Below are positions 1 to 64,000 of a stretch of DNA of 64,000 nt, one piece after another. Positions within the stretch are counted from its first letter, which is position 1. Every line of letters begins with the position of its first letter. Under the pieces are notes generated by a model. It saw nothing but the letters and a program-made list of their open reading frames with translations, ran no database searches and was not told the DNA's origin. Origin of the DNA: Oscillospiraceae bacterium (lineage in GTDB: Bacteria; Bacillota; Clostridia; Oscillospirales; Oscillospiraceae); assembly GCA_017624715.1 (NCBI GenBank), contig JAGAMN010000020.1, forward strand, positions 1 to 64,000, read 5' to 3'. Made by a program: the position numbers and the translations under genes.

Positions 1-660
<660 letters not shown>

Positions 661-1260
661 CTATTTTGCGGTGAAATAGGCGTTACCGTAATCAAAGAAA
701 TTCTCCCAGATGGGTGAACAGCCACCTTCGACTGTTGCCGATTCTACCAAATTACTCTACGGTTGCCCGATAGGCTACCTGGAAGGATGGATCGTCACGG
801 AGATCTTCGCTGATTATGGGGTGCCCAGACGGGAAAAACTCCCACTTACTGAGATCATCTCGGAATGCCAAATGCAGGATAACAGAATCATCGCCGGTGA
901 TGGTGCTGTCTGCGACAAAGGCAATATAGTGGTATGGAACTTCGGGATCTACGGCGCCTTGCTCTTCTGTGAAATAAGGTACATTATTGTTGGTCAAAGG
1001 ACGGATATTGTAGAGATGATCGAAGTCATCGATGGTCAGTACCAGCCGGTCATCCTGAAGCAGGTATTTTTCCCAAGTTCCATTGACGGTGATGGATACG
1101 GTGCCTAATACATTGCCGTTTGCATCCTTTTTTGTGTTTCCAAAGTGAGATCGATCGTCGTGGTTTTGTGGGGGATAAAAAACAGACAGGCCAATACGAT
1201 TAGGGCGACACAAAAACACAGTGCGGTGATTTCCAGTATTTTAAATAGCTTATGCGCCAT
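661..1260 (-). pseudogene. Frameshifted membrane-anchored protein related to the adjacent lipoprotein
   Basis: Three consecutive reading frames together make one protein of about 200 residues. The first, from ATG 1258-1260 with AGGAGG before it, encodes MAHKLFKILE and a membrane helix (about residues 7-28), and ends after ETQKRMQTAMY. A -1 shift at a run of six A near 1128 would join it to KDANGNVLGTVSITVNGTW, which resembles FDANGQASENLQFTVEG in the next gene. That frame stops at 752; a second shift near 757 opens about 30 codons ending NAYFTAK at 661, just before a terminator. What is seen is the frame break and the motif similarity. Loss through a one-base deletion plus a one-base insertion is inferred. 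Programmed slippage at the A run is possible for the first break but would not repair the second. Confidence 0.6.
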
Positions 1261-1458
1261 GGGCTGTCCTCCTTTCGACAAAGCTTGTGGTTCCATGTGC
1301 AATCATTTTCATGGGATAGAAAACTATTTTGGGTATATAGGAGTATTAAATTCTACCAAAACCGCAGGGGCAGTAAGGTGTTAGTGCGAATAATTAAGAA
1401 TTCACGCAGATACGAAAGGTGATTTCGGTGCCTGTGTATTACATTGACTGCTGTTTTG

Positions 1459-1968
1459 CTAATCTATAAGCTCTGAATAATAATCTACAAATGCTTGAAA
1501 GTGATCGAAAACGGCAGTTGGATCGGTGTTGGGGTCTGTGTAGCCTACCAGGTAAATGTCGCTCCATATCAGAATGATATATTCATGTTCCACATCCAAC
1601 GCAAAGGCGGCGAATATGGCGTTGTTCTGTACTTTATCATAGGCGTAAGCGAGACTGGCAAAGTAGGGCAGGCTGGTGTATATACCGCTTTCATCGGTAT
1701 ATACATTGTTTAAATTAGGCATAGAGTAGGGGAAGCTATCTGGAGTAAGCACTTCAAGGTTCAGCTGATCGGCATCTTGTGGGAAATCCTTTCGTATCCC
1801 TTCAACTGTAAATTGTAAATTCTCCGATGCCTGGCCATTTGCATCAAAGACTGTGCCGTACATTGTCCAGTTGAATTCCTGAATGGAACAGCAACCGCTT
1901 AATGATATACATAATGTGATAATGATGCAGGCAACAATAACTGCACGAAAATAAGCAACTTTATTCAT
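1459..1968 (-). CDS. Small lipoprotein of unknown function
   Basis: The 169-residue product has a signal sequence ending in the lipobox LSGC (cysteine about residue 26), so it should be lipidated and held on the outer face of the membrane. The rest is acidic and aromatic-rich with no recognised catalytic motif. The segment YGTVFDANGQASENLQFTVEG resembles the reconstructed product of the broken gene at 661-1260, so the two probably arose from one family. An AAGGGG ribosome site precedes the ATG, and the gene begins 17 bases after the stop of the secreted protein upstream, so the two are very likely co-transcribed. It is AT-rich compared with the housekeeping genes. Confidence 0.75.
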   Translation of the reverse strand: MNKVAYFRAVIVACIIITLCISLSGCCSIQEFNWTMYGTVFDANGQASENLQFTVEGIRKDFPQDADQLNLEVLTPDSFPYSMPNLNNVYTDESGIYTSLPYFASLAYAYDKVQNNAIFAAFALDVEHEYIILIWSDIYLVGYTDPNTDPTAVFDHFQAFVDYYSELID

Positions 1969-1985
1969 AGATGCCCCTTATGTCA

Positions 1986-3116
1986 TCAATCATAATCCGT
2001 ACGAGGAATGTAATCTACAGATGTTTCCTTATGTGTAAAAAGTGGGTCTGTATCACCATTAAAATTAACTACACCACTATCGTTAATTAAGTAGAAGTTA
2101 ATGTCGCCAGTACAGCAATAGTTTGTATATCCACCCAGGAATGCCTGTACTGCGTTAGATTTGCGTCTTTCCATATCATCGTAACAGGTGGAATAAGTAG
2201 TAACGGAGTGCTCTATCCCTCCTGCAAAGACATATGAATTTGTATCGGGATTATATACATAACCACCTACACAACGTGCAGATGAAACAGCATAGGAAAC
2301 ATAGTGAGCTGTATACCAAGTATCGTTTGCTGTGTTTTTAACTTGGAAATAGTCGCGAGTCCAACATGTTGCAGCGTACATAATTACATCTTCGGGGTCT
2401 AATATACTTAGAGGATCATCTGTTGCCCAATCGACCATCAGTCCCAGAATTGAACTTAGAGGCAGACCAGGAACATATTTATTGGCTATTGCGTCGATGC
2501 CAAGAGAAAGAGTTGTTCCTAAGATATCGGCAACATAGTCGGAAATGTTTCGAATCTTGGAAAATTCAAATTTAGTGCTGATTCTCAAATCCGATTCGGT
2601 AGCAGCTGTAAGATAAATTCGACGTAATCTATATTCAACACCTTCATATGTATATCGGAATTTATTCGTAGAATCGCCTGGATCAACGAGGTCATATGCT
2701 GGAAGATTTCCAACCCTTGAATTTGGATTATTAGAGTTAGTGTCGTCCTCGTCTTCTATTACAATGATATATGAACCGTTTGGATCGAGACCCATACTTG
2801 CAAAATCCGTTTTCAGTTCGGTTTCCAGGGCATCATAATTAGAGGAGGTAACATTATATGCCTCATATCCGGCGGCGTTGAGTGTGTCGACAGTTTCCTG
2901 TACTAAGGAATCGTTGCCGGAGCTGGAACTGCGGGAATATGCTGCGGCGGTTTCACATTCGTTTGCAGATTCTGCGGCAAAGGCTTTCTGATGGAAATCG
3001 TTCAGAATCTCCTCTACCGTAGGCTTAGGCTCTGCAGGCGCATCCTCAGCGGCTACGGCAGGTGAAATAGAAACGAGCATCATACAAGACAAAAGAATTG
3101 CGATAAGTTTTTTCAT
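1986..3116 (-). CDS. Secreted protein of unknown function
   Basis: The 376-residue protein starts with a classical signal peptide (MKKLIAILLSCMMLVSISPAVAA, cleavage near AVAAED), so it should be exported. A Ser/Glu-rich stretch (about residues 25-70) is followed by a region with DPNGSYIIVIEDEDDTN, and a C-terminal half with several cysteines (near TCW, ARC, STC and NYCC) that could form disulphides. I see no protease or hydrolase signature. Base composition is clearly more AT-rich than comM next door, which suggests an accessory origin. It is the first gene of a likely operon with the lipoprotein downstream, driven by a good promoter at 3236-3264. Nothing in the sequence tells me its activity. 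Confidence 0.8.
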   Translation of the reverse strand: MKKLIAILLSCMMLVSISPAVAAEDAPAEPKPTVEEILNDFHQKAFAAESANECETAAAYSRSSSSGNDSLVQETVDTLNAAGYEAYNVTSSNYDALETELKTDFASMGLDPNGSYIIVIEDEDDTNSNNPNSRVGNLPAYDLVDPGDSTNKFRYTYEGVEYRLRRIYLTAATESDLRISTKFEFSKIRNISDYVADILGTTLSLGIDAIANKYVPGLPLSSILGLMVDWATDDPLSILDPEDVIMYAATCWTRDYFQVKNTANDTWYTAHYVSYAVSSARCVGGYVYNPDTNSYVFAGGIEHSVTTYSTCYDDMERRKSNAVQAFLGGYTNYCCTGDINFYLINDSGVVNFNGDTDPLFTHKETSVDYIPRTDYD

Positions 3117-3235
3117 GTTGCTTTCTCCTTTTCGAGTGGGAGAGGGGTGGACGCATAAGATAAAGGTGCACAGCTCTATGCTATGGGTTAACTCCTCGTG
3201 GCTTAAATACAGAACCTGCGCAGGAACTTAAAACA

Positions 3236-3264
3236 AATATAGCATAAAAATGATTTTGTGTAAA
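3236..3264 (-). promoter_or_regulatory. Promoter of the secreted protein operon
   Basis: Minus-strand TTTACA (3259-3264) and TATATT (3236-3241) are 17 bases apart, leaving a leader of about 110 bases before the ATG at 3116. Confidence 0.65.
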
Positions 3265-3309
3265 GAACAAAATTACACCATACAGAGACTTGCAAATAAC
3301 GAATAATAC

Positions 3310-3338
3310 TTGTGTTTTCTGCTGAAATGCGTTATAAT
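3310..3338 (+). promoter_or_regulatory. Promoter of comM-thiI-pncC
   Basis: TTGTGT (3310-3315), a 17-base spacer, then TATAAT (3333-3338), 29 bases before the chosen comM start. Confidence 0.7.
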
Positions 3339-3367
3339 ATCCCCAAATGCGAAAAAGGGGCGAGATT

Positions 3368-4885
3368 ATGATTTGCAGTGTGAAAACCCTGGGGATCACC
3401 GGTATCCGGGGCTGCGGCGTTGTGGCGGAATGCTACATCTCCAACGGCCTGCCGGGGTTTGATATTGTGGGCCTGCCGGATGCTGCGGTAAAGGAAGCCC
3501 GGGAGCGTGTACGCGCTGCAGCGAAAAACTCCGGCCTGACTTTTCCCACCAGCCGGATCACTGTGAATCTGGCACCGGCCAATGTAAAAAAGGCCGGTAC
3601 ACATTATGATCTGCCGATCCTGCTGAGCATTATGGCTGCAGCCGGCGGTGTCCGCAAGCCCCGTTCCAGCTCTGCCTTCATCGGTGAGGTGAGCCTGGAT
3701 GGTCAGCTTCGGCCGGTGTCCGGCGTATTGCCTATGGCGCTGGCTGCTAAGAAAGAGGGAATTCAGGCCCTGTTCGTGCCTGCGGAGAATGCGGCAGAAG
3801 CGACCTTGGCCCGGGGGCCGGCGGTTTACGGCATCCGCAATATCCGGGAGTTGGTTGCCGGGCTGAATGGGGAGACGGTTTTACAGGAAGAGCCGCTGTG
3901 GGTCCCCACACCGTCTACCGTTCAAGAGCCGGACTTTAAAGAGGTGTTGGGGCAGGAGAATGTGAAGCGCGCTCTGGAAGTGGCCGCTGCCGGCAGCCAC
4001 AATGTGCTGCTCATCGGCCCTCCCGGCTCCGGTAAGAGTATGCTCAGCAAGCGGCTGCCCTCGATTTTGCCCACCATGACCTGGGAAGAATCTCTGGAAG
4101 TCAGCCAGATTTATTCTGTAATGGGTCTGCTGACCAGCAAAGAGCCTTTGGTGACACGGCGACCTTTCCGCAGTCCCCACCATACCATCTCCAATGCAGG
4201 CCTTGCCGGTGGCGGCAGCAATCCCAAGCCCGGTGAGATCTCTATGGCCCACAAGGGCGTGCTGTTTTTGGATGAATTGCCGGAATTCCGGAAAGATACC
4301 CTGGATATGATGCGCCAGCCTTTGGAGGATGCCCAGGTGACTATTTCCCGTGTCATCGGTGCGGTGACCTATCCGGCGGAATTTATGCTGGTTTGTGCCA
4401 TGAATCCCTGCAAATGCGGCTGGTATGGCGATCCTTCCGGGCGGTGTACTTGTTCGGAGCAGGCAGTGCAGGGTTACCGCAGCCGGATCTCCGGCCCACT
4501 TCTGGACAGAATCGACATTGTGGTGGAAGTTCCTGCAGTACATTTTGAAGATCTGCGGGCAAGAGCAGAAGCGGAGCCTTCCTCTGCGGTAAAGCAGAGA
4601 GTGGACGCAGCCAGAAAGCGGCAGCATGAGCGGTTCTCGGGTGACGGAAATATGTGCAATGCCCGGATGGGCCCTGACCAGATGCGGAAATTCTGTCAGC
4701 TGGATGAAGCGTCTGCAGCGCTTATGAAGCAGGCCTTCGATGCTATGGGCCTAACTGCCCGGAGCTATGACCGGATACTGAAAGTCGCCAGGACAGTGGC
4801 GGACTTGGATGGCAGTGAAGAAATCCAGCCCCAGCACATTGCCGAGGCAATTCAGTACCGAGCAGTGAATTTAGGAAATCGATAA
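3368..4885 (+). CDS. comM: YifB/ComM family Mg-chelatase-like AAA+ ATPase
   Basis: ComM-type proteins are hexameric AAA+ helicases that help branch migration during integration of transforming DNA. The 505-residue product has the N-terminal Lon-type S5-like fold (GLPGFDIVGLPDAAVKEARERV, split here only for description), Walker A GPPGSGKS near residue 217, Walker B VLFLDELPEF near 297, and the cysteine cluster CNPCKCGWYG... region near 345 typical of the family; length is normal. I start at ATG 3368 because AAGGGG lies just upstream, not at the longer in-frame ATG at 3347. thiI begins 9 bases after the stop and pncC overlaps thiI, so the three are probably one transcript. The family assignment is secure; the competence role in this organism is inference. 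Confidence 0.93.
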   Translation: MICSVKTLGITGIRGCGVVAECYISNGLPGFDIVGLPDAAVKEARERVRAAAKNSGLTFPTSRITVNLAPANVKKAGTHYDLPILLSIMAAAGGVRKPRSSSAFIGEVSLDGQLRPVSGVLPMALAAKKEGIQALFVPAENAAEATLARGPAVYGIRNIRELVAGLNGETVLQEEPLWVPTPSTVQEPDFKEVLGQENVKRALEVAAAGSHNVLLIGPPGSGKSMLSKRLPSILPTMTWEESLEVSQIYSVMGLLTSKEPLVTRRPFRSPHHTISNAGLAGGGSNPKPGEISMAHKGVLFLDELPEFRKDTLDMMRQPLEDAQVTISRVIGAVTYPAEFMLVCAMNPCKCGWYGDPSGRCTCSEQAVQGYRSRISGPLLDRIDIVVEVPAVHFEDLRARAEAEPSSAVKQRVDAARKRQHERFSGDGNMCNARMGPDQMRKFCQLDEASAALMKQAFDAMGLTARSYDRILKVARTVADLDGSEEIQPQHIAEAIQYRAVNLGNR

Positions 4886-4894
4886 GGTGATTGT

Positions 4895-6088
4895 ATGATG
4901 AAAGAGATTTTTCTGTTAAAGTTGGGCGAGATCGTCCTAAAGGGCGCGAACAAGCGGCAGTTTGAAAGCAAGCTGCGGCAGAATGTCCGCCGCCGGATGA
5001 AGCCCTACGGCAATTTTGATGTGTATTTGATGCAGTCGACGGTGTATGTGGAGCCTATGGACGAGCTGTGCGATGTGGACGGTGCCTGGGAAGCCTGCCG
5101 GAGCATTTTTGGCGTAGTCAGCATGTGTCGCTGCCGTCCCTGTGAAAAGAATTTGGATGCCATTTTTGAGGCTGTTGAGAATTATCTGGGTGACGATTTA
5201 GATTGTGCAAAGTCCTTCAAGGTGGAATCCAAGCGTTCTGATAAGCGTTTTCCCATGACCTCCATTCAGCTGTCCCAGGAGATCGGCGGACGGTTGGCAG
5301 AGGCCCATCCGACGGTGGAAGTGGATGTGAAGCATCCGGATTACACCGTATATGTGGAGATTCGTGATCTGGCGGCTTATGTCCACGGTCCGGCAGAGCC
5401 CGGTGCCGGCGGTTTGCCTACCGGTGTGGGCGGCAGAGCCATGTGTCTGCTGTCCGGTGGCATCGACTCTCCTGTGGCGGCCTATATGATCGCCAAGCGG
5501 GGCGTGGAGATCGAGTGTGTTCACTTCTTCTCGTACCCCTATACTTCTCAGCTGGCGAAGGACAAGGTTGTCGAGCTTGCCCGGCTGGTGACCCGGTACT
5601 GCGGCAAGATGACCCTGAATATCGTTTCCTTTACCGAGATCCAGGAAGCCATTCGGGACAACTGCCCCGAAGAATACTTCACGCTCATTATGCGCCGGTT
5701 TATGATGGAGATTTCCCAGCGCATCGCCAAGCACGATGGCTGTGGCGCGCTGATTACCGGTGAGAATCTGGGACAGGTGGCATCTCAGACCATGGAAGCC
5801 ATGGCAGTTACCGGCGCGGTGGTGGATATTCCTATCTTCATGCCCCTGGTTGGCATGGACAAGGAAGAGATCGTGACCATTGCCCGGAAGATCGGCACCA
5901 TGGAAACCTCTATTTTGCCTTACGAAGATTGCTGCACAGTCTTTACCCCCAAGCATCCCAAGACCAAGCCCACCCTGGGTCAGCTTCTCCATGCGGAAGA
6001 GAAGTTGGACAGAGAGGCGCTGATTACCAGAGCCCTGGAAAATATTGAAAGAATTGCGGTGAAATACCATGACGAGCCTGGCATTTGA
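4895..6088 (+). CDS. thiI: tRNA 4-thiouridine synthase ThiI, short form
   Basis: ThiI adenylates U8 of tRNA and transfers sulphur to make s4U; in many bacteria it also serves thiazole synthesis. The 397-residue protein has an N-terminal ferredoxin-like and THUMP part (about 1-165), and a PP-loop ATPase with LLSGGIDSPVAAY near residue 187 and HFFSYPYTS, plus the ending CCTVFTPKHPKTKP. It lacks the C-terminal rhodanese domain of the E. coli enzyme, as is usual in Firmicutes, so a partner cysteine desulfurase must supply sulphur. Two adjacent ATGs (4895, 4898) share the ribosome site AAGGTG. The gene ends inside pncC. Confidence 0.95.
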   Translation: MMKEIFLLKLGEIVLKGANKRQFESKLRQNVRRRMKPYGNFDVYLMQSTVYVEPMDELCDVDGAWEACRSIFGVVSMCRCRPCEKNLDAIFEAVENYLGDDLDCAKSFKVESKRSDKRFPMTSIQLSQEIGGRLAEAHPTVEVDVKHPDYTVYVEIRDLAAYVHGPAEPGAGGLPTGVGGRAMCLLSGGIDSPVAAYMIAKRGVEIECVHFFSYPYTSQLAKDKVVELARLVTRYCGKMTLNIVSFTEIQEAIRDNCPEEYFTLIMRRFMMEISQRIAKHDGCGALITGENLGQVASQTMEAMAVTGAVVDIPIFMPLVGMDKEEIVTIARKIGTMETSILPYEDCCTVFTPKHPKTKPTLGQLLHAEEKLDREALITRALENIERIAVKYHDEPGI

Positions 6089-6530
6089 AGTAATTGAAAA
6101 GCTCAACGGCAAGACCCTGGTTACGGCAGAAAGCTGTACCGGCGGCGGTATCGGCGCGGCGCTGACTGCTGTGCCCGGTAGCTCCGCGGTGTACAAGGGC
6201 GGCGTTGTCAGCTATACCGACAAGGTGAAGAAAACCGTTTTGGGTGTGGACGGCGAACTGTTGAAACAGTATGGTGCGGTATCTGCGCCTGTGGCACAGG
6301 CCATGGCAGCCGGTGTCCGCAAGCTGATCAGCGCCAGCATTGCCGTGTCCGTCACGGGCCTGGCAGGCCCCGGCGGGGACAAGTTCGGCAATCCCGTGGG
6401 CACGGTGTTTATCGGCTTTGAAAGCGACGGATTCTCCATCGTGAAGCAGTACCGCTTTTCCGGCGATCGGGAGGCTGTGCGCAAGCAGACCGTAGACGAA
6501 GCCCTGAAGCTGATTCTGGAAAATGCATGA
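6069..6530 (+). CDS. pncC: Nicotinamide-nucleotide amidohydrolase (CinA C-terminal domain only)
   Basis: PncC deamidates NMN to nicotinate mononucleotide in pyridine-nucleotide recycling. The 153 residues are the CinA_C domain alone: the ESCTGG motif near residue 20, GVVSYTDKVKK, and VTGLAGPGGDKFGNPVGTV carrying the family's glycine-rich active-site segment. The N-terminal COG1058 domain of full CinA is absent, which matches the single-domain PncC of E. coli. The start overlaps the thiI end by 20 bases and has only a weak ribosome site, so translation is probably coupled. pncB for nicotinate salvage lies 10 kb away in the same window. Confidence 0.92.
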   Translation: MTSLAFEVIEKLNGKTLVTAESCTGGGIGAALTAVPGSSAVYKGGVVSYTDKVKKTVLGVDGELLKQYGAVSAPVAQAMAAGVRKLISASIAVSVTGLAGPGGDKFGNPVGTVFIGFESDGFSIVKQYRFSGDREAVRKQTVDEALKLILENA

Positions 6531-6533
6531 TAC

Positions 6534-6694
6534 AGCCTCCCTTGTGTAAAGGGAGGTGGGCGAAATTGCTGATTTCGCTCGGAGGGATTGTTGAGATGGG
6601 TTACAATCATGCACATAGTTGGTGACAAATCCTGTTCAAAACAATCCCCCAGTCAGCCTGATCGGCTGCCAGCCCCCTTTACACAAGGGGGCCT
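6534..6694. repeat. MITE-like element with nested inverted repeats
   Basis: The ends, CCTCCCTTGTGTAAAGGGAGG (left, from 6536) and CCCCCTTTACACAAGGGGG (right, to 6691), are imperfect inverted copies of one another, and each is itself a small palindrome. A second inner pair, GGAGGGATTGTT at 6581-6592 and AACAATCCCCC near 6640-6650, extends the terminal symmetry. The element is about 160 bp, has no gene, and sits just after the pncC stop codon. I see no clear target duplication. Such short non-coding elements are usually mobilised in trans; that is inference. Confidence 0.65.
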
Positions 6695-6718
6695 TTGTGC
6701 AACCTGTAAAAACTTCCA

Positions 6719-6756
6719 TAAAAAAGAACTCCGGAGAGATCCGGAGTTCTTTTTTA
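6719..6756. terminator. Bidirectional terminator between pncC and the PadR operon
   Basis: AAAAAGAACTCCGG / CCGGAGTTCTTTTTT with an AGAGAT loop forms a 12-bp or longer stem with A and T runs on both sides. It serves the plus-strand comM-thiI-pncC unit and the converging minus-strand operon, whose last codons overlap it. Confidence 0.85.
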
Positions 6757-7503
6757 GGGGCGGAAGCCATCTGCAGTGACGGTGCGGAAGTAAATGATTT
6801 GATCTAAGATCAGCTGATCGTTTTGGTCGTACAAGCGGACGGAGATGGGGACGATGGCATCCTTTGCGGAACTGTAGTTGACACCTAGGGAAATGTTGAC
6901 AATTGCGTTCAGCATTTTGGTGTATAAGCGGCTTGTATAGGCTTTGTGCTGGATTTCAAAGTAAAAATAACCTTCATTGTTGCGATTTGACTCCAGGAAG
7001 AAGTGTTTTTGGTAATGCTGCGTAGTATGGGGGTATGCGTATTCGTCATCCGGTGTAGACATCGTAAACTCTACTTCTGCCCGGACAGCGGTGGGGTAGT
7101 TATCGAAAAGTATGACGGGCAGGCTGAAATCTTCACTTACACTATACGTTGGGAGTCTGCCACCGGCCGCTAAGATCATCAAATCTCCGTGATTTTTACG
7201 ATACACAAGGTCATAAGATGTTGTTTTGCTTTCCTCGGTGTAGCGGTATAGCATCACGTGGGTATCGCTTTTGGCAATCAACAACTGCTGCTGACCATTA
7301 CCGGATATGGCCTCTGTGCCTAAGATGGTACCGGGACCGATCATATGGCTTTGTTCTACCCGCCGATACTGCATCTCGGTTGTGAGGGAGGGGGCACCGA
7401 TGGCGCCATAATATATTACCACGCAGAGCAATATGGCTACGATATGTAAAATGGTGCGCAGGGGTCTGGGAATGCGCGCCCAAAAGGCAGATAGCTTTTT
7501 CAT
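6754..7503 (-). CDS. Single-pass membrane protein of unknown function, last gene of PadR operon
   Basis: The 249-residue protein has a short basic N-terminus, one membrane helix (about residues 17-37, LHIVAILLCVVIYYGAIG) and a long extracytoplasmic part rich in beta-type sequence. No family motif is recognisable. Start is ATG 7503 with GGGAGG upstream; it overlaps the stop of the preceding gene by four bases (ATGA), a sign of translational coupling. The same arrangement (short cytoplasmic tail, helix, external domain) is seen in the gene before it, so both may sense or modify the envelope under PadR control (inference). Confidence 0.7.
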   Translation of the reverse strand: MKKLSAFWARIPRPLRTILHIVAILLCVVIYYGAIGAPSLTTEMQYRRVEQSHMIGPGTILGTEAISGNGQQQLLIAKSDTHVMLYRYTEESKTTSYDLVYRKNHGDLMILAAGGRLPTYSVSEDFSLPVILFDNYPTAVRAEVEFTMSTPDDEYAYPHTTQHYQKHFFLESNRNNEGYFYFEIQHKAYTSRLYTKMLNAIVNISLGVNYSSAKDAIVPISVRLYDQNDQLILDQIIYFRTVTADGFRP

Positions 7504-8300
7504 ATACCGTCACCTCCCGTCAGATCGATGTGCAGTACAATATCCCGCCCGGCTGCGTCATAACGCAATTCGTACCAAGTGAGGTTTTCCGGTTGGGCGA
7601 TCACAACTTCGAAATCGTAGTATTCGTAGAGGTCACTAAAGGCGGACGTGCTGCATGACTGATAATTATCGGGGTTTATAGAGTAACGCCCATAGACCTC
7701 TCCGCAGTTGTCTGTACCCCAAAACTTGTAGATTACGCTGCAATCTTCAGCCCAAGGATTCTGCTTGGTTACCCGCATTTCGATATAGAGGTGTGTAGAC
7801 GAAACCTCTCCCAATTCGGGGTCCGAAATTGTATTTTGATGCAGAGCAGCACGGGTGACGGTGAAGGTATACCCGTCGGAGGAGTCGGTGCAGTTTGGCT
7901 CGGCATACAGGAACTGGGTAAAGGTAGGTTCTGTGGGGCGGGTATATAGCCTGTCGCTGCGCTCATTTTGCGTATTGTCAATGTAGGCAACAATAGAGCC
8001 AAGAATGGCCAGAGCCACGAATGATGCTGCGATGCGAAGCAGCCATTTACTGATGCTGTAGGCAAAGGGCCAAAACGGCCGGTGGATGGCGGCCAGTTGG
8101 ACTGCCAGTTCGTGAGGATCGCCCATTCGTTCTACCGCTTTTGCGGCAGCTTCTTCCTTGGACATACCTTGTGCCAGAAAATCCTCACATCGGTCGTCCA
8201 GATGTTGCCGCAGCTCATCATAGACTGCTCTTCTATCGGGAGGGTATTTGATTTTGGTCACCGCTTCGGTGCACCATTTGGTGAGTTTCCAGTGTTCCAT
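7500..8300 (-). CDS. Membrane protein with N-terminal HAAS/permease-prefix-like domain
   Basis: The first 75 residues (KIKYPPDRRAVYDELRQHL, then DFLAQGMSKEEAAAKAVERMGDP) match the helical domain that commonly accompanies PadR regulators in Firmicutes (DUF1700/HAAS, or permease prefix domain). One or two membrane helices follow (about 84-104), then an external beta-rich domain of about 150 residues with two cysteines. In known PadR operons such proteins are targets or partners of the repressor; the mechanism is not established here. The gene lies 9 bases after padR with its own GAGG site, and overlaps the next gene by four bases. Confidence 0.75.
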   Translation of the reverse strand: MEHWKLTKWCTEAVTKIKYPPDRRAVYDELRQHLDDRCEDFLAQGMSKEEAAAKAVERMGDPHELAVQLAAIHRPFWPFAYSISKWLLRIAASFVALAILGSIVAYIDNTQNERSDRLYTRPTEPTFTQFLYAEPNCTDSSDGYTFTVTRAALHQNTISDPELGEVSSTHLYIEMRVTKQNPWAEDCSVIYKFWGTDNCGEVYGRYSINPDNYQSCSTSAFSDLYEYYDFEVVIAQPENLTWYELRYDAAGRDIVLHIDLTGGDGI

Positions 8301-8309
8301 AGGCCTACC

Positions 8310-8645
8310 TCACACACCGGCGCAGCCCAAGACTGCGTTGACCTTCTCGGTGAACAGTTTCCACTCCTTTTCCTTGTACTCCAGCTGCTCCCGGCCGGAA
8401 CGGGTCAGCCGGTAGTATTTTCTTTCCCGGCCATTGGGAGCAGTTTTGGAATAGGACTCCACGAACTTTTCCTTTTCCAGGGCGTGGAGCAGGGGGTAGA
8501 GGGTGCCTTCCTTCAGCTGAAAGGTGTCGTCAGAGCGCTTTGCCAGAGTTTCCACCATTTCATAGCCGTACTTGTCGCCGTCCTTTAACAGTGAAAGAAT
8601 CAGCATGGGGGTGCTGCCGGAAAGCAGGCTTTTTTCGATCTTCAT
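8310..8645 (-). CDS. PadR family transcriptional repressor
   Basis: PadR proteins are dimeric winged-helix repressors that usually control their own operon. The 111 residues show the canonical pattern: LILSLLKDGDKYGYEMVETL, then LKEGTLYPLLHALEKEKFVES, the wing ERKYYRLTRSGREQL, and a short C-terminal dimerisation helix. It is a short PadR-s1 type. AGGAGG precedes ATG 8645. Its own promoter (8681-8709) contains ATGT-N7-ACAT and TACCTAGAT-type inverted repeats, the expected PadR operator form, so autoregulation is likely. The two membrane genes downstream are probably its regulated cargo. Confidence 0.92.
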   Translation of the reverse strand: MKIEKSLLSGSTPMLILSLLKDGDKYGYEMVETLAKRSDDTFQLKEGTLYPLLHALEKEKFVESYSKTAPNGRERKYYRLTRSGREQLEYKEKEWKLFTEKVNAVLGCAGV

Positions 8646-8659
8646 ATGACATACCTCCT

Positions 8660-8709
8660 GTACCTAGATTATCTATGTATATAATACATCGGACATCTAG
8701 GTATGTCAA
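8660..8709 (-). promoter_or_regulatory. padR operon promoter with overlapping operator
   Basis: TTGACA (8704-8709), 17-base spacer, TATTAT (8681-8686) on the minus strand. ATGT-N7-ACAT is centred on the -10 box, and the outer inverted pair TACCTAGAT / ATCTAGGTA spans the spacer and leader, so a bound PadR dimer would cover the promoter. Confidence 0.75.
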
Positions 8710-8719
8710 GTAAAATTTT

Positions 8720-8742
8720 CAGCCCATCATTCGGATGGGCTG
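8720..8742 (-). terminator. Probable terminator of the LRR gene
   Basis: A perfect stem CAGCCCATC / GATGGGCTG with a 5-base loop lies 6 bases after the LRR gene stop and is followed on the minus strand by AAAATTTT. The T run is short, so efficiency is uncertain. Confidence 0.6.
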
Positions 8743-8747
8743 AACGG

Positions 8748-10463
8748 TTATACAGGAGAGTAATTGACGATGATGCTCTGATCGGTCAGCTTGGAGACAT
8801 CCTTGACCTTATTGCCGAAGATGTTTACCTGGATCAGGGTGTGGCAGGTGGCCAAAGCATCCACATTGGTCAGGTCGTTATATTCCAGAATCACATAGTT
8901 GAGGTTCAAAAGACCGGATAATGGTTCTACGGACGCAATCTTGTTGTGATTACCCTGGATGATGACCAAACTGCAATTTTTATCCCACTTGGGCAGCTCG
9001 GAAACTTCGTTATAGTCAAACAGCAGGGTTTCCAGACTGTTTAACTCGGCCAGGGGGGCAATGCTCGTTAGGGAATTATGGGAAAGGTCCATCTTTGTCA
9101 GTGCGGTGTTGGCAACCAGCAGGTTAACATCGGTCAGTTTGTTATGATCGGCTTTCAGTACCGACAGTTTTTTTAGATGGTCGATGCCCTCCAGGGTGTC
9201 GATTTTGTTATTGGAAATATCAATGGCCCACAAATTGGTGCAGCTGGACAGTGGCGCGATGGAGGTCAGGGAATTATAGGATACATCCAGCTCTTTCAGA
9301 TTGGTCAGCACGGAGAGCTGACTTAGATCCGTCAGCGCGTTATGGCTCAGACTCAGCGCTTCCAGTTTGGACATGGTAGCAATGACACTCAAGTCTCGGA
9401 TGGCATTATTATTCAGGTTCAGGAAGGTCAGATTCTGTGCGGCGGACAGATTCGTCAGGCTGGACAGGCTGCAGTTATCCAGAGTTAACTTCTGCAGATT
9501 GGGCAGGGAAGCGATCACCGCCAGGTCGGCAGAGGTCAGCACGCAGTTGCGGATGGTCAGCTCCTTCAGGTAGGACAAGGGGGACAGACCGGTGAGGTTT
9601 GCAAAATTGCCCTTATCGATGGTCAGGCTTTCGAGATACGGCAGATACTGCAGATCGCTGTAATCTACAGACTCGGTGGGCATAGTGAAACTGGTGATGG
9701 TCCAAAGATCCACGGAAGAAAGGACCACATCCGATCCCTTGTTCAGAATCTGCCGAACAGCGCTGTCGATGGCAGGGTCGGCAAGGGTGATATCTTCAAT
9801 GACACCGCCGACCACATAGCCCAGTACAGCCAATTCGCTGACCAAGCCGTTTTCGCTCACAGCCAATGCATAGATGGTATTTTCACCGCCCACCAGCTGG
9901 ATGCTCTGGGAGTAGGGTTCATCATGGATAGAGGGGTACTGGCTGTCGGTGGTGGTATACAGGGTGCCGTTAGGACATTCGAGGGAAACGGAAATGTACT
10001 GGCTGTAATAGCCCGGTGCAGGATTGGGAACAGGAGTTGCGGGGCGCAGGGCATCCAGCTGCTCCTTGATCTGGGGGTCAGAAACCTTGTCCAGCATCCG
10101 GACTGCGTCCAGAAGCTTATCCTGCTCCACATAGGTTTTACACAGGGCGATGTACAGGTCTACATTGCCGCCGTCGGCAATGGCGTTGGACAGGGTATAT
10201 TCCGCTTTGGTATAGTTACCGTCCTGTTTGAACTGTTCTGCCAGTTCAATGGCCACCTTGGCGTCGTTATTGGACTGCCGGTAAGCTTGGTCGTAGAACC
10301 AGGCGGCGATGCTGTGCTGGCCGTGACCTTCAAAAAATCTGGCGCTTTGCAGCAGGATATCCTGGGTAAAACCCCGGTCATAGACCAGCAGATACCAGCA
10401 GATACTGCCGAGAATCACCAGGACCAAAAGGACCGGTAGAATTCGTTTCATCGATCTTTTCAT
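8748..10463 (-). CDS. Membrane-anchored leucine-rich-repeat protein with TPR-like and chitobiase C-like segments
   Basis: About 571 residues. Order: a membrane helix (about 6-26, ILPVLLVLVILGSICWYLL), a helical TPR-like stretch (about 35-145, with AAWFYDQAYRQSNNDAKVAI), a segment like the C-terminal domain of chitobiase/beta-hexosaminidase (about 150-215, YYSQYISVSLECPNGTLYTT), then about 12 SDS22-type leucine-rich repeats of 22 residues (for example LEALSLSHNALTDLSQLSVL) to the end. No sortase signal is visible, so the N-terminal helix is the likely anchor. I chose the ATG at 10463, behind AAAGG, over the longer 10493 start. It is probably an envelope interaction protein; no ligand can be deduced. 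Confidence 0.85.
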   Translation of the reverse strand: MKRSMKRILPVLLVLVILGSICWYLLVYDRGFTQDILLQSARFFEGHGQHSIAAWFYDQAYRQSNNDAKVAIELAEQFKQDGNYTKAEYTLSNAIADGGNVDLYIALCKTYVEQDKLLDAVRMLDKVSDPQIKEQLDALRPATPVPNPAPGYYSQYISVSLECPNGTLYTTTDSQYPSIHDEPYSQSIQLVGGENTIYALAVSENGLVSELAVLGYVVGGVIEDITLADPAIDSAVRQILNKGSDVVLSSVDLWTITSFTMPTESVDYSDLQYLPYLESLTIDKGNFANLTGLSPLSYLKELTIRNCVLTSADLAVIASLPNLQKLTLDNCSLSSLTNLSAAQNLTFLNLNNNAIRDLSVIATMSKLEALSLSHNALTDLSQLSVLTNLKELDVSYNSLTSIAPLSSCTNLWAIDISNNKIDTLEGIDHLKKLSVLKADHNKLTDVNLLVANTALTKMDLSHNSLTSIAPLAELNSLETLLFDYNEVSELPKWDKNCSLVIIQGNHNKIASVEPLSGLLNLNYVILEYNDLTNVDALATCHTLIQVNIFGNKVKDVSKLTDQSIIVNYSPV

Positions 10464-10495
10464 ATTTCGTGACCTTTCGAGTAAATCTACCATAA

Positions 10496-10524
10496 ATTAT
10501 ACTTGTCGCCGGGGACGATGTCAA
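10496..10524 (-). promoter_or_regulatory. Consensus promoter of the LRR gene
   Basis: Minus-strand TTGACA (10519-10524), 17 bases, TATAAT (10496-10501): a perfect sigma-A match, with a leader of about 30 bases. Confidence 0.85.
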
Positions 10525-10611
10525 GGACTGGGATAAATTTGGAAACAATTTCGCCGGAATTCGGCAGGTTACAAAACCGACTGTTGGTACAATAGACCCG
10601 GGGTGATATGT

Positions 10612-11598
10612 ATGGATAAGCAGTGGCAACAGATACTGGCGGCATTTATCCTGGGCTTGATACTGCCCGGGCTGACGGCCCGGCTGGGCAGGGGGGCTGC
10701 GGACTCAATGCCGCAGCTGCAGATACAGCCCCCGGAAACATCAGAGCAAGCCACCGTGCCGGAAGGAACGGAGTCCTGTCAGATCCCGGTTTTGCGCATG
10801 GATGGGGAAGTGATTTCTATGGAACTGGATACATATGTTGTAGGAGTTGTGTTGGCGGAAATGCCTGCATCCTTTGCGCCGGAAGCACTAAAAGCCCAGG
10901 CGGTGGTGGCCCGTACATATGCCATGAAACGCGTTACGGAGGGCATTCGTCACCCTCAGGGGGCGGTATGCACAGATCCCGGCTGCTGCCAGGCCTATAT
11001 TTCTCCGGAGGATTACCGAAAGGATCGGGGAACATTGGCAGATGTATTAAAGATTACCGCAGCGGTGGAGGCCACCGCCGGACAAGTTTTGACCTACCAT
11101 GGAGAACTGGCGGAAGCAACCTATTTTTCCTGCTCCGGTGGCAAAACGGAAGACGCTGTGGCGGTTTGGGGCACGGATATTCCGTATCTGCAAGCAGTGG
11201 ACAGCCCCGGTGAGGAGCAGGCCTTGCCCTACAGTAAAACAGTCAGTTTTACCCCATCAGAATTTGCCTGTGCCTTGGGCAGGGAACTGTCCGGACACCC
11301 TAAGGACTGGCTGGGTGTGGTGACATATACCGAAGGCGGTGGTGTTGCCACCATGGTTGTGGCAGGCGTCAGCTATACCGGCGTTCGGCTGCGGCAGCTG
11401 CTGAGGCTGAATTCCACAGCCTTTACTATGTCGGTATCTGACGGGAGTATTTTGATCACCACCATGGGGAAAGGCCACCGGGTGGGCATGAGCCAGTATG
11501 GAGCCGATGCTATGGCGGTTACCGGTAGCACCTGCCAGGAAATTTTAGCCCACTATTATCCCGGAACGAAGATTGACAAAATCGGTGCCATAGGGTAA
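10612..11598 (+). CDS. spoIID: SpoIID/LytB-domain protein
   Basis: SpoIID is the lytic transglycosylase of the DMP engulfment complex that trims glycan during sporulation. The 328-residue protein has an N-terminal membrane helix, then the SpoIID domain: LDTYVVGVVLAEMPASFAPE, ALKAQAVVARTYAM, the ATYFSCSGGKTEDAVAVWG segment and the ending GHRVGMSQYGADAMA, all core motifs; the glutamate of AEMP is the expected catalytic residue. ATG 10612 was chosen because GGGGTGAT lies 7 bases upstream. metA follows after 35 bases, so the pair may be co-transcribed, which is an odd partnership. Whether it is the true sporulation SpoIID or a vegetative paralogue cannot be decided from sequence alone. Confidence 0.87.
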   Translation: MDKQWQQILAAFILGLILPGLTARLGRGAADSMPQLQIQPPETSEQATVPEGTESCQIPVLRMDGEVISMELDTYVVGVVLAEMPASFAPEALKAQAVVARTYAMKRVTEGIRHPQGAVCTDPGCCQAYISPEDYRKDRGTLADVLKITAAVEATAGQVLTYHGELAEATYFSCSGGKTEDAVAVWGTDIPYLQAVDSPGEEQALPYSKTVSFTPSEFACALGRELSGHPKDWLGVVTYTEGGGVATMVVAGVSYTGVRLRQLLRLNSTAFTMSVSDGSILITTMGKGHRVGMSQYGADAMAVTGSTCQEILAHYYPGTKIDKIGAIG

Positions 11599-11633
11599 AA
11601 TAAACCCGAATTTTACCGAAAGGGGGTATCGTC

Positions 11634-12569
11634 ATGCCGATCCGCATTCCCAATGATCTGCCGGCAGCCGCAGCATTGCAGCAGGAGAATATTTTTGTCA
11701 TGCACCAGGACCGGGCTATCAAGCAGGACATCCGTCCTCTGGAAATCGTTCTGCTGAATCTGATGCCCACCAAAATCGTCACGGAGACCCAGCTTTCCCG
11801 GCTGTTGGGCAACACACCTTTGCAGGTGAATCTGACGCTGATGCACACCACATCCCATAGGCCGAAGAATACTTCCCAGGAGCATATGCTGTCATTCTAT
11901 AAGAGCTTTGACGAGCTGAAGGATCGGAAGTTCGACGGCATGGTCATTACCGGCGCACCGGTGGAACTGATGGAATTTGAGGATGTGAATTACTGGGACG
12001 AGCTGTGCCAAATTATGGAGTGGAGCAAGACCCATGTCCATTCCACCTTCCATATCTGCTGGGGCGCACAGGCAGGTCTTTACTATCACTATGGCATCAA
12101 GAAGTATCCGCTGCCGGAAAAACTCTTTGGTGTTTACCGACACACCCGGGACTACAAGCGGGCTATTCTGCTCCGGGGCTTTGATGATGAGTTTTGGGCA
12201 CCCCATTCCCGTCATACCACCATTTCCAGAGCGGATATTGAGGCTGTACCGGAGCTGAAAATCATCGCATCTTCCGAAGAAGCCGGTGTTTACGCAGTGA
12301 TGAACAAGGGTGGCAGACATATTTTTGTTACCGGCCATTCTGAGTACGATCCGCTGACACTGGAAACAGAGTACCTGCGGGATAAGAACCAGGGCCTGCC
12401 TATCCGGGTGCCGGAGAATTACTATCCCAATGACGATGACACCCAGGAGCCAATCGTCCGTTGGAGAGGACACGCAAATCTGCTGTTCTCCAACTGGCTC
12501 AACTATTTCGTATACCAGACCACACCTTATGACATCATGACCATCGGCGAAAATCCAACCGGCGGTTAA
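11634..12569 (+). CDS. metA: Homoserine O-acetyltransferase (MetA family, acetyl-CoA type)
   Basis: Acylates L-homoserine at the first committed step of methionine synthesis. The 311-residue protein has the MetA signature with catalytic Cys142 (HICWGAQAG), His235 and Glu237 (VTGHSEYDP). Position 111 is glutamate ([10 protein letters not shown]); the literature links Glu111 with acetyl-CoA and Gly111 with succinyl-CoA specificity in this family, so acetyl-homoserine is the expected product despite the metA name. AAAGGGGG precedes the ATG. There is no SAM riboswitch or T-box in the 35-base gap upstream. A methionine gamma-lyase-like PLP gene lies elsewhere in the window. Confidence 0.94.
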
Positions 12570-12578
12570 TTTGTTCCC

Positions 12579-12617
12579 AAAACCGCAGTTGGCAAAGGCT
12601 GACTGCGGTTTTTATTT
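12579..12617 (+). terminator. Terminator after metA
   Basis: AAAACCGCAGT / ACTGCGGTTTTT stem with a 12-base loop and TTTATTTT tail, 9 bases after the metA stop. Confidence 0.85.
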
Positions 12618-12644
12618 TGAAATATAAAATATGAGGAGAAAATT

Positions 12645-13970
12645 ATGTTAAAAATTACATTCATGGGGGCAGGCAGTACAGTATTTGCGAGAAATGTGTT
12701 GGGAGATGTGATGTCTACAGAGGCGCTGCGCCGCTGCGAGATCGCCCTTTATGACATCGACCCGGTCCGCCTGGAGGAGAGCAACCGGATCCTTTGCACC
12801 ATCAACCGCAATATCAACGAATCCCGGGCGGTGATCAAGACCTACCTGGGGGTCGAACAGCGCAAGGAAGCCCTCCGGGGTGCGACCTTTGTGGTCAATG
12901 CCATTCAGGTGGGCGGTTATGAGCCTTGCACCGTCATCGATTTTGAGATCCCCAAGAAGTACGGTCTGCGGCAGACCATTGCGGACACTTTGGGCATTGG
13001 CGGTATTATGCGCGGTCTTCGTACCATTCCTGTGATGGAAGAATTTGTCCGGGATATGGAAGAAGTGTGTCCGGATGCGCTGTTTATGAACTACACCAAT
13101 CCTATGGGCATCCTCACCGGCTATATTTCCCGTTACAGCAACATCCGTAATGTGGGACTGTGCCATAGTGTTCAGATCTGCTCGGAGCGGCTTTTGCAGG
13201 CCCTTGGTATGGAAGACAAGCTGGAGGGTCGGATCGAGCAGATCGCCGGTATTAACCACATGGCCTGGTTGCTTTCTATCCGGGATAAGGATGGAAATGA
13301 TCTGTATCCCGAGATCCGCAGCAGAGCCAAGCAAAAGAATGCCACCGAAAAGCACGGTGATATGGTGCGATTTGACTATATTGACAAACTGGGATACTAC
13401 TGCACCGAATCCAGCGAACACAATGCAGAATACAATCCTTTCTACATCAAATCCCGGTATCCGGAGCTGATCGATCAGTTCAACATCCCTCTGGATGAGT
13501 ACCCCAGAAGATGTATCAAGCAGATCAAGGGCTGGAAAGAACAGTCCGAGGCGTTGCTGGGCGATTCCCAGCTGGGCCACAAGCGCACCAGAGAATACGC
13601 TTCCTATATCATGGAGGCGGTGGTGACCAATGTGCCCTTCCAGATCGGCGGCAATGTGCTGAATACCGGTCATCTGATCGAAGATTTCCCGGAGCATGCC
13701 TGTGTGGAGGTGCCTTGCCTTGTGAACAACACTGGCATTCATCCGACCTATGTGGGACATCTGCCTCCGGTGTTGGCGGCAATGAATATGACCAATATCA
13801 ATACCCAGCTTTTGACCATTGAAGCGGCTCGTACCCGGAAGCGGGAGGATATCCTCCGGGCTGTAATGCTGGATCCGCATACGGCAGCTGAGCTCTCCAT
13901 TGACGATATGAAAAAAATGGTCGATGAGCTGATCGAGGCCCACGGCCCGTATATGGCGATGTATCAATAA
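12645..13970 (+). CDS. melA: GH4 family glycosidase, probable alpha-galactosidase
   Basis: GH4 enzymes use NAD+ and a divalent metal to cleave glycosides by an oxidation-elimination mechanism. The 441 residues begin with the NAD-binding GAGSTVFARNVLGD, and carry NYTNPMG, GLCHSVQ (cysteine and histidine, metal ligands, near 172) and GINHMAW near 203. The CHS pattern and general layout are those of the MelA alpha-galactosidase branch rather than the 6-phospho-beta-glucosidase branch; substrate remains inferred. GAGGAG precedes the ATG and a terminator follows, so it looks monocistronic. No sugar transporter or regulator is adjacent, so the substrate must enter by a system encoded elsewhere. Confidence 0.88.
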   Translation: MLKITFMGAGSTVFARNVLGDVMSTEALRRCEIALYDIDPVRLEESNRILCTINRNINESRAVIKTYLGVEQRKEALRGATFVVNAIQVGGYEPCTVIDFEIPKKYGLRQTIADTLGIGGIMRGLRTIPVMEEFVRDMEEVCPDALFMNYTNPMGILTGYISRYSNIRNVGLCHSVQICSERLLQALGMEDKLEGRIEQIAGINHMAWLLSIRDKDGNDLYPEIRSRAKQKNATEKHGDMVRFDYIDKLGYYCTESSEHNAEYNPFYIKSRYPELIDQFNIPLDEYPRRCIKQIKGWKEQSEALLGDSQLGHKRTREYASYIMEAVVTNVPFQIGGNVLNTGHLIEDFPEHACVEVPCLVNNTGIHPTYVGHLPPVLAAMNMTNINTQLLTIEAARTRKREDILRAVMLDPHTAAELSIDDMKKMVDELIEAHGPYMAMYQ

Positions 13971-13983
13971 CCGTATTTCCCAA

Positions 13984-14018
13984 ATGCCGTCACCGTTATA
14001 GCGGTGACGGCATTTTGT
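13984..14018 (+). terminator. Terminator after the GH4 gene
   Basis: ATGCCGTCACCG / CGGTGACGGCAT stem with a short loop and TTTTGTTG tail, 13 bases after the stop codon. Confidence 0.85.
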
Positions 14019-14038
14019 TGTAAAACTAAAAAAATAAC

Positions 14039-14067
14039 TTGCAATTTTTGTGCATATATGCTATAAT
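14039..14067 (+). promoter_or_regulatory. Promoter of the riboswitch-rubredoxin operon
   Basis: TTGCAA (14039-14044), 17 bases, TATAAT (14062-14067); transcription should start about 8 bases before the purine aptamer. Confidence 0.75.
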
Positions 14068-14082
14068 TAGGTATCTGTTAAA

Positions 14083-14141
14083 GGTATATACTTGCAATAT
14101 GGGCAAGCGTTTCTACGAACCACCGTAAATGGTCGACTACC
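14083..14141 (+). promoter_or_regulatory. Purine riboswitch aptamer, guanine-type
   Basis: The three-way-junction pattern of the purine riboswitch is present in order: P1 5' side GGTA, TATA, P2 CTTGC, loop AATATGG, P2' GCAAG, the invariant junction GTTTCTAC, P3 with loop CCGTAAA, then GACTACC closing P1. The loop-loop contact bases (GG of L2, CC of L3) are kept. The base after GA is C, the guanine-specifying position (U would mean adenine). Oddities are that P1 is only 4 bp and the two P3 pairs next to the junction are mismatched (G-G and A-C in place of C-G and G-C). It is therefore a diverged member, possibly with altered ligand. The downstream genes are rubredoxin, a YgjV-like protein and a nucleoside kinase. 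Confidence 0.85.
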
Positions 14142-14175
14142 GGTTGATAAATCACCGAGGTAGTCGGCCATTTTG
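14130..14175 (+). terminator. Riboswitch expression-platform terminator
   Basis: TGGTCGACTACC (14130-14141) pairs over 12 bp with GGTAGTCGGCCA (14159-14170), followed by TTTT. The 5' arm is the 3' half of aptamer helices P3 and P1, so terminator and aptamer are mutually exclusive. Ligand binding should hold the aptamer and let transcription continue (an ON switch), as in the pbuE adenine switch; this logic is inferred from pairing. Confidence 0.8.
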
Positions 14176-14229
14176 CGGCCTTTTGGTGAACGATCAGCCA
14201 GCAGGAACATAATTAGAGGAGTGTCGGTT

Positions 14230-14412
14230 ATGAAGTATATTTGCGAGCTGTGTGGCTATATTTATGATGAAAAGATCGGCGACACCAGAGCAGGCATTGT
14301 TCCGGGCACAGAATTTAAAGACCTGCCGGACTATTATGAGTGCCCCGGTTGCGGATATACCAAAGAAGCTTTCGATCCTGTACGTCCCAGATCGAAAGAT
14401 ATTGAGGGATAA
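14230..14412 (+). CDS. Rubredoxin
   Basis: A 60-residue one-iron electron carrier. Two knuckles bind iron: Cys5-x2-Cys8 (YICELCGY) and Cys38-x2-Cys41 (YECPGCGY), with the usual aromatic and DPDY-like features (DLPDYYECPGCG). In anaerobes rubredoxin passes electrons to oxygen- and peroxide-reducing enzymes such as rubrerythrin; no such partner is nearby. The start at 14230 is set by GAGGAG upstream. It is the first gene behind a guanine-type riboswitch, an unusual position for this protein, and it is followed within 25 bases by a small membrane protein and then a nucleoside kinase. Confidence 0.95.
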   Translation: MKYICELCGYIYDEKIGDTRAGIVPGTEFKDLPDYYECPGCGYTKEAFDPVRPRSKDIEG

Positions 14413-14437
14413 CGGTACTCCTCGGCAAGGAGAAACG

Positions 14438-14668
14438 ATGAACATTTATTTGGAACTGTTTGGTTACCTGGGCACAGCCTTGGTGCTGTTGTCCATGATG
14501 ATGACATCTGTGGTCAAACTGCGGATCATCAACATGTCCGGTTCGGTGATCAGCGCAATTTACGCGGCGCTGAGTAACACCTGGCCGGTGGTGTTGCTGA
14601 ATTTGGGCCTGATCATCATCAATGCTTTCCAACTGCTGCGCCTGAAACAAAGCAGCAAGACGGAATAA
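14438..14668 (+). CDS. Small YgjV-like membrane protein
   Basis: 76 residues with two to three hydrophobic helices (GYLGTALVLLSMMMTSVVKL and PVVLLNLGLIIINAFQLL). Pattern and length resemble the YgjV inner-membrane family, whose function is unknown. AAGGAG sits 5 bases before ATG 14438. It lies between rubredoxin and the nucleoside kinase with gaps of 25 and 19 bases, so it shares their riboswitch-controlled transcript. Confidence 0.7.
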   Translation: MNIYLELFGYLGTALVLLSMMMTSVVKLRIINMSGSVISAIYAALSNTWPVVLLNLGLIIINAFQLLRLKQSSKTE

Positions 14669-14687
14669 AGCAGAAAGGAGCGATTTT

Positions 14688-16388
14688 ATGAAACTGATTA
14701 TTGACGGGCAATTGGTGGATGCAAAGCAGGATCAATCCCTGTTGGATATTTTGCGTGAATTAGGCCTGGCCACCGGGAAACTCTCCACAGAACCCTTGGC
14801 AGCAAAGTTGGCCGGTGAAGTCTTTACACTCAATTACATACCCTTCCGGCAGAAAGAGACACTTCCGGAGCGCCCCTCGGTGCGTCGGGCAATGTCAGCA
14901 TCCCAGGGTGTGGTACATCTGCTGCGGTACAGCGATGAAGCCGGTAAGGAGGCCTACAGCCGTACTGCCCAGTTTGCGCTGTTTTTGGCGCTGCGGCAGT
15001 TGTGGCCCGAAGCTCGGGCAAAGATGAACTGCACCATCGGTGCGGGCCTGTTTGTAAAGGTTACCGGGGCGGAGAATTTTTCTGCTGCAAAGCTGAAAGA
15101 GCAGGTACAGAAAATCGTGGAAATGGACATTCCGCTGATCCGCAGCCGCTGGACCACCAAGGAGGCCATTGCCAGCTATACTGCCCAGGGACAGGAGGAT
15201 AAGGCCCGGTTGCTGTCCTGGCGTACCTGGGAGTATTTTGACATCTATGCGTACGGCGATTTTGCTGACTATTATTACGGCGAAATGGCGCCCTCGACCG
15301 GCTATCTGAAGGTGTGGGATATTCTCGATGCCCCCGGTGGATTTATCTTCGTGTATCCCGATGATGCCAATCCTGATCGGGTAGCAGATTTCCGGGAATC
15401 TCCCAACTTCTTCAATGTTTTCTCAGAAGGTGAGCGCTGGGGCGAGCTTATGGAATGCGAGACGGTGGCGGACCTGAATGAGCTGGTTGCATCCGGCCGC
15501 ATCCGGGAACTGATCCGGGTCAATGAAGCCCTCCACGAAAAGCGCTATTCCCAGGTGGCGGATATGGTCTGTCAACGGGGTGCCAAGGCTGTGATGCTGG
15601 CGGGTCCCAGCTCTTCCGGTAAGACTACCTCTGCCAACCGCCTGGCTACTCAGCTTCGGGTCTATGGTAAGAAGCCTGTCCTTATGAGTTTGGATGATTA
15701 CTACCTTGATCGGGATCAGATTCTGCCCGGCCCGGATGGCAAGGTGGATTTGGAGCATATTAACACCATTGATACCGAGCTGTTCGGTCAACACCTGGCG
15801 GCGCTGCTGGCAGGGGAGGAAGTGGAGATTCCCATCTTCAACTTCAAGCTGGGCAAGCGGCAGTGGGTTGGTCACAAGATGAAGCTACATGAGGATACTG
15901 TCATTATTGTGGAAGGTCTGCATGCACTGAATCCTGTGCTACTGCCTGAGGGTTTGGACGGCAATCTGGTATTCCGCCTCTTTGTCAGCCCCTTGATTCC
16001 GCTGAACCTGGATGACCACAACCGGATCCCCACCAGTTACCTGCGGCTTCTGCGGCGAATCGTACGTGACTATGAAAGCCGTGGCACTTCTGTAGAGCGC
16101 ACCATTGATATGTGGGATTCTGTCCGCAGGGGCGAAAAACGGTGGATTTTCCCCTACCAGGAGAATGCGGATGTGATTTTCAACAGTTCCACACTGTATG
16201 AGTTGGCGGTGCTGAAAAAGCATATTTTCCCGTTGCTGACCGCTGTTCCGCCGGAAGATCCTGCTTATGATGCAGTTCGCTCCATTGTTAAGGTGCTGAA
16301 CTTCGTTCAGGAAGCCGATGTGGACGATGAGATTCCACCGACCAGCCTGGTTCGTGAGTTTATTGGCGGGAATTCCTTCTACCGGTAA
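14688..16388 (+). CDS. Nucleoside kinase (uridine kinase/phosphoribulokinase superfamily with TGS-like N-terminus)
   Basis: 566 residues: an N-terminal TGS/threonyl-tRNA-synthetase-like part (about 1-270), then a P-loop kinase domain with GPSSSGKTT near residue 306, MSLDDYYLDRD, a lid-like region and IIVEGLHALN. This architecture is annotated as uridine kinase or nucleoside kinase in Clostridia and phosphorylates nucleosides to monophosphates with ATP. The substrate is not settled by sequence. Its place in an operon led by a purine-type riboswitch makes a purine nucleoside a reasonable guess. AAAGGAG precedes the ATG and a strong terminator follows. Confidence 0.87.
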   Translation: MKLIIDGQLVDAKQDQSLLDILRELGLATGKLSTEPLAAKLAGEVFTLNYIPFRQKETLPERPSVRRAMSASQGVVHLLRYSDEAGKEAYSRTAQFALFLALRQLWPEARAKMNCTIGAGLFVKVTGAENFSAAKLKEQVQKIVEMDIPLIRSRWTTKEAIASYTAQGQEDKARLLSWRTWEYFDIYAYGDFADYYYGEMAPSTGYLKVWDILDAPGGFIFVYPDDANPDRVADFRESPNFFNVFSEGERWGELMECETVADLNELVASGRIRELIRVNEALHEKRYSQVADMVCQRGAKAVMLAGPSSSGKTTSANRLATQLRVYGKKPVLMSLDDYYLDRDQILPGPDGKVDLEHINTIDTELFGQHLAALLAGEEVEIPIFNFKLGKRQWVGHKMKLHEDTVIIVEGLHALNPVLLPEGLDGNLVFRLFVSPLIPLNLDDHNRIPTSYLRLLRRIVRDYESRGTSVERTIDMWDSVRRGEKRWIFPYQENADVIFNSSTLYELAVLKKHIFPLLTAVPPEDPAYDAVRSIVKVLNFVQEADVDDEIPPTSLVREFIGGNSFYR

Positions 16389-16394
16389 TAAAAA

Positions 16395-16430
16395 CAGGGC
16401 GCGTTGCAAAACGCGCCCTGAAACTATTTT
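16395..16430. terminator. Terminator between nucleoside kinase and thioesterase
   Basis: CAGGGCGCGTT / AACGCGCCCTG perfect 11-bp stem with a GCAA loop; the tail is AAACTATTTT. The same stem core recurs at 48778-48799. Confidence 0.75.
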
Positions 16431-16815
16431 ACAATTTTGCGTAAGTCTTATCCAAGAATCGCTGAGCGTGGATAATGGCCCGCTTGTGGGTACCGGAACC
16501 GATTTCACCGGCTTCATCAAAGGCCTTCACCTCGAAGGTGATGATTTTCCCCTCGACGGCGGTGACTACAGCCTCTGCACGAACCTCCATGCCTACGGGC
16601 GTGGCAGCGGTGTGGCGGACATTCAGCTCAATGCCTACAGAGGATTGCTCCTCAGAAAGGCACCCGTTTAGCGCTTCTACGGCAGCGCCTTCCATCAGTG
16701 CAATCATGCAGGGAGTGGCATAGACCAGCAGAGTACCGGAGCAAACAGCCGCAGCGGTATCCTCCCGTTCCACCAAAATGGAAGCTTCGCCTTTCATACC
16801 AACTTGAATTTCCAT
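16429..16815 (-). CDS. FlK-like hotdog thioesterase
   Basis: A 128-residue single hotdog domain, closest in pattern to fluoroacetyl-CoA thioesterase FlK. The FlK catalytic triad Thr42-Glu50-His76 is matched by Thr34, Glu42 and His68, each at the same offset of 8, within YATPCMIALME and VRHTAATP. The motif EIGSGTHKRAIIH near the end is shared too. Members of this family in gut Firmicutes hydrolyse short acyl-CoA esters; fluoroacetyl-CoA itself is not a likely substrate here. AGGAGG precedes the ATG. It is monocistronic and converges on the kinase gene. Confidence 0.82.
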   Translation of the reverse strand: MEIQVGMKGEASILVEREDTAAAVCSGTLLVYATPCMIALMEGAAVEALNGCLSEEQSSVGIELNVRHTAATPVGMEVRAEAVVTAVEGKIITFEVKAFDEAGEIGSGTHKRAIIHAQRFLDKTYAKL

Positions 16816-16839
16816 TGGACATACCTCCTTTTTCTTTTC

Positions 16840-16868
16840 AGTATACTAGAAAAAACCACCTGCGTCAA
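16840..16868 (-). promoter_or_regulatory. Promoter of the thioesterase gene
   Basis: Minus-strand TTGACG (16863-16868), 17 bases, TATACT (16840-16845). Confidence 0.65.
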
Positions 16869-16878
16869 TAAAAAACAG

Positions 16879-16907
16879 TTGCTATTTGCATAGCTATTCG
16901 ATATAAT
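16879..16907 (+). promoter_or_regulatory. Promoter of pncB
   Basis: TTGCTA (16879-16884), 17 bases, TATAAT (16902-16907), 32 bases before the ATG. It runs back to back with the thioesterase promoter. Confidence 0.7.
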
Positions 16908-16939
16908 AATATCAACTTCAATAGAAAGAGGGATAAACT

Positions 16940-18394
16940 ATGGCAGTACAAGAAAAATTGAACCTGACCATGCTTTGTGACTTCTACGAATTAACCATGG
17001 GCAACGGATACTTTGAGAAGGGCTACAAGGATCGGATCTGCTATTTCGATCTGTTCTTCCGCCGCTGTCCTGATGGTGGTGGCTTTGCCATTGCCGCCGG
17101 TCTGGAGCAGATCATCAACTACATTCAGGATCTTCATTTTAGCCCGGAGGATATTGAATACCTCCGTGGCAGAAAGCTGTTCAGCGAGGAATTTCTGGAG
17201 TATTTGGCTAATTTCAAATTTACCGGTGACATCTGGGCTGTGCCCGAGGGAACACCCATTTTCCCTCACGAGCCCATCATCACTGTCCGTGCTCCGGCCA
17301 TTGAGGCGCAGCTGATTGAGACTTTCCTGCTGCTGTCCGTTAACCACCAGAGTTTGATTGCCACCAAGGCGAACCGTGTGGTTCGTGCGGCTCAGGGCAG
17401 AACGGTACTAGAGTTCGGCTCCCGTCGCGCACAAGGTGCGGATGCGGCAATTCTGGGTTCCCGTGCGGCCTATATCGGCGGTGTCAACGGCACTGCCTGC
17501 ACCATTTCCGATCAGCTCTTCGGCGTTTATGCCGGCGGTACCATGGCCCATGCCTGGGTGCAGATGTTTGACTCCGAGTACGAGGCTTTTAAGGCTTACT
17601 GCGAGATATATCCGGAAAATGCTACCTTGCTGGTGGACACCTATAATACGCTGAAATCCGGCGTACCCAATGCAATTCGGGTGTTTAACGAAGTGCTGAA
17701 GCCCAAGGGTATCACTAAGTGCGGCATTCGCCTGGACTCCGGCGATATGGCATACTTGACCCAGAAAGCCCGGCAGATGCTGGACGAAGCCGGCTGGACC
17801 GAGTGTAAGATCTCTGTGTCCAACTCCCTGGACGAGTATATCATTCAGGATCTGCTGCGCCAGGGCGCCAAGATCGATATGTTTGGTGTGGGTGAGCGGC
17901 TGATTACCGCCAGAAGCGAACCTGTTTTCGGTGGTGTGTACAAGCTGGCCGCTGTGGAACAGGACGACGGCACAATTCTGCCCAAGATCAAGATTTCTGA
18001 AAATGTGGGTAAGATCACCAATCCCCATTTCAAAAAGCTTTACCGTTTCTTCGGCAATGACACCGGCAAGGCAATCGCTGACTATCTGTGCCTGAGCGAT
18101 GAGACTGTGGACGATAGCCGTGATATGGAGATCTTTGATCCCGAAGCTACCTGGAAGACCAAGACCGTCTATAACTTCACCGCAAAGGAGCTGCAGGTAC
18201 CCATCTTTGTCAAGGGTGAGCTGGTTTATCAGTGCCCCACCTTAGAGGAAGTTCGCACCTACTGCCTGCAGCAGGTGGATATGCTGTGGGATGAAGTGAA
18301 GCGGTTTGACAATCCGCATACCTACTATGTGGACCTGAGCCAGAAGCTCTGGGACATTAAGTATGACCTTCTCAAGCGCAATGGCAAGGCGTAA
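16940..18394 (+). CDS. pncB: Nicotinate phosphoribosyltransferase
   Basis: Joins nicotinate and PRPP, with ATP hydrolysis, to form nicotinate mononucleotide in NAD salvage. The 484-residue protein begins with the family signature LTMLCDFYELTMGNGYF, has EFGSRRAQG near residue 158 and the phosphate-binding region GIRLDSGDMAYL near 255; length is usual for the Firmicute type. It has its own promoter and AGAGGG site. The membrane gene after it overlaps its end, suggesting a salvage-plus-uptake pair (inference). Confidence 0.95.
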   Translation: MAVQEKLNLTMLCDFYELTMGNGYFEKGYKDRICYFDLFFRRCPDGGGFAIAAGLEQIINYIQDLHFSPEDIEYLRGRKLFSEEFLEYLANFKFTGDIWAVPEGTPIFPHEPIITVRAPAIEAQLIETFLLLSVNHQSLIATKANRVVRAAQGRTVLEFGSRRAQGADAAILGSRAAYIGGVNGTACTISDQLFGVYAGGTMAHAWVQMFDSEYEAFKAYCEIYPENATLLVDTYNTLKSGVPNAIRVFNEVLKPKGITKCGIRLDSGDMAYLTQKARQMLDEAGWTECKISVSNSLDEYIIQDLLRQGAKIDMFGVGERLITARSEPVFGGVYKLAAVEQDDGTILPKIKISENVGKITNPHFKKLYRFFGNDTGKAIADYLCLSDETVDDSRDMEIFDPEATWKTKTVYNFTAKELQVPIFVKGELVYQCPTLEEVRTYCLQQVDMLWDEVKRFDNPHTYYVDLSQKLWDIKYDLLKRNGKA

Positions 18395-18890
18395 CGCGGC
18401 AAATCCGGTAGCCCTGGGCGGCATATTCGCGGCCCTGGCGGTAGTGATTATGGCTATGGGTGGTATGATACCGGCGACCACCTTCATCTGCCCGGCCATG
18501 TGCATGCTGCTGTTGAAGGCAGTACGAAAGTATTTTCCTACTCGAATCGGTTGGGCATGGTACGGCGCGGTGGCGATCTTGAGCCTGCTTCTGTCCCCGG
18601 ATAAGGAGGCAGCGGCGGTATTCGCGGCCATCGGCTATTATCCGCTTTTGAAGCCCGTCATGGATAAATGGCCCCTCAAATGGCTGTGGAAAGCCCTGCT
18701 TTTCAATGCTGTGATTTTGGCGCTGTACTGGGTGCTGATGCATGTTTTCGGTATGGCGGAATTGCTGAAAGAATTTGAAGAAATGGGCACAGTGATGACC
18801 ATTGTCACACTGATCATGGGCAACGCAACATTCTTCCTACTGGATATGCTTTTGGGCTCGGAATTGAAACTCAGAAAATGGCGTAAATAA
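18384..18890 (+). CDS. Integral membrane protein, possible transporter component coupled to pncB
   Basis: About 168 mostly hydrophobic residues with five to six membrane helices (VALGGIFAALAVVIMAMGG, then IGWAWYGAVAILSLLL, then ALLFNAVILALYWVLMHV and others). The look is that of small substrate-capture subunits of ECF transporters, but I see no diagnostic motif, so this is a suggestion only. Two in-frame ATGs, 18363 and 18384, lie inside the end of pncB; neither has a clear ribosome site, so it is probably translated by coupling. I prefer 18384. The overlap hints at a role in niacin handling. Confidence 0.65.
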   Translation, partial: ARRNAANPVALGGIFAALAVVIMAMGGMIPATTFICPAMCMLLLKAVRKYFPTRIGWAWYGAVAILSLLLSPDKEAAAVFAAIGYYPLLKPVMDKWPLKWLWKALLFNAVILALYWVLMHVFGMAELLKEFEEMGTVMTIVTLIMGNATFFLLDMLLGSELKLRKWRK

Positions 18891-18909
18891 CATAATAACT
18901 CCCTCAGTC

Positions 18910-18941
18910 AAAAAGGACGGCTCATATGAGCCGTCCTTTTT
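18910..18941. terminator. Perfect palindromic terminator after pncB unit
   Basis: AAAAAGGACGGCTCAT / ATGAGCCGTCCTTTTT, a 16-bp perfect palindrome with A and T tails, so it works on both strands. It could also end the pyr operon transcript, about 80 bases beyond pyrB. The stretch 18960-19010 holds only a small CCCTC/GAGGG hairpin. Confidence 0.85.
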
Positions 18942-19021
18942 GCCATTGTTCTTTGGTAATTGCTAAGCAATCGTAATTTAAATTCGCTTCGCTACCCTCA
19001 GAGAGGGAGGTATGAACTGTA

Positions 19022-20101
19022 TTATACTTTCTGCTCGCAGTAGATGCAGCGGTGCACATTCTCACTGGGATCGGTGAGCCGTGCGATCTGGGGCAGCTCC
19101 TGCTCGGTTTGGCAAATGCACTTGGGATTCTTACAAACCCGGTTGTACACCAGGCCTTCCGTGTCGATGGCTTCCTTAACAGGGTTGGCTGCTTCTTCCA
19201 ACAGTTTCAGGATCAAGGCCATACGCATGTATTTGCCGTTCAGGGCCTGGCGGAAGTAAGCGGCTCTGGGATCGTCATCCACAGCAACGCTGATTTCGTT
19301 GACACGGGGCAGGGGATGCAGCACGCACATGTCGGCCTTACCCAGCTCCATCTTTTCGGGGGTCAGCACATAGCTGTCCTTCAGACGGTTATATTCTTCC
19401 ACATCGTCAAACCGCTCCTGCTGGATACGAGTCATGTACAGCACATCCAGCTGAGGCATAGCATCTTCCAGAGAAGTTACCTCGGTATAGGGAATGTGGT
19501 GCTTTTCCAGCACATTGAAGCGCACATAGCTGGGAAGCTTCAGCTCCTCGGGGGAGATCAGCACGAAGTTGATACCTTCGTAGCGGCTCATAGCCTCGAT
19601 GAGGGAGTGCACGGTTCTGCCGTACTTCAAGTCACCGCACAGGCCGATGGTCAGGTTGTTCAGGCGGCCCTTTTCCCGGGAAATAGTCAGCAGGTCAGCC
19701 AGGGTCTGGGTGGGGTGCTGGTGGCCGCCGTCACCGGCATTGATGACAGGCACAGAGGCGTTCCGGGAGGCAACATAGGGTGCGCCCTCCTTGGGGTGCC
19801 GGATGGCCATAATGTCCACATAGCAGCTGAGAATCTTGGCGGTATCGGCCATGCTCTCGCCCTTGGATGCAGAGGATGAACTGGCCTCGCTGAAACCAAT
19901 GACGCTTCCGCCCAGCTCGTGCATGGCTGCTTCAAAGCTCAGCCGGGTGCGGGTGGAGGGCTCAAAAAACAGGGTGGCCAGCTTCTTGTAGCGGCACTTT
20001 TCGCGATAATTTTCGGGATGTGCAATGATATCTTTTGCGGTGGCGATCAGCTGATCCAGCTCAGCCACGGAAAAATCCAGAATACTGATCAGACTTCTCA
20101 T
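19022..20101 (-). CDS. pyrB: Aspartate carbamoyltransferase with fused PyrI-type zinc domain
   Basis: Condenses carbamoyl phosphate and aspartate in pyrimidine synthesis. Residues 1-308 are a standard catalytic chain with the phosphate loop [13 protein letters not shown] and HPTQTLADL. The 359-residue protein is about 50 longer than usual: the tail has cysteines 323, 328, 352 and 355, spaced C-x4-C-x23-C-x2-C, exactly the zinc knuckle of the E. coli regulatory chain PyrI (CKNPKC ... CIYC). The PyrI nucleotide-binding domain is absent. The tail therefore probably stabilises the assembly without conferring CTP control (inference). Last gene of the pyr operon; it abuts pyrE, with GGAG at the junction. 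Confidence 0.95.
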
Positions 20102-20755
20102 TTACTTTGCTCCGTTTACAGCCAGATAGTTCTTGATCCGGGTGACGTTTTCTTCGTTGACGGGGTCTTCTTCCAGATACTCGATAATGTCATAGACATC
20201 CACGACGGAGTACACAGGGAAGCCAAACTGTTCCTCGATTTCCTGCATAGCGCCCTTTTCGCCCTGGCCCTTTTCCTTGCGGTCCACCATGATGAAGGTA
20301 GCGATGACATTGGTGCCTTCCAGGTGGCTTAGAATCTCCATGGACTCACGGATTGCGGTACCGGCGGTGATGACATCCTCAATGATGACAATCTCTTCAC
20401 CGGCCTGAGGAACATAACCAACAAAGGTACCGCCTTCGCCGTGATCCTTTACTTCCTTGCGGTTGAAGAAGAAGGGGACGTTCAGACCGTTCTTGCTTAG
20501 AGCAACGGCAGCAGAAATAGACAGAGAAATGCCCTTGTAGGCAGGGCCGTACAGGACAGCTTCCTTCTTACCCAGTTTGTCGAAGTAAGCCTTGGCATAA
20601 AACTCACCCATCTTGGTGATCTGGTCGCCGGTCTTGATCATGCCGGCGTTGATGAAGTATGGAATCTTACGGCCAGACTTGGCGGTAAAATCACCAAATT
20701 TTAGCACACCTGCGCTCTGCAGGAATTGGATAAATTCTCTCTTGTAGCTTTCCAT
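20102..20755 (-). CDS. pyrE: Orotate phosphoribosyltransferase
   Basis: Makes orotidine 5'-phosphate from orotate and PRPP. The 217-residue type I phosphoribosyltransferase carries the PRPP loop VIIEDVITAGTA near residue 125 and AYKGISLS near 90. AAGGAG precedes the ATG; it lies 12 bases after pyrF and its stop is followed at once by the pyrB start. Confidence 0.95.
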   Translation of the reverse strand: MESYKREFIQFLQSAGVLKFGDFTAKSGRKIPYFINAGMIKTGDQITKMGEFYAKAYFDKLGKKEAVLYGPAYKGISLSISAAVALSKNGLNVPFFFNRKEVKDHGEGGTFVGYVPQAGEEIVIIEDVITAGTAIRESMEILSHLEGTNVIATFIMVDRKEKGQGEKGAMQEIEEQFGFPVYSVVDVYDIIEYLEEDPVNEENVTRIKNYLAVNGAK

Positions 20756-20767
20756 GATTATTTCTCC

Positions 20768-21466
20768 TTAATCGCAGAATTCAGCCACGCAGCGCTCGTA
20801 GGCAGCCACGGGATCGGCAGCAGCGGTGATGGGACGGCCCACAACGATGTAGTCAGAGCCGATTTCCTTGGCGGCGGCAGGGGTCATGACGCGCTTCTGG
20901 TCACCCACATCGCCATCGGCGAAACGGACACCGGGAGTGATGGTCAGGAAGTTCTCACCGCAGCGGCCGTGAACCTTGCCGGCTTCCAGGGGGGAGCAGA
21001 CAATGCCGTCCAGGCCGGCATTTTTGGCGGTTTCTGCATAGTGCATGACAACCTCGTCAATGGGGTGGTTGATCAGCAGGTCCTTTTCCATAGCCTCCTG
21101 ATCGGTGGAGGTCAGTTGGGTGACGGCGATCAGCAAGGGACGGGAGCCATCGGGACGGGTCAGACCTTCCAGAGCGCCCTTCATCATAGCGGTGGTGCCG
21201 GCGGCGTGGAGGTTGGTGATGTCCACATCCAGGTTAGACAGCACAGCCATAGCCTTCTTGACGGTGTTGGGGATGTCGTGGAGCTTCAGATCCAGGAAGA
21301 TCTTGTGGCCACGGGCCTTGATCTCCCGAACAATGCTGGGACCCTCGGCATAGTAAAGCTCCATACCGATCTTCACGAAGGGCTTCTTACCCGTGAACTT
21401 GTCTAAAAATGCGAAAGTTGCCTCGGCGGAGGAAAAATCGCATGCTACAATTACGTCCTTACCCAT
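20768..21466 (-). CDS. pyrF: Orotidine 5'-phosphate decarboxylase
   Basis: Decarboxylates OMP to UMP, the last step of the pathway. 232 residues with the catalytic [11 protein letters not shown] (Asp-x-Lys-x2-Asp) near 60 and the C-terminal phosphate loop [12 protein letters not shown]; group 1 form. AGGAGG precedes the ATG, which overlaps the pyrD stop by one base. Confidence 0.95.
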
Positions 21467-22377
21467 TATTTTACGCCTCCTATAATTTCTTCTAAGCTAT
21501 CGATTCTATATTTTGCCATGACCTCCGGCAGATCCCGGATAATGTCCCGGCAGATGTACGGATTGACCAGGTTTGCTGCGCCCACCTCAACTGCGGTTGC
21601 ACCGGCCAGCATCATTTCAATCACATCCTCAGCGCTGCTGACACCGCCCATGCCCACTACGGGGATCTTTACGGCATTTGCCACCTGATAGACCATTCTG
21701 ACTGCCACAGGGAAGATGGCAGAGCCGGAGAAACCGCCCATTTTGTTGGCGATAACCGGTTTGCGAGTCCGCAGGTCGATGCGCATACCAAGCAATGTGT
21801 TGATCAGGCTGATGCCGTCGGCACCGGCATCTTCGCAGGCCTTTGCGATGGAAACGATGTCGGTGACATTGGGGGACAGCTTGATGATCACCGGCTTGGT
21901 GGTTACAGCTTTCACTGCCCGGGTCACTTCTGCGGCGGCCTCGGGCTGTGTGCCGAAGCTCATGCCGCCGCCATGAACATTGGGGCAGCTGACGTTGACT
22001 TCCAGCCAGCCGACCTGCGCTTCTTTGTCCAGCTTTTCGCAGGTGTAGGCATAATCTTCCACGGAAAAACCGGAAACATTGGCCATAACGGGCTTATGGA
22101 AGCATTTGGCAAGCTTGGGTAGTTCTTCTGAAATAACCTTTTCCACACCGGGATTTTGCAGACCCACGGCGTTGATCATGCCATTAGGGCATTCTGCAAT
22201 TCGGGGAGTGGGGTTGCCGAACCGGGGATCTTTAGTGGTACCCTTAAAGGAGAATGTGCCCAGCTCGTTGATGTCGTACAGTTCGGCAAACTCGTAACCG
22301 TAGCCAAACGTACCGGAGGCAGGAATCACGGGATTGCTCAGTTGGATGCCGCACAGATTTACATTCAGCTTTCCCAC
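21466..22377 (-). CDS. pyrD: Dihydroorotate dehydrogenase B, catalytic subunit
   Basis: FMN enzyme that oxidises dihydroorotate to orotate and hands electrons to PyrK. 303 residues with [11 protein letters not shown], the catalytic-loop region [12 protein letters not shown] (active-site cysteine, the class 1B pattern) and [19 protein letters not shown]. The start is GTG at 22377 with AAAGGAGG before it, 13 bases inside pyrK, so the two subunits are translationally coupled as expected for a heterotetramer. Confidence 0.95.
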
Positions 22378-23102
22378 AGGATCTCCTCCTTTCGCATGAC
22401 AGGGCCTTCCTTGCAGATGCGCTTATAACCGGTGAGGGTCTTGCAGGAGCAGCCCATGCAAGCACCGAAACCGCAGCCCATCCGCTCTTCGAAGCTCATC
22501 TGACCGGAGGTGCGAGATGCCTTATGGACAGCTTTCAGCATAGGCTCCGGACCGCAGGTGTAGAAGTAGGTGTAGTCCATGTCTTCCAATGCGGTAGTTA
22601 CAAAACCCTTGGTGCCATAGCTGCCGTCTACAGTAGTAACGGTTACATCGCAGCCCAGATTTTTGAATTCTTCTTCGTAGAAAATCTCAGATTTAGTATT
22701 AAAACCCAGGATAACGGAAACTTTCTTGCCTTCAGCAATCAGCTTCTTTGCCAGGTTGTACATGGGGGGAACACCCACACCGCCGCCCAAAAGCACGGGC
22801 TTATCTCCGGCGGCGGACAGATCGTAGCCGTTGCCTAGGCCGGTGAGGATATCCAGTTCCTGACCAGGCTTCATCTTGGACATGACTTCCGTGCCCTTGC
22901 CCACCACCTTGTAAACGATGGTGAGGGTCTTTTCGTCATAGTCACAGACGGAGATGGGACGGCGCAGGAACAGACCGGCCAGTTTGATATTCACAAACTG
23001 GCCGGCGGCGGTGATGGCGGAGGTATCTCCGGACAGCACCATTTTGTAAACGCAATCCGTCAGCGCTTCGTTGCTGAGGATCTTGAAAATGCTCTGTTTC
23101 AT
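22365..23102 (-). CDS. pyrK: Dihydroorotate dehydrogenase B, electron-transfer subunit
   Basis: Carries FAD and a 2Fe-2S cluster and passes electrons from PyrD to NAD+. 245 residues: FAD domain with RRPISVCDYD, NAD domain with LLGGGVGVPPMYN and the cluster motif CGFGACMGCSCKT plus a later cysteine. I use ATG 23102 behind AAGGAG; a longer upstream frame would run into the inserted cassette and lacks a ribosome site. It couples to pyrD through a 13-base overlap. Confidence 0.94.
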   Translation of the reverse strand: MKQSIFKILSNEALTDCVYKMVLSGDTSAITAAGQFVNIKLAGLFLRRPISVCDYDEKTLTIVYKVVGKGTEVMSKMKPGQELDILTGLGNGYDLSAAGDKPVLLGGGVGVPPMYNLAKKLIAEGKKVSVILGFNTKSEIFYEEEFKNLGCDVTVTTVDGSYGTKGFVTTALEDMDYTYFYTCGPEPMLKAVHKASRTSGQMSFEERMGCGFGACMGCSCKTLTGYKRICKEGPVMRKEEILWES

Positions 23103-23135
23103 AATTTCTCCTTGCTGTTGTGAGGGAAATACTGT

Positions 23136-23549
23136 TGTAGGGCGGGGGCTTACTCCCACTGTAAATCGTATTTTACAACCACTTATGTGTGCCTTCCATA
23201 AACGCAATGACATCTTTCACTGCCAGTTCCGCGGATTGGGGATGCCAGTGTGTATACTTTTCGCAGGCTGAGTGTGATGTCATTTTCTTCGGGCTTGCTA
23301 ATTCAACAGAAAAAACAAACTGATTATCATCTGGGCATTCTTTGTAGAGATGGAATCGACCCAATTTAGATTTGCCGCACAAAACCTTTACATCGATAGA
23401 GTAACCATCATCTAGTGCAAAGGTGTTGGTCAGCAAAAGAGCATACTTATCTTTTAACTGCGCATAGATAATGTCTAAATCCTGATTTTCCATTATAGTC
23501 TCCATCACCTGAAGTTTATTGTGCGGCGGGAGCAAGCCCCCGCCCTACA
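23136..23549. mobile_element. One-gene cassette with terminal inverted repeats, inside the pyr operon
   Basis: Left end TGTAGGGCGGGGGCTTACTC (from 23136) and right end GAGCAAGCCCCCGCCCTACA (to 23549) are inverted copies over 24 bases with two differences. The 414-bp unit holds almost nothing but one small gene, in the same direction as the operon. It splits carB from pyrK, which are normally adjacent. No transposase is present and I cannot see a clear target duplication. A MITE that captured a gene, or two such elements flanking one, would both fit. Confidence 0.65.
23173..23493 (-). CDS. Small protein of unknown function carried by the inverted-repeat cassette
   Basis: About 107 residues from ATG 23493 (GGAG 6 bases upstream); two longer in-frame starts exist at 23502 and 23535. 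The protein is soluble and mixed alpha/beta with the C-terminal motif YTHWHPQSAELAVKDVIAFM, where two histidines and a tryptophan cluster. I do not recognise the family. It is AT-richer than the pyr genes on either side, and it is bounded by the inverted repeats at 23136 and 23549, so it looks acquired. It would be co-transcribed with the pyrimidine genes. Confidence 0.65.
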   Translation of the reverse strand: MENQDLDIIYAQLKDKYALLLTNTFALDDGYSIDVKVLCGKSKLGRFHLYKECPDDNQFVFSVELASPKKMTSHSACEKYTHWHPQSAELAVKDVIAFMEGTHKWL

Positions 23550-23562
23550 TTGAATAATTGCA

Positions 23563-26500
23563 TTACGCGTCGATGGTGGAAATGGTCAGGGTGGTCTCTT
23601 CCAGAACATCCAACAGAACGGAAACGGTATCCAATGCGGTGAACATGGTCACATTGTACTCCGTAGCGATCTGGCGAATCTGGATGCCGTCGCTCTGGTT
23701 GGAGCCGGGGTCACGGGTGTTGATCACATAGGCAATATGCCCCTGGCGCAGGGCGTTGGGAATCTCCTCACTGCCGTCGCTGATCTTTCCCAATGCATGC
23801 GTGCGAATGCCGTTTGCCTTCAGGAATTTGGCAGTTCCGGCAGTAGCCTCAATGTTGAAGCCCAGGTTGTAGAATCGACGGATCAGAGGCAGGGCCTCTT
23901 CCTTGTCCCGATCAGCGATGGTGGCAAGGACGGTGCCGTAGTTCTGCAGGTGCATACCGGAGGCCTGCAGGGCCTTATAAAGGGCACGGTTCAAGGTTCG
24001 GTCATAGCCGATGGCTTCACCGGTGGACTTCATCTCGGGGGACAGGTAAGCGTCCAGACCGCGAATCTTATTGAAGGAGAATACAGGGGCCTTGACATAC
24101 CAGCGCTCCTTTTCGGCAGGGTAGATGTCGAAAATACCCAGTTCCTTCAGGCTCTTGCCCAGGATGACCTCGGTGGCGATATCTGCCAGAGAGTAGCCGG
24201 TGGCCTTGCTCAGGAAGGGAACAGTACGGGAAGAACGGGGATTGACTTCGATGATAAACACATTGTCATCCTTGTCCACGATGAACTGGATGTTGTAAAG
24301 ACCCACGATGCCGATACCCAGACCCAGTTTCTTAGCGTACTGCAGGATGATGCCCTTGACCTTGTTGGAGATGGAGAAGGAGGGGTAGACGGAGATAGAG
24401 TCACCGGAGTGAACGCCGGTACGTTCAACCAGCTCCATGATGCCGGGAACGAACACATCCCGGCCGTCGCAGATGGCGTCGATCTCCACTTCGCGGCCCT
24501 GGATATACTTGTCAACCAGAACAGGCTTGTCCTCGTCGATCTCAACAGCGGTTTTCAGGTAGTTGCGCAGCTGATCCTCGTTGGCAACGATCTGCATAGC
24601 CCGGCCACCCAGAACGAAGCTGGGGCGAACCAGAACGGGGTAACCGATCTCAGCAGCGGCAGCGATGCCGTCCTCGATCTTGGTCACAGCACGACCCTTG
24701 GCACGGGGGATATTCAGTTCGTTCAGCAGCTGCTCAAAAGCGTTGCGGTCTTCGGCCTTGTCGATGGCAGCACAATCGGTGCCGATGATCTTTACGCCAC
24801 GGTCGGTCAGAGGCTGAGCCAGGTTAATGGCGGTCTGACCGCCCAGAGACGCAATAACACCCTCGGGCTTTTCAAACTCGATGATGTTCATGACATCTTC
24901 CACCGTCAAAGGCTCGAAGTACAGCTTGTCGGCGGTGGTGTAGTCGGTAGAAACGGTTTCGGGGTTGTTGTTGATGATGATGGCTTCGTAGCCGGCCTGC
25001 TTAATGGTCATAACCGCATGGACGGTAGAATAGTCAAACTCAACACCCTGGCCGATACGAATGGGGCCTGCACCCAGCACCACGATCTTCTTCTTATTCG
25101 TCAGAACAGAGGCATTTTCACCATGGTAAGAGGAGTAGAAGTAGGGGATATAAGCACCGGTGTGGCATGTATCCACCATCTTGAACACAGGGAACAGACC
25201 CTTTTCCTTACGCAGGTTGAAAATGTCGATTTCCTTCTTGTTCCACAGCTTGGCGATGAACTTATCACCGAAGCCCATCTTCTTTGCTTCTTCGAGGACA
25301 GCCCAATTACCGACATTGGCAGAAAGTTTCCGCTCCATGGCAACGATCCGCTCCACAGCTTCCAGGAAGAAGGAGGTGATCTTAGTAATATCGTGCAGCT
25401 CGGCAACGGTTACGTTCCGACGCAGCAGCTCAGCGATGGCGAAGATATTGTCATCCCGGAATTCCAGAATATAGTCCTTCAGCGCACCGGTGGTCATGTT
25501 GTCGAACTTTGCAAGGTGGAAATGGCAAGCACCGATCTCCAGGGAGCGAACGCCCTTCAGCAGGCACTCTTCCAGAGTAGTGCCAATACCCATCACTTCG
25601 CCGGTGGCCTTCATCTGAGTGCCCAGCTTATTGGTAGCGGAGGCGAACTTGTCGAAGGGGAACCGGGGCAGCTTGGCAATGACGTAATCCAGTGCAGGCT
25701 CAAAGGCGGCATTGGTGTTGGCGATCTTGATGTCCTCCAGAGCCATGCCCACAGCGATCTTGGCGGTGACCCGGGCGATGGGGTAGCCGGAAGCCTTGGA
25801 GGCCAGGGCAGAGGAACGGGAAACTCTGGGGTTGACTTCGATGAGGTAATATTCGGAGTTGGTGGGGTTTAGAGCAAACTGCACATTACAGCCGCCTTCG
25901 ATCTTCAGCTCCTTGATGATCTTGATGGCGGAGTCATTGAGCATCTTCTCGTCTTCCTTGCTCAATGTCATGATGGGGGCAACCACCAGGCTGTCGCCGG
26001 TGTGGACACCCACGGGATCGATGTTTTCCATACCGCAGATGGTGATGGCGTGGTCGTTGCTGTCGCGCATGACCTCGAACTCGATCTCCTTGTAGCCCTT
26101 AACGCTCTTTTCAATCAGAACCTGGTGAACAGGGGAGAGCTTGAAAGCGTTCAGGCCGATCTCTACCAGCTCCTGCTCGTTGTAGGCAAAGCCACCGCCG
26201 GTACCGCCCAGGGTAAAGGCAGGACGCAGGACAACAGGGTAGCCGATCCGATTAGCAGCTTCCTTGGCTTCTTCCAGGGAGTAGGTGATCTCAGAAGGGA
26301 TAACGGGCTCACCGATGGACTGGCACAGCTCCTTGAACAGCTCGCGGTCTTCAGCTCGTTCGATGGATGCGCTGGAAGTACCCAGCAGCTCCACGCGGCA
26401 CTCCTTCAGAATGCCTTTCTTTTCCAACTGCATGACCAGGTTCAGGCCGGTCTGGCCGCCAATGCCGGGAACGATGGCATCGGGGCGCTCGTAGCGGATG

Positions 26501-26730
26501 ATCTTAGCCACATATTCCAGAGTCAGGGGCTCCATATAAACTTTGTCCGCAATGGTGGTGTCGGTCATGATGGTGGCGGGGTTGGAGTTAACCAGCACAA
26601 CCTCGTAGCCCTCTTCCTTCAGAGCCAGGCAGGCCTGGGTGCCGGCATAGTCAAACTCGGCAGCCTGGCCGATGACGATGGGGCCAGAGCCGATGATCAT
26701 AATCTTTTTCAAATCAGTACGCTTTGCCAT
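23563..26730 (-). CDS. carB: Carbamoyl-phosphate synthase large subunit
   Basis: Makes carbamoyl phosphate from bicarbonate, ammonia and two ATP. 1055 residues, normal length, with two homologous ATP-grasp halves (N-terminal GSGPIVIGQAAEFDYAG, second half GAGPIRIGQGVEFDYS), the EVNPRVSRSSALASKA and EVNPRSSRTVPFLSKA metal-binding segments, and a C-terminal MGS-like allosteric domain (last 130 residues). The glutaminase subunit carA is not in this window; its absence from the operon is notable. GGAGG precedes the ATG. The pathway then continues through pyrB in the same operon. Confidence 0.97.
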   Translation of the reverse strand: MAKRTDLKKIMIIGSGPIVIGQAAEFDYAGTQACLALKEEGYEVVLVNSNPATIMTDTTIADKVYMEPLTLEYVAKIIRYERPDAIVPGIGGQTGLNLVMQLEKKGILKECRVELLGTSSASIERAEDRELFKELCQSIGEPVIPSEITYSLEEAKEAANRIGYPVVLRPAFTLGGTGGGFAYNEQELVEIGLNAFKLSPVHQVLIEKSVKGYKEIEFEVMRDSNDHAITICGMENIDPVGVHTGDSLVVAPIMTLSKEDEKMLNDSAIKIIKELKIEGGCNVQFALNPTNSEYYLIEVNPRVSRSSALASKASGYPIARVTAKIAVGMALEDIKIANTNAAFEPALDYVIAKLPRFPFDKFASATNKLGTQMKATGEVMGIGTTLEECLLKGVRSLEIGACHFHLAKFDNMTTGALKDYILEFRDDNIFAIAELLRRNVTVAELHDITKITSFFLEAVERIVAMERKLSANVGNWAVLEEAKKMGFGDKFIAKLWNKKEIDIFNLRKEKGLFPVFKMVDTCHTGAYIPYFYSSYHGENASVLTNKKKIVVLGAGPIRIGQGVEFDYSTVHAVMTIKQAGYEAIIINNNPETVSTDYTTADKLYFEPLTVEDVMNIIEFEKPEGVIASLGGQTAINLAQPLTDRGVKIIGTDCAAIDKAEDRNAFEQLLNELNIPRAKGRAVTKIEDGIAAAAEIGYPVLVRPSFVLGGRAMQIVANEDQLRNYLKTAVEIDEDKPVLVDKYIQGREVEIDAICDGRDVFVPGIMELVERTGVHSGDSISVYPSFSISNKVKGIILQYAKKLGLGIGIVGLYNIQFIVDKDDNVFIIEVNPRSSRTVPFLSKATGYSLADIATEVILGKSLKELGIFDIYPAEKERWYVKAPVFSFNKIRGLDAYLSPEMKSTGEAIGYDRTLNRALYKALQASGMHLQNYGTVLATIADRDKEEALPLIRRFYNLGFNIEATAGTAKFLKANGIRTHALGKISDGSEEIPNALRQGHIAYVINTRDPGSNQSDGIQIRQIATEYNVTMFTALDTVSVLLDVLEETTLTISTIDA

Positions 26731-26759
26731 AATATTGCCTCCAATTTATCCACAGTACA

Positions 26760-27983
26760 TTACTTTCTTACTTTTTCCATCCAAACCAACTTGCCGCCAC
26801 AGACGGTAGCAAGGCATTTTCCGGACACCTTCCAGCCGGCAAAGGGGGTAGATTTGCCCATAGACTGGAATTCCTCCGGATCGATATAATAGCTTTGCCG
26901 CAGATCCCAGATGGAGAAATCACAGCCCATGGGAATGTTGAACCGCTTTCTGGGGGCGGTTACTAGCAGCTCCAAAAGCCGCTCCATGGTAATGATGTCC
27001 GTTTTTACCAGGTAGGTATACAGCAGGGGAAAGGCGGTTTCGATACCAACGATACCGAAGTTACTGCCGTCCAGTCCCTTGCTCTTTTCTTCCCCGGAAT
27101 GAGGGGCATGGTCAGTGGCGATCATGTCGATGGTGCCGTCGATCAGGCCGTCAATCAGCGCCTGCCGATCTTCGGGGCTGCGCAGAGGGGGATTCATCTT
27201 AAACTTGCCATCTTCCTGCAGATAGCTATCATCCATAATGAGGTAGTGAGGGGCAGTTTCGCAGGTCACATTCAAGCCATCTTTCTTTGCCTGGCGGATC
27301 AGCTCCACACTTTCCTTGGTGGAAATGTGGCAGATATGGTAGGCACAGCCGGTCTCTTTCACCAGTTCCAGGTCGCGCTTGATCTGTCCCCATTCGCTTT
27401 CGGAGCAGATGCCCCGGTGGCTGTTATTTTTCGCATAATCACCGTCATGGATATAGCCGCCATTGAGTAAGGACTCGTCCTCGCAGTGGGCAACGATGAG
27501 CTTTTTCAGCTGCTTTGCCCGGATCATGGCTTCTTTCATCATGCTGCGATTCTGGATACCCTTGCCGTCGTCGGAAAAGGCGATAACATTAGGGGCAAGA
27601 CCCTTCATGTCAGACAGGGTTTGACCCTTTTGACCCACGGTAATGGCACCGTAGGGGTAGATGTGGATCATGCCGTCCTGCCGGATGATGTCTGTCTGCT
27701 GTTTCAGATTCGCCTTGCTGTCAGGCACTGGGTTCAGGTTAGGCATGGTGCACACGGCGGTATAGCCGCCCCGTGCTGCTGCCAGAGAACCGGTAAGGAT
27801 GGTCTCCTTATAAGAAAAACCCGGCTCACGAAAATGCACATGCACATCGCAAAAGCCGGGAATAACAGCATAATCAGGAGAATTGAAAGCACACAGGTCA
27901 ACGGAGGAAAGACGATCCAAAATGGAAACACGAATATTCGGTGCAGCGCCCAGAATATTGGTATTTGCGTTTTGAATAGCCAT
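26760..27983 (-). CDS. pyrC: Dihydroorotase
   Basis: Cyclises carbamoyl aspartate to dihydroorotate. 407 residues of the class I amidohydrolase type: metal ligands in CDVHVHFREPG near residue 62, a further histidine in IVAHCEDES and AYHICHIST, and the aspartate in IATDHAPHS. The start at 27983 is set by AAAGGAG; the longer open frame beyond it crosses the promoter. First gene of the pyrimidine operon. Confidence 0.94.
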   Translation of the reverse strand: MAIQNANTNILGAAPNIRVSILDRLSSVDLCAFNSPDYAVIPGFCDVHVHFREPGFSYKETILTGSLAAARGGYTAVCTMPNLNPVPDSKANLKQQTDIIRQDGMIHIYPYGAITVGQKGQTLSDMKGLAPNVIAFSDDGKGIQNRSMMKEAMIRAKQLKKLIVAHCEDESLLNGGYIHDGDYAKNNSHRGICSESEWGQIKRDLELVKETGCAYHICHISTKESVELIRQAKKDGLNVTCETAPHYLIMDDSYLQEDGKFKMNPPLRSPEDRQALIDGLIDGTIDMIATDHAPHSGEEKSKGLDGSNFGIVGIETAFPLLYTYLVKTDIITMERLLELLVTAPRKRFNIPMGCDFSIWDLRQSYYIDPEEFQSMGKSTPFAGWKVSGKCLATVCGGKLVWMEKVRK

Positions 27984-28024
27984 AGTAAGCTCCTTTCGCC
28001 TAAGCGGTTCATTCAATTTATCGC

Positions 28025-28058
28025 ATGGTATTTTACCATATGTGACTGTTTTTGTCAA
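28025..28058 (-). promoter_or_regulatory. pyr operon promoter with palindrome over the -10 box
   Basis: Minus-strand TTGACA (28053-28058), 17 bases, TAAAAT (28030-28035). ATGGTA-AAA-TACCAT (28025-28039) is a perfect 6-bp inverted repeat centred on the -10 box, a likely repressor site. No PyrR-type attenuator is visible in the 45-base leader. Confidence 0.75.
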
Positions 28059-28071
28059 TGGAAATGACAGG

Positions 28072-28103
28072 AAAAAAGACACCGGTTTTTGCCGGTGTCT
28101 TTG
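28072..28103 (-). terminator. Terminator after the DMT transporter
   Basis: GACACCGG / CCGGTGTC stem with a 6-base loop followed on the minus strand by TTTTTT, separating the abrB unit from the pyr promoter. Confidence 0.85.
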
Positions 28104-28148
28104 TATATTTTATATATCAAATTCCCTCAATAGGGGATTTGTATGGTA

Positions 28149-29069
28149 TCAGAGTTCTTCGGCCACTGCCAGCAAGAGGATACCGATAATGACAACAGCA
28201 ATAAATGCGTAGGTTTTCCAGGAAAGCTTTTCTTTCAGGAAGATACGGGAAAGCAGCAGGGAAACCACGCAAACAGAGGAAATGATGGGTGCGGCAATTA
28301 CACCGTTACCGCTCAGGGCATACACATATGTAAACTGACCGGCAGTTTCAAATACTGCAGCAAGGATCTTATCTTTATGCTTGGGAATGGGGCCAAACTT
28401 AACCTTCTTGGCTTTCATGAAAATGAACAGGCACAGAGCAAACAGAGCGAAGGTAAGCTCATAGCTGGTATTGGCTACGTCTTCGATGGTGTCTTCGGTT
28501 ACGCCAATCAGAGGAGTGCTGGCGATGTCGTCCAGGTAGAAAATATCCACAAAGGAGCCGGCAGCATCCAGCAGGGCGTAGACAAAGGGCATACAGAATG
28601 CTACAATAGCCAGCTTTTTGCCCAAGTTCTTCTTTCTGGGGGTTTCGCCCTTGTTTTCCAGGAAACCAACACCCAGTACACCGATTACGATCACAGCAAT
28701 GGCAGCAACCGTGAAGGGAGTTAGAGAATCACCAAGGAAAAGGACGCACAGCAAGCTACAAATGGCTCCGGAAGTGTTTTCAATGGGATCGGAAATGGAT
28801 TCCTCCAAAAAACGCATACCAAAATAAGAGAATGCCATGGAAATGATATACAGCAGGGATACCGGCAAATAGTAGAGCAGATTAATAGGGTTGTAGTTAA
28901 TTTCCTGCGTCAGTAGGGTAAAAATTGCGTGAGCACCCATAACGACACCCACCCAAACGCAGATTTTCAAGTGGGAGTATTTTTCGTCAGGCAGTGCGCC
29001 CTTTTTGTAAAACAGTTCTGCAGTGCCCCACAAAAGAGCTGTTGCAATAGAAAAGAATAGCCAATCCAT
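28149..29069 (-). CDS. EamA/DMT-superfamily transporter
   Basis: 306 residues with about ten membrane helices in two similar halves, the EamA pattern (WLFFSIATALLWGTAELFYK at the start; LGDSLTPFTVAAIAVIVIGV and LKEKLSWKTYAFIAVVIIGI at the two half-ends). DMT proteins export or import small metabolites, often amino acids. It is placed 12 bases behind a PLP-dependent sulphur-amino-acid-lyase-like gene, so a related amino acid is a plausible cargo (inference). An acidic insert lies in the middle loop. Confidence 0.85.
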   Translation of the reverse strand: MDWLFFSIATALLWGTAELFYKKGALPDEKYSHLKICVWVGVVMGAHAIFTLLTQEINYNPINLLYYLPVSLLYIISMAFSYFGMRFLEESISDPIENTSGAICSLLCVLFLGDSLTPFTVAAIAVIVIGVLGVGFLENKGETPRKKNLGKKLAIVAFCMPFVYALLDAAGSFVDIFYLDDIASTPLIGVTEDTIEDVANTSYELTFALFALCLFIFMKAKKVKFGPIPKHKDKILAAVFETAGQFTYVYALSGNGVIAAPIISSVCVVSLLLSRIFLKEKLSWKTYAFIAVVIIGILLLAVAEEL

Positions 29070-29081
29070 AATAGCACCTCC

Positions 29082-30371
29082 TTATAATTTTACAAGACCC
29101 GCATCGACCATTTTTTGCAGGCTGTTGAGAATACCGAGTTTTGCGTGGAGCCAGGTCAGACCGCCCTGGAAGTATACTGCATAAGGCGGACGGATGGGAC
29201 CATCGGCGGAAAGCTCAATGGAGCTGCCTTGGACGAAAGCGCCTGCTGCCATAATAACCTTGTCGTTATAGCCGGGCATATCCGCAGGCCAGGGAGTGGC
29301 AAAGCTGTCCACGGGAGCAGCAGCCTGGATGCCTTTACAGAATGCGATCATGCCTTCCTCGCTGCCCAGTTCTACGGCCTGGATAATGTCGTGGCGGCTT
29401 TCGGTGGCATTGGGTACACAGCGGAAGCCCAGAGGCTCATACAGATTGGCGGCGAAGATCGCACCCTTTTCCGCACCGGCAGTCACAGTCGGGGCAAGGA
29501 AGAAACCCTGGTACAGGGAAGTCATAAGACCCAGGTTTGCGCCGACCTCTTTGCCCAGGCCGGGGGCGCTGAGACGGTATGCGCACCGCTCAATACATTC
29601 CTGGGTGCCGGCAATATATCCGCCGATGGGGGCAAGACCGCCGCCGGGATTCTTGATCAGGCTGCCAACAGTCATGTCCGCACCTACGTCGGAGGGCTCG
29701 ATGGTTTCCACAAACTCACCGTAGCAGTTATCGACCATCACGATCAGGTCGGGCTTGATATTCTTGCAGAAGGCGATCAGCTCGCCAATCTGCTTGACGG
29801 AGAAGGTGGGGCGGGTGGCGTAGCCCTTGGACCGCTGAATGGTCACCATCTTGGTCTTGGGGTTAATGGCTTTAGCGATATTTTCATAGTCAAAAGTGCC
29901 GTCCGGCAGCAGGTCCACCTGGTTGTAGGTGACGCCGTATTCTGCCAGGGAGCAGGGACTGGGGCGAATGCCGATGACTTCCTGCAGGGTGTCGTAGGGC
30001 AGACCCACGGGAGAGAGCAGTTCGTCGCCAGGCAGCAGGTTGGCGCTGAGGGCGATGGTCAATGCGTGGGTGCCGCAGGTGATTTGGGGACGGACCAGGG
30101 CGGCTTCGGTGTGGAACACATCGGCGTAAACACGCTCTAAGTTATCCCGGCCATAGTCGTCATAGCCGTAGCCGGTGGAGGGAGCAAAACAAGCCACGCT
30201 GACCCGGTTTTTCTGCATGGCAGAAAGCACCTTGGCCTGGTTATATTCGGCAACCTTGTCGATAGCATCAAAGCGCTCCTGCAGATTATGAATGGTCTTT
30301 TCGCCGTAGGCGTAAACAGCAGGGGAGATGCCCATGGTCTGATACAGTTCCAGTAGTTTTTCCATAATCAA
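29082..30371 (-). CDS. Methionine gamma-lyase family PLP enzyme (aluminium-resistance protein family)
   Basis: 429 residues of the fold-type I PLP group called YnbB or aluminium resistance protein. Visible features are FAPSTGYGYDDYGRDNLERV, QITCGTHALTIAL, VDNCYGEFVE, and the PLP lysine in SLIKNPGGGLAPIGGYIAG near residue 238. Family members are annotated as C-S lyases, but the natural substrate is not established. It overlaps the abrB stop by four bases and is followed by a DMT transporter, a conserved-looking trio that suggests an enzyme with its exporter under local control. A second ATG two codons in is an alternative start. Confidence 0.87.
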   Translation of the reverse strand: MIMEKLLELYQTMGISPAVYAYGEKTIHNLQERFDAIDKVAEYNQAKVLSAMQKNRVSVACFAPSTGYGYDDYGRDNLERVYADVFHTEAALVRPQITCGTHALTIALSANLLPGDELLSPVGLPYDTLQEVIGIRPSPCSLAEYGVTYNQVDLLPDGTFDYENIAKAINPKTKMVTIQRSKGYATRPTFSVKQIGELIAFCKNIKPDLIVMVDNCYGEFVETIEPSDVGADMTVGSLIKNPGGGLAPIGGYIAGTQECIERCAYRLSAPGLGKEVGANLGLMTSLYQGFFLAPTVTAGAEKGAIFAANLYEPLGFRCVPNATESRHDIIQAVELGSEEGMIAFCKGIQAAAPVDSFATPWPADMPGYNDKVIMAAGAFVQGSSIELSADGPIRPPYAVYFQGGLTWLHAKLGILNSLQKMVDAGLVKL

Positions 30372-30607
30372 TCCTCATTTTTTACAGTGTTCAGAATTTG
30401 GTTGGCCAGGTTATTCAGCACTTCCGGCCGGGATACGATCAAACCGGTGTCTGCTTCACCCAAGATCAGCAGGGTGTCACCGGGTTTGATGCCGAACAGT
30501 TCCCGGGCCTCCTTGGGAATTACGATCTGTCCCCGGTCGCCCACTTTGGCTGTGCCGAAAACACGCTGGTTGTTGCCTTTGCCGAGGATGTGTTTACCTC
30601 CGGGCAT
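30368..30607 (-). CDS. AbrB/MazE/SpoVT-type DNA-binding protein
   Basis: 79 residues with one swapped-hairpin domain: GTAKVGDRGQIVIPKEARELFGIKPGDTLLILGE is the AbrB core (described in parts: RGQIVIP, then FGIKPGD). Such dimers act as transition-state or local regulators. ATG 30607 is chosen because AAAGGAG lies 9 bases upstream. It leads an operon with the PLP lyase and transporter and has a consensus promoter in a terminator loop upstream, so it is the likely local regulator of that pair. Confidence 0.88.
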   Translation of the reverse strand: MPGGKHILGKGNNQRVFGTAKVGDRGQIVIPKEARELFGIKPGDTLLILGEADTGLIVSRPEVLNNLANQILNTVKNED

Positions 30608-30651
30608 GAAACCAACTCCTTTCACACTTTTCATACTTTTCACACCGACAA

Positions 30652-30680
30652 ATTATAATAAAATCCGCCCCGGTTGTCAA
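30652..30680 (-). promoter_or_regulatory. Promoter of the abrB operon, embedded in a terminator
   Basis: Perfect consensus on the minus strand: TTGACA (30675-30680), 17 bases, TATAAT (30652-30657). TTGACA lies in the loop of the hairpin that ends the gene before it. Confidence 0.85.
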
Positions 30681-30698
30681 TACCGGGACGGAAAATAT
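30658..30698. repeat. Terminator-promoter module, copy 1 of a 41-bp direct repeat
   Basis: Matches 31296-31336 at 40 of 41 positions. On the minus strand it is an intrinsic terminator, CCGTCCCGG / CCGGGGCGG with loop TATTGACAA and tail ATTTTAT. The loop supplies the -35 box of the next gene and the T tail lies in the promoter spacer. It separates the GNAT gene from abrB. Confidence 0.8.
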
Positions 30699-30701
30699 GT
30701 T

Positions 30702-31163
30702 TTATTCCTTTACCATTACAAATTGGTCATTACTGCAAAACGTATTTGTGTTAATAAAACCACAATGTTCCCAAAATCGAATACTTACCATAGCGGTCAA
30801 GTATATTTGAGTTGCACCTAAACCGCGTAGCTTAGTTTCAGAATAGGAAGCTAATTGGCGACCATAGCCCATTAATCGATATTCTGGAGATATGTAAAAC
30901 TCTCGAATGAAGCCCCATCCGGGGCGTTTACACCAATCGCTTTCAGGTGTGTCAATCTGATAGATGGTAAATCCTATCGGTTTATCGTTATCGAGATAAA
31001 GGCCTATATGAATGATAGATTGCGCTTGCTCTGAGTGGATCAGATTCAGCAGTTTTCCTCGGATTATATGCTCAGGCATGTCGCTTTTCATCTCAGCAAA
31101 ATACGCCACAAGCATATCTGTGAATTGTGGATGTTTTAGTTGGCTATACTCAGTAATTGTCAT
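30702..31163 (-). CDS. GNAT family N-acetyltransferase
   Basis: 153 residues with the GNAT fold: PIGFTIYQID (beta 4), the acetyl-CoA loop YRLMGYGRQL (a diverged Q/RxxGxG/A) and the C-terminal SIRFWEHCGF. Substrate unknown. AGGAGG precedes the ATG. The gene is AT-richer than its neighbours and lies exactly between two 41-bp direct repeats that each contain a terminator and a promoter, so it looks like an inserted expression unit. Confidence 0.85.
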   Translation of the reverse strand: MTITEYSQLKHPQFTDMLVAYFAEMKSDMPEHIIRGKLLNLIHSEQAQSIIHIGLYLDNDKPIGFTIYQIDTPESDWCKRPGWGFIREFYISPEYRLMGYGRQLASYSETKLRGLGATQIYLTAMVSIRFWEHCGFINTNTFCSNDQFVMVKE

Positions 31164-31288
31164 GTTTCCTCCTGTCTGTGGAGGGTTAGAAATTCAGAAC
31201 CCTCCTGTGTTCGTGATGAATCTTCTGAAATTTCATATATACCACAACCTTTCCTGAAAAATTACTCGCGTGGCCACACGATGTGCTT

Positions 31289-31318
31289 ATTATAGATAAA
31301 ATCCGCCCCGGTTGTCAA
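31289..31318 (-). promoter_or_regulatory. Promoter of the GNAT gene, embedded in a terminator
   Basis: TTGACA (31313-31318), 18 bases, TATAAT (31289-31294) on the minus strand, in the second copy of the terminator-promoter repeat. Confidence 0.8.
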
Positions 31319-31336
31319 TACCGGGACGGGAAATAT
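31296..31336. repeat. Terminator-promoter module, copy 2 of the 41-bp direct repeat
   Basis: Direct copy of 30658-30698 with one difference. It terminates the lipoprotein gene that ends at 31340 and starts the GNAT transcript. Confidence 0.8.
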
Positions 31337-31339
31337 CTG

Positions 31340-31837
31340 TCAAGGTTTTACGGTAAAGGTCTGTTCCAGCAGGTTATCTGCCAGAATGTCATTGCTGTCA
31401 TAGACACTCAGGGTGAACACGATCTCTTCGACGGTCTTGATGCCGTTTTTTTCGAAATCGCCCTCGCTGAAGGAGATCTCCTCGTTTGCCTTTTTGCCTG
31501 CGGCAACGGACACAGCCCAGAAAGGATCACACATAAAACCGTTGACGCTGACATCATCGGTGGAGAACATCAGCTCCTTGTCGGTCTTGTTGTCAATGAA
31601 AACCTTCAAAGTGTAGCCCCAAAATCCCTTGGGGTCAATACCGGTAATCTTCACGGTGAACTGCTCGTTGTCTACCAGCACCAGGGGGGAAAACTCTGCA
31701 GTTTGGGACTGTTGTGGTTCGGATACGCTGACAGAGGGATCATTCCCGGTTTCGCTGGTAGAGGGGGCTTCGCCGCAGGCAGCCAGGGACAGCACCAGAG
31801 CCAGGGCGGAAAGCGTCAGAAAAATTCGTTTGGTCAT
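31340..31837 (-). CDS. Lipoprotein of unknown function
   Basis: 165 residues with signal peptide and lipobox LAAC (cysteine near 21), then a Ser/Thr/Glu linker and one compact beta-type domain of about 120 residues (VKITGIDPKGFWGYTLKVFI) that resembles the immunoglobulin-like domains common in Firmicute lipoproteins. GGAG precedes the ATG, and it has its own promoter. No partner gene is evident. Confidence 0.78.
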   Translation of the reverse strand: MTKRIFLTLSALALVLSLAACGEAPSTSETGNDPSVSVSEPQQSQTAEFSPLVLVDNEQFTVKITGIDPKGFWGYTLKVFIDNKTDKELMFSTDDVSVNGFMCDPFWAVSVAAGKKANEEISFSEGDFEKNGIKTVEEIVFTLSVYDSNDILADNLLEQTFTVKP

Positions 31838-31880
31838 AAAAAATACGCTCCATATAGGGATTTGCCGTGTTGGCTCCTAC

Positions 31881-31909
31881 ATGGTAGCGTATTTTCTGTT
31901 TTGTTTCAA
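31881..31909 (-). promoter_or_regulatory. Promoter of the 31.8-kb lipoprotein
   Basis: Minus-strand TTGAAA (31904-31909), 17 bases, TACCAT (31881-31886). Confidence 0.5.
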
Positions 31910-31943
31910 TCGGAGGTTGCAGGAAGCTGAGGGAGCATTTTCC

Positions 31944-32660
31944 TCAATCGTCCCGCCGACGTCCACCAAAGATCACCAGCAGTCGCAAAAGCTGAGCCAA
32001 AGCAACCGCTGTGGCAGCCACATAGGTCAGTGCCGCGGCAGTAAGGGTTTTACGGGCACCGCGCTGTTCATCCTCGGTCAGAAGGTTGCCGGATGCAATG
32101 GCTTGCATTGCCCGGCGGCTGGCATTAAATTCCACAGGCAGAGTCACCAGCTGGAACACTACGGAAAGGCCGAAGCAGGCAATGCCGGCATACACAAAAC
32201 CGAAGGAAACGTTTTCTCCAAAGGAAAACAGCAGACCCAGCAGAATGAGCGGCATAGCCAGGCGGCTGCCGATATTGGTGATGGGCACGATGGCGGCACG
32301 GAGCTTGATGGGGGTATAGTCCTGGGCGTACTGCACTGCGTGGCCAGCTTCGTGGCAGGCCACACCGATGGCAGCGGTGGAGGTGGCATCATAGACGCTG
32401 TCAGACAGGCGGATCACATTGGTCTTGGGATCAAAATGGTCCGTCAGATTGCCGCTGATCCGCTCGATACGGACACCGGACACGCCGTTGGCCGACAGCA
32501 CCCGCTGTGCTGCCTGGGCGCCGGTAATGCGGCGGTAAGACAATTGATTGGCATACTTTTTAAAGGTGGAGTTCACGTTCGCGCTGGCCCATAGGGAAAG
32601 AATCAAGCAGGGCAGTACAAAGATCAAATAGGTCATGTCAAAACCGTAGTAGTAAAGCAT
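31944..32660 (-). CDS. Neutral zinc metallopeptidase, YugP family
   Basis: 238 residues, membrane bound. One helix at the N-terminus and two or three near 130-160 and 205-225 surround the zinc motif CHEAGHAVQYA (HExxH) near residue 101. Length and layout match YugP. AAGGAG precedes the ATG. The next gene upstream ends 12 bases before it, so they may be co-transcribed. The physiological substrate is not known. Confidence 0.9.
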   Translation of the reverse strand: MLYYYGFDMTYLIFVLPCLILSLWASANVNSTFKKYANQLSYRRITGAQAAQRVLSANGVSGVRIERISGNLTDHFDPKTNVIRLSDSVYDATSTAAIGVACHEAGHAVQYAQDYTPIKLRAAIVPITNIGSRLAMPLILLGLLFSFGENVSFGFVYAGIACFGLSVVFQLVTLPVEFNASRRAMQAIASGNLLTEDEQRGARKTLTAAALTYVAATAVALAQLLRLLVIFGGRRRDD

Positions 32661-32672
32661 TTTGATTTCTCC

Positions 32673-33452
32673 TTAGATGGTTTCAGGCTCCATAGCGTTG
32701 TGGAGTCGGTCGGTGATAGCACCACGGAAGATGGCATATGCCTGAAGATGCAGGGTGTTCAGCGCACCGATGGACATCTTGACAGGAATATTGGTCATAA
32801 ACTGATCCTGGTCAAAAATAAATTTCCTCTCCGGATCTTGCTGGCCGTTTTTCGTCACCATACCCGGACCGGCGTGAAGCTTCAGGTAGCTGCCCCGGAA
32901 GTCCATTTCCAAATCCACGGTGTTGCTGTTCACCTTGGCTTCGTTCATATTCTCCATGGCCAGAGGTCCTAAGTAGTAGCTTTGGATCAGCTCCCGGAAA
33001 GGGGTGTTTTCCAAATTCAGCTTCTGCCGGGAAATGAAATTCACATACCGCAGACCTACCCGGTCAAAAATGGCGGGCTTGTATAGTTTTATGAAGTTCG
33101 CCAAAGGTTTATCCAGCTTTCGGGCAAAATCCTCCCAGCGGGTGTAGTTTGCGCAGGCCAGGGAGATGAATGTATTGGTCAGGTTGACCTTCCACATACC
33201 ATCCTCAGAAACAAACTGATAGTTGATTACAGAGGGCTGATTTTCCAAGACCATATTGCCCGGAGTGCCGGTGATCTTGGGTGGTGGGCAATCCTGACGG
33301 GAGGAAAACCGGGGGAATTCATCCCGGATGGCATCCAGAAAAGCTGCCGGTAGAGCGCTGCCGATGGACGGAATTTCCGGAAAACGCAGCTGGCAGATCA
33401 CTTCGCCAAGCTGATTGGCCCGATAAATGCACCGGGGTTCGGAAGAAAACAT
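32673..33452 (-). CDS. TIGR04255-like protein
   Basis: 259 residues that match the pattern of the TIGR04255 group: an early segment VICQLRFPEIPSI, then FDRVGLRYVNFISR in the middle, and a C-terminal beta-strand region (HLQAYAIFRGAITDRLHNAM). The group has no known function and often occurs singly or near toxin-antitoxin and defence genes. There is no such system beside it here. GAGG supports ATG 33452 rather than the first codon at 33458. Confidence 0.75.
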   Translation of the reverse strand: MFSSEPRCIYRANQLGEVICQLRFPEIPSIGSALPAAFLDAIRDEFPRFSSRQDCPPPKITGTPGNMVLENQPSVINYQFVSEDGMWKVNLTNTFISLACANYTRWEDFARKLDKPLANFIKLYKPAIFDRVGLRYVNFISRQKLNLENTPFRELIQSYYLGPLAMENMNEAKVNSNTVDLEMDFRGSYLKLHAGPGMVTKNGQQDPERKFIFDQDQFMTNIPVKMSIGALNTLHLQAYAIFRGAITDRLHNAMEPETI

Positions 33453-33483
33453 AGTCATTCCTCATTTCAATGTGCTTTTTATT

Positions 33484-33512
33484 ATTATATCCAAAACCTG
33501 CGCAAAAGGCAA
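33484..33512 (-). promoter_or_regulatory. Promoter of the TIGR04255-like gene
   Basis: Minus-strand TTGCCT (33507-33512), 17 bases, TATAAT (33484-33489). Confidence 0.6.
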
Positions 33513-33527
33513 GGGGAATGAGAAGGA

Positions 33528-33556
33528 TTGCTTTTGGTAATAAAATGTTTTACAAT
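33528..33556 (+). promoter_or_regulatory. Promoter of the sigma factor gene
   Basis: TTGCTT (33528-33533), 17 bases, TACAAT (33551-33556). It looks vegetative; I see no ECF-type AAC motif that would show autoregulation. Confidence 0.6.
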
Positions 33557-33618
33557 AATAAAAAATAAGTGAGTAAAATGCCGCGTTCAACCGTTATATA
33601 GGTGAAGAGGTGATCCGA

Positions 33619-34170
33619 ATGGCTAAAACCGGTCAAAAGTACAGCTGCCCATGGACTCCGGGGGATCGGGAAGCAATTTCCCAATTTGTAGGTACATACT
33701 CCGATTCTCTGGTAAGATTTGCCTATGGTTATGTAAAAGATGCCGCCGCTGCGGAGGACGTGGCGGGGGATGCCATTGCGCTGCTATTTGTCAAAGGAAA
33801 GCACTTTGAAAGTGAAGAGAAAATGCGGGCCTATCTCTATAAGATCGCCCGCAGCAAAGCCATTGACTACCTGCGACGGAACAAAACACAGGTTCCGCTG
33901 GAGGATGTGGAAAATGTGCTTTATACCGAAGGTGCGGAAGAAGCATTCCTTCGCAAACAGCGCAATGAGCAGGTGTATCTCTGTATGCAGAAGCTTCCGG
34001 AGGATTACCGCGTGGCATTGTATCTTAGCTATTTTGAGGGTTTCTCCCTGGGGGTTGCAGGTCGCATTATGGAAAAAACGGAAAAGCAAATGTATAACAT
34101 ACATGCCCGGGCCAAGATCGCCTTGAAAAAATTGCTTGAAAAGGAGGGCGTTACTTGTGAAGACCTTTGA
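33619..34170 (+). CDS. ECF-type RNA polymerase sigma factor
   Basis: About 183 residues with region 2 (YVKDAAAAEDVAGDAIALLF, then MRAYLYKIARSKAIDYLRR) and region 4 (LPEDYRVALYLSYFEGFSLG, then KQMYNIHARAKIALKKLL). Regions 1 and 3 are missing, as in ECF sigma factors. AGAGG precedes ATG 33619. The last codons overlap the start of the membrane beta-propeller gene by 14 bases, the arrangement expected for a sigma/anti-sigma pair; the signal is unknown. Confidence 0.9.
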   Translation: MAKTGQKYSCPWTPGDREAISQFVGTYSDSLVRFAYGYVKDAAAAEDVAGDAIALLFVKGKHFESEEKMRAYLYKIARSKAIDYLRRNKTQVPLEDVENVLYTEGAEEAFLRKQRNEQVYLCMQKLPEDYRVALYLSYFEGFSLGVAGRIMEKTEKQMYNIHARAKIALKKLLEKEGVTCEDL

Positions 34171-36007
34171 TGAAAGAACTGATCAGGTTATGCAGAAGAT
34201 CGATACTGCAATTCAGAAGAAAAGGAAAAGAAATCGGATCATTACCGTAGCAACTGCTAGCCTGCTTTTCGTGATTATCGTGGCGGCGGTGTTGTTTGTA
34301 CCCTATGAATGGATGGCACCCAGCGTTCTGGAATACGCAGACAGCGGCTATTACAGCCTGATCAAAAACCTGAACAGAAATAAGTATCGGGATGAAAATC
34401 ACATGAGTGCGGCTACACCGAAGAATAACTTTGAATATCTGCTGGCAATATGGAATCATGAGGAGCCTCGTGGAGTGAGTGCTGATTTAATGGAGAATGT
34501 ATCCAATGCAGGCAAGTATGTAGAGAATACTGATAATCAGGTGCAAGGGGTTATTGAGGGGGATTTGGTTAAGCGCACGGAGGACTATATTTTCCGCCTG
34601 AGCACTAACTACGACAGTGATGAAGCGATACTACGTAGTTATACAATTGATGGTGCTGACTCCAAGTGCGTTGGTACCGAAATAATCGATATTGACTTTA
34701 TTGCATTGCTTAATGCAGAAATGTATCTGTCCGACGATGGGAAGATCGTTACGGTTATTCTCTATGGCAATAAAGAAAGAATATGGCGAGAAGATGGCAA
34801 AGGCTCAGATATGGATAAGCGGATATATGTGCTTAGCTTTGATGTTTCCAATCCCGCAAGTATTCAAAGCTTGGGAGAGTTTTATATTACCGGTGAATAC
34901 TGTAGTTCCCGCAAGGTTGGTCAGAGCATCTATTTGCTGAGCCGCAAGTATGTATCCTTCAGAGATTTGGATTTTGACAACAAGGATACCTATTTGCCGA
35001 AATACACTTGTAACGGTGTTGCGCAATATCTGCCGCCGGAAGCCATTCTTGATCAATATACGCCGGATGAGAATTATTTGGCTACCCTGATGCTGCTGCA
35101 GGAGGGGAGCTTGAATGTGCTGGATTCGGCAGCTGTGTTATCAGGCAGTCGGTTCTTCTATATGTCGGGAGAGCGGATCTATATCCCTTGCGCTTATTCT
35201 GAGAGTTCCGGTTATTGCGAAACAAAAACAATGACAGATATTATTTGCTTGTCCTATACAGCGGATTCCATGGAGCATATCGGTACTACTACTGTGGAGG
35301 GGCATTTCCAAAACCAATACAGTATGGATGAATATAATGGCATACTGCGGGTGGTTACATCCACCAGTGAAAATACCTGGCGTGGACATAACGGAATGGA
35401 ATTGCTTATACGGGGGGAAAGAAATGTAAATCTGTATTGCATCTCGTTGGATAACTGGGAAATGCAAGGTCAGGTGGTGGCTTTTGCTCCGCGGGGAGAT
35501 GAGGTGCGTTCGGTTCGCTTCGATGGGAATACGGCGTATGTCTGCACAGCCCAAAGAATGACGGATCCGGTATATTTCTTTGACCTGAGTGATCCGAAGA
35601 ATATCACTTGGAAGGATACGGGCAAAATTCCCGGGTATTCCGCGTCTTTGCGGACATTCGGCGATTACCTGCTGGGCATCGGCTATAATGAGGATGCATG
35701 GCTGAAAATTTCGCTGTACCGGGAAACGGAAACCGGTGTGAAAGAGGTGTGCAATGTTGACACAGAATACAGCTTTTCTTCCGAATACAAGTCTTACCTG
35801 ATCGATGAAGAAAATATGTTGATTGCCATTCCAATCTATGGGGATCTTGGACTGAGTCGGCTGTTGGTGTGGCAGTTGGAAGACGGCAAGCTTGTGGAAA
35901 AGCATGATATCGCTGTGAACGGAATGGGCGCTGACATTCGCGCCTTGCTGATTGATGAGTATCTGTATGTGCTGGGTGACAACCTTGTAGTTAAGAAAAT
36001 CAAATAA
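34157..36007 (+). CDS. Membrane-anchored beta-propeller protein, candidate anti-sigma factor
   Basis: 616 residues from a GTG start (GGAGGG 8 bases before). A cytoplasmic segment of about 27 basic residues (RTDQVMQKIDTAIQKKRKRN) is followed by one membrane helix (about 28-50) and a large external part of the secreted C-terminal beta-propeller type (COG4880-like), with repeated strands such as VYVLSFDVSNPASIQSLGEF and DPVYFFDLSDPKNITWKDTG. The translational overlap with the ECF gene and the one-helix topology suggest that it senses something outside and controls the sigma factor. The cytoplasmic part is much shorter than standard anti-sigma domains, so direct sigma binding is not proven. Confidence 0.83.
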   Translation: MKTFDERTDQVMQKIDTAIQKKRKRNRIITVATASLLFVIIVAAVLFVPYEWMAPSVLEYADSGYYSLIKNLNRNKYRDENHMSAATPKNNFEYLLAIWNHEEPRGVSADLMENVSNAGKYVENTDNQVQGVIEGDLVKRTEDYIFRLSTNYDSDEAILRSYTIDGADSKCVGTEIIDIDFIALLNAEMYLSDDGKIVTVILYGNKERIWREDGKGSDMDKRIYVLSFDVSNPASIQSLGEFYITGEYCSSRKVGQSIYLLSRKYVSFRDLDFDNKDTYLPKYTCNGVAQYLPPEAILDQYTPDENYLATLMLLQEGSLNVLDSAAVLSGSRFFYMSGERIYIPCAYSESSGYCETKTMTDIICLSYTADSMEHIGTTTVEGHFQNQYSMDEYNGILRVVTSTSENTWRGHNGMELLIRGERNVNLYCISLDNWEMQGQVVAFAPRGDEVRSVRFDGNTAYVCTAQRMTDPVYFFDLSDPKNITWKDTGKIPGYSASLRTFGDYLLGIGYNEDAWLKISLYRETETGVKEVCNVDTEYSFSSEYKSYLIDEENMLIAIPIYGDLGLSRLLVWQLEDGKLVEKHDIAVNGMGADIRALLIDEYLYVLGDNLVVKKIK

Positions 36008-36012
36008 GGGAA

Positions 36013-36042
36013 AGGGGTGCAAAATTGCACCCCCTTCTTTTT
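36013..36042 (+). terminator. Terminator after the propeller gene
   Basis: GGGGTGCAA / TTGCACCCC stem with CTTCTTTTT tail, 6 bases after the stop. Confidence 0.85.
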
Positions 36043-36088
36043 GGATAGCATCGGCTGTTCCGGGTAAACTATCCCAGGAGGGATTGCT

Positions 36089-36529
36089 ATGACGGAACGG
36101 GAATACGGAAAACTTGTGAAAGAAGCGGCACCCAAATCGCCTATTTGGAAAGATTGCCTGAATGCTTTTTGGATCGGCGGGCTGATCTGTGTGCTGGGAC
36201 AGATCGCTGTAAATGGCTATACGGCGCTGGGATTAGAAAAACAGGATGCATCGACCGCGGCATCCATGAGCCTTGTTGCGCTGTCAGCACTGCTGACGGG
36301 GCTTAGTCTTTACGATAACATCGCAAAATATGCCGGTGCAGGCACTCTGGTGCCCATTACCGGCTTTGCCAATGCCATTGCTTCTCCGGCTATTGAGTTC
36401 AAAACCGAAGGATTCATCCTGGGCGTCGGCGCAAAGATGTTTACGATTGCAGGACCTGTTATCGTGTACGGTATCTCTGCGTCCGTAGTGTATGGACTGA
36501 TATATTGGTTATGGACCTTCATTTTATAG
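36089..36529 (+). CDS. spoVAC: Stage V sporulation protein AC
   Basis: SpoVA proteins form the channel that moves dipicolinic acid through the inner spore membrane. 146 residues with the SpoVAC pattern: PIWKDCLNAFWIGGLICVLG, SALLTGLSLYD, the YAGAGTLVPITGFANAI segment and GVGAKMFTIAGPVIVYG. Four to five helices. AGGAGG precedes the ATG. It normally sits with spoVAD and spoVAE; here it is alone, followed by a terminator. A second, diverged C-terminal copy lies at 41085-41216 on the far side of the rhamnose genes. Confidence 0.92.
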   Translation: MTEREYGKLVKEAAPKSPIWKDCLNAFWIGGLICVLGQIAVNGYTALGLEKQDASTAASMSLVALSALLTGLSLYDNIAKYAGAGTLVPITGFANAIASPAIEFKTEGFILGVGAKMFTIAGPVIVYGISASVVYGLIYWLWTFIL

Positions 36530-36557
36530 AATTATGTCAGGATAAAATACAGAGTAT

Positions 36558-36598
36558 GCATAGGTGCAAGTAACACGTCTTGCGCCTATGCTTTTTTT
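36558..36598 (+). terminator. Terminator after spoVAC
   Basis: GCATAGGTGCAAG / CTTGCGCCTATGC, 13 pairs with one wobble and an 8-base loop, then TTTTTTT. Its 3' arm contains the -35 box of the AraC regulator promoter. Confidence 0.85.
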
Positions 36599-36608
36599 GT
36601 GTTATATT
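36580..36608 (+). promoter_or_regulatory. Promoter of the rhamnose regulator
   Basis: TTGCGC (36580-36585), 17 bases, TATATT (36603-36608), with the -35 box inside the terminator stem. Confidence 0.6.
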
Positions 36609-36647
36609 GAATGCATGAAAGGTCGATAGCAAAAAAGGGGTGATAGA

Positions 36648-37613
36648 ATGAATAAAGAGATGTTGGCTTATTTACAAGGGATTACTGCTGAGGAAAAAGC
36701 AATCCTGGATGGAAAATCCTCCATTGACCGCGACATTTATATGCAGGGGCAATCTAACACCGTCAATGCAAAGAAGCTTCTTGCGGCCGGCAAGCTGATC
36801 ACGATTCGTCCCCATACCCGTTTTATCCATTTTCCGGAGCATACACACGACTATGTGGAAGTGGTATATATGTGTGCCGGACAGACGACCCACATTGTCA
36901 ATGGCAAGACCATAATTTTGGAACAGGGGGATCTTTTGTTTCTCAGTCAGAGTGTGACCCATGAGGTTTGCAAAGCGGAGGAGGAAGATGTAGCGGTTAA
37001 TTTTATCGTGCTGCCTGATTTCTTTGCCACGACTCTGATTGCCATTGGTGAAGAGAAAACACCCCTTAGAAAGTTTCTTGTGGACTGCCTTTGTGGACAG
37101 AACACCGGGAGGGGATACCTGCATTTCAATGTTTCCGGCCTAAAACCGATTCAAAACCTGGTAGAAAATCTTCTGTGGACGCTTCTTGAGAAAACACCCA
37201 ACAGACGGAAAATAAGCCAGACAACCATGGCACTGCTGTTTTTGCAGTTGATGGGATACACGGAAATGCTTGTAAATGAAGATCAAGAAGATGCAGCGGT
37301 ATTTCAGGTGCTTCACTATGTGGAAACCAACTATGTCCAAGGCAGCTTTGCGGAGATTTCCCAAAGGCTGCACTACGATCCATCCTGGCTCTCCCGTGAG
37401 ATCAAACGGGAAACCGGAAAGACCTATACCCGATTGGTGCAGGAAAAGCGGCTTGCGCAGGCTGCATTTCTGCTGAAAAACACGGATCGGAATGTGGCGG
37501 ATATTTCTGCTGCGGTGGGATATGAAAATATTAGTTATTTCCACCGTATCTTTGCGGAGGCTTATGGAATGTCACCTAGGGATTACCGGTTGCAAGAGAG
37601 GACACTAATTTAG
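36648..37613 (+). CDS. AraC family regulator of the rhamnose genes
   Basis: 321 residues: N-terminal cupin sensing domain (FIHFPEHTHDYVEVVYMCAG near 60, LEQGDLLFLSQ near 95) and a C-terminal AraC DNA-binding domain with two helix-turn-helices (GSFAEISQRLHYDPSWLSRE and NVADISAAVGYENISYFHR, then the family ending GMSPRDYR). It reads in the same direction as rhaBAD and lies directly ahead of it, so it is the likely rhamnose-responsive activator (RhaS/RhaR-like role, not necessarily orthologous). A good AAGGGGTG site precedes the ATG. Confidence 0.88.
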   Translation: MNKEMLAYLQGITAEEKAILDGKSSIDRDIYMQGQSNTVNAKKLLAAGKLITIRPHTRFIHFPEHTHDYVEVVYMCAGQTTHIVNGKTIILEQGDLLFLSQSVTHEVCKAEEEDVAVNFIVLPDFFATTLIAIGEEKTPLRKFLVDCLCGQNTGRGYLHFNVSGLKPIQNLVENLLWTLLEKTPNRRKISQTTMALLFLQLMGYTEMLVNEDQEDAAVFQVLHYVETNYVQGSFAEISQRLHYDPSWLSREIKRETGKTYTRLVQEKRLAQAAFLLKNTDRNVADISAAVGYENISYFHRIFAEAYGMSPRDYRLQERTLI

Positions 37614-37617
37614 AAAA

Positions 37618-37686
37618 CAAAAGACCTCCTGTTTTTCCTGCTGCCATGCTAAAATAGTAGCAGTATGGAAAGTAGGAGGTTTTTTT
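37618..37686 (+). promoter_or_regulatory. rhaB promoter region and SD-sequestering hairpin
   Basis: TAAAAT (37650-37655) is a good -10 box but the -35 position is poor (TCCTGT), as expected for an activator-dependent promoter. CTGCT/AGCAG half-sites flank it. Further out, AGACCTCCT (to 37630) is complementary to AGGAGGTTT (from 37674), the rhaB ribosome site followed by seven T. In read-through RNA this would form a terminator-like stem that hides the ribosome site. Confidence 0.55.
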
Positions 37687-38988
37687 GTGGAGCATTATCT
37701 TGCAATAGATATTGGTGCATCTTCCGGGCGGCATATCGTTGGCTGGAGGGAAAACGGCACGATTATCACAAAGGAAGTATACCGTTTTCCCAACGGCGTT
37801 AAGGAAGAAGACGGACACCTTGTCTGGGATGTACATAAGCTCTTTTCGAATGTTGTGGCAGGTGTAATGGAGGCATTCCAGCAATATCCGGAAATCAAAA
37901 GCCTGTCTATCGATACCTGGGGTGTGGATTATGTTTTACTAAAGGGAGACAAAGAAGTTTTGCCGGTTTACGCATACCGGGACAGTCGTACTGAGGCGCA
38001 GATCCCGCAGGTACATAAAGTTATGCCTTTTGCAGAGCTCTATCGCCGTACTGGCTGTCAGTTCCAACCCTTTAACACCATCTATCAATTCTATGATGAC
38101 AAGAGGAACGGGCGGTTGGACGGCGTTACCGATGTATTGATGATGCCGGAGTACTTGTTGTGGAAGCTCTGCGACATCAAAGCAAGGGAGTATACCAACG
38201 CCACAACTATGGGCATGGTCAATGCCCAGTCCGGCGAGTTTGATGTGGAAATCGTAGATGCGCTGGGTTACCCCCGACATTTGTTCCCCAAGCTGCGTCA
38301 GCCGGGAACGGTTCTGGGAATGCTCCGACCTGAGATTGCGCAAACTGTTGGCGGAAATTGTAAAGTGGTGTTGTGCGCCACCCATGATACCGGTTCTGCG
38401 GTGGAGGGGATTCCTATGGAGGGGACCCATCTTTATATTTCCTCCGGCACATGGTCTTTGTTGGGCGTTAAGACGCCTAAGCCTATTACAGACACAGGGA
38501 GCGAAAAAGCCAATTACTCTAACGAGGGCGGAGTGGGTTACAACCGCTACCAGAAAAATATTATGGGCATGTGGCTGGTAAATGAGTTGCAGCGAGAGCT
38601 GTGCCCGGATATAAAATTCCCGGAAATCGTAAAGCTGGCAGAAGAAAGTGTGTGTGAACATGTGGTGGATGCCAATGCACCGGAGTTTTTTGCACCTAAG
38701 AGCATGAGAGCTGCTTTCGACCAGGCAACCGGGAATGGACTTGCCACCCGTGGCGATTATTTCCGGTGCGCTTACCGCTCGTTGGCAGTTAGTTATAAGC
38801 AGGCTATTGCGGAATTAGAAGCCAATACGGGGTGCCGTTATAAGAAGCTTTATATCGTGGGCGGCGGCGCAAAGAATGCTTTTTTGAATCGCCTGACGGA
38901 AGAAGCTACCGGCAAAGAAGTAGTTGCATTGCCTATTGAGGCTACCGCTCTGGGCAATCTGAAAATACAGATGGAGGTAAACTTATGA
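37687..38988 (+). CDS. rhaB: Rhamnulokinase
   Basis: Phosphorylates L-rhamnulose at C1. 433 residues of the FGGY kinase family: N-terminal AIDIGASSGRHIVG, the SIDTWGVDYVLL segment near 78, ATHDTGSAVEGIP and SGTWSLLGVK near 255, and VGGGAKNAFLNRL near 395. GTG start with AGGAGG 7 bases upstream. It overlaps rhaA by four bases. Confidence 0.94.
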   Translation: MEHYLAIDIGASSGRHIVGWRENGTIITKEVYRFPNGVKEEDGHLVWDVHKLFSNVVAGVMEAFQQYPEIKSLSIDTWGVDYVLLKGDKEVLPVYAYRDSRTEAQIPQVHKVMPFAELYRRTGCQFQPFNTIYQFYDDKRNGRLDGVTDVLMMPEYLLWKLCDIKAREYTNATTMGMVNAQSGEFDVEIVDALGYPRHLFPKLRQPGTVLGMLRPEIAQTVGGNCKVVLCATHDTGSAVEGIPMEGTHLYISSGTWSLLGVKTPKPITDTGSEKANYSNEGGVGYNRYQKNIMGMWLVNELQRELCPDIKFPEIVKLAEESVCEHVVDANAPEFFAPKSMRAAFDQATGNGLATRGDYFRCAYRSLAVSYKQAIAELEANTGCRYKKLYIVGGGAKNAFLNRLTEEATGKEVVALPIEATALGNLKIQMEVNL

Positions 38989-40235
38989 GTTACGCAGAAG
39001 CAAAACAAAAGTATGTGAATATAGGCATCGATGCGGATGCTGCTATCGAAAAACTGAAAACTGTTCCTGTGGCCCTGCACTGCTGGCAGGGCGACGATGT
39101 CCGCGGTTTTGATACCGACCCCACCAAGCCTTTGACCGGCGGCATTCAGACCACCGGCAACTATCCCGGTCGCGCCGGAACACCGGAAGAACTGATGGCG
39201 GATTTGGATATGGTCTTAAAATTGTGCCCCGGTACGAAGAAGATGAACCTTCACGCGAGTTATGCGATTTTTGAGGATGGCGACTGGGCAGACCGGGACA
39301 AGTTGGAACCCCGCCACTTCCAAAAGTGGGTGGACTTTTGCAAGGAACGGGGCTTAGGCTGCGATTTTAATCCCACTTTCTTCTCCCACCCGAAAGCCAA
39401 CGGCCTGACTCTGTCCTCGTCCGATCCCGAGAACCGCAAGTTTTGGATCGACCACGGCAAGGCGTGTATCCGCATTTCCAATTATCTGGCGGAGCAGTTG
39501 GGGAAGCCCTGCGTTATGAATATCTGGACCGGCGACGGCTTTAAGGATATTCCTGCCGACCGTATGGGACCCAGAGTCCGTTATAAGGAAGCTATTGACG
39601 AGATTTTGTCTGAGCCCTTTGATTTTGCCAAGGTAAAGCCTTGTGTGGAATCCAAGGTATTCGGCATCGGCGTGGAAGCCTACACCGTGGGCTCTGCTGA
39701 GTTCTCCTTGAGTTATGCGGCTATGAATAAGGAAAAGTGCATCCCGCTGATGGATAACGGCCACTACCATCCCACAGAGGTTGTCAGCGATAAGATTCCT
39801 GCACTGATGGCATTCTTCCCGGAGATCGCTCTACACATCACCCGTCCCATCCGCTGGGACAGCGATCACGTTGTTTTGTTGGACGATGAAACGAAGGAAC
39901 TTTGCAAAGAGATTGTCCGCTGCGGCGGTCTGGAAGGCAGAGTGAAGATCGCGTTGGATTATTTCGATGCCTCCATTAACCGTATTTCCGCTTGGACAGT
40001 AGGCTTCCGGAATGTACAGAAAGCCTTGCTGATGGCTTTGTGTACTCCGGACCTGACCGAAATGCAGAATGCCGGCAATTGGACAGAATTGATGGTCTTG
40101 CAGGAAGAACTGAAGACGATGCCTTTTGGCGAGATTTGGACCGAGTACTGCCGCGTCTGTGACGTGCCTGCCGACGGAGAATGGTTCTGCCAGGTCAGAG
40201 AATATGAAAAAGAAGTGCTTAGCAAGAGAGGTTAA
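38985..40235 (+). CDS. rhaA: L-rhamnose isomerase
   Basis: Converts L-rhamnose to L-rhamnulose. 416 residues, normal length, TIM-barrel with the metal-site segments MNLHASYAIFED, CVESKVFGIGVEAYTVGS and LMDNGHYHPTEVV. GGAGG lies at the rhaB end and ATGA overlaps its stop. No rhamnose transporter or mutarotase gene (rhaM) is found in the window. Confidence 0.95.
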   Translation: MSYAEAKQKYVNIGIDADAAIEKLKTVPVALHCWQGDDVRGFDTDPTKPLTGGIQTTGNYPGRAGTPEELMADLDMVLKLCPGTKKMNLHASYAIFEDGDWADRDKLEPRHFQKWVDFCKERGLGCDFNPTFFSHPKANGLTLSSSDPENRKFWIDHGKACIRISNYLAEQLGKPCVMNIWTGDGFKDIPADRMGPRVRYKEAIDEILSEPFDFAKVKPCVESKVFGIGVEAYTVGSAEFSLSYAAMNKEKCIPLMDNGHYHPTEVVSDKIPALMAFFPEIALHITRPIRWDSDHVVLLDDETKELCKEIVRCGGLEGRVKIALDYFDASINRISAWTVGFRNVQKALLMALCTPDLTEMQNAGNWTELMVLQEELKTMPFGEIWTEYCRVCDVPADGEWFCQVREYEKEVLSKRG

Positions 40236-40240
40236 ATAAA

Positions 40241-41056
40241 ATGAAGGATATTTTAAAGGCACCCTTTGTGGAAGAAATGTGTAAGACAACGGCGAATATG
40301 TACCGCTTGGGCTGGGATGAGCGCAATGGCGGCAATATCAGTTACCTGCTGGACGAAAAAGAGGTAGGGGAGTATCTGGATTTGAATCTGGTCAAACGGG
40401 TACTGCCGCTTGGCTTCGATGCGACTACCCTTGCTGGAAAGATCTTTATTGTTACCGGCAGCGGCAAGTATTTTAAGAATGTTTTAGATGATCCCGAGGA
40501 TAATTTGGGTATCGTGCGGATCAGCGCTGACGGACAAAATGCGCAGCTGTTATGGGGCTACTCCGGCGGTGGCAAATGCACATCGGAATTTCCTGCGCAT
40601 TTAATGAGCCATATGGCGCGGCTGCAGGTTGACCCTGAAAACCGCGTTGTGATGCATACCCATCCGACTCACACATTGGCTATGAACTATGTCCACGAAC
40701 TGGATGATAAGAAATTTTCCCATACTTTATGGGAAATGTGCACCGAGTGCATTGTTATTTTTCCCGAGGGTGTCGGCGTGCTGCCCTGGATGCTTTGCGG
40801 CACAAACTCCATCGGTAAGGCAACTGCAGACAAAATGAAAGACTATCGGATCGTCATTTGGGCGATGCACGGTATCTATGGCGCAGGCAAAACGATGGAT
40901 GAAACATTTGGTCTGATCGAAACTGTGGAAAAGGCCGCACAGATCTACATGCTTACTGCCCATCTGCCCAGAATCAATACAATTAAGGACGAGGAAATGG
41001 TTGAGCTGGCAGAGTTCTTTGGTGTGAATTATCGCAAGGACTTTTTGAACTTGTAA
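40241..41056 (+). CDS. rhaD: Rhamnulose-1-phosphate aldolase
   Basis: Splits rhamnulose 1-phosphate into DHAP and L-lactaldehyde. 271 residues of the class II aldolase/RhaD family with WDERNGGNISYLL, VVMHTHPTHTLAMN (zinc histidines, near 141) and WAMHGIYGAGKT. GAGG precedes the ATG, 5 bases after rhaA. Last intact gene of the cluster, before a spoVAC remnant. Confidence 0.94.
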   Translation: MKDILKAPFVEEMCKTTANMYRLGWDERNGGNISYLLDEKEVGEYLDLNLVKRVLPLGFDATTLAGKIFIVTGSGKYFKNVLDDPEDNLGIVRISADGQNAQLLWGYSGGGKCTSEFPAHLMSHMARLQVDPENRVVMHTHPTHTLAMNYVHELDDKKFSHTLWEMCTECIVIFPEGVGVLPWMLCGTNSIGKATADKMKDYRIVIWAMHGIYGAGKTMDETFGLIETVEKAAQIYMLTAHLPRINTIKDEEMVELAEFFGVNYRKDFLNL

Positions 41057-41084
41057 GGACAAGCATAAAGCACTGCGTCCTAAC

Positions 41085-41216
41085 TTGACACCAGCAGAGG
41101 GATTTGTCTTGGGTGTTGGTGTGAAGATGTTTACGATTGCAGGCCCGGTGGTTTTGTATGGGGAAAGTGCCAGTGTGGTGTTTGGACTTATTTATTGGAT
41201 ATGTTCGATGCTGTAG
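41085..41216 (+). pseudogene. C-terminal remnant of a second spoVAC
   Basis: The frame reads TPAEGFVLGVGVKMFTIAG and on through PVVLYGESASVVFGLIYW to a TAG at 41214-41216; this matches the end of the intact SpoVAC (EGFILGVGAKMFTIAGPVIV ... SASVVYGLIYW) at about three of four residues. The first two thirds are missing and there is no start or ribosome site. It shares a 20-base identical run with the intact gene but is otherwise diverged in third positions, so it is an older or foreign copy rather than a recent duplication. It begins 29 bases after rhaD. Confidence 0.85.
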
Positions 41217-41246
41217 AAAAAGGCTCGCCAATACGGCGAGCCTTCT
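41217..41246. terminator. Terminator after the rhamnose cluster
   Basis: AGGCTCGCC / GGCGAGCCT perfect stem with an AATAC loop, AAAA before and TTCTGTT after; can serve both strands. Confidence 0.75.
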
Positions 41247-41289
41247 GTTATGGCTTTACGTCACAGTTAAAACATAGGTTGTATGCTTG

Positions 41290-41682
41290 TTAGAAAAATT
41301 TTCCTACATACTTTTCAAATAGGGAAATTATATAGTCATAGCCTTCCTTGGAGAGGGTGTAGTACTTATCACTGCCGACGAGCCAAATGCAGTAGCAACC
41401 GTCGTAGGCAACGGCAAAAACTTGATCGTCAAAGGTAATGGAGATATTCTCGTGGAAGGGGCACCCGCCTGTGCCCGGGGAATACTTTGCAGCAGTCAGA
41501 TATGTCTTGACTTTGTTTGTTTCTTCTTCGGTGAGAGTCTGGGTTATTTTTGTGTTATCACCAGTCTGGGTTCCTTGAAATTTCAGCACCGCGTTACCGT
41601 CGTAGTGAATCACAAGGGCATTGCATCCGACCAAGGAAAACAAAACGGTCAAGAGCAATAAACCGGCAAAGAATCGCCTCAT
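41290..41682 (-). CDS. Small lipoprotein of unknown function
   Basis: 130 residues with signal peptide and lipobox LVGC (cysteine near 20), then a compact domain with CPFHENISITFDD and AYDGCYCIWLVGSDKYYTL; three cysteines after the lipobox could pair. AAGGAGGG precedes the ATG and a sigma-A promoter lies upstream. No family recognised. Confidence 0.75.
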   Translation of the reverse strand: MRRFFAGLLLLTVLFSLVGCNALVIHYDGNAVLKFQGTQTGDNTKITQTLTEEETNKVKTYLTAAKYSPGTGGCPFHENISITFDDQVFAVAYDGCYCIWLVGSDKYYTLSKEGYDYIISLFEKYVGKFF

Positions 41683-41736
41683 ATAGTTCCCTCCTTATCA
41701 TGCTTATTTCAATAATATATAAATTTGGTTGACATA

Positions 41737-41765
41737 ATTATATCAAATCGTGAAAGAAAAAGCAA
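41737..41765 (-). promoter_or_regulatory. Promoter of the 41.3-kb lipoprotein
   Basis: Minus-strand TTGCTT (41760-41765), 17 bases, TATAAT (41737-41742). Confidence 0.65.
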
Positions 41766-41783
41766 GGGATTTTTATACAGAGT

Positions 41784-41814
41784 AACAGGCTTGACCGGTG
41801 CGGTCAAGCCTGTT
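41784..41814. terminator. Terminator after the YcxB-like gene
   Basis: AACAGGCTTGACCG / CGGTCAAGCCTGTT, 14-bp perfect stem with a 3-base loop, 8 bases after the stop at 41823; the T tail is weak. Confidence 0.65.
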
Positions 41815-41822
41815 GCATATAG

Positions 41823-42368
41823 TTAATAGTATTCAACGGTGTTGCATTTTTGGGAGAGAAAACGGATAAAGTCCTCTTGATTTACCTGTGCCCGAATTTG
41901 GGAGATTGGAAGGACATAAGCAGTTACGCTGCTGTTATAAAGAAAAATGTAGCAATCTTTGAATACACATACCCGCTCAATGGACGCATATTTGCGTTCT
42001 GTGTGGGTGTCTTCGGTGATTTCTACGAGTTTGTCTTCGTGAAATTCAAAGGTGGATACTGGGTCGAAGGGTAATTTGCCGGTTTCCTTTAAGCGCTTTA
42101 TTTGCTTACGCAAATTCTTGACCACTGTCTTTTTATATGTCACAAAGTAAAATACGGAGTGTAGCCCTAAAATAACGGCACAGATCACGGTGAATGTAGT
42201 CCATCCCTCTAGGAGAACAATTATGGCCATCAACATTGCTATGCCAAGGACAAAGATAATGTGGGCTTTTTTGATGGATTTTTTGCCTTGCGGTGTTTCC
42301 GTTGCGTGGAAACGATTGAAGTTGAAATAATCTTCTTCAGTTTGGTTTATGTTGAGCCTAAAAAGCAT
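41823..42368 (-). CDS. YcxB-like membrane protein
   Basis: 181 residues: cytoplasmic N-terminus (EEDYFNFNRFHA), two membrane helices (about 38-78), then a PH-like cytoplasmic domain with FEFHEDKLVEITEDTHTERKY (in the YcxB pattern) and IYLFYNSSVTAYVLPISQI-like strands. YcxB family function is unknown. AGGAGG precedes the ATG. Confidence 0.8.
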   Translation of the reverse strand: MLFRLNINQTEEDYFNFNRFHATETPQGKKSIKKAHIIFVLGIAMLMAIIVLLEGWTTFTVICAVILGLHSVFYFVTYKKTVVKNLRKQIKRLKETGKLPFDPVSTFEFHEDKLVEITEDTHTERKYASIERVCVFKDCYIFLYNSSVTAYVLPISQIRAQVNQEDFIRFLSQKCNTVEYY

Positions 42369-42418
42369 AGACTGCGCCTCCTCTTACAAGTGTATCCTAG
42401 CAATGGCTTCTTTCGCGA

Positions 42419-43240
42419 TTAATGCTTATCGGAAGTACCGGTTTGGGTGTTGTTGTTCTTCTCAACAATATCGGATTCTGCAGGTACGGGGATCACAGTT
42501 TTGCCATAGTCATAGAAGAAAACCATATCCTCGTTTGCACCATCGATCTGTCCCAGGAAGATCAGCTGGCCGTCCTTGAACATCAGCTGGATCTCAGCAG
42601 ACTTACTGCCATCGGTCATGGTAAACTGATACATTCCGGCGGTTTCGTTGTAAGTAAAGGCAGACAGGGGCATGGGGAACCCCTTCAGGGGGAAATTGAT
42701 GGTCTTGCCGGTGTGAGAGGTCTCCCATTTGCCCGTGGTCTCGTTATACTCATAATTCTTGATTGTGCCGTCTTTGAGGATGCCCAGCAGCTTGCGTGTG
42801 GTGACTCCGTTCTCGGTGATGGTTTCCAGGAATTCGTTACCATTGATCAGCATGGTGATTACTTGGGTCTTGCCGTTATAGGTACGGGTTTCGGAGTAGG
42901 AATAATTGGTGGGGGAGTTGGTAGTCAGGGCGTTGAACTGTGCTTCGGTGATGGGTTCTCCCTTCAGCTGGCTGTCAGGACCGGGAGTACCCTGGGTGGG
43001 CTCGGTGGTCTGGGTGTTGCCGGAGCCTTCGGAGGGATTGGTAACCTCGGTGCTTTCGGTATATCCGGAAGATTCGGTGCTGCCGGTGGATTCCGTACCG
43101 CCGTTACTACCGGTGGGCTCGGAACTGCCGGTGGGCAGGGTGGTCCCGGGATTTTGATCGTCAATAACAGGGGCTTCACAGCCAACGAATACTGTCAGGC
43201 CCAGACAAATGACCAAAAGAATGGAAAGAATCGTTTTCAT
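42419..43240 (-). CDS. Lipoprotein with low-complexity linker
   Basis: 273 residues with lipobox FVGC (cysteine near 21), a linker of about 65 residues rich in Ser, Thr, Gly, Glu and Pro (GSTESSGYTESTEVTNPSEG), then a beta-rich domain of about 170 residues (YSETRTYNGKTQVITMLING). The linker probably spans the peptidoglycan. AAGGAG and a promoter precede it. No ligand or enzyme motif is seen. Confidence 0.8.
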   Translation of the reverse strand: MKTILSILLVICLGLTVFVGCEAPVIDDQNPGTTLPTGSSEPTGSNGGTESTGSTESSGYTESTEVTNPSEGSGNTQTTEPTQGTPGPDSQLKGEPITEAQFNALTTNSPTNYSYSETRTYNGKTQVITMLINGNEFLETITENGVTTRKLLGILKDGTIKNYEYNETTGKWETSHTGKTINFPLKGFPMPLSAFTYNETAGMYQFTMTDGSKSAEIQLMFKDGQLIFLGQIDGANEDMVFFYDYGKTVIPVPAESDIVEKNNNTQTGTSDKH

Positions 43241-43273
43241 AATCGGTCTCCTTTTTGTTGTGTTTCTTCTATC

Positions 43274-43302
43274 AGTTTAGCCAAAACTAGGAAAAGTGTC
43301 AA
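43274..43302 (-). promoter_or_regulatory. Promoter of the linker lipoprotein
   Basis: Minus-strand TTGACA (43297-43302), 17 bases, TAAACT (43274-43279). Confidence 0.65.
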
Positions 43303-43331
43303 GGAAAAACTGCAATCCAAGCATTTTTGGG

Positions 43332-43360
43332 TTTACACAGCCGGGCTGATGTGCTATGAT
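43332..43360 (+). promoter_or_regulatory. Promoter of the exonuclease gene
   Basis: TTTACA (43332-43337), 17 bases, TATGAT (43355-43360), 32 bases before the ATG. Confidence 0.7.
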
Positions 43361-43392
43361 ACCCTTTAGGATAAAAGAAACTGAGGTTTGTT

Positions 43393-44388
43393 ATGGATTA
43401 TATCGTTTTGGATATGGAATGGAATCAGCCCTGGCCGGGTTCACCTTCTTCCAAGAAGGTACTGCCGGTAGCCATTCGGGGAGAGATCATCCAGATCGGT
43501 GCTGTCCGGGTCACCGAGGGCAGGGAAGTGGCTGATGAATTCCAGGTGTTGATCAAACCGAAATATTACCGCCATCTGAACCGCCGCGTCAGCAAGCTTA
43601 CCGGCATTAAGGAATCCCGGCTTCGGGATGAGGGTGTGCCCTTTCCTGAGGCGATGGAGCAGTTCCGCGCATGGTGCGGTGAGGATATCATTTTTCTGAC
43701 ATGGGGTTTTGATGATATCGGCATTCTCAGGGAGAATCTGCGACTGTTTGGCCTTGCGGAGGATTGGACAGAGCGATGGTTCAATGCCCAGATGATCTTT
43801 AATGCGCAGACGGACGGCGCTACGGCCCAGAAGGCGCTGAAGACCGCTATGGAGATTTTTGGCATCGAGGCCACCCGGCCTGCCCACGACGCCTTGGGCG
43901 ATGCCTACCATACGGCACTGATCTGCGCCCGACTGGATCTTGACAAGGGCACCCGGGAATATGCCCAGGCACTAAAAAGCCATGAGAATGGCTTCCACGG
44001 GGCTCAGATTCCCGGATGTATTGCTCGGAAGGTGTTTTATGATTATGCGGACAAGCGAGCCGCCCTCAGCGCTATGGCGGGGGAGGAGAATGAATGCCCC
44101 CTATGCAAAAAGCGGATGCTTGGTTCCCGGTGGTTTGCACAACCGGGTCATCGGTATATGGATCTGGCTACCTGCCCGGAGCATGGCAAATTCCTGATAC
44201 GGGTACGGCTTTCTGAACAGCCTGACGGATTGGTACGTGTGAGTCGGCTGACCTATGAGGCAACATCGGAAGCGGCACAGGCTTATGCCCGCCGGGCGGA
44301 AAAGGCTGATCCGGAGGATCAGATTCCAAATCGCCGGCGTCGCCGGAGAAGAAATGCATCCGGAGAAGGCAAAGCTGTCGCAGAATAA
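43393..44388 (+). CDS. DEDDh 3'-5' exonuclease with C-terminal zinc-ribbon-like part and basic tail
   Basis: 331 residues. The exonuclease domain (1-185, DnaQ/KapD type) has VLDMEWNQ (first Asp/Glu), TWGFDDIGIL (second Asp) and PAHDALGDAYHTALI (His and last Asp). A linker, then CPLCKKR and a later TCPEHGK make a possible zinc ribbon (about 235-265), and the end is a run of arginines (NRRRRRRR) that may bind nucleic acid. Related proteins process RNA or repair DNA; the choice is open. A terminator and two tRNA genes follow. Confidence 0.85.
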   Translation: MDYIVLDMEWNQPWPGSPSSKKVLPVAIRGEIIQIGAVRVTEGREVADEFQVLIKPKYYRHLNRRVSKLTGIKESRLRDEGVPFPEAMEQFRAWCGEDIIFLTWGFDDIGILRENLRLFGLAEDWTERWFNAQMIFNAQTDGATAQKALKTAMEIFGIEATRPAHDALGDAYHTALICARLDLDKGTREYAQALKSHENGFHGAQIPGCIARKVFYDYADKRAALSAMAGEENECPLCKKRMLGSRWFAQPGHRYMDLATCPEHGKFLIRVRLSEQPDGLVRVSRLTYEATSEAAQAYARRAEKADPEDQIPNRRRRRRRNASGEGKAVAE

Positions 44389-44390
44389 GA

Positions 44391-44418
44391 AAAACGGACG
44401 GTTCGCCGTCCGTTTTTT
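44391..44418 (+). terminator. Terminator after the exonuclease gene
   Basis: ACGGACGG / CCGTCCGT with a TTCG tetraloop and a T6 tail. Confidence 0.9.
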
Positions 44419-44497
44419 GTGCAGAAAAGTGCTTGACAGAATGGCATTGAGGTGTTACAATACGCTTCGTGATGGTGCCCAGGCACCTGTGACTTAT

Positions 44498-44574
44498 GGG
44501 CCCTTAGCTCAGTTGGTTAGAGCCTCCGGCTCATAACCGGATAGTCCCGGGTTCGAATCCCTGAGGGCCCACCA
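44498..44574 (+). tRNA. tRNA-Met (CAT), probably elongator
   Basis: 77 bases with encoded CCA. Acceptor GGGCCCT / AGGGCCC, D arm GCTC-GAGC, anticodon stem TCCGG / CCGGA with loop CTCATAA, T loop TTCGAAT. The first acceptor pair G-C and lack of the GGG/CCC initiator stem argue for elongator. One C-T mismatch occurs in the T stem (CCGGG against CCCTG). A lysidine tRNA-Ile (CAT) cannot be fully excluded by eye. Confidence 0.92.
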
Positions 44575-44605
44575 CAATAAATAAAGGCTTCGGCCTTTTA
44601 CATAT

Positions 44606-44680
<75 letters not shown>

Positions 44681-44681
<1 letters not shown>

Positions 44682-44714
44682 AAAAAGACCACACCGAAAG
44701 GTGTGGTCTTTTTT
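44681..44714 (+). terminator. Terminator of the tRNA unit
   Basis: AAGACCACACC / GGTGTGGTCTT stem with a GAAA tetraloop and T6 tail, starting within the tRNA-Trp CCA end. Confidence 0.9.
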
Positions 44715-44765
44715 GCTGAAGCAAAAATTGAGAGCTGGCGAGCAATTTATAGCCCGTGGGAAAGT

Positions 44766-44814
44766 AAATGGAGCGCTGACGGCAGTCAGTATGACTGTTG
44801 GCTGTGCTCCATTT
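44766..44814. repeat. Long hairpin in the gap after the tRNAs
   Basis: AAATGGAGC at 44766 pairs with GCTCCATTT ending 44814, and the inner GCAGTCA pairs with TGACTGT around a 3-base loop; about 21 of 23 arm positions pair. The gap 44715-45005 has no convincing gene. This hairpin, a tRNA-like fragment and a dispersed-repeat-like stretch are all I see in it. Confidence 0.6.
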
Positions 44815-44873
44815 CTAAAAGCATTTTGGCAGGCTGTCGGAGCAACAAGGCATTTCAAGACATCGAAATGCAA

Positions 44874-44893
44874 TCAAGTCCGTGTGCCCTTGC
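44874..44893 (+). repeat. Partial copy of the tRNA-Trp 3' end
   Basis: TCAAGTCCGTGTGCCCTTGC matches tRNA-Trp positions 44660-44679 at 18 of 20 bases. No complete tRNA can be folded around it. It may be an old attachment-site scar. Confidence 0.5.
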
Positions 44894-44920
44894 GTCCGAC
44901 GGAGTCGGGCCTGATAGGAT

Positions 44921-44965
44921 ACGGCTTCTTCGACTCGCCTGTGGCTCGCTCAGAATGACAGAGGA
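44921..44965. repeat. Possible dispersed repeat
   Basis: The stretch containing TTCGACTCGCCTGTGGCTCG and CTCAGAATGACA looks like a non-coding repeat type that is common between genes in related gut Firmicutes (from general knowledge). Only one copy occurs in this window, so the call is weak. Confidence 0.35.
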
Positions 44966-45005
44966 AGGGTGAGCTGTCAAACATGTCCCTGTGCCTTTTT
45001 CCCCC

Positions 45006-45033
45006 TTGCGTATTTCGAAAAAAGGTATATAAT
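45006..45033 (+). promoter_or_regulatory. Promoter of the SLC13-type permease
   Basis: TTGCGT (45006-45011), 16 bases, TATAAT (45028-45033). Confidence 0.65.
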
Positions 45034-45071
45034 GGTGCAAGGAAACCGAAACAGAAAGAAGATTTGCTTTT

Positions 45072-46220
45072 ATGTCCCAACATTCTTCCAAATTTTTTTC
45101 TTTTCAACCCCTTGCGGCAGTAGTAAAGAATAATGCGGTGACCTTTATTGCCATGGCTGCGGCGATCATTACCATGTTCTTTGTGCCTCCGGATGGGGAG
45201 TATCTGGGCTATTTTGATTTCAAGACGCTGACCTGCCTGTTCTGCGTGCTGGCGGTGGTCTGCGCGCTGAAGAATATCCAGTTTTTCTACATTCTGGCGA
45301 AAAAGATCGTTCAGCTTTTCAAAAATACCCGGCTGGCGGTGTTGGCGCTGGTGTATATCACCTTCATCGGCTCTATGCTCATTGCCAATGACATGGCGTT
45401 GCTGACCTTTTTGCCCCTAGGCTTTTTTGTGCTCAATGCAACGAACAAGCGGCAGTACATGGCGTTTACTTACATTATGCAGAACATTGCCGCCAATCTG
45501 GGCGGCATGCTGACACCTTTCGGCAATCCGCAAAATCTGTATCTTTACTCCTATTTCAACATCCCCACTATGGAATTTATGCAGATCATGGCGCCGCCCT
45601 TTGCGGTGGCTGTGGTGCTGATTACGCTGTGCTGTTTGATTTTTGTGAAACCGGAGCCTATGACGGTGGAAGATGAGCCTATCCGGCTGCCTGCCTGGCG
45701 GACAATCGTTTATCTTCTCTTGTTTACACTGTCCATTGTCATTGTGTTCCGGGGAATCCCGTACTGGATCGGTCTGATCGTGATTCCGGCAGCACTGTTG
45801 TTTTTGGATCGCAAGGCGCTGAAAATGGTGGATTACGGTTTACTGTTTACCTTCGTGTTTTTCTTCGTGTTTGCCGGCAATATGGCAAGAATTGAGCCGG
45901 TACGGCAGCTGTTTTCCTGGCTGCTGGAGAAGAGTACGCTGATCTTCAGTGTGGCGGCCTGTCAGATTATCAGCAATGTACCCTCGGCGATTTTACTGTC
46001 CCAGTTTACCGGGAATTACCGTGAACTGCTGCTGGGCGTGAATATCGGCGGTGTTGGTACGCTGATCTCGTCCCTGGCCAGCTTGATCACTTTTCGGGAA
46101 TACACCAAGCGCAATCCCAACAAGACGGGATACTATGTTCTGCTGTTCTCTGCGTTTAATTTCGCGTTTTTGATCTTGCTCACAGGCTTTGTCCTGTTAG
46201 GCAATTGGTTGATCGCATAA
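45072..46220 (+). CDS. SLC13/ArsB-type permease
   Basis: 382 residues with about ten membrane helices of the ion-transporter superfamily. Two pseudo-repeated hairpins carry the substrate and sodium sites: NDMALLTFLP with GNPQNLYLYSYF, and later SNVPSAILLSQF. Typical SLC13 carriers are about 450 or more residues, so this is a compact form. Substrate (dicarboxylate, citrate, or an anion) cannot be read from sequence. The ribosome site is weak. It converges with tmcAL on a shared terminator. Confidence 0.85.
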   Translation: MSQHSSKFFSFQPLAAVVKNNAVTFIAMAAAIITMFFVPPDGEYLGYFDFKTLTCLFCVLAVVCALKNIQFFYILAKKIVQLFKNTRLAVLALVYITFIGSMLIANDMALLTFLPLGFFVLNATNKRQYMAFTYIMQNIAANLGGMLTPFGNPQNLYLYSYFNIPTMEFMQIMAPPFAVAVVLITLCCLIFVKPEPMTVEDEPIRLPAWRTIVYLLLFTLSIVIVFRGIPYWIGLIVIPAALLFLDRKALKMVDYGLLFTFVFFFVFAGNMARIEPVRQLFSWLLEKSTLIFSVAACQIISNVPSAILLSQFTGNYRELLLGVNIGGVGTLISSLASLITFREYTKRNPNKTGYYVLLFSAFNFAFLILLTGFVLLGNWLIA

Positions 46221-46221
46221 G

Positions 46222-46253
46222 AAAAAGCAACCGATTTACTCGGTTGCTTTTTT
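46222..46253. terminator. Shared terminator of permease and tmcAL
   Basis: AAAAAGCAACCG / CGGTTGCTTTTTT stem with a 7-base loop. The last codons of the minus-strand gene lie inside it. Confidence 0.85.
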
Positions 46254-47387
46254 GATGTATACACGGAGTTTGCTGTTGGGGGCGGCAGGAGTGCCCACCC
46301 GGAACAGACCGTAAAGATCCTCCAGCCGTTGTTCCAAGGCTTCGTATGCCTGACCGGTTTTCTCGCCAATGTGGGGGAAGTCGCCGGTTTGACGGGCAAT
46401 CTTCAGCACTGATGTGCCGGTTTCGTTAAAGCCAAGCACCCGGACATAGGGAGGCTTGTTCTGCATTTCATCCAGAGTCAGACCCAGAAAAGCACACATA
46501 ACCATTCGGTCAAGGCGGCTGCGGGCATAACGCTTGGATTTGGTGGCTGTGAGGATTTCTTCTAATGTAGCGCAGTTGCGGCTGCTGCGCATGAACTTTC
46601 GCCACAGACCCTCCGAGCCAAAGGGAAGTGCTTCAAAATCTGCATTTGTCATGGTACGCAGACGCGCCAGAACACTGCGCTCGCCGGCGGCCAGGGTGTA
46701 GATGGGGGCGCTTTCAAAGATTGCAGCAGCCTCGGCAGGAACATAGTCCCGCCATGCTTTGCCGTTTTGCAAAAGCTTGCGCAGGGAAGTGGCAGAGGGA
46801 TTTTCCGGTTCCGGTTCGGCGGCATGATAATTGCCCTTGCGGTTGATGACGAGAGGACGCATGGCGCAATTTCTTGCCAGAATAGCCTTGCAGTATTCAA
46901 GTCCCAGAATGTCGTTGGGATTTTCCAGCAAAGAAGCGTCAATATCCATGGCCTCCAGAGCCCGCTGCCGTGCGGCTGCAAAGCTGACACCCGTGGAAAG
47001 CTCTGCGCCCAGAGTATCGGAAAATTCCGGGCGGAGTAAGGCCTCAGCAGCAGCCATCAGGGATTCGGCAGTACCGGTTTCTGCGCCGAAGCAAAGGTAA
47101 TCACAGAATTTTGATAAAATATTCACACCGCCGGCGGCGAAGCCTTCTGCAGAGCACAGGGCAAAAACCGGGGGCAGCTCCAAAACCAGGTCGGCACCGC
47201 ATTCAATGGCAGCGGCTGCTCTGAGGGATTTGTGGAAAATTGCCGGATAACCCCGCTGTACAAAGTTGCCGCTCATGAGGCAAACGATGGCCGTATCCTC
47301 GCCGAATTCTTTACGGATTCGGTCAAATTGCTTCTCGTGACCCAAATGGAAGGGATTATATTCACAAATAACGCCTACTATTTTCAA
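46236..47387 (-). CDS. tmcAL: tRNA(Met) cytidine acetate ligase
   Basis: TmcAL (YlbM) adenylates acetate and makes N4-acetylcytidine at the wobble base of elongator tRNA-Met. 383 residues with the nucleotidyltransferase motif EYNPFHLGHEKQ at residues 9-20, then GNFVQRG and the C-terminal RNA-binding part. Start is a TTG at 47387 with GGAGGG upstream. Nearby context fits: an elongator tRNA-Met gene lies 2 kb away and acetate kinase is the divergent neighbour. Confidence 0.93.
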   Translation of the reverse strand: MKIVGVICEYNPFHLGHEKQFDRIRKEFGEDTAIVCLMSGNFVQRGYPAIFHKSLRAAAAIECGADLVLELPPVFALCSAEGFAAGGVNILSKFCDYLCFGAETGTAESLMAAAEALLRPEFSDTLGAELSTGVSFAAARQRALEAMDIDASLLENPNDILGLEYCKAILARNCAMRPLVINRKGNYHAAEPEPENPSATSLRKLLQNGKAWRDYVPAEAAAIFESAPIYTLAAGERSVLARLRTMTNADFEALPFGSEGLWRKFMRSSRNCATLEEILTATKSKRYARSRLDRMVMCAFLGLTLDEMQNKPPYVRVLGFNETGTSVLKIARQTGDFPHIGEKTGQAYEALEQRLEDLYGLFRVGTPAAPNSKLRVYIKKATE

Positions 47388-47425
47388 AATTTATCCCTCC
47401 TTGTAAAAAAATTCCGTTTCAGGGG

Positions 47426-47454
47426 TTGAGAAATTTGTTATAATCATATATAAT
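47426..47454 (+). promoter_or_regulatory. Promoter of ackA
   Basis: TTGAGA (47426-47431), 17 bases, TATAAT (47449-47454); an extra TATAAT at 47438 sits in the spacer. Confidence 0.7.
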
Positions 47455-47529
47455 TATCCCAGCTATGGCTATCATAACACAAAGTACGAAAAAAGAAAAT
47501 CATTTTTATTTTACAGGAGGCAAATTTTC

Positions 47530-48720
47530 ATGAATGTTCTGGTTATCAACGCCGGCAGCTCCAGCCTAAAGTATCAGCTGATGAATCCCGAGACCGGTGA
47601 TGTATCCGCCAAGGGCCTGTGTGAGCGTATCTATATCGACGGTCGTCTGACCCATAAGGTCGGCGATAATAAGATCGTTAAGGACATCCCTATGCCCAGC
47701 CACTCTGAGGCTATTTCCGCAGTTCTTAACATCCTGGTCGACCCCGTTGACGGCGTGATCAAGTCCGTTGATGAGATCGATGCCGTCGGTCACCGGGTGC
47801 TGCACGGCGGCATGGAGTTCTCCGATTCCTGCATCGTTGACGATTCCGTGATTGCTGCTATCAAGAAGTGCATCCCCCTGGGACCTCTGCACAACCCTGC
47901 CAACCTGATGGGTATCGAGGCTTGCCAGGCTGTTATGCCCAAGACTCCCCAGGTCGCTGTGTTCGACACCGCTTTCCACATGACTATGCCTCCCAAGGCC
48001 TACCGCTATGCCATCCCCACCGAGTATTATGAGAACGACGACATCCGTCGCTACGGCTTCCACGGCACTTCCCACAAGTATGTTGCCAAGCGTACCGCTG
48101 AGCTGGTCGGCAAGAAGGAATTCAAGATGATCAACTGCCACCTGGGCAACGGTTCTTCTCTGTGTGCCATCAAGGACGGCAAGTGCCAGGATACCTCCAT
48201 GGGTCTGTCTCCTCTGGCCGGCGTGCCTATGGGTACCCGTTCCGGTGACATCGACGCTTGCGTTGTGCAGTTTATCTGCAACAAGTACGGCATGAGCGTT
48301 GACGAGTGCCTGAACATGCTGAACAAGAAGTCCGGCGTGCTGGCTCTGTCCGGTGTTTCCTCCGACTTCCGTGACCTGGAAGCTGGTGAGGCAAATGGCG
48401 ACGAAAACTGCGTCCTGGCTCTGCAGAAGTTCTTCTACGAGGTTGCCAAGTATATCGGTTCTTATGCTGCTGCTCTGAACGGCGTGGACGTGATCACCTT
48501 CACCGCCGGTGTCGGCGAGAACGGTCCCAGCACTCGTGCTGCCATCTGCTCCTACCTGGAGTTCATGGGCGTTAAGCTGGATCCCGAGGCAAACAACTGC
48601 CGCGGCAAGGAGCGCCTGATCTCCGCACCCGATTCCAAGGTTCAGGTATGGGTCGTTCCCACCAACGAAGAGTTGATGATCGCTCAGGATACCGCCGAGC
48701 TGGTCAACGCTGCGAAGTAA
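47530..48720 (+). CDS. ackA: Acetate kinase
   Basis: Converts acetyl phosphate and ADP to acetate and ATP, the ATP-yielding end of the fermentation that begins with PFOR. 396 residues with VINAGSSSLKYQL, GHRVLHGG, VAVFDTAFHMTMP, GFHGTSHKYV and TFTAGVGENGP. A strong AGGAGG and very biased codon use (CTG, GCC, AAG) point to high expression. pta is not adjacent. Confidence 0.97.
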   Translation: MNVLVINAGSSSLKYQLMNPETGDVSAKGLCERIYIDGRLTHKVGDNKIVKDIPMPSHSEAISAVLNILVDPVDGVIKSVDEIDAVGHRVLHGGMEFSDSCIVDDSVIAAIKKCIPLGPLHNPANLMGIEACQAVMPKTPQVAVFDTAFHMTMPPKAYRYAIPTEYYENDDIRRYGFHGTSHKYVAKRTAELVGKKEFKMINCHLGNGSSLCAIKDGKCQDTSMGLSPLAGVPMGTRSGDIDACVVQFICNKYGMSVDECLNMLNKKSGVLALSGVSSDFRDLEAGEANGDENCVLALQKFFYEVAKYIGSYAAALNGVDVITFTAGVGENGPSTRAAICSYLEFMGVKLDPEANNCRGKERLISAPDSKVQVWVVPTNEELMIAQDTAELVNAAK

Positions 48721-48731
48721 AATGACCAATT

Positions 48732-48762
48732 AAAATGCACCCCGTTTGGGGTGCATTTTTGT
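48732..48762 (+). terminator. Terminator after ackA
   Basis: AAAATGCACCCC / GGGGTGCATTTTT stem with a GTTT loop, 11 bases after the stop. Confidence 0.9.
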
Positions 48763-48774
48763 TTGCTAATAGAG

Positions 48775-48805
48775 AAAGGGCGCGTTTTGCAACGCGCCCT
48801 TTTGG
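48775..48805 (-). terminator. Terminator after the Cys-rich small protein
   Basis: AAAGGGCGCGTT / AACGCGCCCTTT stem with a TTGC loop and A/T tails. The GGGCGCGTT core is the same as at 16397-16405. Confidence 0.8.
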
Positions 48806-48813
48806 TTATGTGT

Positions 48814-49080
48814 TTAGCCCTCGAAATCAGCCTCGGCAGCGACAACAGCGCCTTCCTCGGCAACTTCTTCAACGATTTCTTCGACAGGAGCCTCTTCTTC
48901 AGCGGCTACCTCTTCCTCACAGCACTCGCAGCAGTCGCCGTCGCAGCAGCAGAACAGACCACCAAAGGTCTTCTTAAACCAGGCGACGATCTGATCGCCG
49001 TACTTCACTACAACGAAAGCAATACCGGCGATGGCAGCCAGAGCTGCAACGATCTTAATCACAATACCAAAAATCTTCAT
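48814..49080 (-). CDS. Small membrane protein with a cysteine cluster and acidic tail
   Basis: 88 residues in three parts: one membrane helix (about 5-27, IVIKIVAALAAIAGIAFVVV), a juxtamembrane basic segment, then the cluster CCCDGDCCECC (seven cysteines in eleven residues, about 44-54), and a tail of nearly only Glu, Ala and Val. The cluster could hold metal or a metal-sulphur site, or be palmitate-like modified; none of this is established. AGGAGG, a promoter and a terminator make it a real monocistronic gene. Confidence 0.8.
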   Translation of the reverse strand: MKIFGIVIKIVAALAAIAGIAFVVVKYGDQIVAWFKKTFGGLFCCCDGDCCECCEEEVAAEEEAPVEEIVEEVAEEGAVVAAEADFEG

Positions 49081-49114
49081 AAGAAAAGCCTCCTCTTTTT
49101 ATTTTGCTACTTAC

Positions 49115-49143
49115 AGTATAACCAATGCTCCCGAGAAATGCAA
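49115..49143 (-). promoter_or_regulatory. Promoter of the Cys-rich small protein
   Basis: Minus-strand TTGCAT (49138-49143), 17 bases, TATACT (49115-49120). Confidence 0.7.
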
Positions 49144-49164
49144 CAGCCAATTTGCAAATTTTTC

Positions 49165-49956
49165 TTAAACATAACTGTACATTCCGTGGATGCTGACTTC
49201 TCCGGAATTGACGATCTGCTCATGACCGTCATCAAAACGTACCAACAGAGCACCGTCGGACAGAACATCGATTGCTGTGCCGTGCTCTGCGGTATCACCT
49301 TGCAGGATGCTGACGCTTTGCCCCAGCGTGATACAATCTTTCCGATATTGGGCCATCAGTTCTTCCTGCTGGGCGAACAGTCGGCCATCCATAGTATGCA
49401 GCTGCTGCAGAATTTGGGCAATGAACTGACCGCGGTTGGGACGCTGCTTCGTAATCATGGTTGCAGACGTAGCAATAGAACGGATCGTAGGATCAAAGTC
49501 CTCTGGCAATTGGTTGCAATTCAAACCGATGCCAACGATGGCGCAGATTCCACTGCCTGTGAATATCAGTTCCGTCAGGATACCTGCCAGCTTTTTCTTT
49601 TCATACACCAGGTCATTGGTCCATTTGATACCCGGTCGCACTTGCAATATCGATTCTACCGCATTGCAAAGATGCACGCCGCAGGCGCAGGTCAAATGCA
49701 TCAAGTCTGTCGCTGCGCGGTCATAGCGCAGGATCACACTCATGTAAATACCCATGCCGCCGGGGGAGAGAAAACTCCGTCCCAGGCGACCCCGTCCAGC
49801 GGTTTGCCGGTCTGCAATTAACACGGTGCCATGGGGCGCTCCGTTCTTGGCCATTTCTTTTGCCAAAGTGTTGGTGGATTCCACACAGTCAAAGAAATGG
49901 ATCTTGTCGGCCCAGGGATGGTCCGCAGGTAAATGCTGCAAAACAGATTCGATCAT
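49165..49956 (-). CDS. birA: Biotin--[acetyl-CoA-carboxylase] ligase, class I (no DNA-binding domain)
   Basis: Activates biotin with ATP and attaches it to carboxylase lysines. 263 residues: biotin-binding loop TAGRGRLGRSFLSP near 52, KWTNDLVYEKKKLAGIL near 110 and a C-terminal SH3-like domain. The N-terminal helix-turn-helix of bifunctional BirA is absent, so it should not act as repressor. It begins 2 bases after the stop of the E2-like gene and has a weak ribosome site, so translation is probably coupled. Confidence 0.93.
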   Translation of the reverse strand: MIESVLQHLPADHPWADKIHFFDCVESTNTLAKEMAKNGAPHGTVLIADRQTAGRGRLGRSFLSPGGMGIYMSVILRYDRAATDLMHLTCACGVHLCNAVESILQVRPGIKWTNDLVYEKKKLAGILTELIFTGSGICAIVGIGLNCNQLPEDFDPTIRSIATSATMITKQRPNRGQFIAQILQQLHTMDGRLFAQQEELMAQYRKDCITLGQSVSILQGDTAEHGTAIDVLSDGALLVRFDDGHEQIVNSGEVSIHGMYSYV

Positions 49957-49958
49957 AC

Positions 49959-51380
49959 TTAGTCGATATCCCGGACGACTTCCTCAGGGGGATTGTCCAG
50001 CACTTCGGGATGGGCAAGCAGACGGCGGTAATGCTTAAAGAAGGTAGCGTAATAGTAGCCGTCGCAAATGCGCTCATCCAAAACGAATTTTACATCTATG
50101 TACTTTTTCTGCACAACACTGCCGTCTTCCTGCACTTCCAGGGCTCTGCGCTTGCAGCCAAAGGCACCAAACACAGGCAGGTTGCCGAAGTCATACAGGT
50201 GGTGGTAGATGGGGGGGATACCCAAAGAACCCATACTGGTGAAGAACAGGCTTCCGTGGAAGGGGCTCAGCTCCAGCAGGAACTTGGGCAGCAGACCGAA
50301 ATAGTCCAGCAGCTTCAGCAGCCAAACCACAAACTTCAGCACCACGCTGGGGATCAGATTCAGGGACATAATCAGGCCGTCCAGGCTGGAGTCCAGCTCC
50401 TTGGTGGCCTTGACGCTTTCCACAGCGGCATTGAGCTTGTAGTAAACATCCTCTGCGGTGTCGTGGGGATTCAGGTGGACTTTGATGGAAGTGTCGGGAG
50501 AATCCACATTCATTTCCTTCTTGATGACCATGCAGTACTGGATGTCTTCATCTCTGGTGTAGACCTTCTGGCCGCTGATAAAGCGGTTCAGCTGAGGATA
50601 CTTGGCAATGCCACGGACATAGGCAGCCAGCAGCACATGAGTGATACCAAAATCGGTCAGACCCTCTCTGCGCTTTTGGCGGATATAGCGGTCAATGTGG
50701 GTGATTTCAAAGGATTCCTCGAACAGATTGGAGCAGGTGTTACGCTCCACCTGGAAATATGCAGTGATCTGGGCCATGGGAGCCAGGGTGCGGATCTTCC
50801 GGCCGTCATTGCGGTCACCCCAGGTGGGATGGTACTTGCCATCGGAATGGGGGCGGATCACAAAGACCAGCAGGGAAGCGCCGGCCAGCATGATGAGGTC
50901 CGGCATCAGGGGCATCAGCACAGTCCAGTTGCGAGCCATAACAGCGTCCTTATGGTAGTAAAGGATCATTGCCAAAGGAAGCAGGGGAACCGGCAGCAGA
51001 AGCCACACAGCCCGCGCCCAGCGACCGTTGGTGATCTCTGCGTAGATCACACCCAGAAAAATCAGACAGATCCAAAACAGGCAGGAGATGATCAAATTAT
51101 CCACATTGGCGGAGATCCAAATGCCGGAATAGATCACGATCAGCCAAACAGGCAGAGCGGTCTTATAAAACTGCTCTTTGCCGTTGATGAGGACGATGAG
51201 CACGAACAGCAAGGTGGCTGCTACTGGCAGAACGATTTGGCTCCACACTTGCAGTGAATCGCCGGTTCCTTTCATACAGGCGATCACAATGCGGGCCACT
51301 GCCGAGCCGACCAAGATCAGTGCCATCAGCCATGTCAGCACATTTTTGTTGCTGACATAAAAAGATTTTCTTCTTTCCAT
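49959..51380 (-). CDS. Membrane protein with 2-oxoacid dehydrogenase E2/CAT-like domain lacking the catalytic histidine
   Basis: 473 residues. Five to six membrane helices fill residues 12-175. The rest (about 195-465) is an E2/chloramphenicol acetyltransferase-like fold with FHGSLFFTSMGSLGIPPIYH, FGAFGCKRR and FVLDERICDGYYYATFFKHY. In active E2 and CAT enzymes the equivalent of DER is DHR or HHA, with a catalytic histidine; here it is glutamate. There is no lipoyl or E1-binding domain. So it is either a binding protein or uses another chemistry. It is co-transcribed with birA, whose product acts on a related swinging-arm cofactor, a suggestive but unproven link. No ribosome site; see the promoter entry. 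Confidence 0.8.
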   Translation of the reverse strand: MERRKSFYVSNKNVLTWLMALILVGSAVARIVIACMKGTGDSLQVWSQIVLPVAATLLFVLIVLINGKEQFYKTALPVWLIVIYSGIWISANVDNLIISCLFWICLIFLGVIYAEITNGRWARAVWLLLPVPLLPLAMILYYHKDAVMARNWTVLMPLMPDLIMLAGASLLVFVIRPHSDGKYHPTWGDRNDGRKIRTLAPMAQITAYFQVERNTCSNLFEESFEITHIDRYIRQKRREGLTDFGITHVLLAAYVRGIAKYPQLNRFISGQKVYTRDEDIQYCMVIKKEMNVDSPDTSIKVHLNPHDTAEDVYYKLNAAVESVKATKELDSSLDGLIMSLNLIPSVVLKFVVWLLKLLDYFGLLPKFLLELSPFHGSLFFTSMGSLGIPPIYHHLYDFGNLPVFGAFGCKRRALEVQEDGSVVQKKYIDVKFVLDERICDGYYYATFFKHYRRLLAHPEVLDNPPEEVVRDID

Positions 51381-51389
51381 AACACGATA

Positions 51390-51418
51390 ATCATAACATA
51401 TTCTTAAGAATTTGACAA
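51390..51418 (-). promoter_or_regulatory. Promoter giving a nearly leaderless transcript
   Basis: Minus-strand TTGTCA (51413-51418), 17 bases, TATGAT (51390-51395). The ATG of the E2-like gene begins only 9 bases after the -10 box, so the transcript should have a 0-3 base leader. Confidence 0.7.
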
Positions 51419-51437
51419 TAGAAAAAGTATATAAATG

Positions 51438-51466
51438 AAGAAACGACCCGGTTTGGGTCGTTTCTT
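51438..51466. terminator. Terminator after the lipoprotein
   Basis: AAGAAACGACCC / GGGTCGTTTCTT perfect 12-bp stem with a 5-base loop. The same arms form the terminator at 53873-53914. Confidence 0.85.
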
Positions 51467-51482
51467 GATGTAAAAGTGAGCC

Positions 51483-52349
51483 TTAGAAAGCGATCGAAAA
51501 GCGAGTAAATATTCTTTCAAAAACGGCAAAATCATTGCTGGTCTGCTGGCTGACGGTATCCTTACTGCCACCATAGCAGACTGTGCTGCCGTTGTCGCCA
51601 TAGCTGCCGATATACCAACCGTTGGGGGCGGCATCTGAACCAACGAACAGATCAATGACCTCTTCGGAGGGGATATCAGCAGCGGTGGCAGAAACCTGTG
51701 TGTACATACCTTCCTCAAAGGAGATGTTAGTTAGAGACAGGATAGTGGCAGAGAAGCTTTCCTCGGTGGAGATGGCGTTGCACAGCCCCTTTAATCCGCC
51801 CAGTTCCACCTGAAATACTGCGAGCATGGGAATATAGAAACCTTTATTTGTTTTCTCCGGGGCCGCATGGATCACAACAGCCAACAGTTCCCGATTGTTT
51901 TGGCTGTCCACCCGGTAAAGATAGCTGCCCTTGGGTTGACCGGCACCCAAATTGATCCAGACGGTAGTACCAACGGCGCTTTGGTCAGCAGAGGGGATCC
52001 TGGAAATCTCCGGCAGGGTGCCGGGGGGTACCAACTCGGTACCAGGCTGGATCTTGCCGTTATAATTGATGTCGGTAAGCAGTTGAGAAACATAGGTTTG
52101 AGGATCTGCGCTGCTTTCGGTGGTGGGAGGCGGCGCTGCTTCGGTAGGTTCAGCCTCAGTGGGCTCTGCTTCGGTAGGTTCAGCCTCAGTGGGCTCTGTT
52201 TCAGCGGGCTCTGTTTCAGTGGGCTCTGTTTCAGTGGGCGCTACCTCTGTCGGCGTTGATTCTGTAGGTGCCGCATCTGTGGGGTCTGCTTTACAGCCGC
52301 AGATGCAAAGAAGCATACTGATTGTTAAGAGTACAGCAATTACTTTCAT
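51483..52349 (-). CDS. Lipoprotein with PTE repeat linker
   Basis: 288 residues: lipobox CICGC (cysteine near 19), a linker of about 50 residues made of five-residue PTEAE/PTETE repeats, then a domain of about 200 residues (INYNGKIQPGTELVPPG; VGTTVWINLGAGQPKGSYLY; IPSEEVIDLFVG) with no known motif. GGAGG precedes the ATG, 14 bases after the secreted protease gene, so the two form an operon. A role as surface partner or inhibitor of the protease is a guess. Confidence 0.8.
   Translation of the reverse strand: MKVIAVLLTISMLLCICGCKADPTDAAPTESTPTEVAPTETEPTETEPAETEPTEAEPTEAEPTEAEPTEAAPPPTTESSADPQTYVSQLLTDINYNGKIQPGTELVPPGTLPEISRIPSADQSAVGTTVWINLGAGQPKGSYLYRVDSQNNRELLAVVIHAAPEKTNKGFYIPMLAVFQVELGGLKGLCNAISTEESFSATILSLTNISFEEGMYTQVSATAADIPSEEVIDLFVGSDAAPNGWYIGSYGDNGSTVCYGGSKDTVSQQTSNDFAVFERIFTRFSIAF
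52141..52245. repeat. 15-bp coding tandem repeat
   Basis: Seven near-identical 15-base units (such as TCAGTGGGCTCTGTT) encode the PTE linker. The first two 30-base blocks differ at one base only. Copy number is likely to vary by slippage. Confidence 0.85.
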
Positions 52350-52363
52350 TTACTTACCTCCAT

Positions 52364-53656
52364 TCATTCAGGGATATGCGTGTCGCAAATTTGTTGCGGT
52401 GTAATTCCGGTGATTCCAGAATATCCGCATACAATACATCTGTTTAATACATCGTTTCCATTGACACTATGCCGAGCATATTCAACATAATCGCAACTGG
52501 CACAGCTTCTTGCGTGAAATAAATTATCATATTCTGTCCACGAGTTCATACTATGAGAATAGCCGTTATTGACGAGATAGCCACATTCATAGAACCAACT
52601 TGCAGATGCGACATATTCCCTGTATTGTTGGTCCGAAGTATCCCATCCCATGTTCATCGTGAACACAGCTGTTGAAGTGGGATCGCTTTCTTCATATGTT
52701 ACGGAATAGATCAAAACACTGTGATCCCAATCGGCGCCACAGTTAGTCCCCATAGAAGCAATGGCAGGATGCCCGGATCTGAGGGTGGTGATGATTTTAT
52801 TGATGGCAGAAGTTTGACTGGTATGTATAGACTCAAGACTATAATGCAGTCCTTGATCAATTAGATAGTCGGTGACCCCTTGCTTTGCGTTTCGTATAAA
52901 GATACCACCCTGTTCGCCAGTGCCATATACATAGTTGTTTAAGAGTTGGTGAAATGCTTCGGACGAGCCACTTCCTTGTTCGTATTGTGCACTTATAAAT
53001 GCGTCGTTAGAATAGTTATCGTAATAATTAAGGAGCATTTGCGCAGCTATAACGGTACATGTCCCGTTTGCATTATGACCATAATCAGAGAGATTTGCAA
53101 AATAACTACGGCCGACAGTTGCTTCGATATAATTTGGAAGAGTTGGAAGTCCAGGTTTAGCTCTGGTGGTTAAAATGTTGATTGCTTGCAATTGAATACT
53201 TTTTGCGTTAAATTCTTTATTTGCAACCGCGATGGATTCGCTTTCAGATAAATATGCGTTTGTTGCATAATTATAGTATTGGCCATCTTCATATTTGCAA
53301 TAAATTCCAGGTCCTCCATAATAAACGACTTCATCAGTAGAGATATTTATGGGTGAAGTGCTACCAATTGCATAGCAAGCCTCCATAAGACTCTGCGTTT
53401 CATTCAAAAGGATAGCATAGCCGTAAGGCGATAATTCATATAAAGTATATTCAGCTTGGTTTGCAAAACTGTATAGAGGATGTTGGTTAGTAACCTCATA
53501 AAGCACATCATTCGTACTATAACGGTTAATTATGTCGTTTATGGAATTGTTATTAGAATATGGTGATACGGCCAATGAAGTAGATGCAGTAGAAAACAGG
53601 AAAAGAAAAATGAGCAACAGAGACAAGATGCGTTTGTGCGTTATTTTGAAGTTCAT
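52364..53656 (-). CDS. Secreted papain-like cysteine protease (C10/C39-like)
   Basis: 430 residues with a signal peptide (to about 29), a propeptide-like region, and a papain-type catalytic core: Cys200 in NGTCTVIAAQMLLNYYD, His312 in WDHSVLIYSVTYEE and Asn335 in FTMNMGWDT, in the right order and spacing for streptopain- or C39-like peptidases. The last 50 residues hold two CxxC pairs (CASCDYVEY, CIVCGYSG) like a small zinc ribbon. The DNA is strongly AT-rich compared with flanking genes. AAGGAGG and a promoter precede it. Substrate unknown. Confidence 0.85.
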   Translation of the reverse strand: MNFKITHKRILSLLLIFLFLFSTASTSLAVSPYSNNNSINDIINRYSTNDVLYEVTNQHPLYSFANQAEYTLYELSPYGYAILLNETQSLMEACYAIGSTSPINISTDEVVYYGGPGIYCKYEDGQYYNYATNAYLSESESIAVANKEFNAKSIQLQAINILTTRAKPGLPTLPNYIEATVGRSYFANLSDYGHNANGTCTVIAAQMLLNYYDNYSNDAFISAQYEQGSGSSEAFHQLLNNYVYGTGEQGGIFIRNAKQGVTDYLIDQGLHYSLESIHTSQTSAINKIITTLRSGHPAIASMGTNCGADWDHSVLIYSVTYEESDPTSTAVFTMNMGWDTSDQQYREYVASASWFYECGYLVNNGYSHSMNSWTEYDNLFHARSCASCDYVEYARHSVNGNDVLNRCIVCGYSGITGITPQQICDTHIPE

Positions 53657-53744
53657 ATTGATTCCTCCTTAATGATTGTGAACGAGTAGCTGATGACATT
53701 CCGGAAACGATTAGGATTAATAATTAATCATAATTATCACATAT

Positions 53745-53773
53745 AGAATAACACAAATATAAGTCGAATACAA
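53745..53773 (-). promoter_or_regulatory. Promoter of the protease-lipoprotein operon
   Basis: Minus-strand TTGTAT (53768-53773), 17 bases, TATTCT (53745-53750), with an AT-rich leader of about 85 bases. Confidence 0.6.
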
Positions 53774-53872
53774 TTGGAAGAATAAACAAATTTTACTATT
53801 GGGTTTGGTATGATTGCATATTTATATGTACTTGCTGTTGAGAGTGTGCATTATTGCCGGCAGATATGAATC

Positions 53873-53914
53873 AAGAAACGACCCAATGTGGCATAAGCCT
53901 TGGGTCGTTTCTTT
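53873..53914 (-). terminator. Terminator after proC
   Basis: AAGAAACGACCCAA / TTGGGTCGTTTCTT with a 13-base loop, directly after the proC stop. The arms repeat those at 51438-51466. Confidence 0.85.
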
Positions 53915-53915
53915 G

Positions 53916-54722
53916 TTATTTTCCAAGCGCTTGATTGCGTTCGTGGGCGCGCTTGACGGCATCTATGACGGCTGCGCGGAAAGCGCCTTCTTCCAATGCC
54001 CGAACACCGGCGATGGTGGAGCCACCGGGGGAGCAGACCTCGTCTTTCAGTACCCCGGGATGCTTGCCGGTTTCCAGGGCCAGCTTGGCGGAACCCAGAA
54101 GCATTTGGCTGGCATAAAGCAGCGCTTTTTGTCGGGGCAGGCCACAGGCAACACCGCCGTCGGCCAATGCCTCCAGGAACATAGCTGCATAGGCAGGACC
54201 GCAGCCGGCCACCGCACTGCCGGCATCGATAAGATTTTCAGGCAGATGATCCAGCACACCGGCAAATTGCATATCCTCCAGGAACAGCGCTAGGGCTGTA
54301 TCGGAGACATTTTCCGTCTTATCGTACATAATGACGCCTTCGCCTACCGCGCAGGGTGTGTTGGGCATGATGCGGATCACAGGGTAAGCGCCGCCGGCCA
54401 TGGTTTGGATTCGCTCCATGGTCAGACCGGCAGCCATAGTGACCAGCACGAATTCATCCTTCCGCTGTACAAGAATGGGGGAGAGCTCGTTAAGCAGTGT
54501 GCCCATCTGCTGGGGCTTGACTCCCAGGAAAAGAAAGCCGCATTCGGATGCAACGTGCTCCTTGGTGGCCACCTGGCAGCCCAGGCAATCAGCCAATGCC
54601 TCTGCCTTGGCTGCGGTGCGGTTGGTAAGATAGATCTGCCCGGCAGGCATGGCCTTTGCGGCGGCTTTTGCCAAAGCACCGCCCATATTGCCTGTGCCGA
54701 TGAAACCAATGGTATTTATCAT
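53916..54722 (-). CDS. proC: Pyrroline-5-carboxylate reductase
   Basis: Last step of proline synthesis: P5C plus NAD(P)H to proline. 268 residues with the dinucleotide motif GFIGTGNMGGA, LFLGVKPQQM, RIMPNTPCAVGEG and the C-terminal signature DEVCSPGGSTIAGV. ATG 54722 is set by AAGGAG. It ends the seven-gene run from znuA. Confidence 0.96.
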   Translation of the reverse strand: MINTIGFIGTGNMGGALAKAAAKAMPAGQIYLTNRTAAKAEALADCLGCQVATKEHVASECGFLFLGVKPQQMGTLLNELSPILVQRKDEFVLVTMAAGLTMERIQTMAGGAYPVIRIMPNTPCAVGEGVIMYDKTENVSDTALALFLEDMQFAGVLDHLPENLIDAGSAVAGCGPAYAAMFLEALADGGVACGLPRQKALLYASQMLLGSAKLALETGKHPGVLKDEVCSPGGSTIAGVRALEEGAFRAAVIDAVKRAHERNQALGK

Positions 54723-54736
54723 AAGATCACTCCTTG

Positions 54737-55981
54737 TTAACGGATCTGTCCGTTGCCGCGGATCACGTATTTGTAGCTGCAAAGCTCTTCCAGACCCATG
54801 GGACCACGGGCATGGAGCTTTTGGGTAGAGATACCCATTTCGCAGCCTAAGCCAAACTCTCCACCATCGGTGAACCGGGTGGAGCAGTTTACATACACCG
54901 CAGCGCTGTCTACCATTTGTGTAAAACAGTTGGCAGTTTGCGCATTTTCCGTAATAATCGCTTCGCTGTGTCCGGTGGAATGCTGTCCGATATGAGCGAT
55001 GGCTTGCTCCGGGCTGTCCACAACGGCAACTGCCAAGATATAGTCCAAGAATTCTGTGTCGAAATCAGCCTCATTTGCCGGTATGCCGGGAATGATGGCT
55101 GCGGCAGAACTGTCCAAACGCAGCTGAACCGGCTGTTGCCGGTCGAGAACCAACCGTTTGTGAAGTTTTGGCAAAAACTCTTCGGCAATATCCCGGTGTA
55201 CCAGGCAGACCTCCATGGCATTGCATACGGAGGGGCGGCTGGTTTTTGCATTTTCAATGATATCCAGGGCCTTGCTTTGGTCGGCTTCCTTGTCCACATA
55301 AATATGGCAAATGCCGGTGCCGGTTTGGATGCAGGGGACACGTGCATTTTCCACACAATTTTGGATCAGCCCTGCTCCTCCCCGGGGGATCAGAAGATCC
55401 ACATAGCCCACGGCGGTCATCAGCTCCCGGGCACTTTCCCGGGTGGTATCTTGCACAAGCTGAACCAAAGCGCCGGGGATACCGACCTGCAGAAGACCCA
55501 GCTGTAATATGTTCACGATAGCATTGGCAGAACGGAAGGCATCCTTACCGCTGCGAAGCACGCAGGCATTGCCGGATTTTATCGCCAAGGCTGCAGCATC
55601 GGAGGTTACGTTGGGGCGGCTTTCGTAGATGATGGCCACAACGCCCATAGGAACGCTCTTTCGCTCAATGATCAGTCCGTTGGGACGTTGCACCTGCCGC
55701 AGCACCTTGCCTACAGGATCGGGCAGCTGGGCTACCTGACGGATGCCGTCAGCCATAGCTTCGATCCGCTGGGTGGTCAGGGCCAACCGGTCCAGCATAG
55801 AGGGACTCAAAGTGTCTTTTGCGGCGCTCATATCCATTTCATTGGCCTGTAAAATCGCCGGGATATTTGCAATCAGCGCATCTGCCATAGAATGAAGCGC
55901 CCGGTTTTTGGTTTCGGTATCTGCGGCGGCCAGAATGCTGCAACAGCCCTTGGCCTGCTTTAAAATATCTTGGGTGGTCAT
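54737..55981 (-). CDS. proA: Glutamate-5-semialdehyde dehydrogenase
   Basis: Reduces glutamyl 5-phosphate to the semialdehyde. 414 residues of the aldehyde dehydrogenase fold with [20 protein letters not shown] and the catalytic cysteine in [11 protein letters not shown]. Start at 55981 (AAGG upstream) overlaps proB by four bases. Confidence 0.96.
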
Positions 55982-56766
55982 ACCGCCACCTTCTTTCCGA
56001 TGAATCGGGTGCCCACGGCCTTTCCGTCGCACAGGTCATACAGCAATTCAGGATTCTCGCCATTCATGATGATCATGTCAAAGCCAGCATCCATGGCAAT
56101 TTTGGCAGCGCGGAGTTTCGTTGCCATGCCGCCGGAGCCCAGGGAAGATCCGGCACCACCGGCCAGGGCAAGGATATCCTCTGTCAGTTCCTCGACAATG
56201 GGAATCAGTGTTGCAGTGGGGTCTTTGTGGGGATCGGCAGTGTACAGCCCCTGGATGTCCGACAGCAGAACCAAAAGATCTGCCTGTAATAATCTTGCCA
56301 CAATGGCAGATAGAGTATCGTTTTCACCGATGGTGGTGTGAATGCCAATTTCGTCGGTGGAAACGGCATCGTTTTCATTGATGATAGGGATGGCTTTCCA
56401 ATCTACCAGCTGCTGCAAGGTATCGTGTACCTTCTCACTGCGCCGGGGATCCTGAATGTCATCAGCGGTGAGCAGCAATTGGGCGACGGTGTGGCCGTGT
56501 TCGGTAAACAGCTTGTCGTATGTATACATCAAGGCGCACTGACCTACTGCGGCTGCGGCCTGCTTGCCGCACATATCCTTGGGGCGACCGGGAAGGCCCA
56601 GTTTGCCTACACCCATGCCAATAGCGCCTGAGGACACCAGTACGACCTGATGACCGGCGTTTTGCAGATCGCTGAGGACTTTGCACAGAAGTTCCACCCG
56701 GCGGATGTTCAGCCGACCGCCGGCGTGCGCCAGGGTAGAAGTTCCAACCTTAATTACAATTTTCAT
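55978..56766 (-). CDS. proB: Glutamate 5-kinase, PUA-less
   Basis: Phosphorylates glutamate and is the usual feedback-controlled step of proline synthesis. 262 residues: [28 protein letters not shown] and [15 protein letters not shown] of the amino-acid kinase fold. The C-terminal PUA domain (about 100 residues in E. coli) is missing, as in several Firmicutes. AAGGAGG precedes ATG 56766. The longer open frame upstream has no ribosome site. Confidence 0.95.
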
Positions 56767-56788
56767 AAAAATCCCTCCTTGGGAACTG

Positions 56789-57475
56789 TTACAACCGGGA
56801 AACCTCCTGCACCTGCAGGCGATCTTCGGTGACGGTAAAGCGAATGTCAAATCCGGCAAAGCTCAGACCATAGACCCGGTCAGAATCTTTTTGATAAGAG
56901 GGCCGGGGGTCGTGGGAAAGCACACCAATGACGGCCTCCCGCTTGTCTTCCGGCAGCAGGGACAATAGGGATTCCGGGAAATCCACATCCAACAGGAATT
57001 CCCCTGCGGTATCGGTAAAGCCGCCGGTGGCCTCGGGATGGCTGTCACCATAGGGAATATAGGGCTTGATGTCAAAAATCGGTGTTCCGTCCATCAAATC
57101 CGCACCGCCCACATGGAGCACTGAGCCGTATTCCGCTGTTTGCTCAACACCCAGAAGTTTCACGCTGGAAAGGCCCAAAGAATTGGGTCGGAAAGGGGAG
57201 CGAGTGGCAAAGACACCCATTCGGGTATTGCCGCCTAGGCGGGGCGGACGGACGGTCGGTGACCAATCCTTACGGACAGCTTCGGAAAATTGCCAAATCA
57301 GCCACAGATGGGAATAACCCTCGATGCCACGGAGCGTATCCGGGTTGCGAAATTCCGGCTCAAAGATGATCGTTGCCCGGAGAGAATCCACCAGACCGCT
57401 TTGCCGTGGGATGCCGAATTTGGTGGGGAAGTCGCTTTTAATGTGGGCGATGACGCGAATAGTTACATCCTGCAT
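56789..57475 (-). CDS. trmO: tRNA m6t6A37 methyltransferase
   Basis: TrmO (TsaA/YaeB) methylates N6-threonylcarbamoyladenosine 37 using SAM. 228 residues: GIPRQSGLVDS, GIEGYSHLWLIWQF, NTRMGVFATRSPFRPNSLGL and DIKPYIPYGD, then the C-terminal extension. It starts one base after the znuB stop and precedes proB by 22 bases, so it bridges the zinc and proline genes in one transcript. Confidence 0.93.
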   Translation of the reverse strand: MQDVTIRVIAHIKSDFPTKFGIPRQSGLVDSLRATIIFEPEFRNPDTLRGIEGYSHLWLIWQFSEAVRKDWSPTVRPPRLGGNTRMGVFATRSPFRPNSLGLSSVKLLGVEQTAEYGSVLHVGGADLMDGTPIFDIKPYIPYGDSHPEATGGFTDTAGEFLLDVDFPESLLSLLPEDKREAVIGVLSHDPRPSYQKDSDRVYGLSFAGFDIRFTVTEDRLQVQEVSRL

Positions 57476-57476
57476 G

Positions 57477-58316
57477 TTAAGCCCTCCGTTTGCGCAGGCA
57501 GAAGCTGATTGCGAAGATCAATGCCAATACCAGGGAAATAGCCGCGCCTGCACTGCTGCCGAGGTAATAGGAAATGCACAGGCCTGTGATACAAGCGATC
57601 AAAGCGAAAACCACGGAGATCGCATGATACTGCCGCAGATTTTTCGCCACATTTCTTGCTGCTGCACCGGGCAGCACCAGCAGAGAATTGAGAATCAAAA
57701 GACCCACGCTTGGAATAGTGAGGGTGACCACAACGGCAATGGCGGTGGTAAAAATACTCTGGGACAACCGTACCGGGATGCCCCGGGAGGATGCCAATTG
57801 AGGGTGGATGGCGGTCAGAGTCAGTCGGTTGCCGGCCAGCAGCCAAAAGATCACAACGCCCAGCAGCACCAATGCCAGCAGACCGATCTCACCGGCAGAA
57901 ACGGAAAGAATATCGCCAATAAGATACTTGTTGTACTTGGTGAAGCTGTCGCCGCCCAATGTGGCAATGAAGATACCCAAAGCCACCGCAGCGCTGGAAA
58001 ACACACCGATCAAGGTATCTGCTGCCTGATTGCTGCGACTGCGGACAAAGGAAAACAGCAGGGCAAAAACCACACTGAAGATCACCGCAACCCAAGTGGG
58101 GGCTGCTACACCGCAGATGCAGCCGATGGCTATGCCGGTGAAGGCAGAGTGGCCTAAGGCGTCGGAGAAGAAGCTCATTTTGCCGGTGACGATCATGGTG
58201 GACATGAGGCCAAACAGGGGCGCCATCAGCAAAATTGCCAGCATGGCGTTTTGCATGAACCGCCAGTGGAGCATCTCAAAGGGGAGGTTTTCGCAAAACC
58301 AGTACCAAACACTCAT
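57477..58316 (-). CDS. znuB: Metal ABC transporter permease (ZnuB/AdcB type)
   Basis: 279 residues with eight to nine membrane helices of the ABC-3 family; FFSDALGHSAFTGIAIG near 52 is the conserved interaction loop and LPGAAARNVAK is typical later. Moves Zn2+ (or Mn2+) with the ATPase. Overlaps znuC by four bases. Confidence 0.92.
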   Translation of the reverse strand: MSVWYWFCENLPFEMLHWRFMQNAMLAILLMAPLFGLMSTMIVTGKMSFFSDALGHSAFTGIAIGCICGVAAPTWVAVIFSVVFALLFSFVRSRSNQAADTLIGVFSSAAVALGIFIATLGGDSFTKYNKYLIGDILSVSAGEIGLLALVLLGVVIFWLLAGNRLTLTAIHPQLASSRGIPVRLSQSIFTTAIAVVVTLTIPSVGLLILNSLLVLPGAAARNVAKNLRQYHAISVVFALIACITGLCISYYLGSSAGAAISLVLALIFAISFCLRKRRA

Positions 58317-59068
58317 TTGACCTCGCCTCCTCTCATGCGGAACACCCGGCGAAAATCGTCGCTGCTCAGCACTTCCTCAGGCGTGCCCTGGCATACCAGT
58401 TTGTGGTCAAACAGCACTACTTTATCCGCATAGCGATGAAGCATGGTAAAGTCGTGGGTGGTCATCAAAATGGAAAGGTCGTAGGTTTGTCGGATCTCGT
58501 CCAGCATATCCATAAGCCCGGTCTGACCCTCCACATCCACACCGGACAGAGGTTCGTCCAGGATAAGAATATTGGGCAGTGGCTCCAAAGCCAGGGCGAG
58601 CAATACTCTTTGCAGCTCACCGCCGGACAATGTTCCCACTCGTTTGTCGATGAGGTCGGTAGCATGGACGCGATCCAGGCACTCTAAAATGCTTTGCCGC
58701 ATATTTTTTGGAATGCCCAGGAAAGCCGGTCGGCGGCTCTGGCAGCAGATAAACAGGTCTGCAACACTGACGGGATCGCCGGGCTCGAAGGCAGGACTTT
58801 GGGGTACATAGCCGATCCGGGGCTTGTGACTGCGCTGGCCCGGAGCGGAGAAGGCAATGACACCGTTGTAATCCAGCTGACCCAGAATTGCTTTTAGGAA
58901 TGTACTTTTACCTGCGCCGTTGGGGCCGATGAGAGCCACCATCTGACCGCAGTGTACATGCAGATTGATATTATCCAGGATGGTTTGATTACCGATCTTT
59001 ACGGACAAACCCTGTACCCGCAGGCAGCAGGAATCGCCGCAGCTGTTTCCGTGTATGACAGGACTCAT
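58313..59068 (-). CDS. znuC: Metal ABC transporter ATP-binding protein
   Basis: 251 residues: Walker A GPNGAGKST near 44, signature LSGGELQRV, Walker B LILDEPLSGVD, and the switch histidine in MTTHDF. The first 15 residues include CGDSCC, which is unusual and could touch metal. Overlaps znuA by four bases, so the three are coupled. Confidence 0.94.
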   Translation of the reverse strand: MSPVIHGNSCGDSCCLRVQGLSVKIGNQTILDNINLHVHCGQMVALIGPNGAGKSTFLKAILGQLDYNGVIAFSAPGQRSHKPRIGYVPQSPAFEPGDPVSVADLFICCQSRRPAFLGIPKNMRQSILECLDRVHATDLIDKRVGTLSGGELQRVLLALALEPLPNILILDEPLSGVDVEGQTGLMDMLDEIRQTYDLSILMTTHDFTMLHRYADKVVLFDHKLVCQGTPEEVLSSDDFRRVFRMRGGEVK

Positions 59069-59934
59069 CCCAATGCCTCCTTTACTGTGTCGATATTGCG
59101 GTACATAGCGGTAAAATAGCTTTCGCCGGACATGACCATGCTCAGCTGATATACTTTCGCATCGGTAGCTTCTGCAATGACTTTTGCAGAGCGGTCGCTG
59201 CCGTTTGCTTCGGTGAAAATAGCCGGTAGGTTGTGTTCTTTTGTCATGGTAATCAGCTCTTTCAGCTCCGATGCGGAGGCTTCGCTGCCGGATTCTTCCT
59301 CCAAAGCAGCCAAGATATGCAGGTCAAAGGCCTGGGCAAAGTAGGAAAAACCGTCGTGGAAGGTGATCATTTCCCGGCAGGACAGGGTGCCTAACTGCGC
59401 ACTTGCATATGCCTTCAGCGCATCAAGCTGGCCTAATAAATCAGCAAGGTTAGAACGGAATTGATCTTCGTGCTGGGGATACCGGGCAATGAGTCCCTGG
59501 CAGATGTTATTCACCATGATTTTTGCGCAGTCCGGCGAAAGCCAGAAATGGGCATCGGCCTCATGGTGATGATGTTCGTGGTCATGATCATGGCAGTTTT
59601 CCAGCAGGGGAATGCCTGCGCTGCTGTCAATCACATCTTTGCTGTCAAGCACATCAGCCATAAAGTCTTCCAGACCGCCGCCGGACAGAACCACAACCTG
59701 GGCACTTTCCAGGGATTTGACCTGCTTGACACTCAAGGAATAATCGTGCAGGCAGGATACATTTTCCGTTACCAGCTGGGTAACGGTCAGATCCGTTCCC
59801 CGGCACAAAAGGGAAGTGAATTCATAGACGGGCAGGGTGGTGGCGGCAATGTCCGCCTGGGGCGTTTGGGGGGCACAGCCTGCCATTACAGAAGCAGCCA
59901 GCAGCAAGAGCAGTATCCTGGCAGTAGTTTTCAT
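59065..59934 (-). CDS. znuA: Zinc-binding lipoprotein of the ABC transporter
   Basis: 289 residues: lipobox VMAGC (cysteine near 20), then the cluster A-I fold with metal histidines in CLHDYSLSVKQ, DAHFWLSPD and ITFHDGFSYF, and a His-rich loop HDHDHEHHHHEAD (about 116-128), typical of zinc rather than manganese binding. The best-supported substrate is Zn2+. AAGGTG precedes the ATG; the symmetric operator at 59970-60014 lies upstream. Confidence 0.93.
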   Translation of the reverse strand: MKTTARILLLLLAASVMAGCAPQTPQADIAATTLPVYEFTSLLCRGTDLTVTQLVTENVSCLHDYSLSVKQVKSLESAQVVVLSGGGLEDFMADVLDSKDVIDSSAGIPLLENCHDHDHEHHHHEADAHFWLSPDCAKIMVNNICQGLIARYPQHEDQFRSNLADLLGQLDALKAYASAQLGTLSCREMITFHDGFSYFAQAFDLHILAALEEESGSEASASELKELITMTKEHNLPAIFTEANGSDRSAKVIAEATDAKVYQLSMVMSGESYFTAMYRNIDTVKEALG

Positions 59935-59969
59935 GGAGAGTCACCTTCAAAGAAAAAATTTCTAAGAAT

Positions 59970-60014
59970 ATCATACCATATATGTCAAGAAACCGTTGAC
60001 AGATATTGTATAAT
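59970..60014. promoter_or_regulatory. Symmetric divergent promoter/operator region
   Basis: TGTCAA (59983-59988) and TTGACA (59996-60001) form an inverted repeat with 7 bases between. Each half is followed outward by 7 bases and a -10-like hexamer: TATGAT for znuA (59970-59975, minus) and TATAAT for the plus-strand gene (60009-60014). Neither promoter has a -35 box at 17 bases, so the palindrome is more likely a regulator site. No Zur box can be asserted. Confidence 0.5.
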
Positions 60015-60033
60015 AATGTTGAGGTGATTCAAT

Positions 60034-60534
60034 ATGACTACATTGGAACGAATCTTTATGTCTGTGGAGTATCGCTGGCGGAATCAGCAAGCCAAATCCT
60101 ATGGCGTGTTTTGGGTTTTGGTTACCGTTGTAATCATGATTTTTATGCTGGGCAGAGGCGCCAGCGGCAATTTTATGGCAGCTATGCTGACAGGCGGCGT
60201 CCTGTCCGTGCTGTTCGGAATCGTGTTTTTAATCATGGCTATGAAGACGCTGGGAAAGAACAAGAAGCTGGTGAAAAATTACGATCAGTATGATACATAT
60301 TCCGTTCTCCTGGATACTCCCGTGACAAGCAAATCCTACCGCCGTTTTGCGTATTTTGTTCTCCGGTTCAATGACAAAGACGGCAGTCAGATCATTTGTC
60401 AGACCAATCCGATCTTTAGCCTTGCGGAAGCAGGGCTGTTTCCTCTGTCTGAGTACCGGGATCAGTATGTAGATATTCTCTACAATCCAAAGAATAATCA
60501 GGTCTACGTATTGGGCCTTTCTGAAGAAGAATAA
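60034..60534 (+). CDS. Two-helix membrane protein of unknown function
   Basis: 166 residues with two membrane helices (about 25-42 and 52-72) after a short cytoplasmic end, then a soluble domain of about 85 residues (YRRFAYFVLRFNDKDGSQI; SEYRDQYVDILYNPKNNQVY) that resembles DUF3592-type cell-surface or cytoplasmic domains. GAGGTG precedes the ATG. It faces znuA across a symmetric operator, so the two may share control. Confidence 0.75.
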   Translation: MTTLERIFMSVEYRWRNQQAKSYGVFWVLVTVVIMIFMLGRGASGNFMAAMLTGGVLSVLFGIVFLIMAMKTLGKNKKLVKNYDQYDTYSVLLDTPVTSKSYRRFAYFVLRFNDKDGSQIICQTNPIFSLAEAGLFPLSEYRDQYVDILYNPKNNQVYVLGLSEEE

Positions 60535-60564
60535 AAAAACGGCAGCCAAACGGCTGCCGTTTTC
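60534..60564. terminator. Terminator between converging genes
   Basis: ACGGCAGCC / GGCTGCCGT with an AAAC loop, A7 before and TTTT after; serves both strands. Confidence 0.85.
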
Positions 60565-60574
60565 CATGTACAGA

Positions 60575-60805
60575 TTAGTGAGTGTCGAGCCACTCATTGA
60601 CCTTGGTCTTAGCCAGACGCAGGATGTCCTCAGTGGGGTAGGGAGAAGTCTCACCGCCGCCAACGTGCAGGAAATACAGGCCGCCGGGAGTCTGATACAG
60701 ATCTTCCTCATAGCCGTTAGGATCACCGTAGGTACCGAAGCTGTAAGCCTTGATCAGGGTAGCGGTTTCGGTATCATATTCCTTCTTGCAGATAATCTTC
60801 TTCAT
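60575..60805 (-). CDS. Small soluble protein of unknown function
   Basis: 76 residues: MKKIICKKEYDTETATLIKA, then GYEEDLYQTPGGLYFLHVGG and a C-terminal helix. The pattern (KKII...YDT.TA, EE.LY, FFLHG.GG) resembles a small protein family often found on Firmicute mobile elements; its function is not known to me. AAGGAGG and a promoter make it a real gene. Confidence 0.75.
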   Translation of the reverse strand: MKKIICKKEYDTETATLIKAYSFGTYGDPNGYEEDLYQTPGGLYFLHVGGGETSPYPTEDILRLAKTKVNEWLDTH

Positions 60806-60841
60806 GGGACAAACCTCCTTTCATTTGTAAGCAACGGGTCT

Positions 60842-60869
60842 ATTATATAGATATTTTTTAAGAAATCAA
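60842..60869 (-). promoter_or_regulatory. Promoter of the 76-residue protein
   Basis: Minus-strand TTGATT (60864-60869), 16 bases, TATAAT (60842-60847). Confidence 0.6.
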
Positions 60870-60927
60870 GAGATTTGGGGCTCTTTACCGGAATTTGCAT
60901 AAAAATTCGGTAGATTTACATAAGAAA

Positions 60928-61587
60928 TCACTTTGCAGGGCAAACTCCATCGGCACAGTATACATAAGAATCGGCCCGCAGATTGCCCAAAGGCAGATCG
61001 TACCAATCCTCCAAAGGCCCAGGATAGAAGAAATAGACCAGCTTGTTGCACTGATAGAACGGATTGCCGCCAATGCGTTCAAGGGAATAGGGAATGCATA
61101 CGGCTTCCAGATTTACGCAGCCGCTGAAGGCATAACTGCCGATAGACACCAGGGATTCCGGCAGCTTCATGCCACGCAGGCTGCTGCAGCCATAGAAGGC
61201 GCCTTCGCCAATGTACTGCACAGTTTCCGGCAGATGGATCATAATCAGTTCTGTGCAGTCGGCGAAGCATTCGTCGCTGACAGCGGTAACCGTTTGTCCA
61301 TCAATGGTCTCAGGCACAGTCAGTTCGCTGCTGCCGGTGTAGCGGGTGGCATCAAAATACAGAATGCCGTCCTGTAATGTAAACCAGGGCATCGTATCGT
61401 CAGTAACCGGGCCGGGTTGGGGATGGGTCAGCCAAAACACACTGAAACCAAAAGCAAAGATCAGCACCAACGCCAAAACAGCAGGCCAACGACGTGCTTT
61501 GGGTTTCGGAATAGGTGCCGGTGTGCCGCACATGCAGCAAAACCGGTCCTGGTCTTGCAAAATATGACCGCAATGGGAGCATACCAT
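60928..61587 (-). CDS. Membrane protein with N-terminal zinc ribbon and BspA-type leucine-rich repeats
   Basis: 219 residues: zinc ribbon CSHCGHILQDQDRFCCMCG (two CxxC pairs, 3-21), Pro-rich linker, one membrane helix (about 34-53), then an external part with four BspA-like repeats (ELIMIHLPETVQYIGEGAFYG; LRGMKLPESLVSIGSYAFSG, in pieces). Zinc-ribbon proteins of this kind hold a cytoplasmic knuckle and display repeats outside. GAGGTG precedes the ATG, and it has a promoter back to back with the GNAT gene. Confidence 0.82.
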   Translation of the reverse strand: MVCSHCGHILQDQDRFCCMCGTPAPIPKPKARRWPAVLALVLIFAFGFSVFWLTHPQPGPVTDDTMPWFTLQDGILYFDATRYTGSSELTVPETIDGQTVTAVSDECFADCTELIMIHLPETVQYIGEGAFYGCSSLRGMKLPESLVSIGSYAFSGCVNLEAVCIPYSLERIGGNPFYQCNKLVYFFYPGPLEDWYDLPLGNLRADSYVYCADGVCPAK

Positions 61588-61608
61588 AAAGAATCACCTC
61601 TTTTCTCT

Positions 61609-61659
61609 ATCATACCACATGAATTGGGTATTGTCTATGAAAAAAAGACATGGTATGAT
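61609..61659. promoter_or_regulatory. Divergent promoters sharing one -35 region
   Basis: Plus strand: TTGTCT (61631-61636), 17 bases, TATGAT (61654-61659). Minus strand: TAGACA (61632-61637), 17 bases, TATGAT (61609-61614). The two -35 boxes overlap by five bases, so RNA polymerase can occupy only one at a time. Confidence 0.75.
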
Positions 61660-61678
61660 AGTTACGGAGTTGATCAAC

Positions 61679-62317
61679 ATGAAGGACATCCCTGTTTTCA
61701 CAACGCAATACGGTGTGGCCAGCCTTTTCCTGCGGGAGATTCCTTACCGGCAGAGAGCGCACATCAAAATCCAATCTTCTTTAGAGCCGGAAAAGCTGTT
61801 GGCCGAGTGTGTGGATTTCTGCAAGGCCTGCGGTGCGGAGTGGATCGATGCGGCCGGTCATGAATATCTGGAAAAGTATCCGCTGATCACAGTGCTGTAT
61901 GCAATGCAGTGTGATAGAGAATTTTTGGGCGAAACCGATGCCTGTCTGTTTCCGGTGACGGAAGAAACGGTAGGGCAGTGGCTGAAAATCTATAATGAAC
62001 GAATGGCGAATATACCGAATGCGGCCTATATGGACAGCAAGGACGGCAAAGAGTTGCTGCAAAAAGGCGATGGCTATTTTGTTCATAAAGACGGGGAACT
62101 GTTGGGAATCGGTAAAGCTGCAGGCGATTTCCTGGATGCGGTCATTGCCGTGAAACCCGGGATGGGGGAAACGGTGGTTCATGCGCTGTGCAGCATTTTG
62201 ACGGATGATACTGTCCGTCTGATGGTAGCAGGTGCAAATGAGCGGGCGGTCAGGCTTTATGAGCGCCTGGGCTTTATGAAAACCAAGGAGCTTTCCCGGT
62301 GGTACCGGGTGCTGTAA
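61679..62317 (+). CDS. GNAT-like acetyltransferase
   Basis: 212 residues from ATG 61679, chosen because GGAG precedes it and because the upstream in-frame ATGs (61619, 61637) lie inside the promoter. The C-terminal half has the GNAT order: LLGIGKAAGDFLDAV, VKPGMGETVVHALCSIL (acetyl-CoA loop, diverged) and ANERAVRLYERLGFMKTKEL. The N-terminal half is family-specific with CxxC-like CKACGAEW. Substrate unknown. A small membrane gene follows after 13 bases. Confidence 0.82.
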   Translation: MKDIPVFTTQYGVASLFLREIPYRQRAHIKIQSSLEPEKLLAECVDFCKACGAEWIDAAGHEYLEKYPLITVLYAMQCDREFLGETDACLFPVTEETVGQWLKIYNERMANIPNAAYMDSKDGKELLQKGDGYFVHKDGELLGIGKAAGDFLDAVIAVKPGMGETVVHALCSILTDDTVRLMVAGANERAVRLYERLGFMKTKELSRWYRVL

Positions 62318-62330
62318 AGGAGGCAGGGAA

Positions 62331-62612
62331 ATGGAAGATACTGTGCTGTTGATTGGTGCGGCGGTGTTGCTGTTGGGCCAGATCGTTTGTATGTTCAGCA
62401 AAAAAGTATGGGTACGGCTCTTGCCGCTGATGATTATCGGTGTGCTGGCGCTGGTTTGCTTTGGCCTGTATGCCCTGAGTGGCTTTGCTAATTGGGGCTA
62501 TGTGATCCTGTTAATCGTGCTGGGTGCAATGGCTGCAGCAATCGGTCTGATCTGGTTCTGCTATGGTTTTTCTTGCCTGATACAAAAAGCGGAAGATTAT
62601 ACCGGACTGTAA
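62331..62612 (+). CDS. Small three-helix membrane protein
   Basis: 93 residues, three hydrophobic helices (VLLIGAAVLLLGQIVCMF; VRLLPLMIIGVLALVCFGLY; GYVILLIVLGAMAAAIGLIW), no family recognised. AAGGAGG precedes the ATG. Probably co-transcribed with the GNAT gene. Confidence 0.75.
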   Translation: MEDTVLLIGAAVLLLGQIVCMFSKKVWVRLLPLMIIGVLALVCFGLYALSGFANWGYVILLIVLGAMAAAIGLIWFCYGFSCLIQKAEDYTGL

Positions 62613-62623
62613 AGAAAAAATAC

Positions 62624-62652
62624 TTGACAAGCATGCGCGGCCATGCTATAAT
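62624..62652 (+). promoter_or_regulatory. Consensus promoter of ylxM-ffh
   Basis: TTGACA (62624-62629), 17 bases, TATAAT (62647-62652), a perfect match. The spacer holds GCATG...CATGC, an inverted repeat. Confidence 0.88.
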
Positions 62653-62692
62653 GCCCCAGGTATCAAGCGAAAGTGCTTGACAGGAGGCTTTC

Positions 62693-63037
62693 ATGGACAC
62701 TTTGGAGATGGTTCTGCTGTACGATTACTACGGTGACCTGCTCACCGACCGGCAGAAGGAATGCTTTGAAATGCGTTACTACCAGGATCTTTCCCTGGGT
62801 GAGATCGCGGCAGAGCTGTGCATTAGCCGCCAGGGCGTCCACGACAATCTGAGCCGTACCGAGGCGCTGCTTCGGAATATGGAAGCAAAAACCGGCTGTG
62901 TAAGCCGTGACCAAGCCTGCCGTAAGGCTGCGAAAACGATTTTAGATGCCGCCCGTAAGCTGCAGGACAGCGACGGTGCGTCTGTTTCTACCCTGGCACA
63001 GACCATTGTGGATGCGGCCCGGGAACTTGAGGAGTAA
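62693..63037 (+). CDS. ylxM: YlxM/p13-like DNA-binding protein
   Basis: 114 residues with a sigma-region-4-like helix-turn-helix (LLTDRQKECFEMRYYQDLSL, then IAAELCISRQGVHDNLSRTE). YlxM is always found beside ffh and binds SRP components in some species. AGGAGG precedes the ATG. The C-terminal 40 residues repeat a motif, DAARKLQD and DAARELEE, seemingly a short internal duplication. ffh starts 3 bases after its stop. Confidence 0.93.
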   Translation: MDTLEMVLLYDYYGDLLTDRQKECFEMRYYQDLSLGEIAAELCISRQGVHDNLSRTEALLRNMEAKTGCVSRDQACRKAAKTILDAARKLQDSDGASVSTLAQTIVDAARELEE

Positions 63038-63040
63038 TCT

Positions 63041-64000
63041 ATGGCATTTGAAGGTTTAACTGAAAAAATTGCCGCCACCTTCAAAAAGCTCCGTGGCAAA
63101 GGCCGCTTGAAAGAGGCCGATGTGAAGGAGGCTATGCGCGAAATTCGCATGGCACTGCTGGAGGCGGACGTCAGCTATAAAGTCTGTAAGGATTTCACCA
63201 AGGCTGTTACCGAGCGTTGCATCGGTGCGGATGTGCTGGAATCTTTGACGCCTGCCCAGATGATCGTCAAGATCGTCAATGAAGAGCTTACAGCGCTCAT
63301 GGGCAGCGATACGAAACATATCACCATCAACCCCAAGGGCCCCACAGTTGTGATGCTGGTGGGTCTGCAGGGTGCGGGTAAGACCACCAACGGTTCCAAG
63401 CTGGCCGGCCTCATGAAGCGCCAGGGCAAGAACCCGCTGCTGGTTGCCTGCGATATCTATCGCCCTGCGGCTATCACCCAGTTGAAGGTCTGCGGCGAAA
63501 AGCTGGGTATTCCGGTGTTTGACCGTGGCACACAGAATCCTGTAAACACAGCAAAAGAAGCAGTGCTTTACGCCCGTCAGCATGGCCACGATATGGTATT
63601 TCTGGATACCGCCGGCCGTCTGCATGTAGACGAGCAGCTAATGGAAGAACTGAAAAGCATTAAGGCTACAGTCCAGCCCGACGAGATCATGCTGGTAGTC
63701 GATGCCATGACCGGCCAGGATGCAGTGAACGCGGCCCAGAGTTTTAACGAGTGGTTGGATATCGACTCTGTGATGCTCAGTAAGCTCGATGGCGATGCCA
63801 GAGGCGGTGCGGCTCTGTCCGTCCGTGCCATTACCGGAAAGCCTATCAAGTTTGCCGGTATGGGCGAAAAGCTGGAGGACATTGAGCCTTTCCATCCCGA
63901 TCGTATGGCTTCCCGTATTTTGGGCATGGGCGATGTGTTGAGCCTGATTGAAAAGGCTGAGAAAGCCTACGATGCCCGGCAGGCTGCCGAGATGGAGGAG
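63041..64000 (+). CDS. ffh: Signal recognition particle protein Ffh, cut by window edge
   Basis: The SRP GTPase that binds signal sequences and SRP RNA and docks to FtsY. 320 residues are visible: the N domain (to about 95) and the G domain with GLQGAGKTT near 109, DIYRPAA, DTAGRLH and SKLDGDARGGAAL, followed by GMGEKLEDIEPFHPDRMASR. The methionine-rich M domain, about 130 residues, lies beyond the window. GAGG precedes ATG 63041, directly after ylxM. Confidence 0.97.
   Translation, partial: MAFEGLTEKIAATFKKLRGKGRLKEADVKEAMREIRMALLEADVSYKVCKDFTKAVTERCIGADVLESLTPAQMIVKIVNEELTALMGSDTKHITINPKGPTVVMLVGLQGAGKTTNGSKLAGLMKRQGKNPLLVACDIYRPAAITQLKVCGEKLGIPVFDRGTQNPVNTAKEAVLYARQHGHDMVFLDTAGRLHVDEQLMEELKSIKATVQPDEIMLVVDAMTGQDAVNAAQSFNEWLDIDSVMLSKLDGDARGGAALSVRAITGKPIKFAGMGEKLEDIEPFHPDRMASRILGMGDVLSLIEKAEKAYDARQAAEMEE

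Follow-up and report, generated by a model that had tools for sequence, protein, structure and literature searches.

The adenine pbuE riboswitch is an ON switch in which the 5′ arm of the terminator lies within the aptamer. Guanine-I riboswitches (RF00167), according to the available text of PMC9295807, commonly reduce the expression of genes for purine biosynthesis, salvage and uptake. The same text describes ON switches on the same scaffold, 2′-dG-III and xanthine-II, which precede purine-degrading genes, and guanine-II RNAs from Paenibacillus, which are predicted to be ON, retain U22, U51 and C74, and keep most variations of xanthine-II, an RNA that has a J3-1 insertion. Guanine-II RNAs are found mostly before PRT genes and have a J2-3 insertion and, on one reading of the available text of PMC9295807, a J3-1 insertion. 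Here we analyzed a 64,000-nucleotide stretch of DNA from an Oscillospiraceae bacterium (the window), in which a purine aptamer precedes genes for rubredoxin, a YgjV-like protein and a kinase (Table 1). Judging from sequence, we consider it quite probable that this leader is a guanine-type purine riboswitch working as a transcriptional ON switch, one of several ON-type guanine switches in its lineage.

Table 1. Features of the riboswitch leader and of the operon downstream (positions in the window).
Feature	Position	Strand	Evidence or remark
Sigma-70-like promoter TTGCAA-17-TATAAT, TG ahead of −10	14039..14067	+	10/12 consensus matches
Aptamer core P1-P2-P3	14083..14141	+	Rfam match covers 14062-14159
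P1 5′ strand GGTA	14083..14086	+	partner TACC 14138-14141; alignment and pair count
P2 (CTTGC/GCAAG) with L2 AATATGG	14091..14107	+	P2 pairs covary
J2/3 GTTTCTAC	14109..14116	+	canonical guanine-type junction
P3/L3: junction G54/G72 mismatched, helix AACCA/TGGTC, L3 CCGTAAA	14117..14135	+	outer A·C broken in window
Specificity position C74	14137..14137	+	
Shared switching strand TGGTCGACTACC	14130..14141	+	3′ strand of aptamer P3/J3-1/P1, also the terminator 5′ arm
Terminator 3′ arm GGTAGTCGGCCA (14159-14170) and TTTT (14171-14174)	14159..14174	+	
Rubredoxin, 60 aa	14230..14412	+	PF00301, 71 bits (cut-off 23)
Small YgjV-like protein (76 aa), by its family a membrane protein	14438..14668	+	PF10688, 20.6 bits, under cut-off 23.5
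Kinase, 566 aa	14688..16388	+	C-terminal PRK/uridine-kinase-like domain; N-terminal half partly threonyl-tRNA synthetase-like

The RF00167 covariance model matched the window at 14062-14159 along the whole model (positions 1-102) with 50.1 bits, above the gathering cut-off of 37 and thus within the family (E = 1.7e-5 in a cmscan search of the 64 kb), and this was the sole match at E ≤0.001 in the window's genome, which is about 86% complete. The clear purine aptamer core described in the earlier note was found in all its parts, with the AATATGG and CCGTAAA loops, the GTTTCTAC junction and the C at the specificity position lying within 14083-14141, and the analysis confirms, as far as sequence can, that this element is a real purine riboswitch aptamer. 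In xpt numbering, we take 14137 to be position 74. The adenine class, which needs a U at this position, was rejected given the C in the window, and the combination of C74 with a canonical J2/3 is that of guanine-I. Guanine is the predicted ligand of the window aptamer; the proposal that it might be a variant with a changed ligand gained no support here, as A73, C74 and GTTTCTAC all fit the guanine consensus.

The helices around this core are weak. P1 is only 4 bp long (14083-14086 with 14138-14141), as had been pointed out, and it is invariant across 11 of 11 aligned group members, these being distinct leaders from nine genus genomes and two further named MAGs; an outer UUAA/UUGA helix, across a small loop, could lengthen P1 in the window. 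The two junction-side P3 pairs are both broken in the window, as had also been claimed, but the alignment separates them: the G54·G72 mismatch is present in 11 of 11 leaders, indicating a group feature, whereas the next pair, A·C in the window, is broken in two leaders and paired in nine. By this alignment, the weakness of P1 and P3 is partly a feature of the whole group. At the pair that we take to be 25-45, the group leaders have G25-C45 (7 of 11) or A·C (4 of 11) compared with the consensus U-A. Folded alone in ligand-free form, the segment 14070-14155 had a best fold without the aptamer P1, and its stability was close to that of shuffled sequences (z = −0.58, with 44 of 200 equally low). 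Ligand binding might be weak, given the short P1 and the weakened P3.

These group features near the pocket, the G54·G72 mismatch and the G25-C45 or A·C in place of U-A, would suit an alternative in which the ON layout is the same and the natural ligand is something other than free guanine, e.g. hypoxanthine, xanthine or a G nucleoside, which would also suit the downstream kinase. The guanine riboswitches of C. difficile indeed vary, one preferring guanosine and one xanthine in the available text of PMC11477304, and G-nucleoside and xanthine ON switches are known on the same scaffold in that of PMC9295807. However, the known nucleoside and xanthine variants described there alter junction residues, while J2/3 GTTTCTAC, A73 and C74 in the window are canonical, and we regard a non-guanine ligand as possible but unlikely.

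The overlap of the terminator with the aptamer, which the earlier note had reported, is borne out: the switching strand pairs over 12 bp with the terminator 3′ arm. The leader 14070-14195 folds with −47.5 kcal/mol (z = −4.44), a value reached by none of 200 shuffles; the U-tract in the window is only TTTTG, and many relatives have longer tracts. Because the terminator arm is the aptamer's 3′ strand, ligand binding should prevent termination, which is the ON direction. In all 11 leaders, with pseudoknot and ligand energies excluded, the aptamer fold of the partial transcript lies 0-2.0 kcal/mol above the best fold, and in the full leader, calculated with the same exclusions, the terminator form is lower than the aptamer form by 6.4-20.3 kcal/mol. 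On these fold energies, the ligand has to take effect while the terminator is still to be made, and it opposes termination. Given the promoter, the transcript should start at about 14073, so that the aptamer would be made at once; sites at the promoter's match level number 8 in the region compared with 3.6 expected by chance. Translational control was rejected, as the ribosome site (about 14216, located by sight) is outside the switching hairpin. The OFF control of purine uptake and synthesis genes that is typical of guanine-I, without defining it, is not what is found here, where the arm overlaps the aptamer and other genes lie downstream.

Conservation across the 11 leaders was assessed from pairing and from two-sided changes. 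The aptamer helices are paired in 96.4% of cells and show 9 two-sided changes, a number not reached in any of 500 shuffles and at most 1 in slid controls. Four aptamer pairs carry a two-sided change (22 of 500 shuffles had as many), and the further pair types were at the level of shuffles (401 of 500). Since P1 never varies, its covariation is uninformative. The terminator helix is paired in 91.7% of cells. Its two-sided cells number 4, a count reached in 10 of 500 shuffles, but all are at one pair, a number of pairs equalled in 331 of 500 shuffles, and after sliding by one column there were still 3 such cells. By these counts, the aptamer shows good covariation, and the terminator, the 5′ arm of which is fixed by the aptamer, shows little.

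In the proposed mechanism, RNA polymerase would start near 14073 and make the aptamer first. Guanine, or a close purine, would lock the three-way junction and keep 14130-14141 in P3/P1, so that the terminator would be blocked and the rubredoxin, YgjV-like and kinase operon transcribed. In the ligand-free state, the same strand would pair with 14159-14170 in the far more stable 12-bp hairpin, and transcription would halt. At the level of the lineage, ON-type guanine aptamers would answer purine surplus, and OFF-type guanine aptamers would govern purine uptake and salvage.

To compare this layout with that of related switches, we classed 96 purine-aptamer matches from the family and genus by their first gene and by terminator overlap, scored when the best terminator 5′ arm shared at least 4 nt with the aptamer 3′ strand, a cut of our own choosing used without an energy cut; matches without any terminator were kept outside each overlap fraction. 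Gene classes were derived from BLAST clusters, profile scans of nine representatives and hand assignment (13 of 96 by hand, 2 unclassed), and the NCS2, ABC ATPase and lone rubredoxin labels, as well as some of the MATE and adenine deaminase labels, were given by eye. Before purine uptake and salvage genes (BMP-type binding protein 24, XPRT 16, NCS2 permease 4), 2 of 42 terminators overlapped the aptamer, two further matches having no terminator. In the YgjV/kinase group, consisting of nine kinase loci and a YgjV-like gene alone in G225, overlap was found in 10 of 10, each with at least 9 nt (Fisher 4e-9 against the uptake/salvage class, treating related genomes as independent). Other genes showed overlap in 35 of 38 cases, with one match lacking a terminator; they comprise guanine deaminase (19), a PF21688 flavoprotein (10), MATE (3), DUF6198 (2), adenine deaminase (2), and one each of adenosine deaminase, Se-dependent XDH and lone rubredoxin. 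Three of these 35 overlapping disposal-type matches depend on very weak hairpins (0.7, −1.0 and −1.1 kcal/mol). Two unclassed matches, both overlapping, and one ABC ATPase without overlap fall outside all groups.

As to the terminator classifier, whole-segment folding gave long imperfect hairpins and was replaced by a stem scorer that was later widened, which is why earlier and later overlap counts differ; before widening, the scorer gave 10 of 10 for the kinase group, 7 of 10 for the flavoprotein and 13 of 18 for guanine deaminase. The guanine deaminase overlap is often just about 5 nt of P1, making the ON reading weaker there. At the order level, 29 of 41 further matches were used, namely the better-scoring ones, which came as loci. 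Here, overlap was found in 0 of 16 uptake/salvage matches and in 8 of 10 before guanine deaminase (4 of 6) and the flavoprotein (4 of 4), with Fisher 2.9e-5 when relatives are treated as independent; three matches were unclassed, one of them overlapping, and no kinase was recognised as first gene in these 29 loci. The window's switch is therefore not alone but part of a guanine-ON set, its geometry recurring ahead of guanine deaminase, flavoprotein, DUF6198, lone rubredoxin and other genes. Support for the ON logic predicted in the earlier note comes from the geometry, from its presence in 10 of 10 switches of the group and from the contrast with uptake/salvage switches; on these grounds we infer ON behaviour of the window's switch. 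Across the lineage, the ligand would shut purine capture and open purine disposal.

Some features of the wider set deserve description in their own right. In four families of the order, ON-type guanine aptamers precede a gene for the PF21688 FAD-dependent protein (L031, L046, L048, L223, L238), whose class overlaps in 10 of 10 family and genus and 4 of 4 order-level matches; the window's genome has a PF21688 gene (L194) without a recognisable aptamer. The guanine deaminase gene of that genome (L192, G000:C67, upstream of 20466) is cut by the contig end and is preceded, by eye, by a diverged purine aptamer and terminator, where RF00167 is silent at E 0.001. Position 73 (J3/1) was read from model columns, in which a one-column shift is possible in some aptamers. 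On this reading, all 44 uptake/salvage aptamers have A there, and 15 of the 19 before guanine deaminase have T, G or C; with the same possible shift, position 73 is also non-A before MATE (3 of 3), DUF6198 (2 of 2), lone rubredoxin and Se-XDH (examples are L022, L133, L134 and L044). The pattern was absent in the order-level sample, where position 73 is A in 6 of 6 guanine-deaminase aptamers and G in 1 of 3 NCS2 aptamers. A non-A residue at position 73 could mark variant specificity.

The overlap data also bear on an ordinary OFF guanine switch, in which the hairpin-aptamer overlap would be incidental and another terminator would work. Guanine switches commonly lower expression in the available text of PMC9295807, all four C. 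difficile guanine switches are OFF in that of PMC11477304, and the window contains a weak GGCC/GGCC hairpin with TTTT at 14166-14183; yet this second hairpin was not seen by eye in 12 other leaders, the overlapping terminator is widely paired (91.7% of cells in 11 leaders), and uptake/salvage switches of the same family seldom overlap (2 of 42), so that an OFF switch appears very improbable. Also very improbable is a decayed aptamer ahead of a constitutive or otherwise regulated operon, which would agree with the weak P1 and P3, with an aptamer region that alone folds no better than shuffles and with the diverged aptamer missed by Rfam before guanine deaminase in the same genome, but not with a core that is unchanged in 11 sequences while P2 covaries.

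The association of the presumed ON switch with its genes was followed in a sample of 101 genomes of the window's genus, of varying completeness, of which 35 had an RF00167 match at E ≤1 and 98 some match to the kinase. We read the regions upstream of 78 of 82 near-full-length kinase matches (E <1e-200), up to 1500 bases for 30 loci and up to 900 for 48, detecting aptamers by motif instead of by covariance model and counting as negative four regions of less than 500 bases at contig ends (L065, L086, L097, L099). An aptamer was found upstream of the kinase at 9 of 78 loci by this motif search. A YgjV-like gene preceded the kinase at 8 of the 78, all with an aptamer, i.e. at 8 of 9 aptamer loci compared with 0 of 69 aptamer-free loci (Fisher 3.8e-10, relatives treated as independent). 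Rubredoxin was in the operon at three of the 78, again all with an aptamer, and the remaining 69 loci had none of aptamer, YgjV-like gene and rubredoxin. The same genes without an aptamer, which the earlier note had named as the refuting case, were sought, and among the 78 kinase loci a YgjV-like gene upstream was never aptamer-free. YgjV-like matches occur in 15 of the 101 genomes; beyond the eight kinase loci, G225 has one behind an aptamer, and those in G271, G215, G263, G286, G201 and G292 have no aptamer recognisable by motif, the short genes of G271 and G215 lying on contigs different from those of these genomes' kinases.

Aptamer carriers are scattered over a tree of 30 kinases, where four changes are needed, three of them forced by well-supported branches, and the sisters of G250 and G206 have neither aptamer nor YgjV. 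Because the relatives share descent, the tests are inflated. All three loci with rubredoxin fall into a single well-supported clade of this tree, and rubredoxin was rejected as a core partner, being found at only 3 of 78 kinase loci. The suggested coupling to redox proteins therefore does not hold for rubredoxin as a core component, but a PF21688 flavoprotein is frequent behind ON-type switches, and G214 (L133) has a lone rubredoxin controlled, by its layout, by a separate purine aptamer of ON type that carries T at position 73. A search of 84,980 species genomes, a set that may exclude the window's near relatives, for a signature with G at position 54 gave 12 stretches. Nine of them are from MAGs with the name Oscillospiraceae and one is from a Clostridia MAG; going by their names, two of these ten MAGs come from goat and roe-deer cecum. 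Of the ten stretches, nine precede YgjV and the kinase (at least one with rubredoxin first) and one the kinase alone, with genes assigned by eye and by comparison with the window. The other two are from Pseudogracilibacillus, with a purE-like gene downstream (by eye).

That the controlled genes are unusual for guanine-I was borne out, with rubredoxin, a YgjV-like protein and a kinase taking the place of purine uptake or synthesis genes. The PF10688 cut-off is passed by two of four scanned YgjV-like relatives, and no solved chain matched the YgjV-like protein by sequence at E ≤1. The YgjV-like proteins of L204, L208 and L209 are longer (about 200 aa), and a weak, sub-threshold POPDC (Popeye) match is present in L204 and in the short YgjV-like protein of L206. 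The label nucleoside kinase for the third gene stood in part: the PRK/uridine-kinase-like domain is present (PF00485, 55.8 bits, above the cut-off of 22), but the NCBIfam uridine kinase equivalog scored 89.4 bits, below its cut-off of 180. One part of its N-terminal half is similar to threonyl-tRNA synthetase (E 9.4e-5). Where the aligned uridine-cytidine kinase 2 chains have ipvydfvshsrke, the kinase has ipifnfklgkrqw. The tyrosine and histidine of the former stretch, which presumably contact the pyrimidine, are F and G in the kinase, which speaks against a plain uridine/cytidine kinase. One might guess that the YgjV-like protein and the kinase form an import-and-trap pair. A fluoroacetyl-CoA thioesterase-like gene (FlK, PF22636; 16432-16815, minus strand) is located just past the kinase on the opposite strand.

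Taken further, and offered as a tentative and rather doubtful proposal, guanine aptamers of this lineage would have diverged into OFF switches for purine capture and ON switches for disposal and a redox/kinase module. Under purine surplus, the YgjV-like protein and the kinase would work as a pair, either import-and-trap or catabolic, on a substrate other than a pyrimidine nucleoside. Some ON aptamers, those with altered position 73 being an example, would have a changed specificity that has gone unrecognised. The contrast of OFF acquisition and ON disposal inside one lineage is open to simple transcription assays, and the YgjV-like protein, the PRK-type kinase and the PF21688 flavoprotein gain a testable link to purine surplus.

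Among the open-access literature listings examined, none connects guanine riboswitches to this kinase or to rubredoxin, or names guanine deaminase as a gene that they turn on; the terms 'guanine riboswitch' and 'guanine deaminase' both occur in PMC9430930 and PMC7373994. Within open-access listings, an ON-type aptamer with guanine-I junctions before a rubredoxin/YgjV/kinase operon appears to be new, as does the split of ON and OFF by gene class, which may be known elsewhere, e.g. in the subscription literature. What stands out is that a guanine aptamer of canonical appearance has an ON layout and is followed by genes with which guanine switches are not normally associated.

Among the known systems, the adenine pbuE riboswitch differs from the window's switch in having U74 and adenine as ligand, compared with C74. 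The ON switches 2′-dG-III and xanthine-II have altered junction residues or insertions that the window lacks. Guanine-II and the window's switch are alike in being predicted ON, and the G54·G72 mismatch could be viewed as one extra nucleotide per junction, comparable to the one-nucleotide J2-3 insertion of guanine-II; guanine-II was rejected because a J3-1 insertion is absent from the window's sequence as aligned to the Rfam model, a weaker rejection in that this requirement is a reading of the available text of PMC9295807. Closest is guanine-I, with which the window's switch shares fold, loops, J2/3, A73, C74 and a score over the cut-off, and from which it differs by the G54·G72 mismatch and by a predicted ON layout before rubredoxin, YgjV-like and kinase genes.
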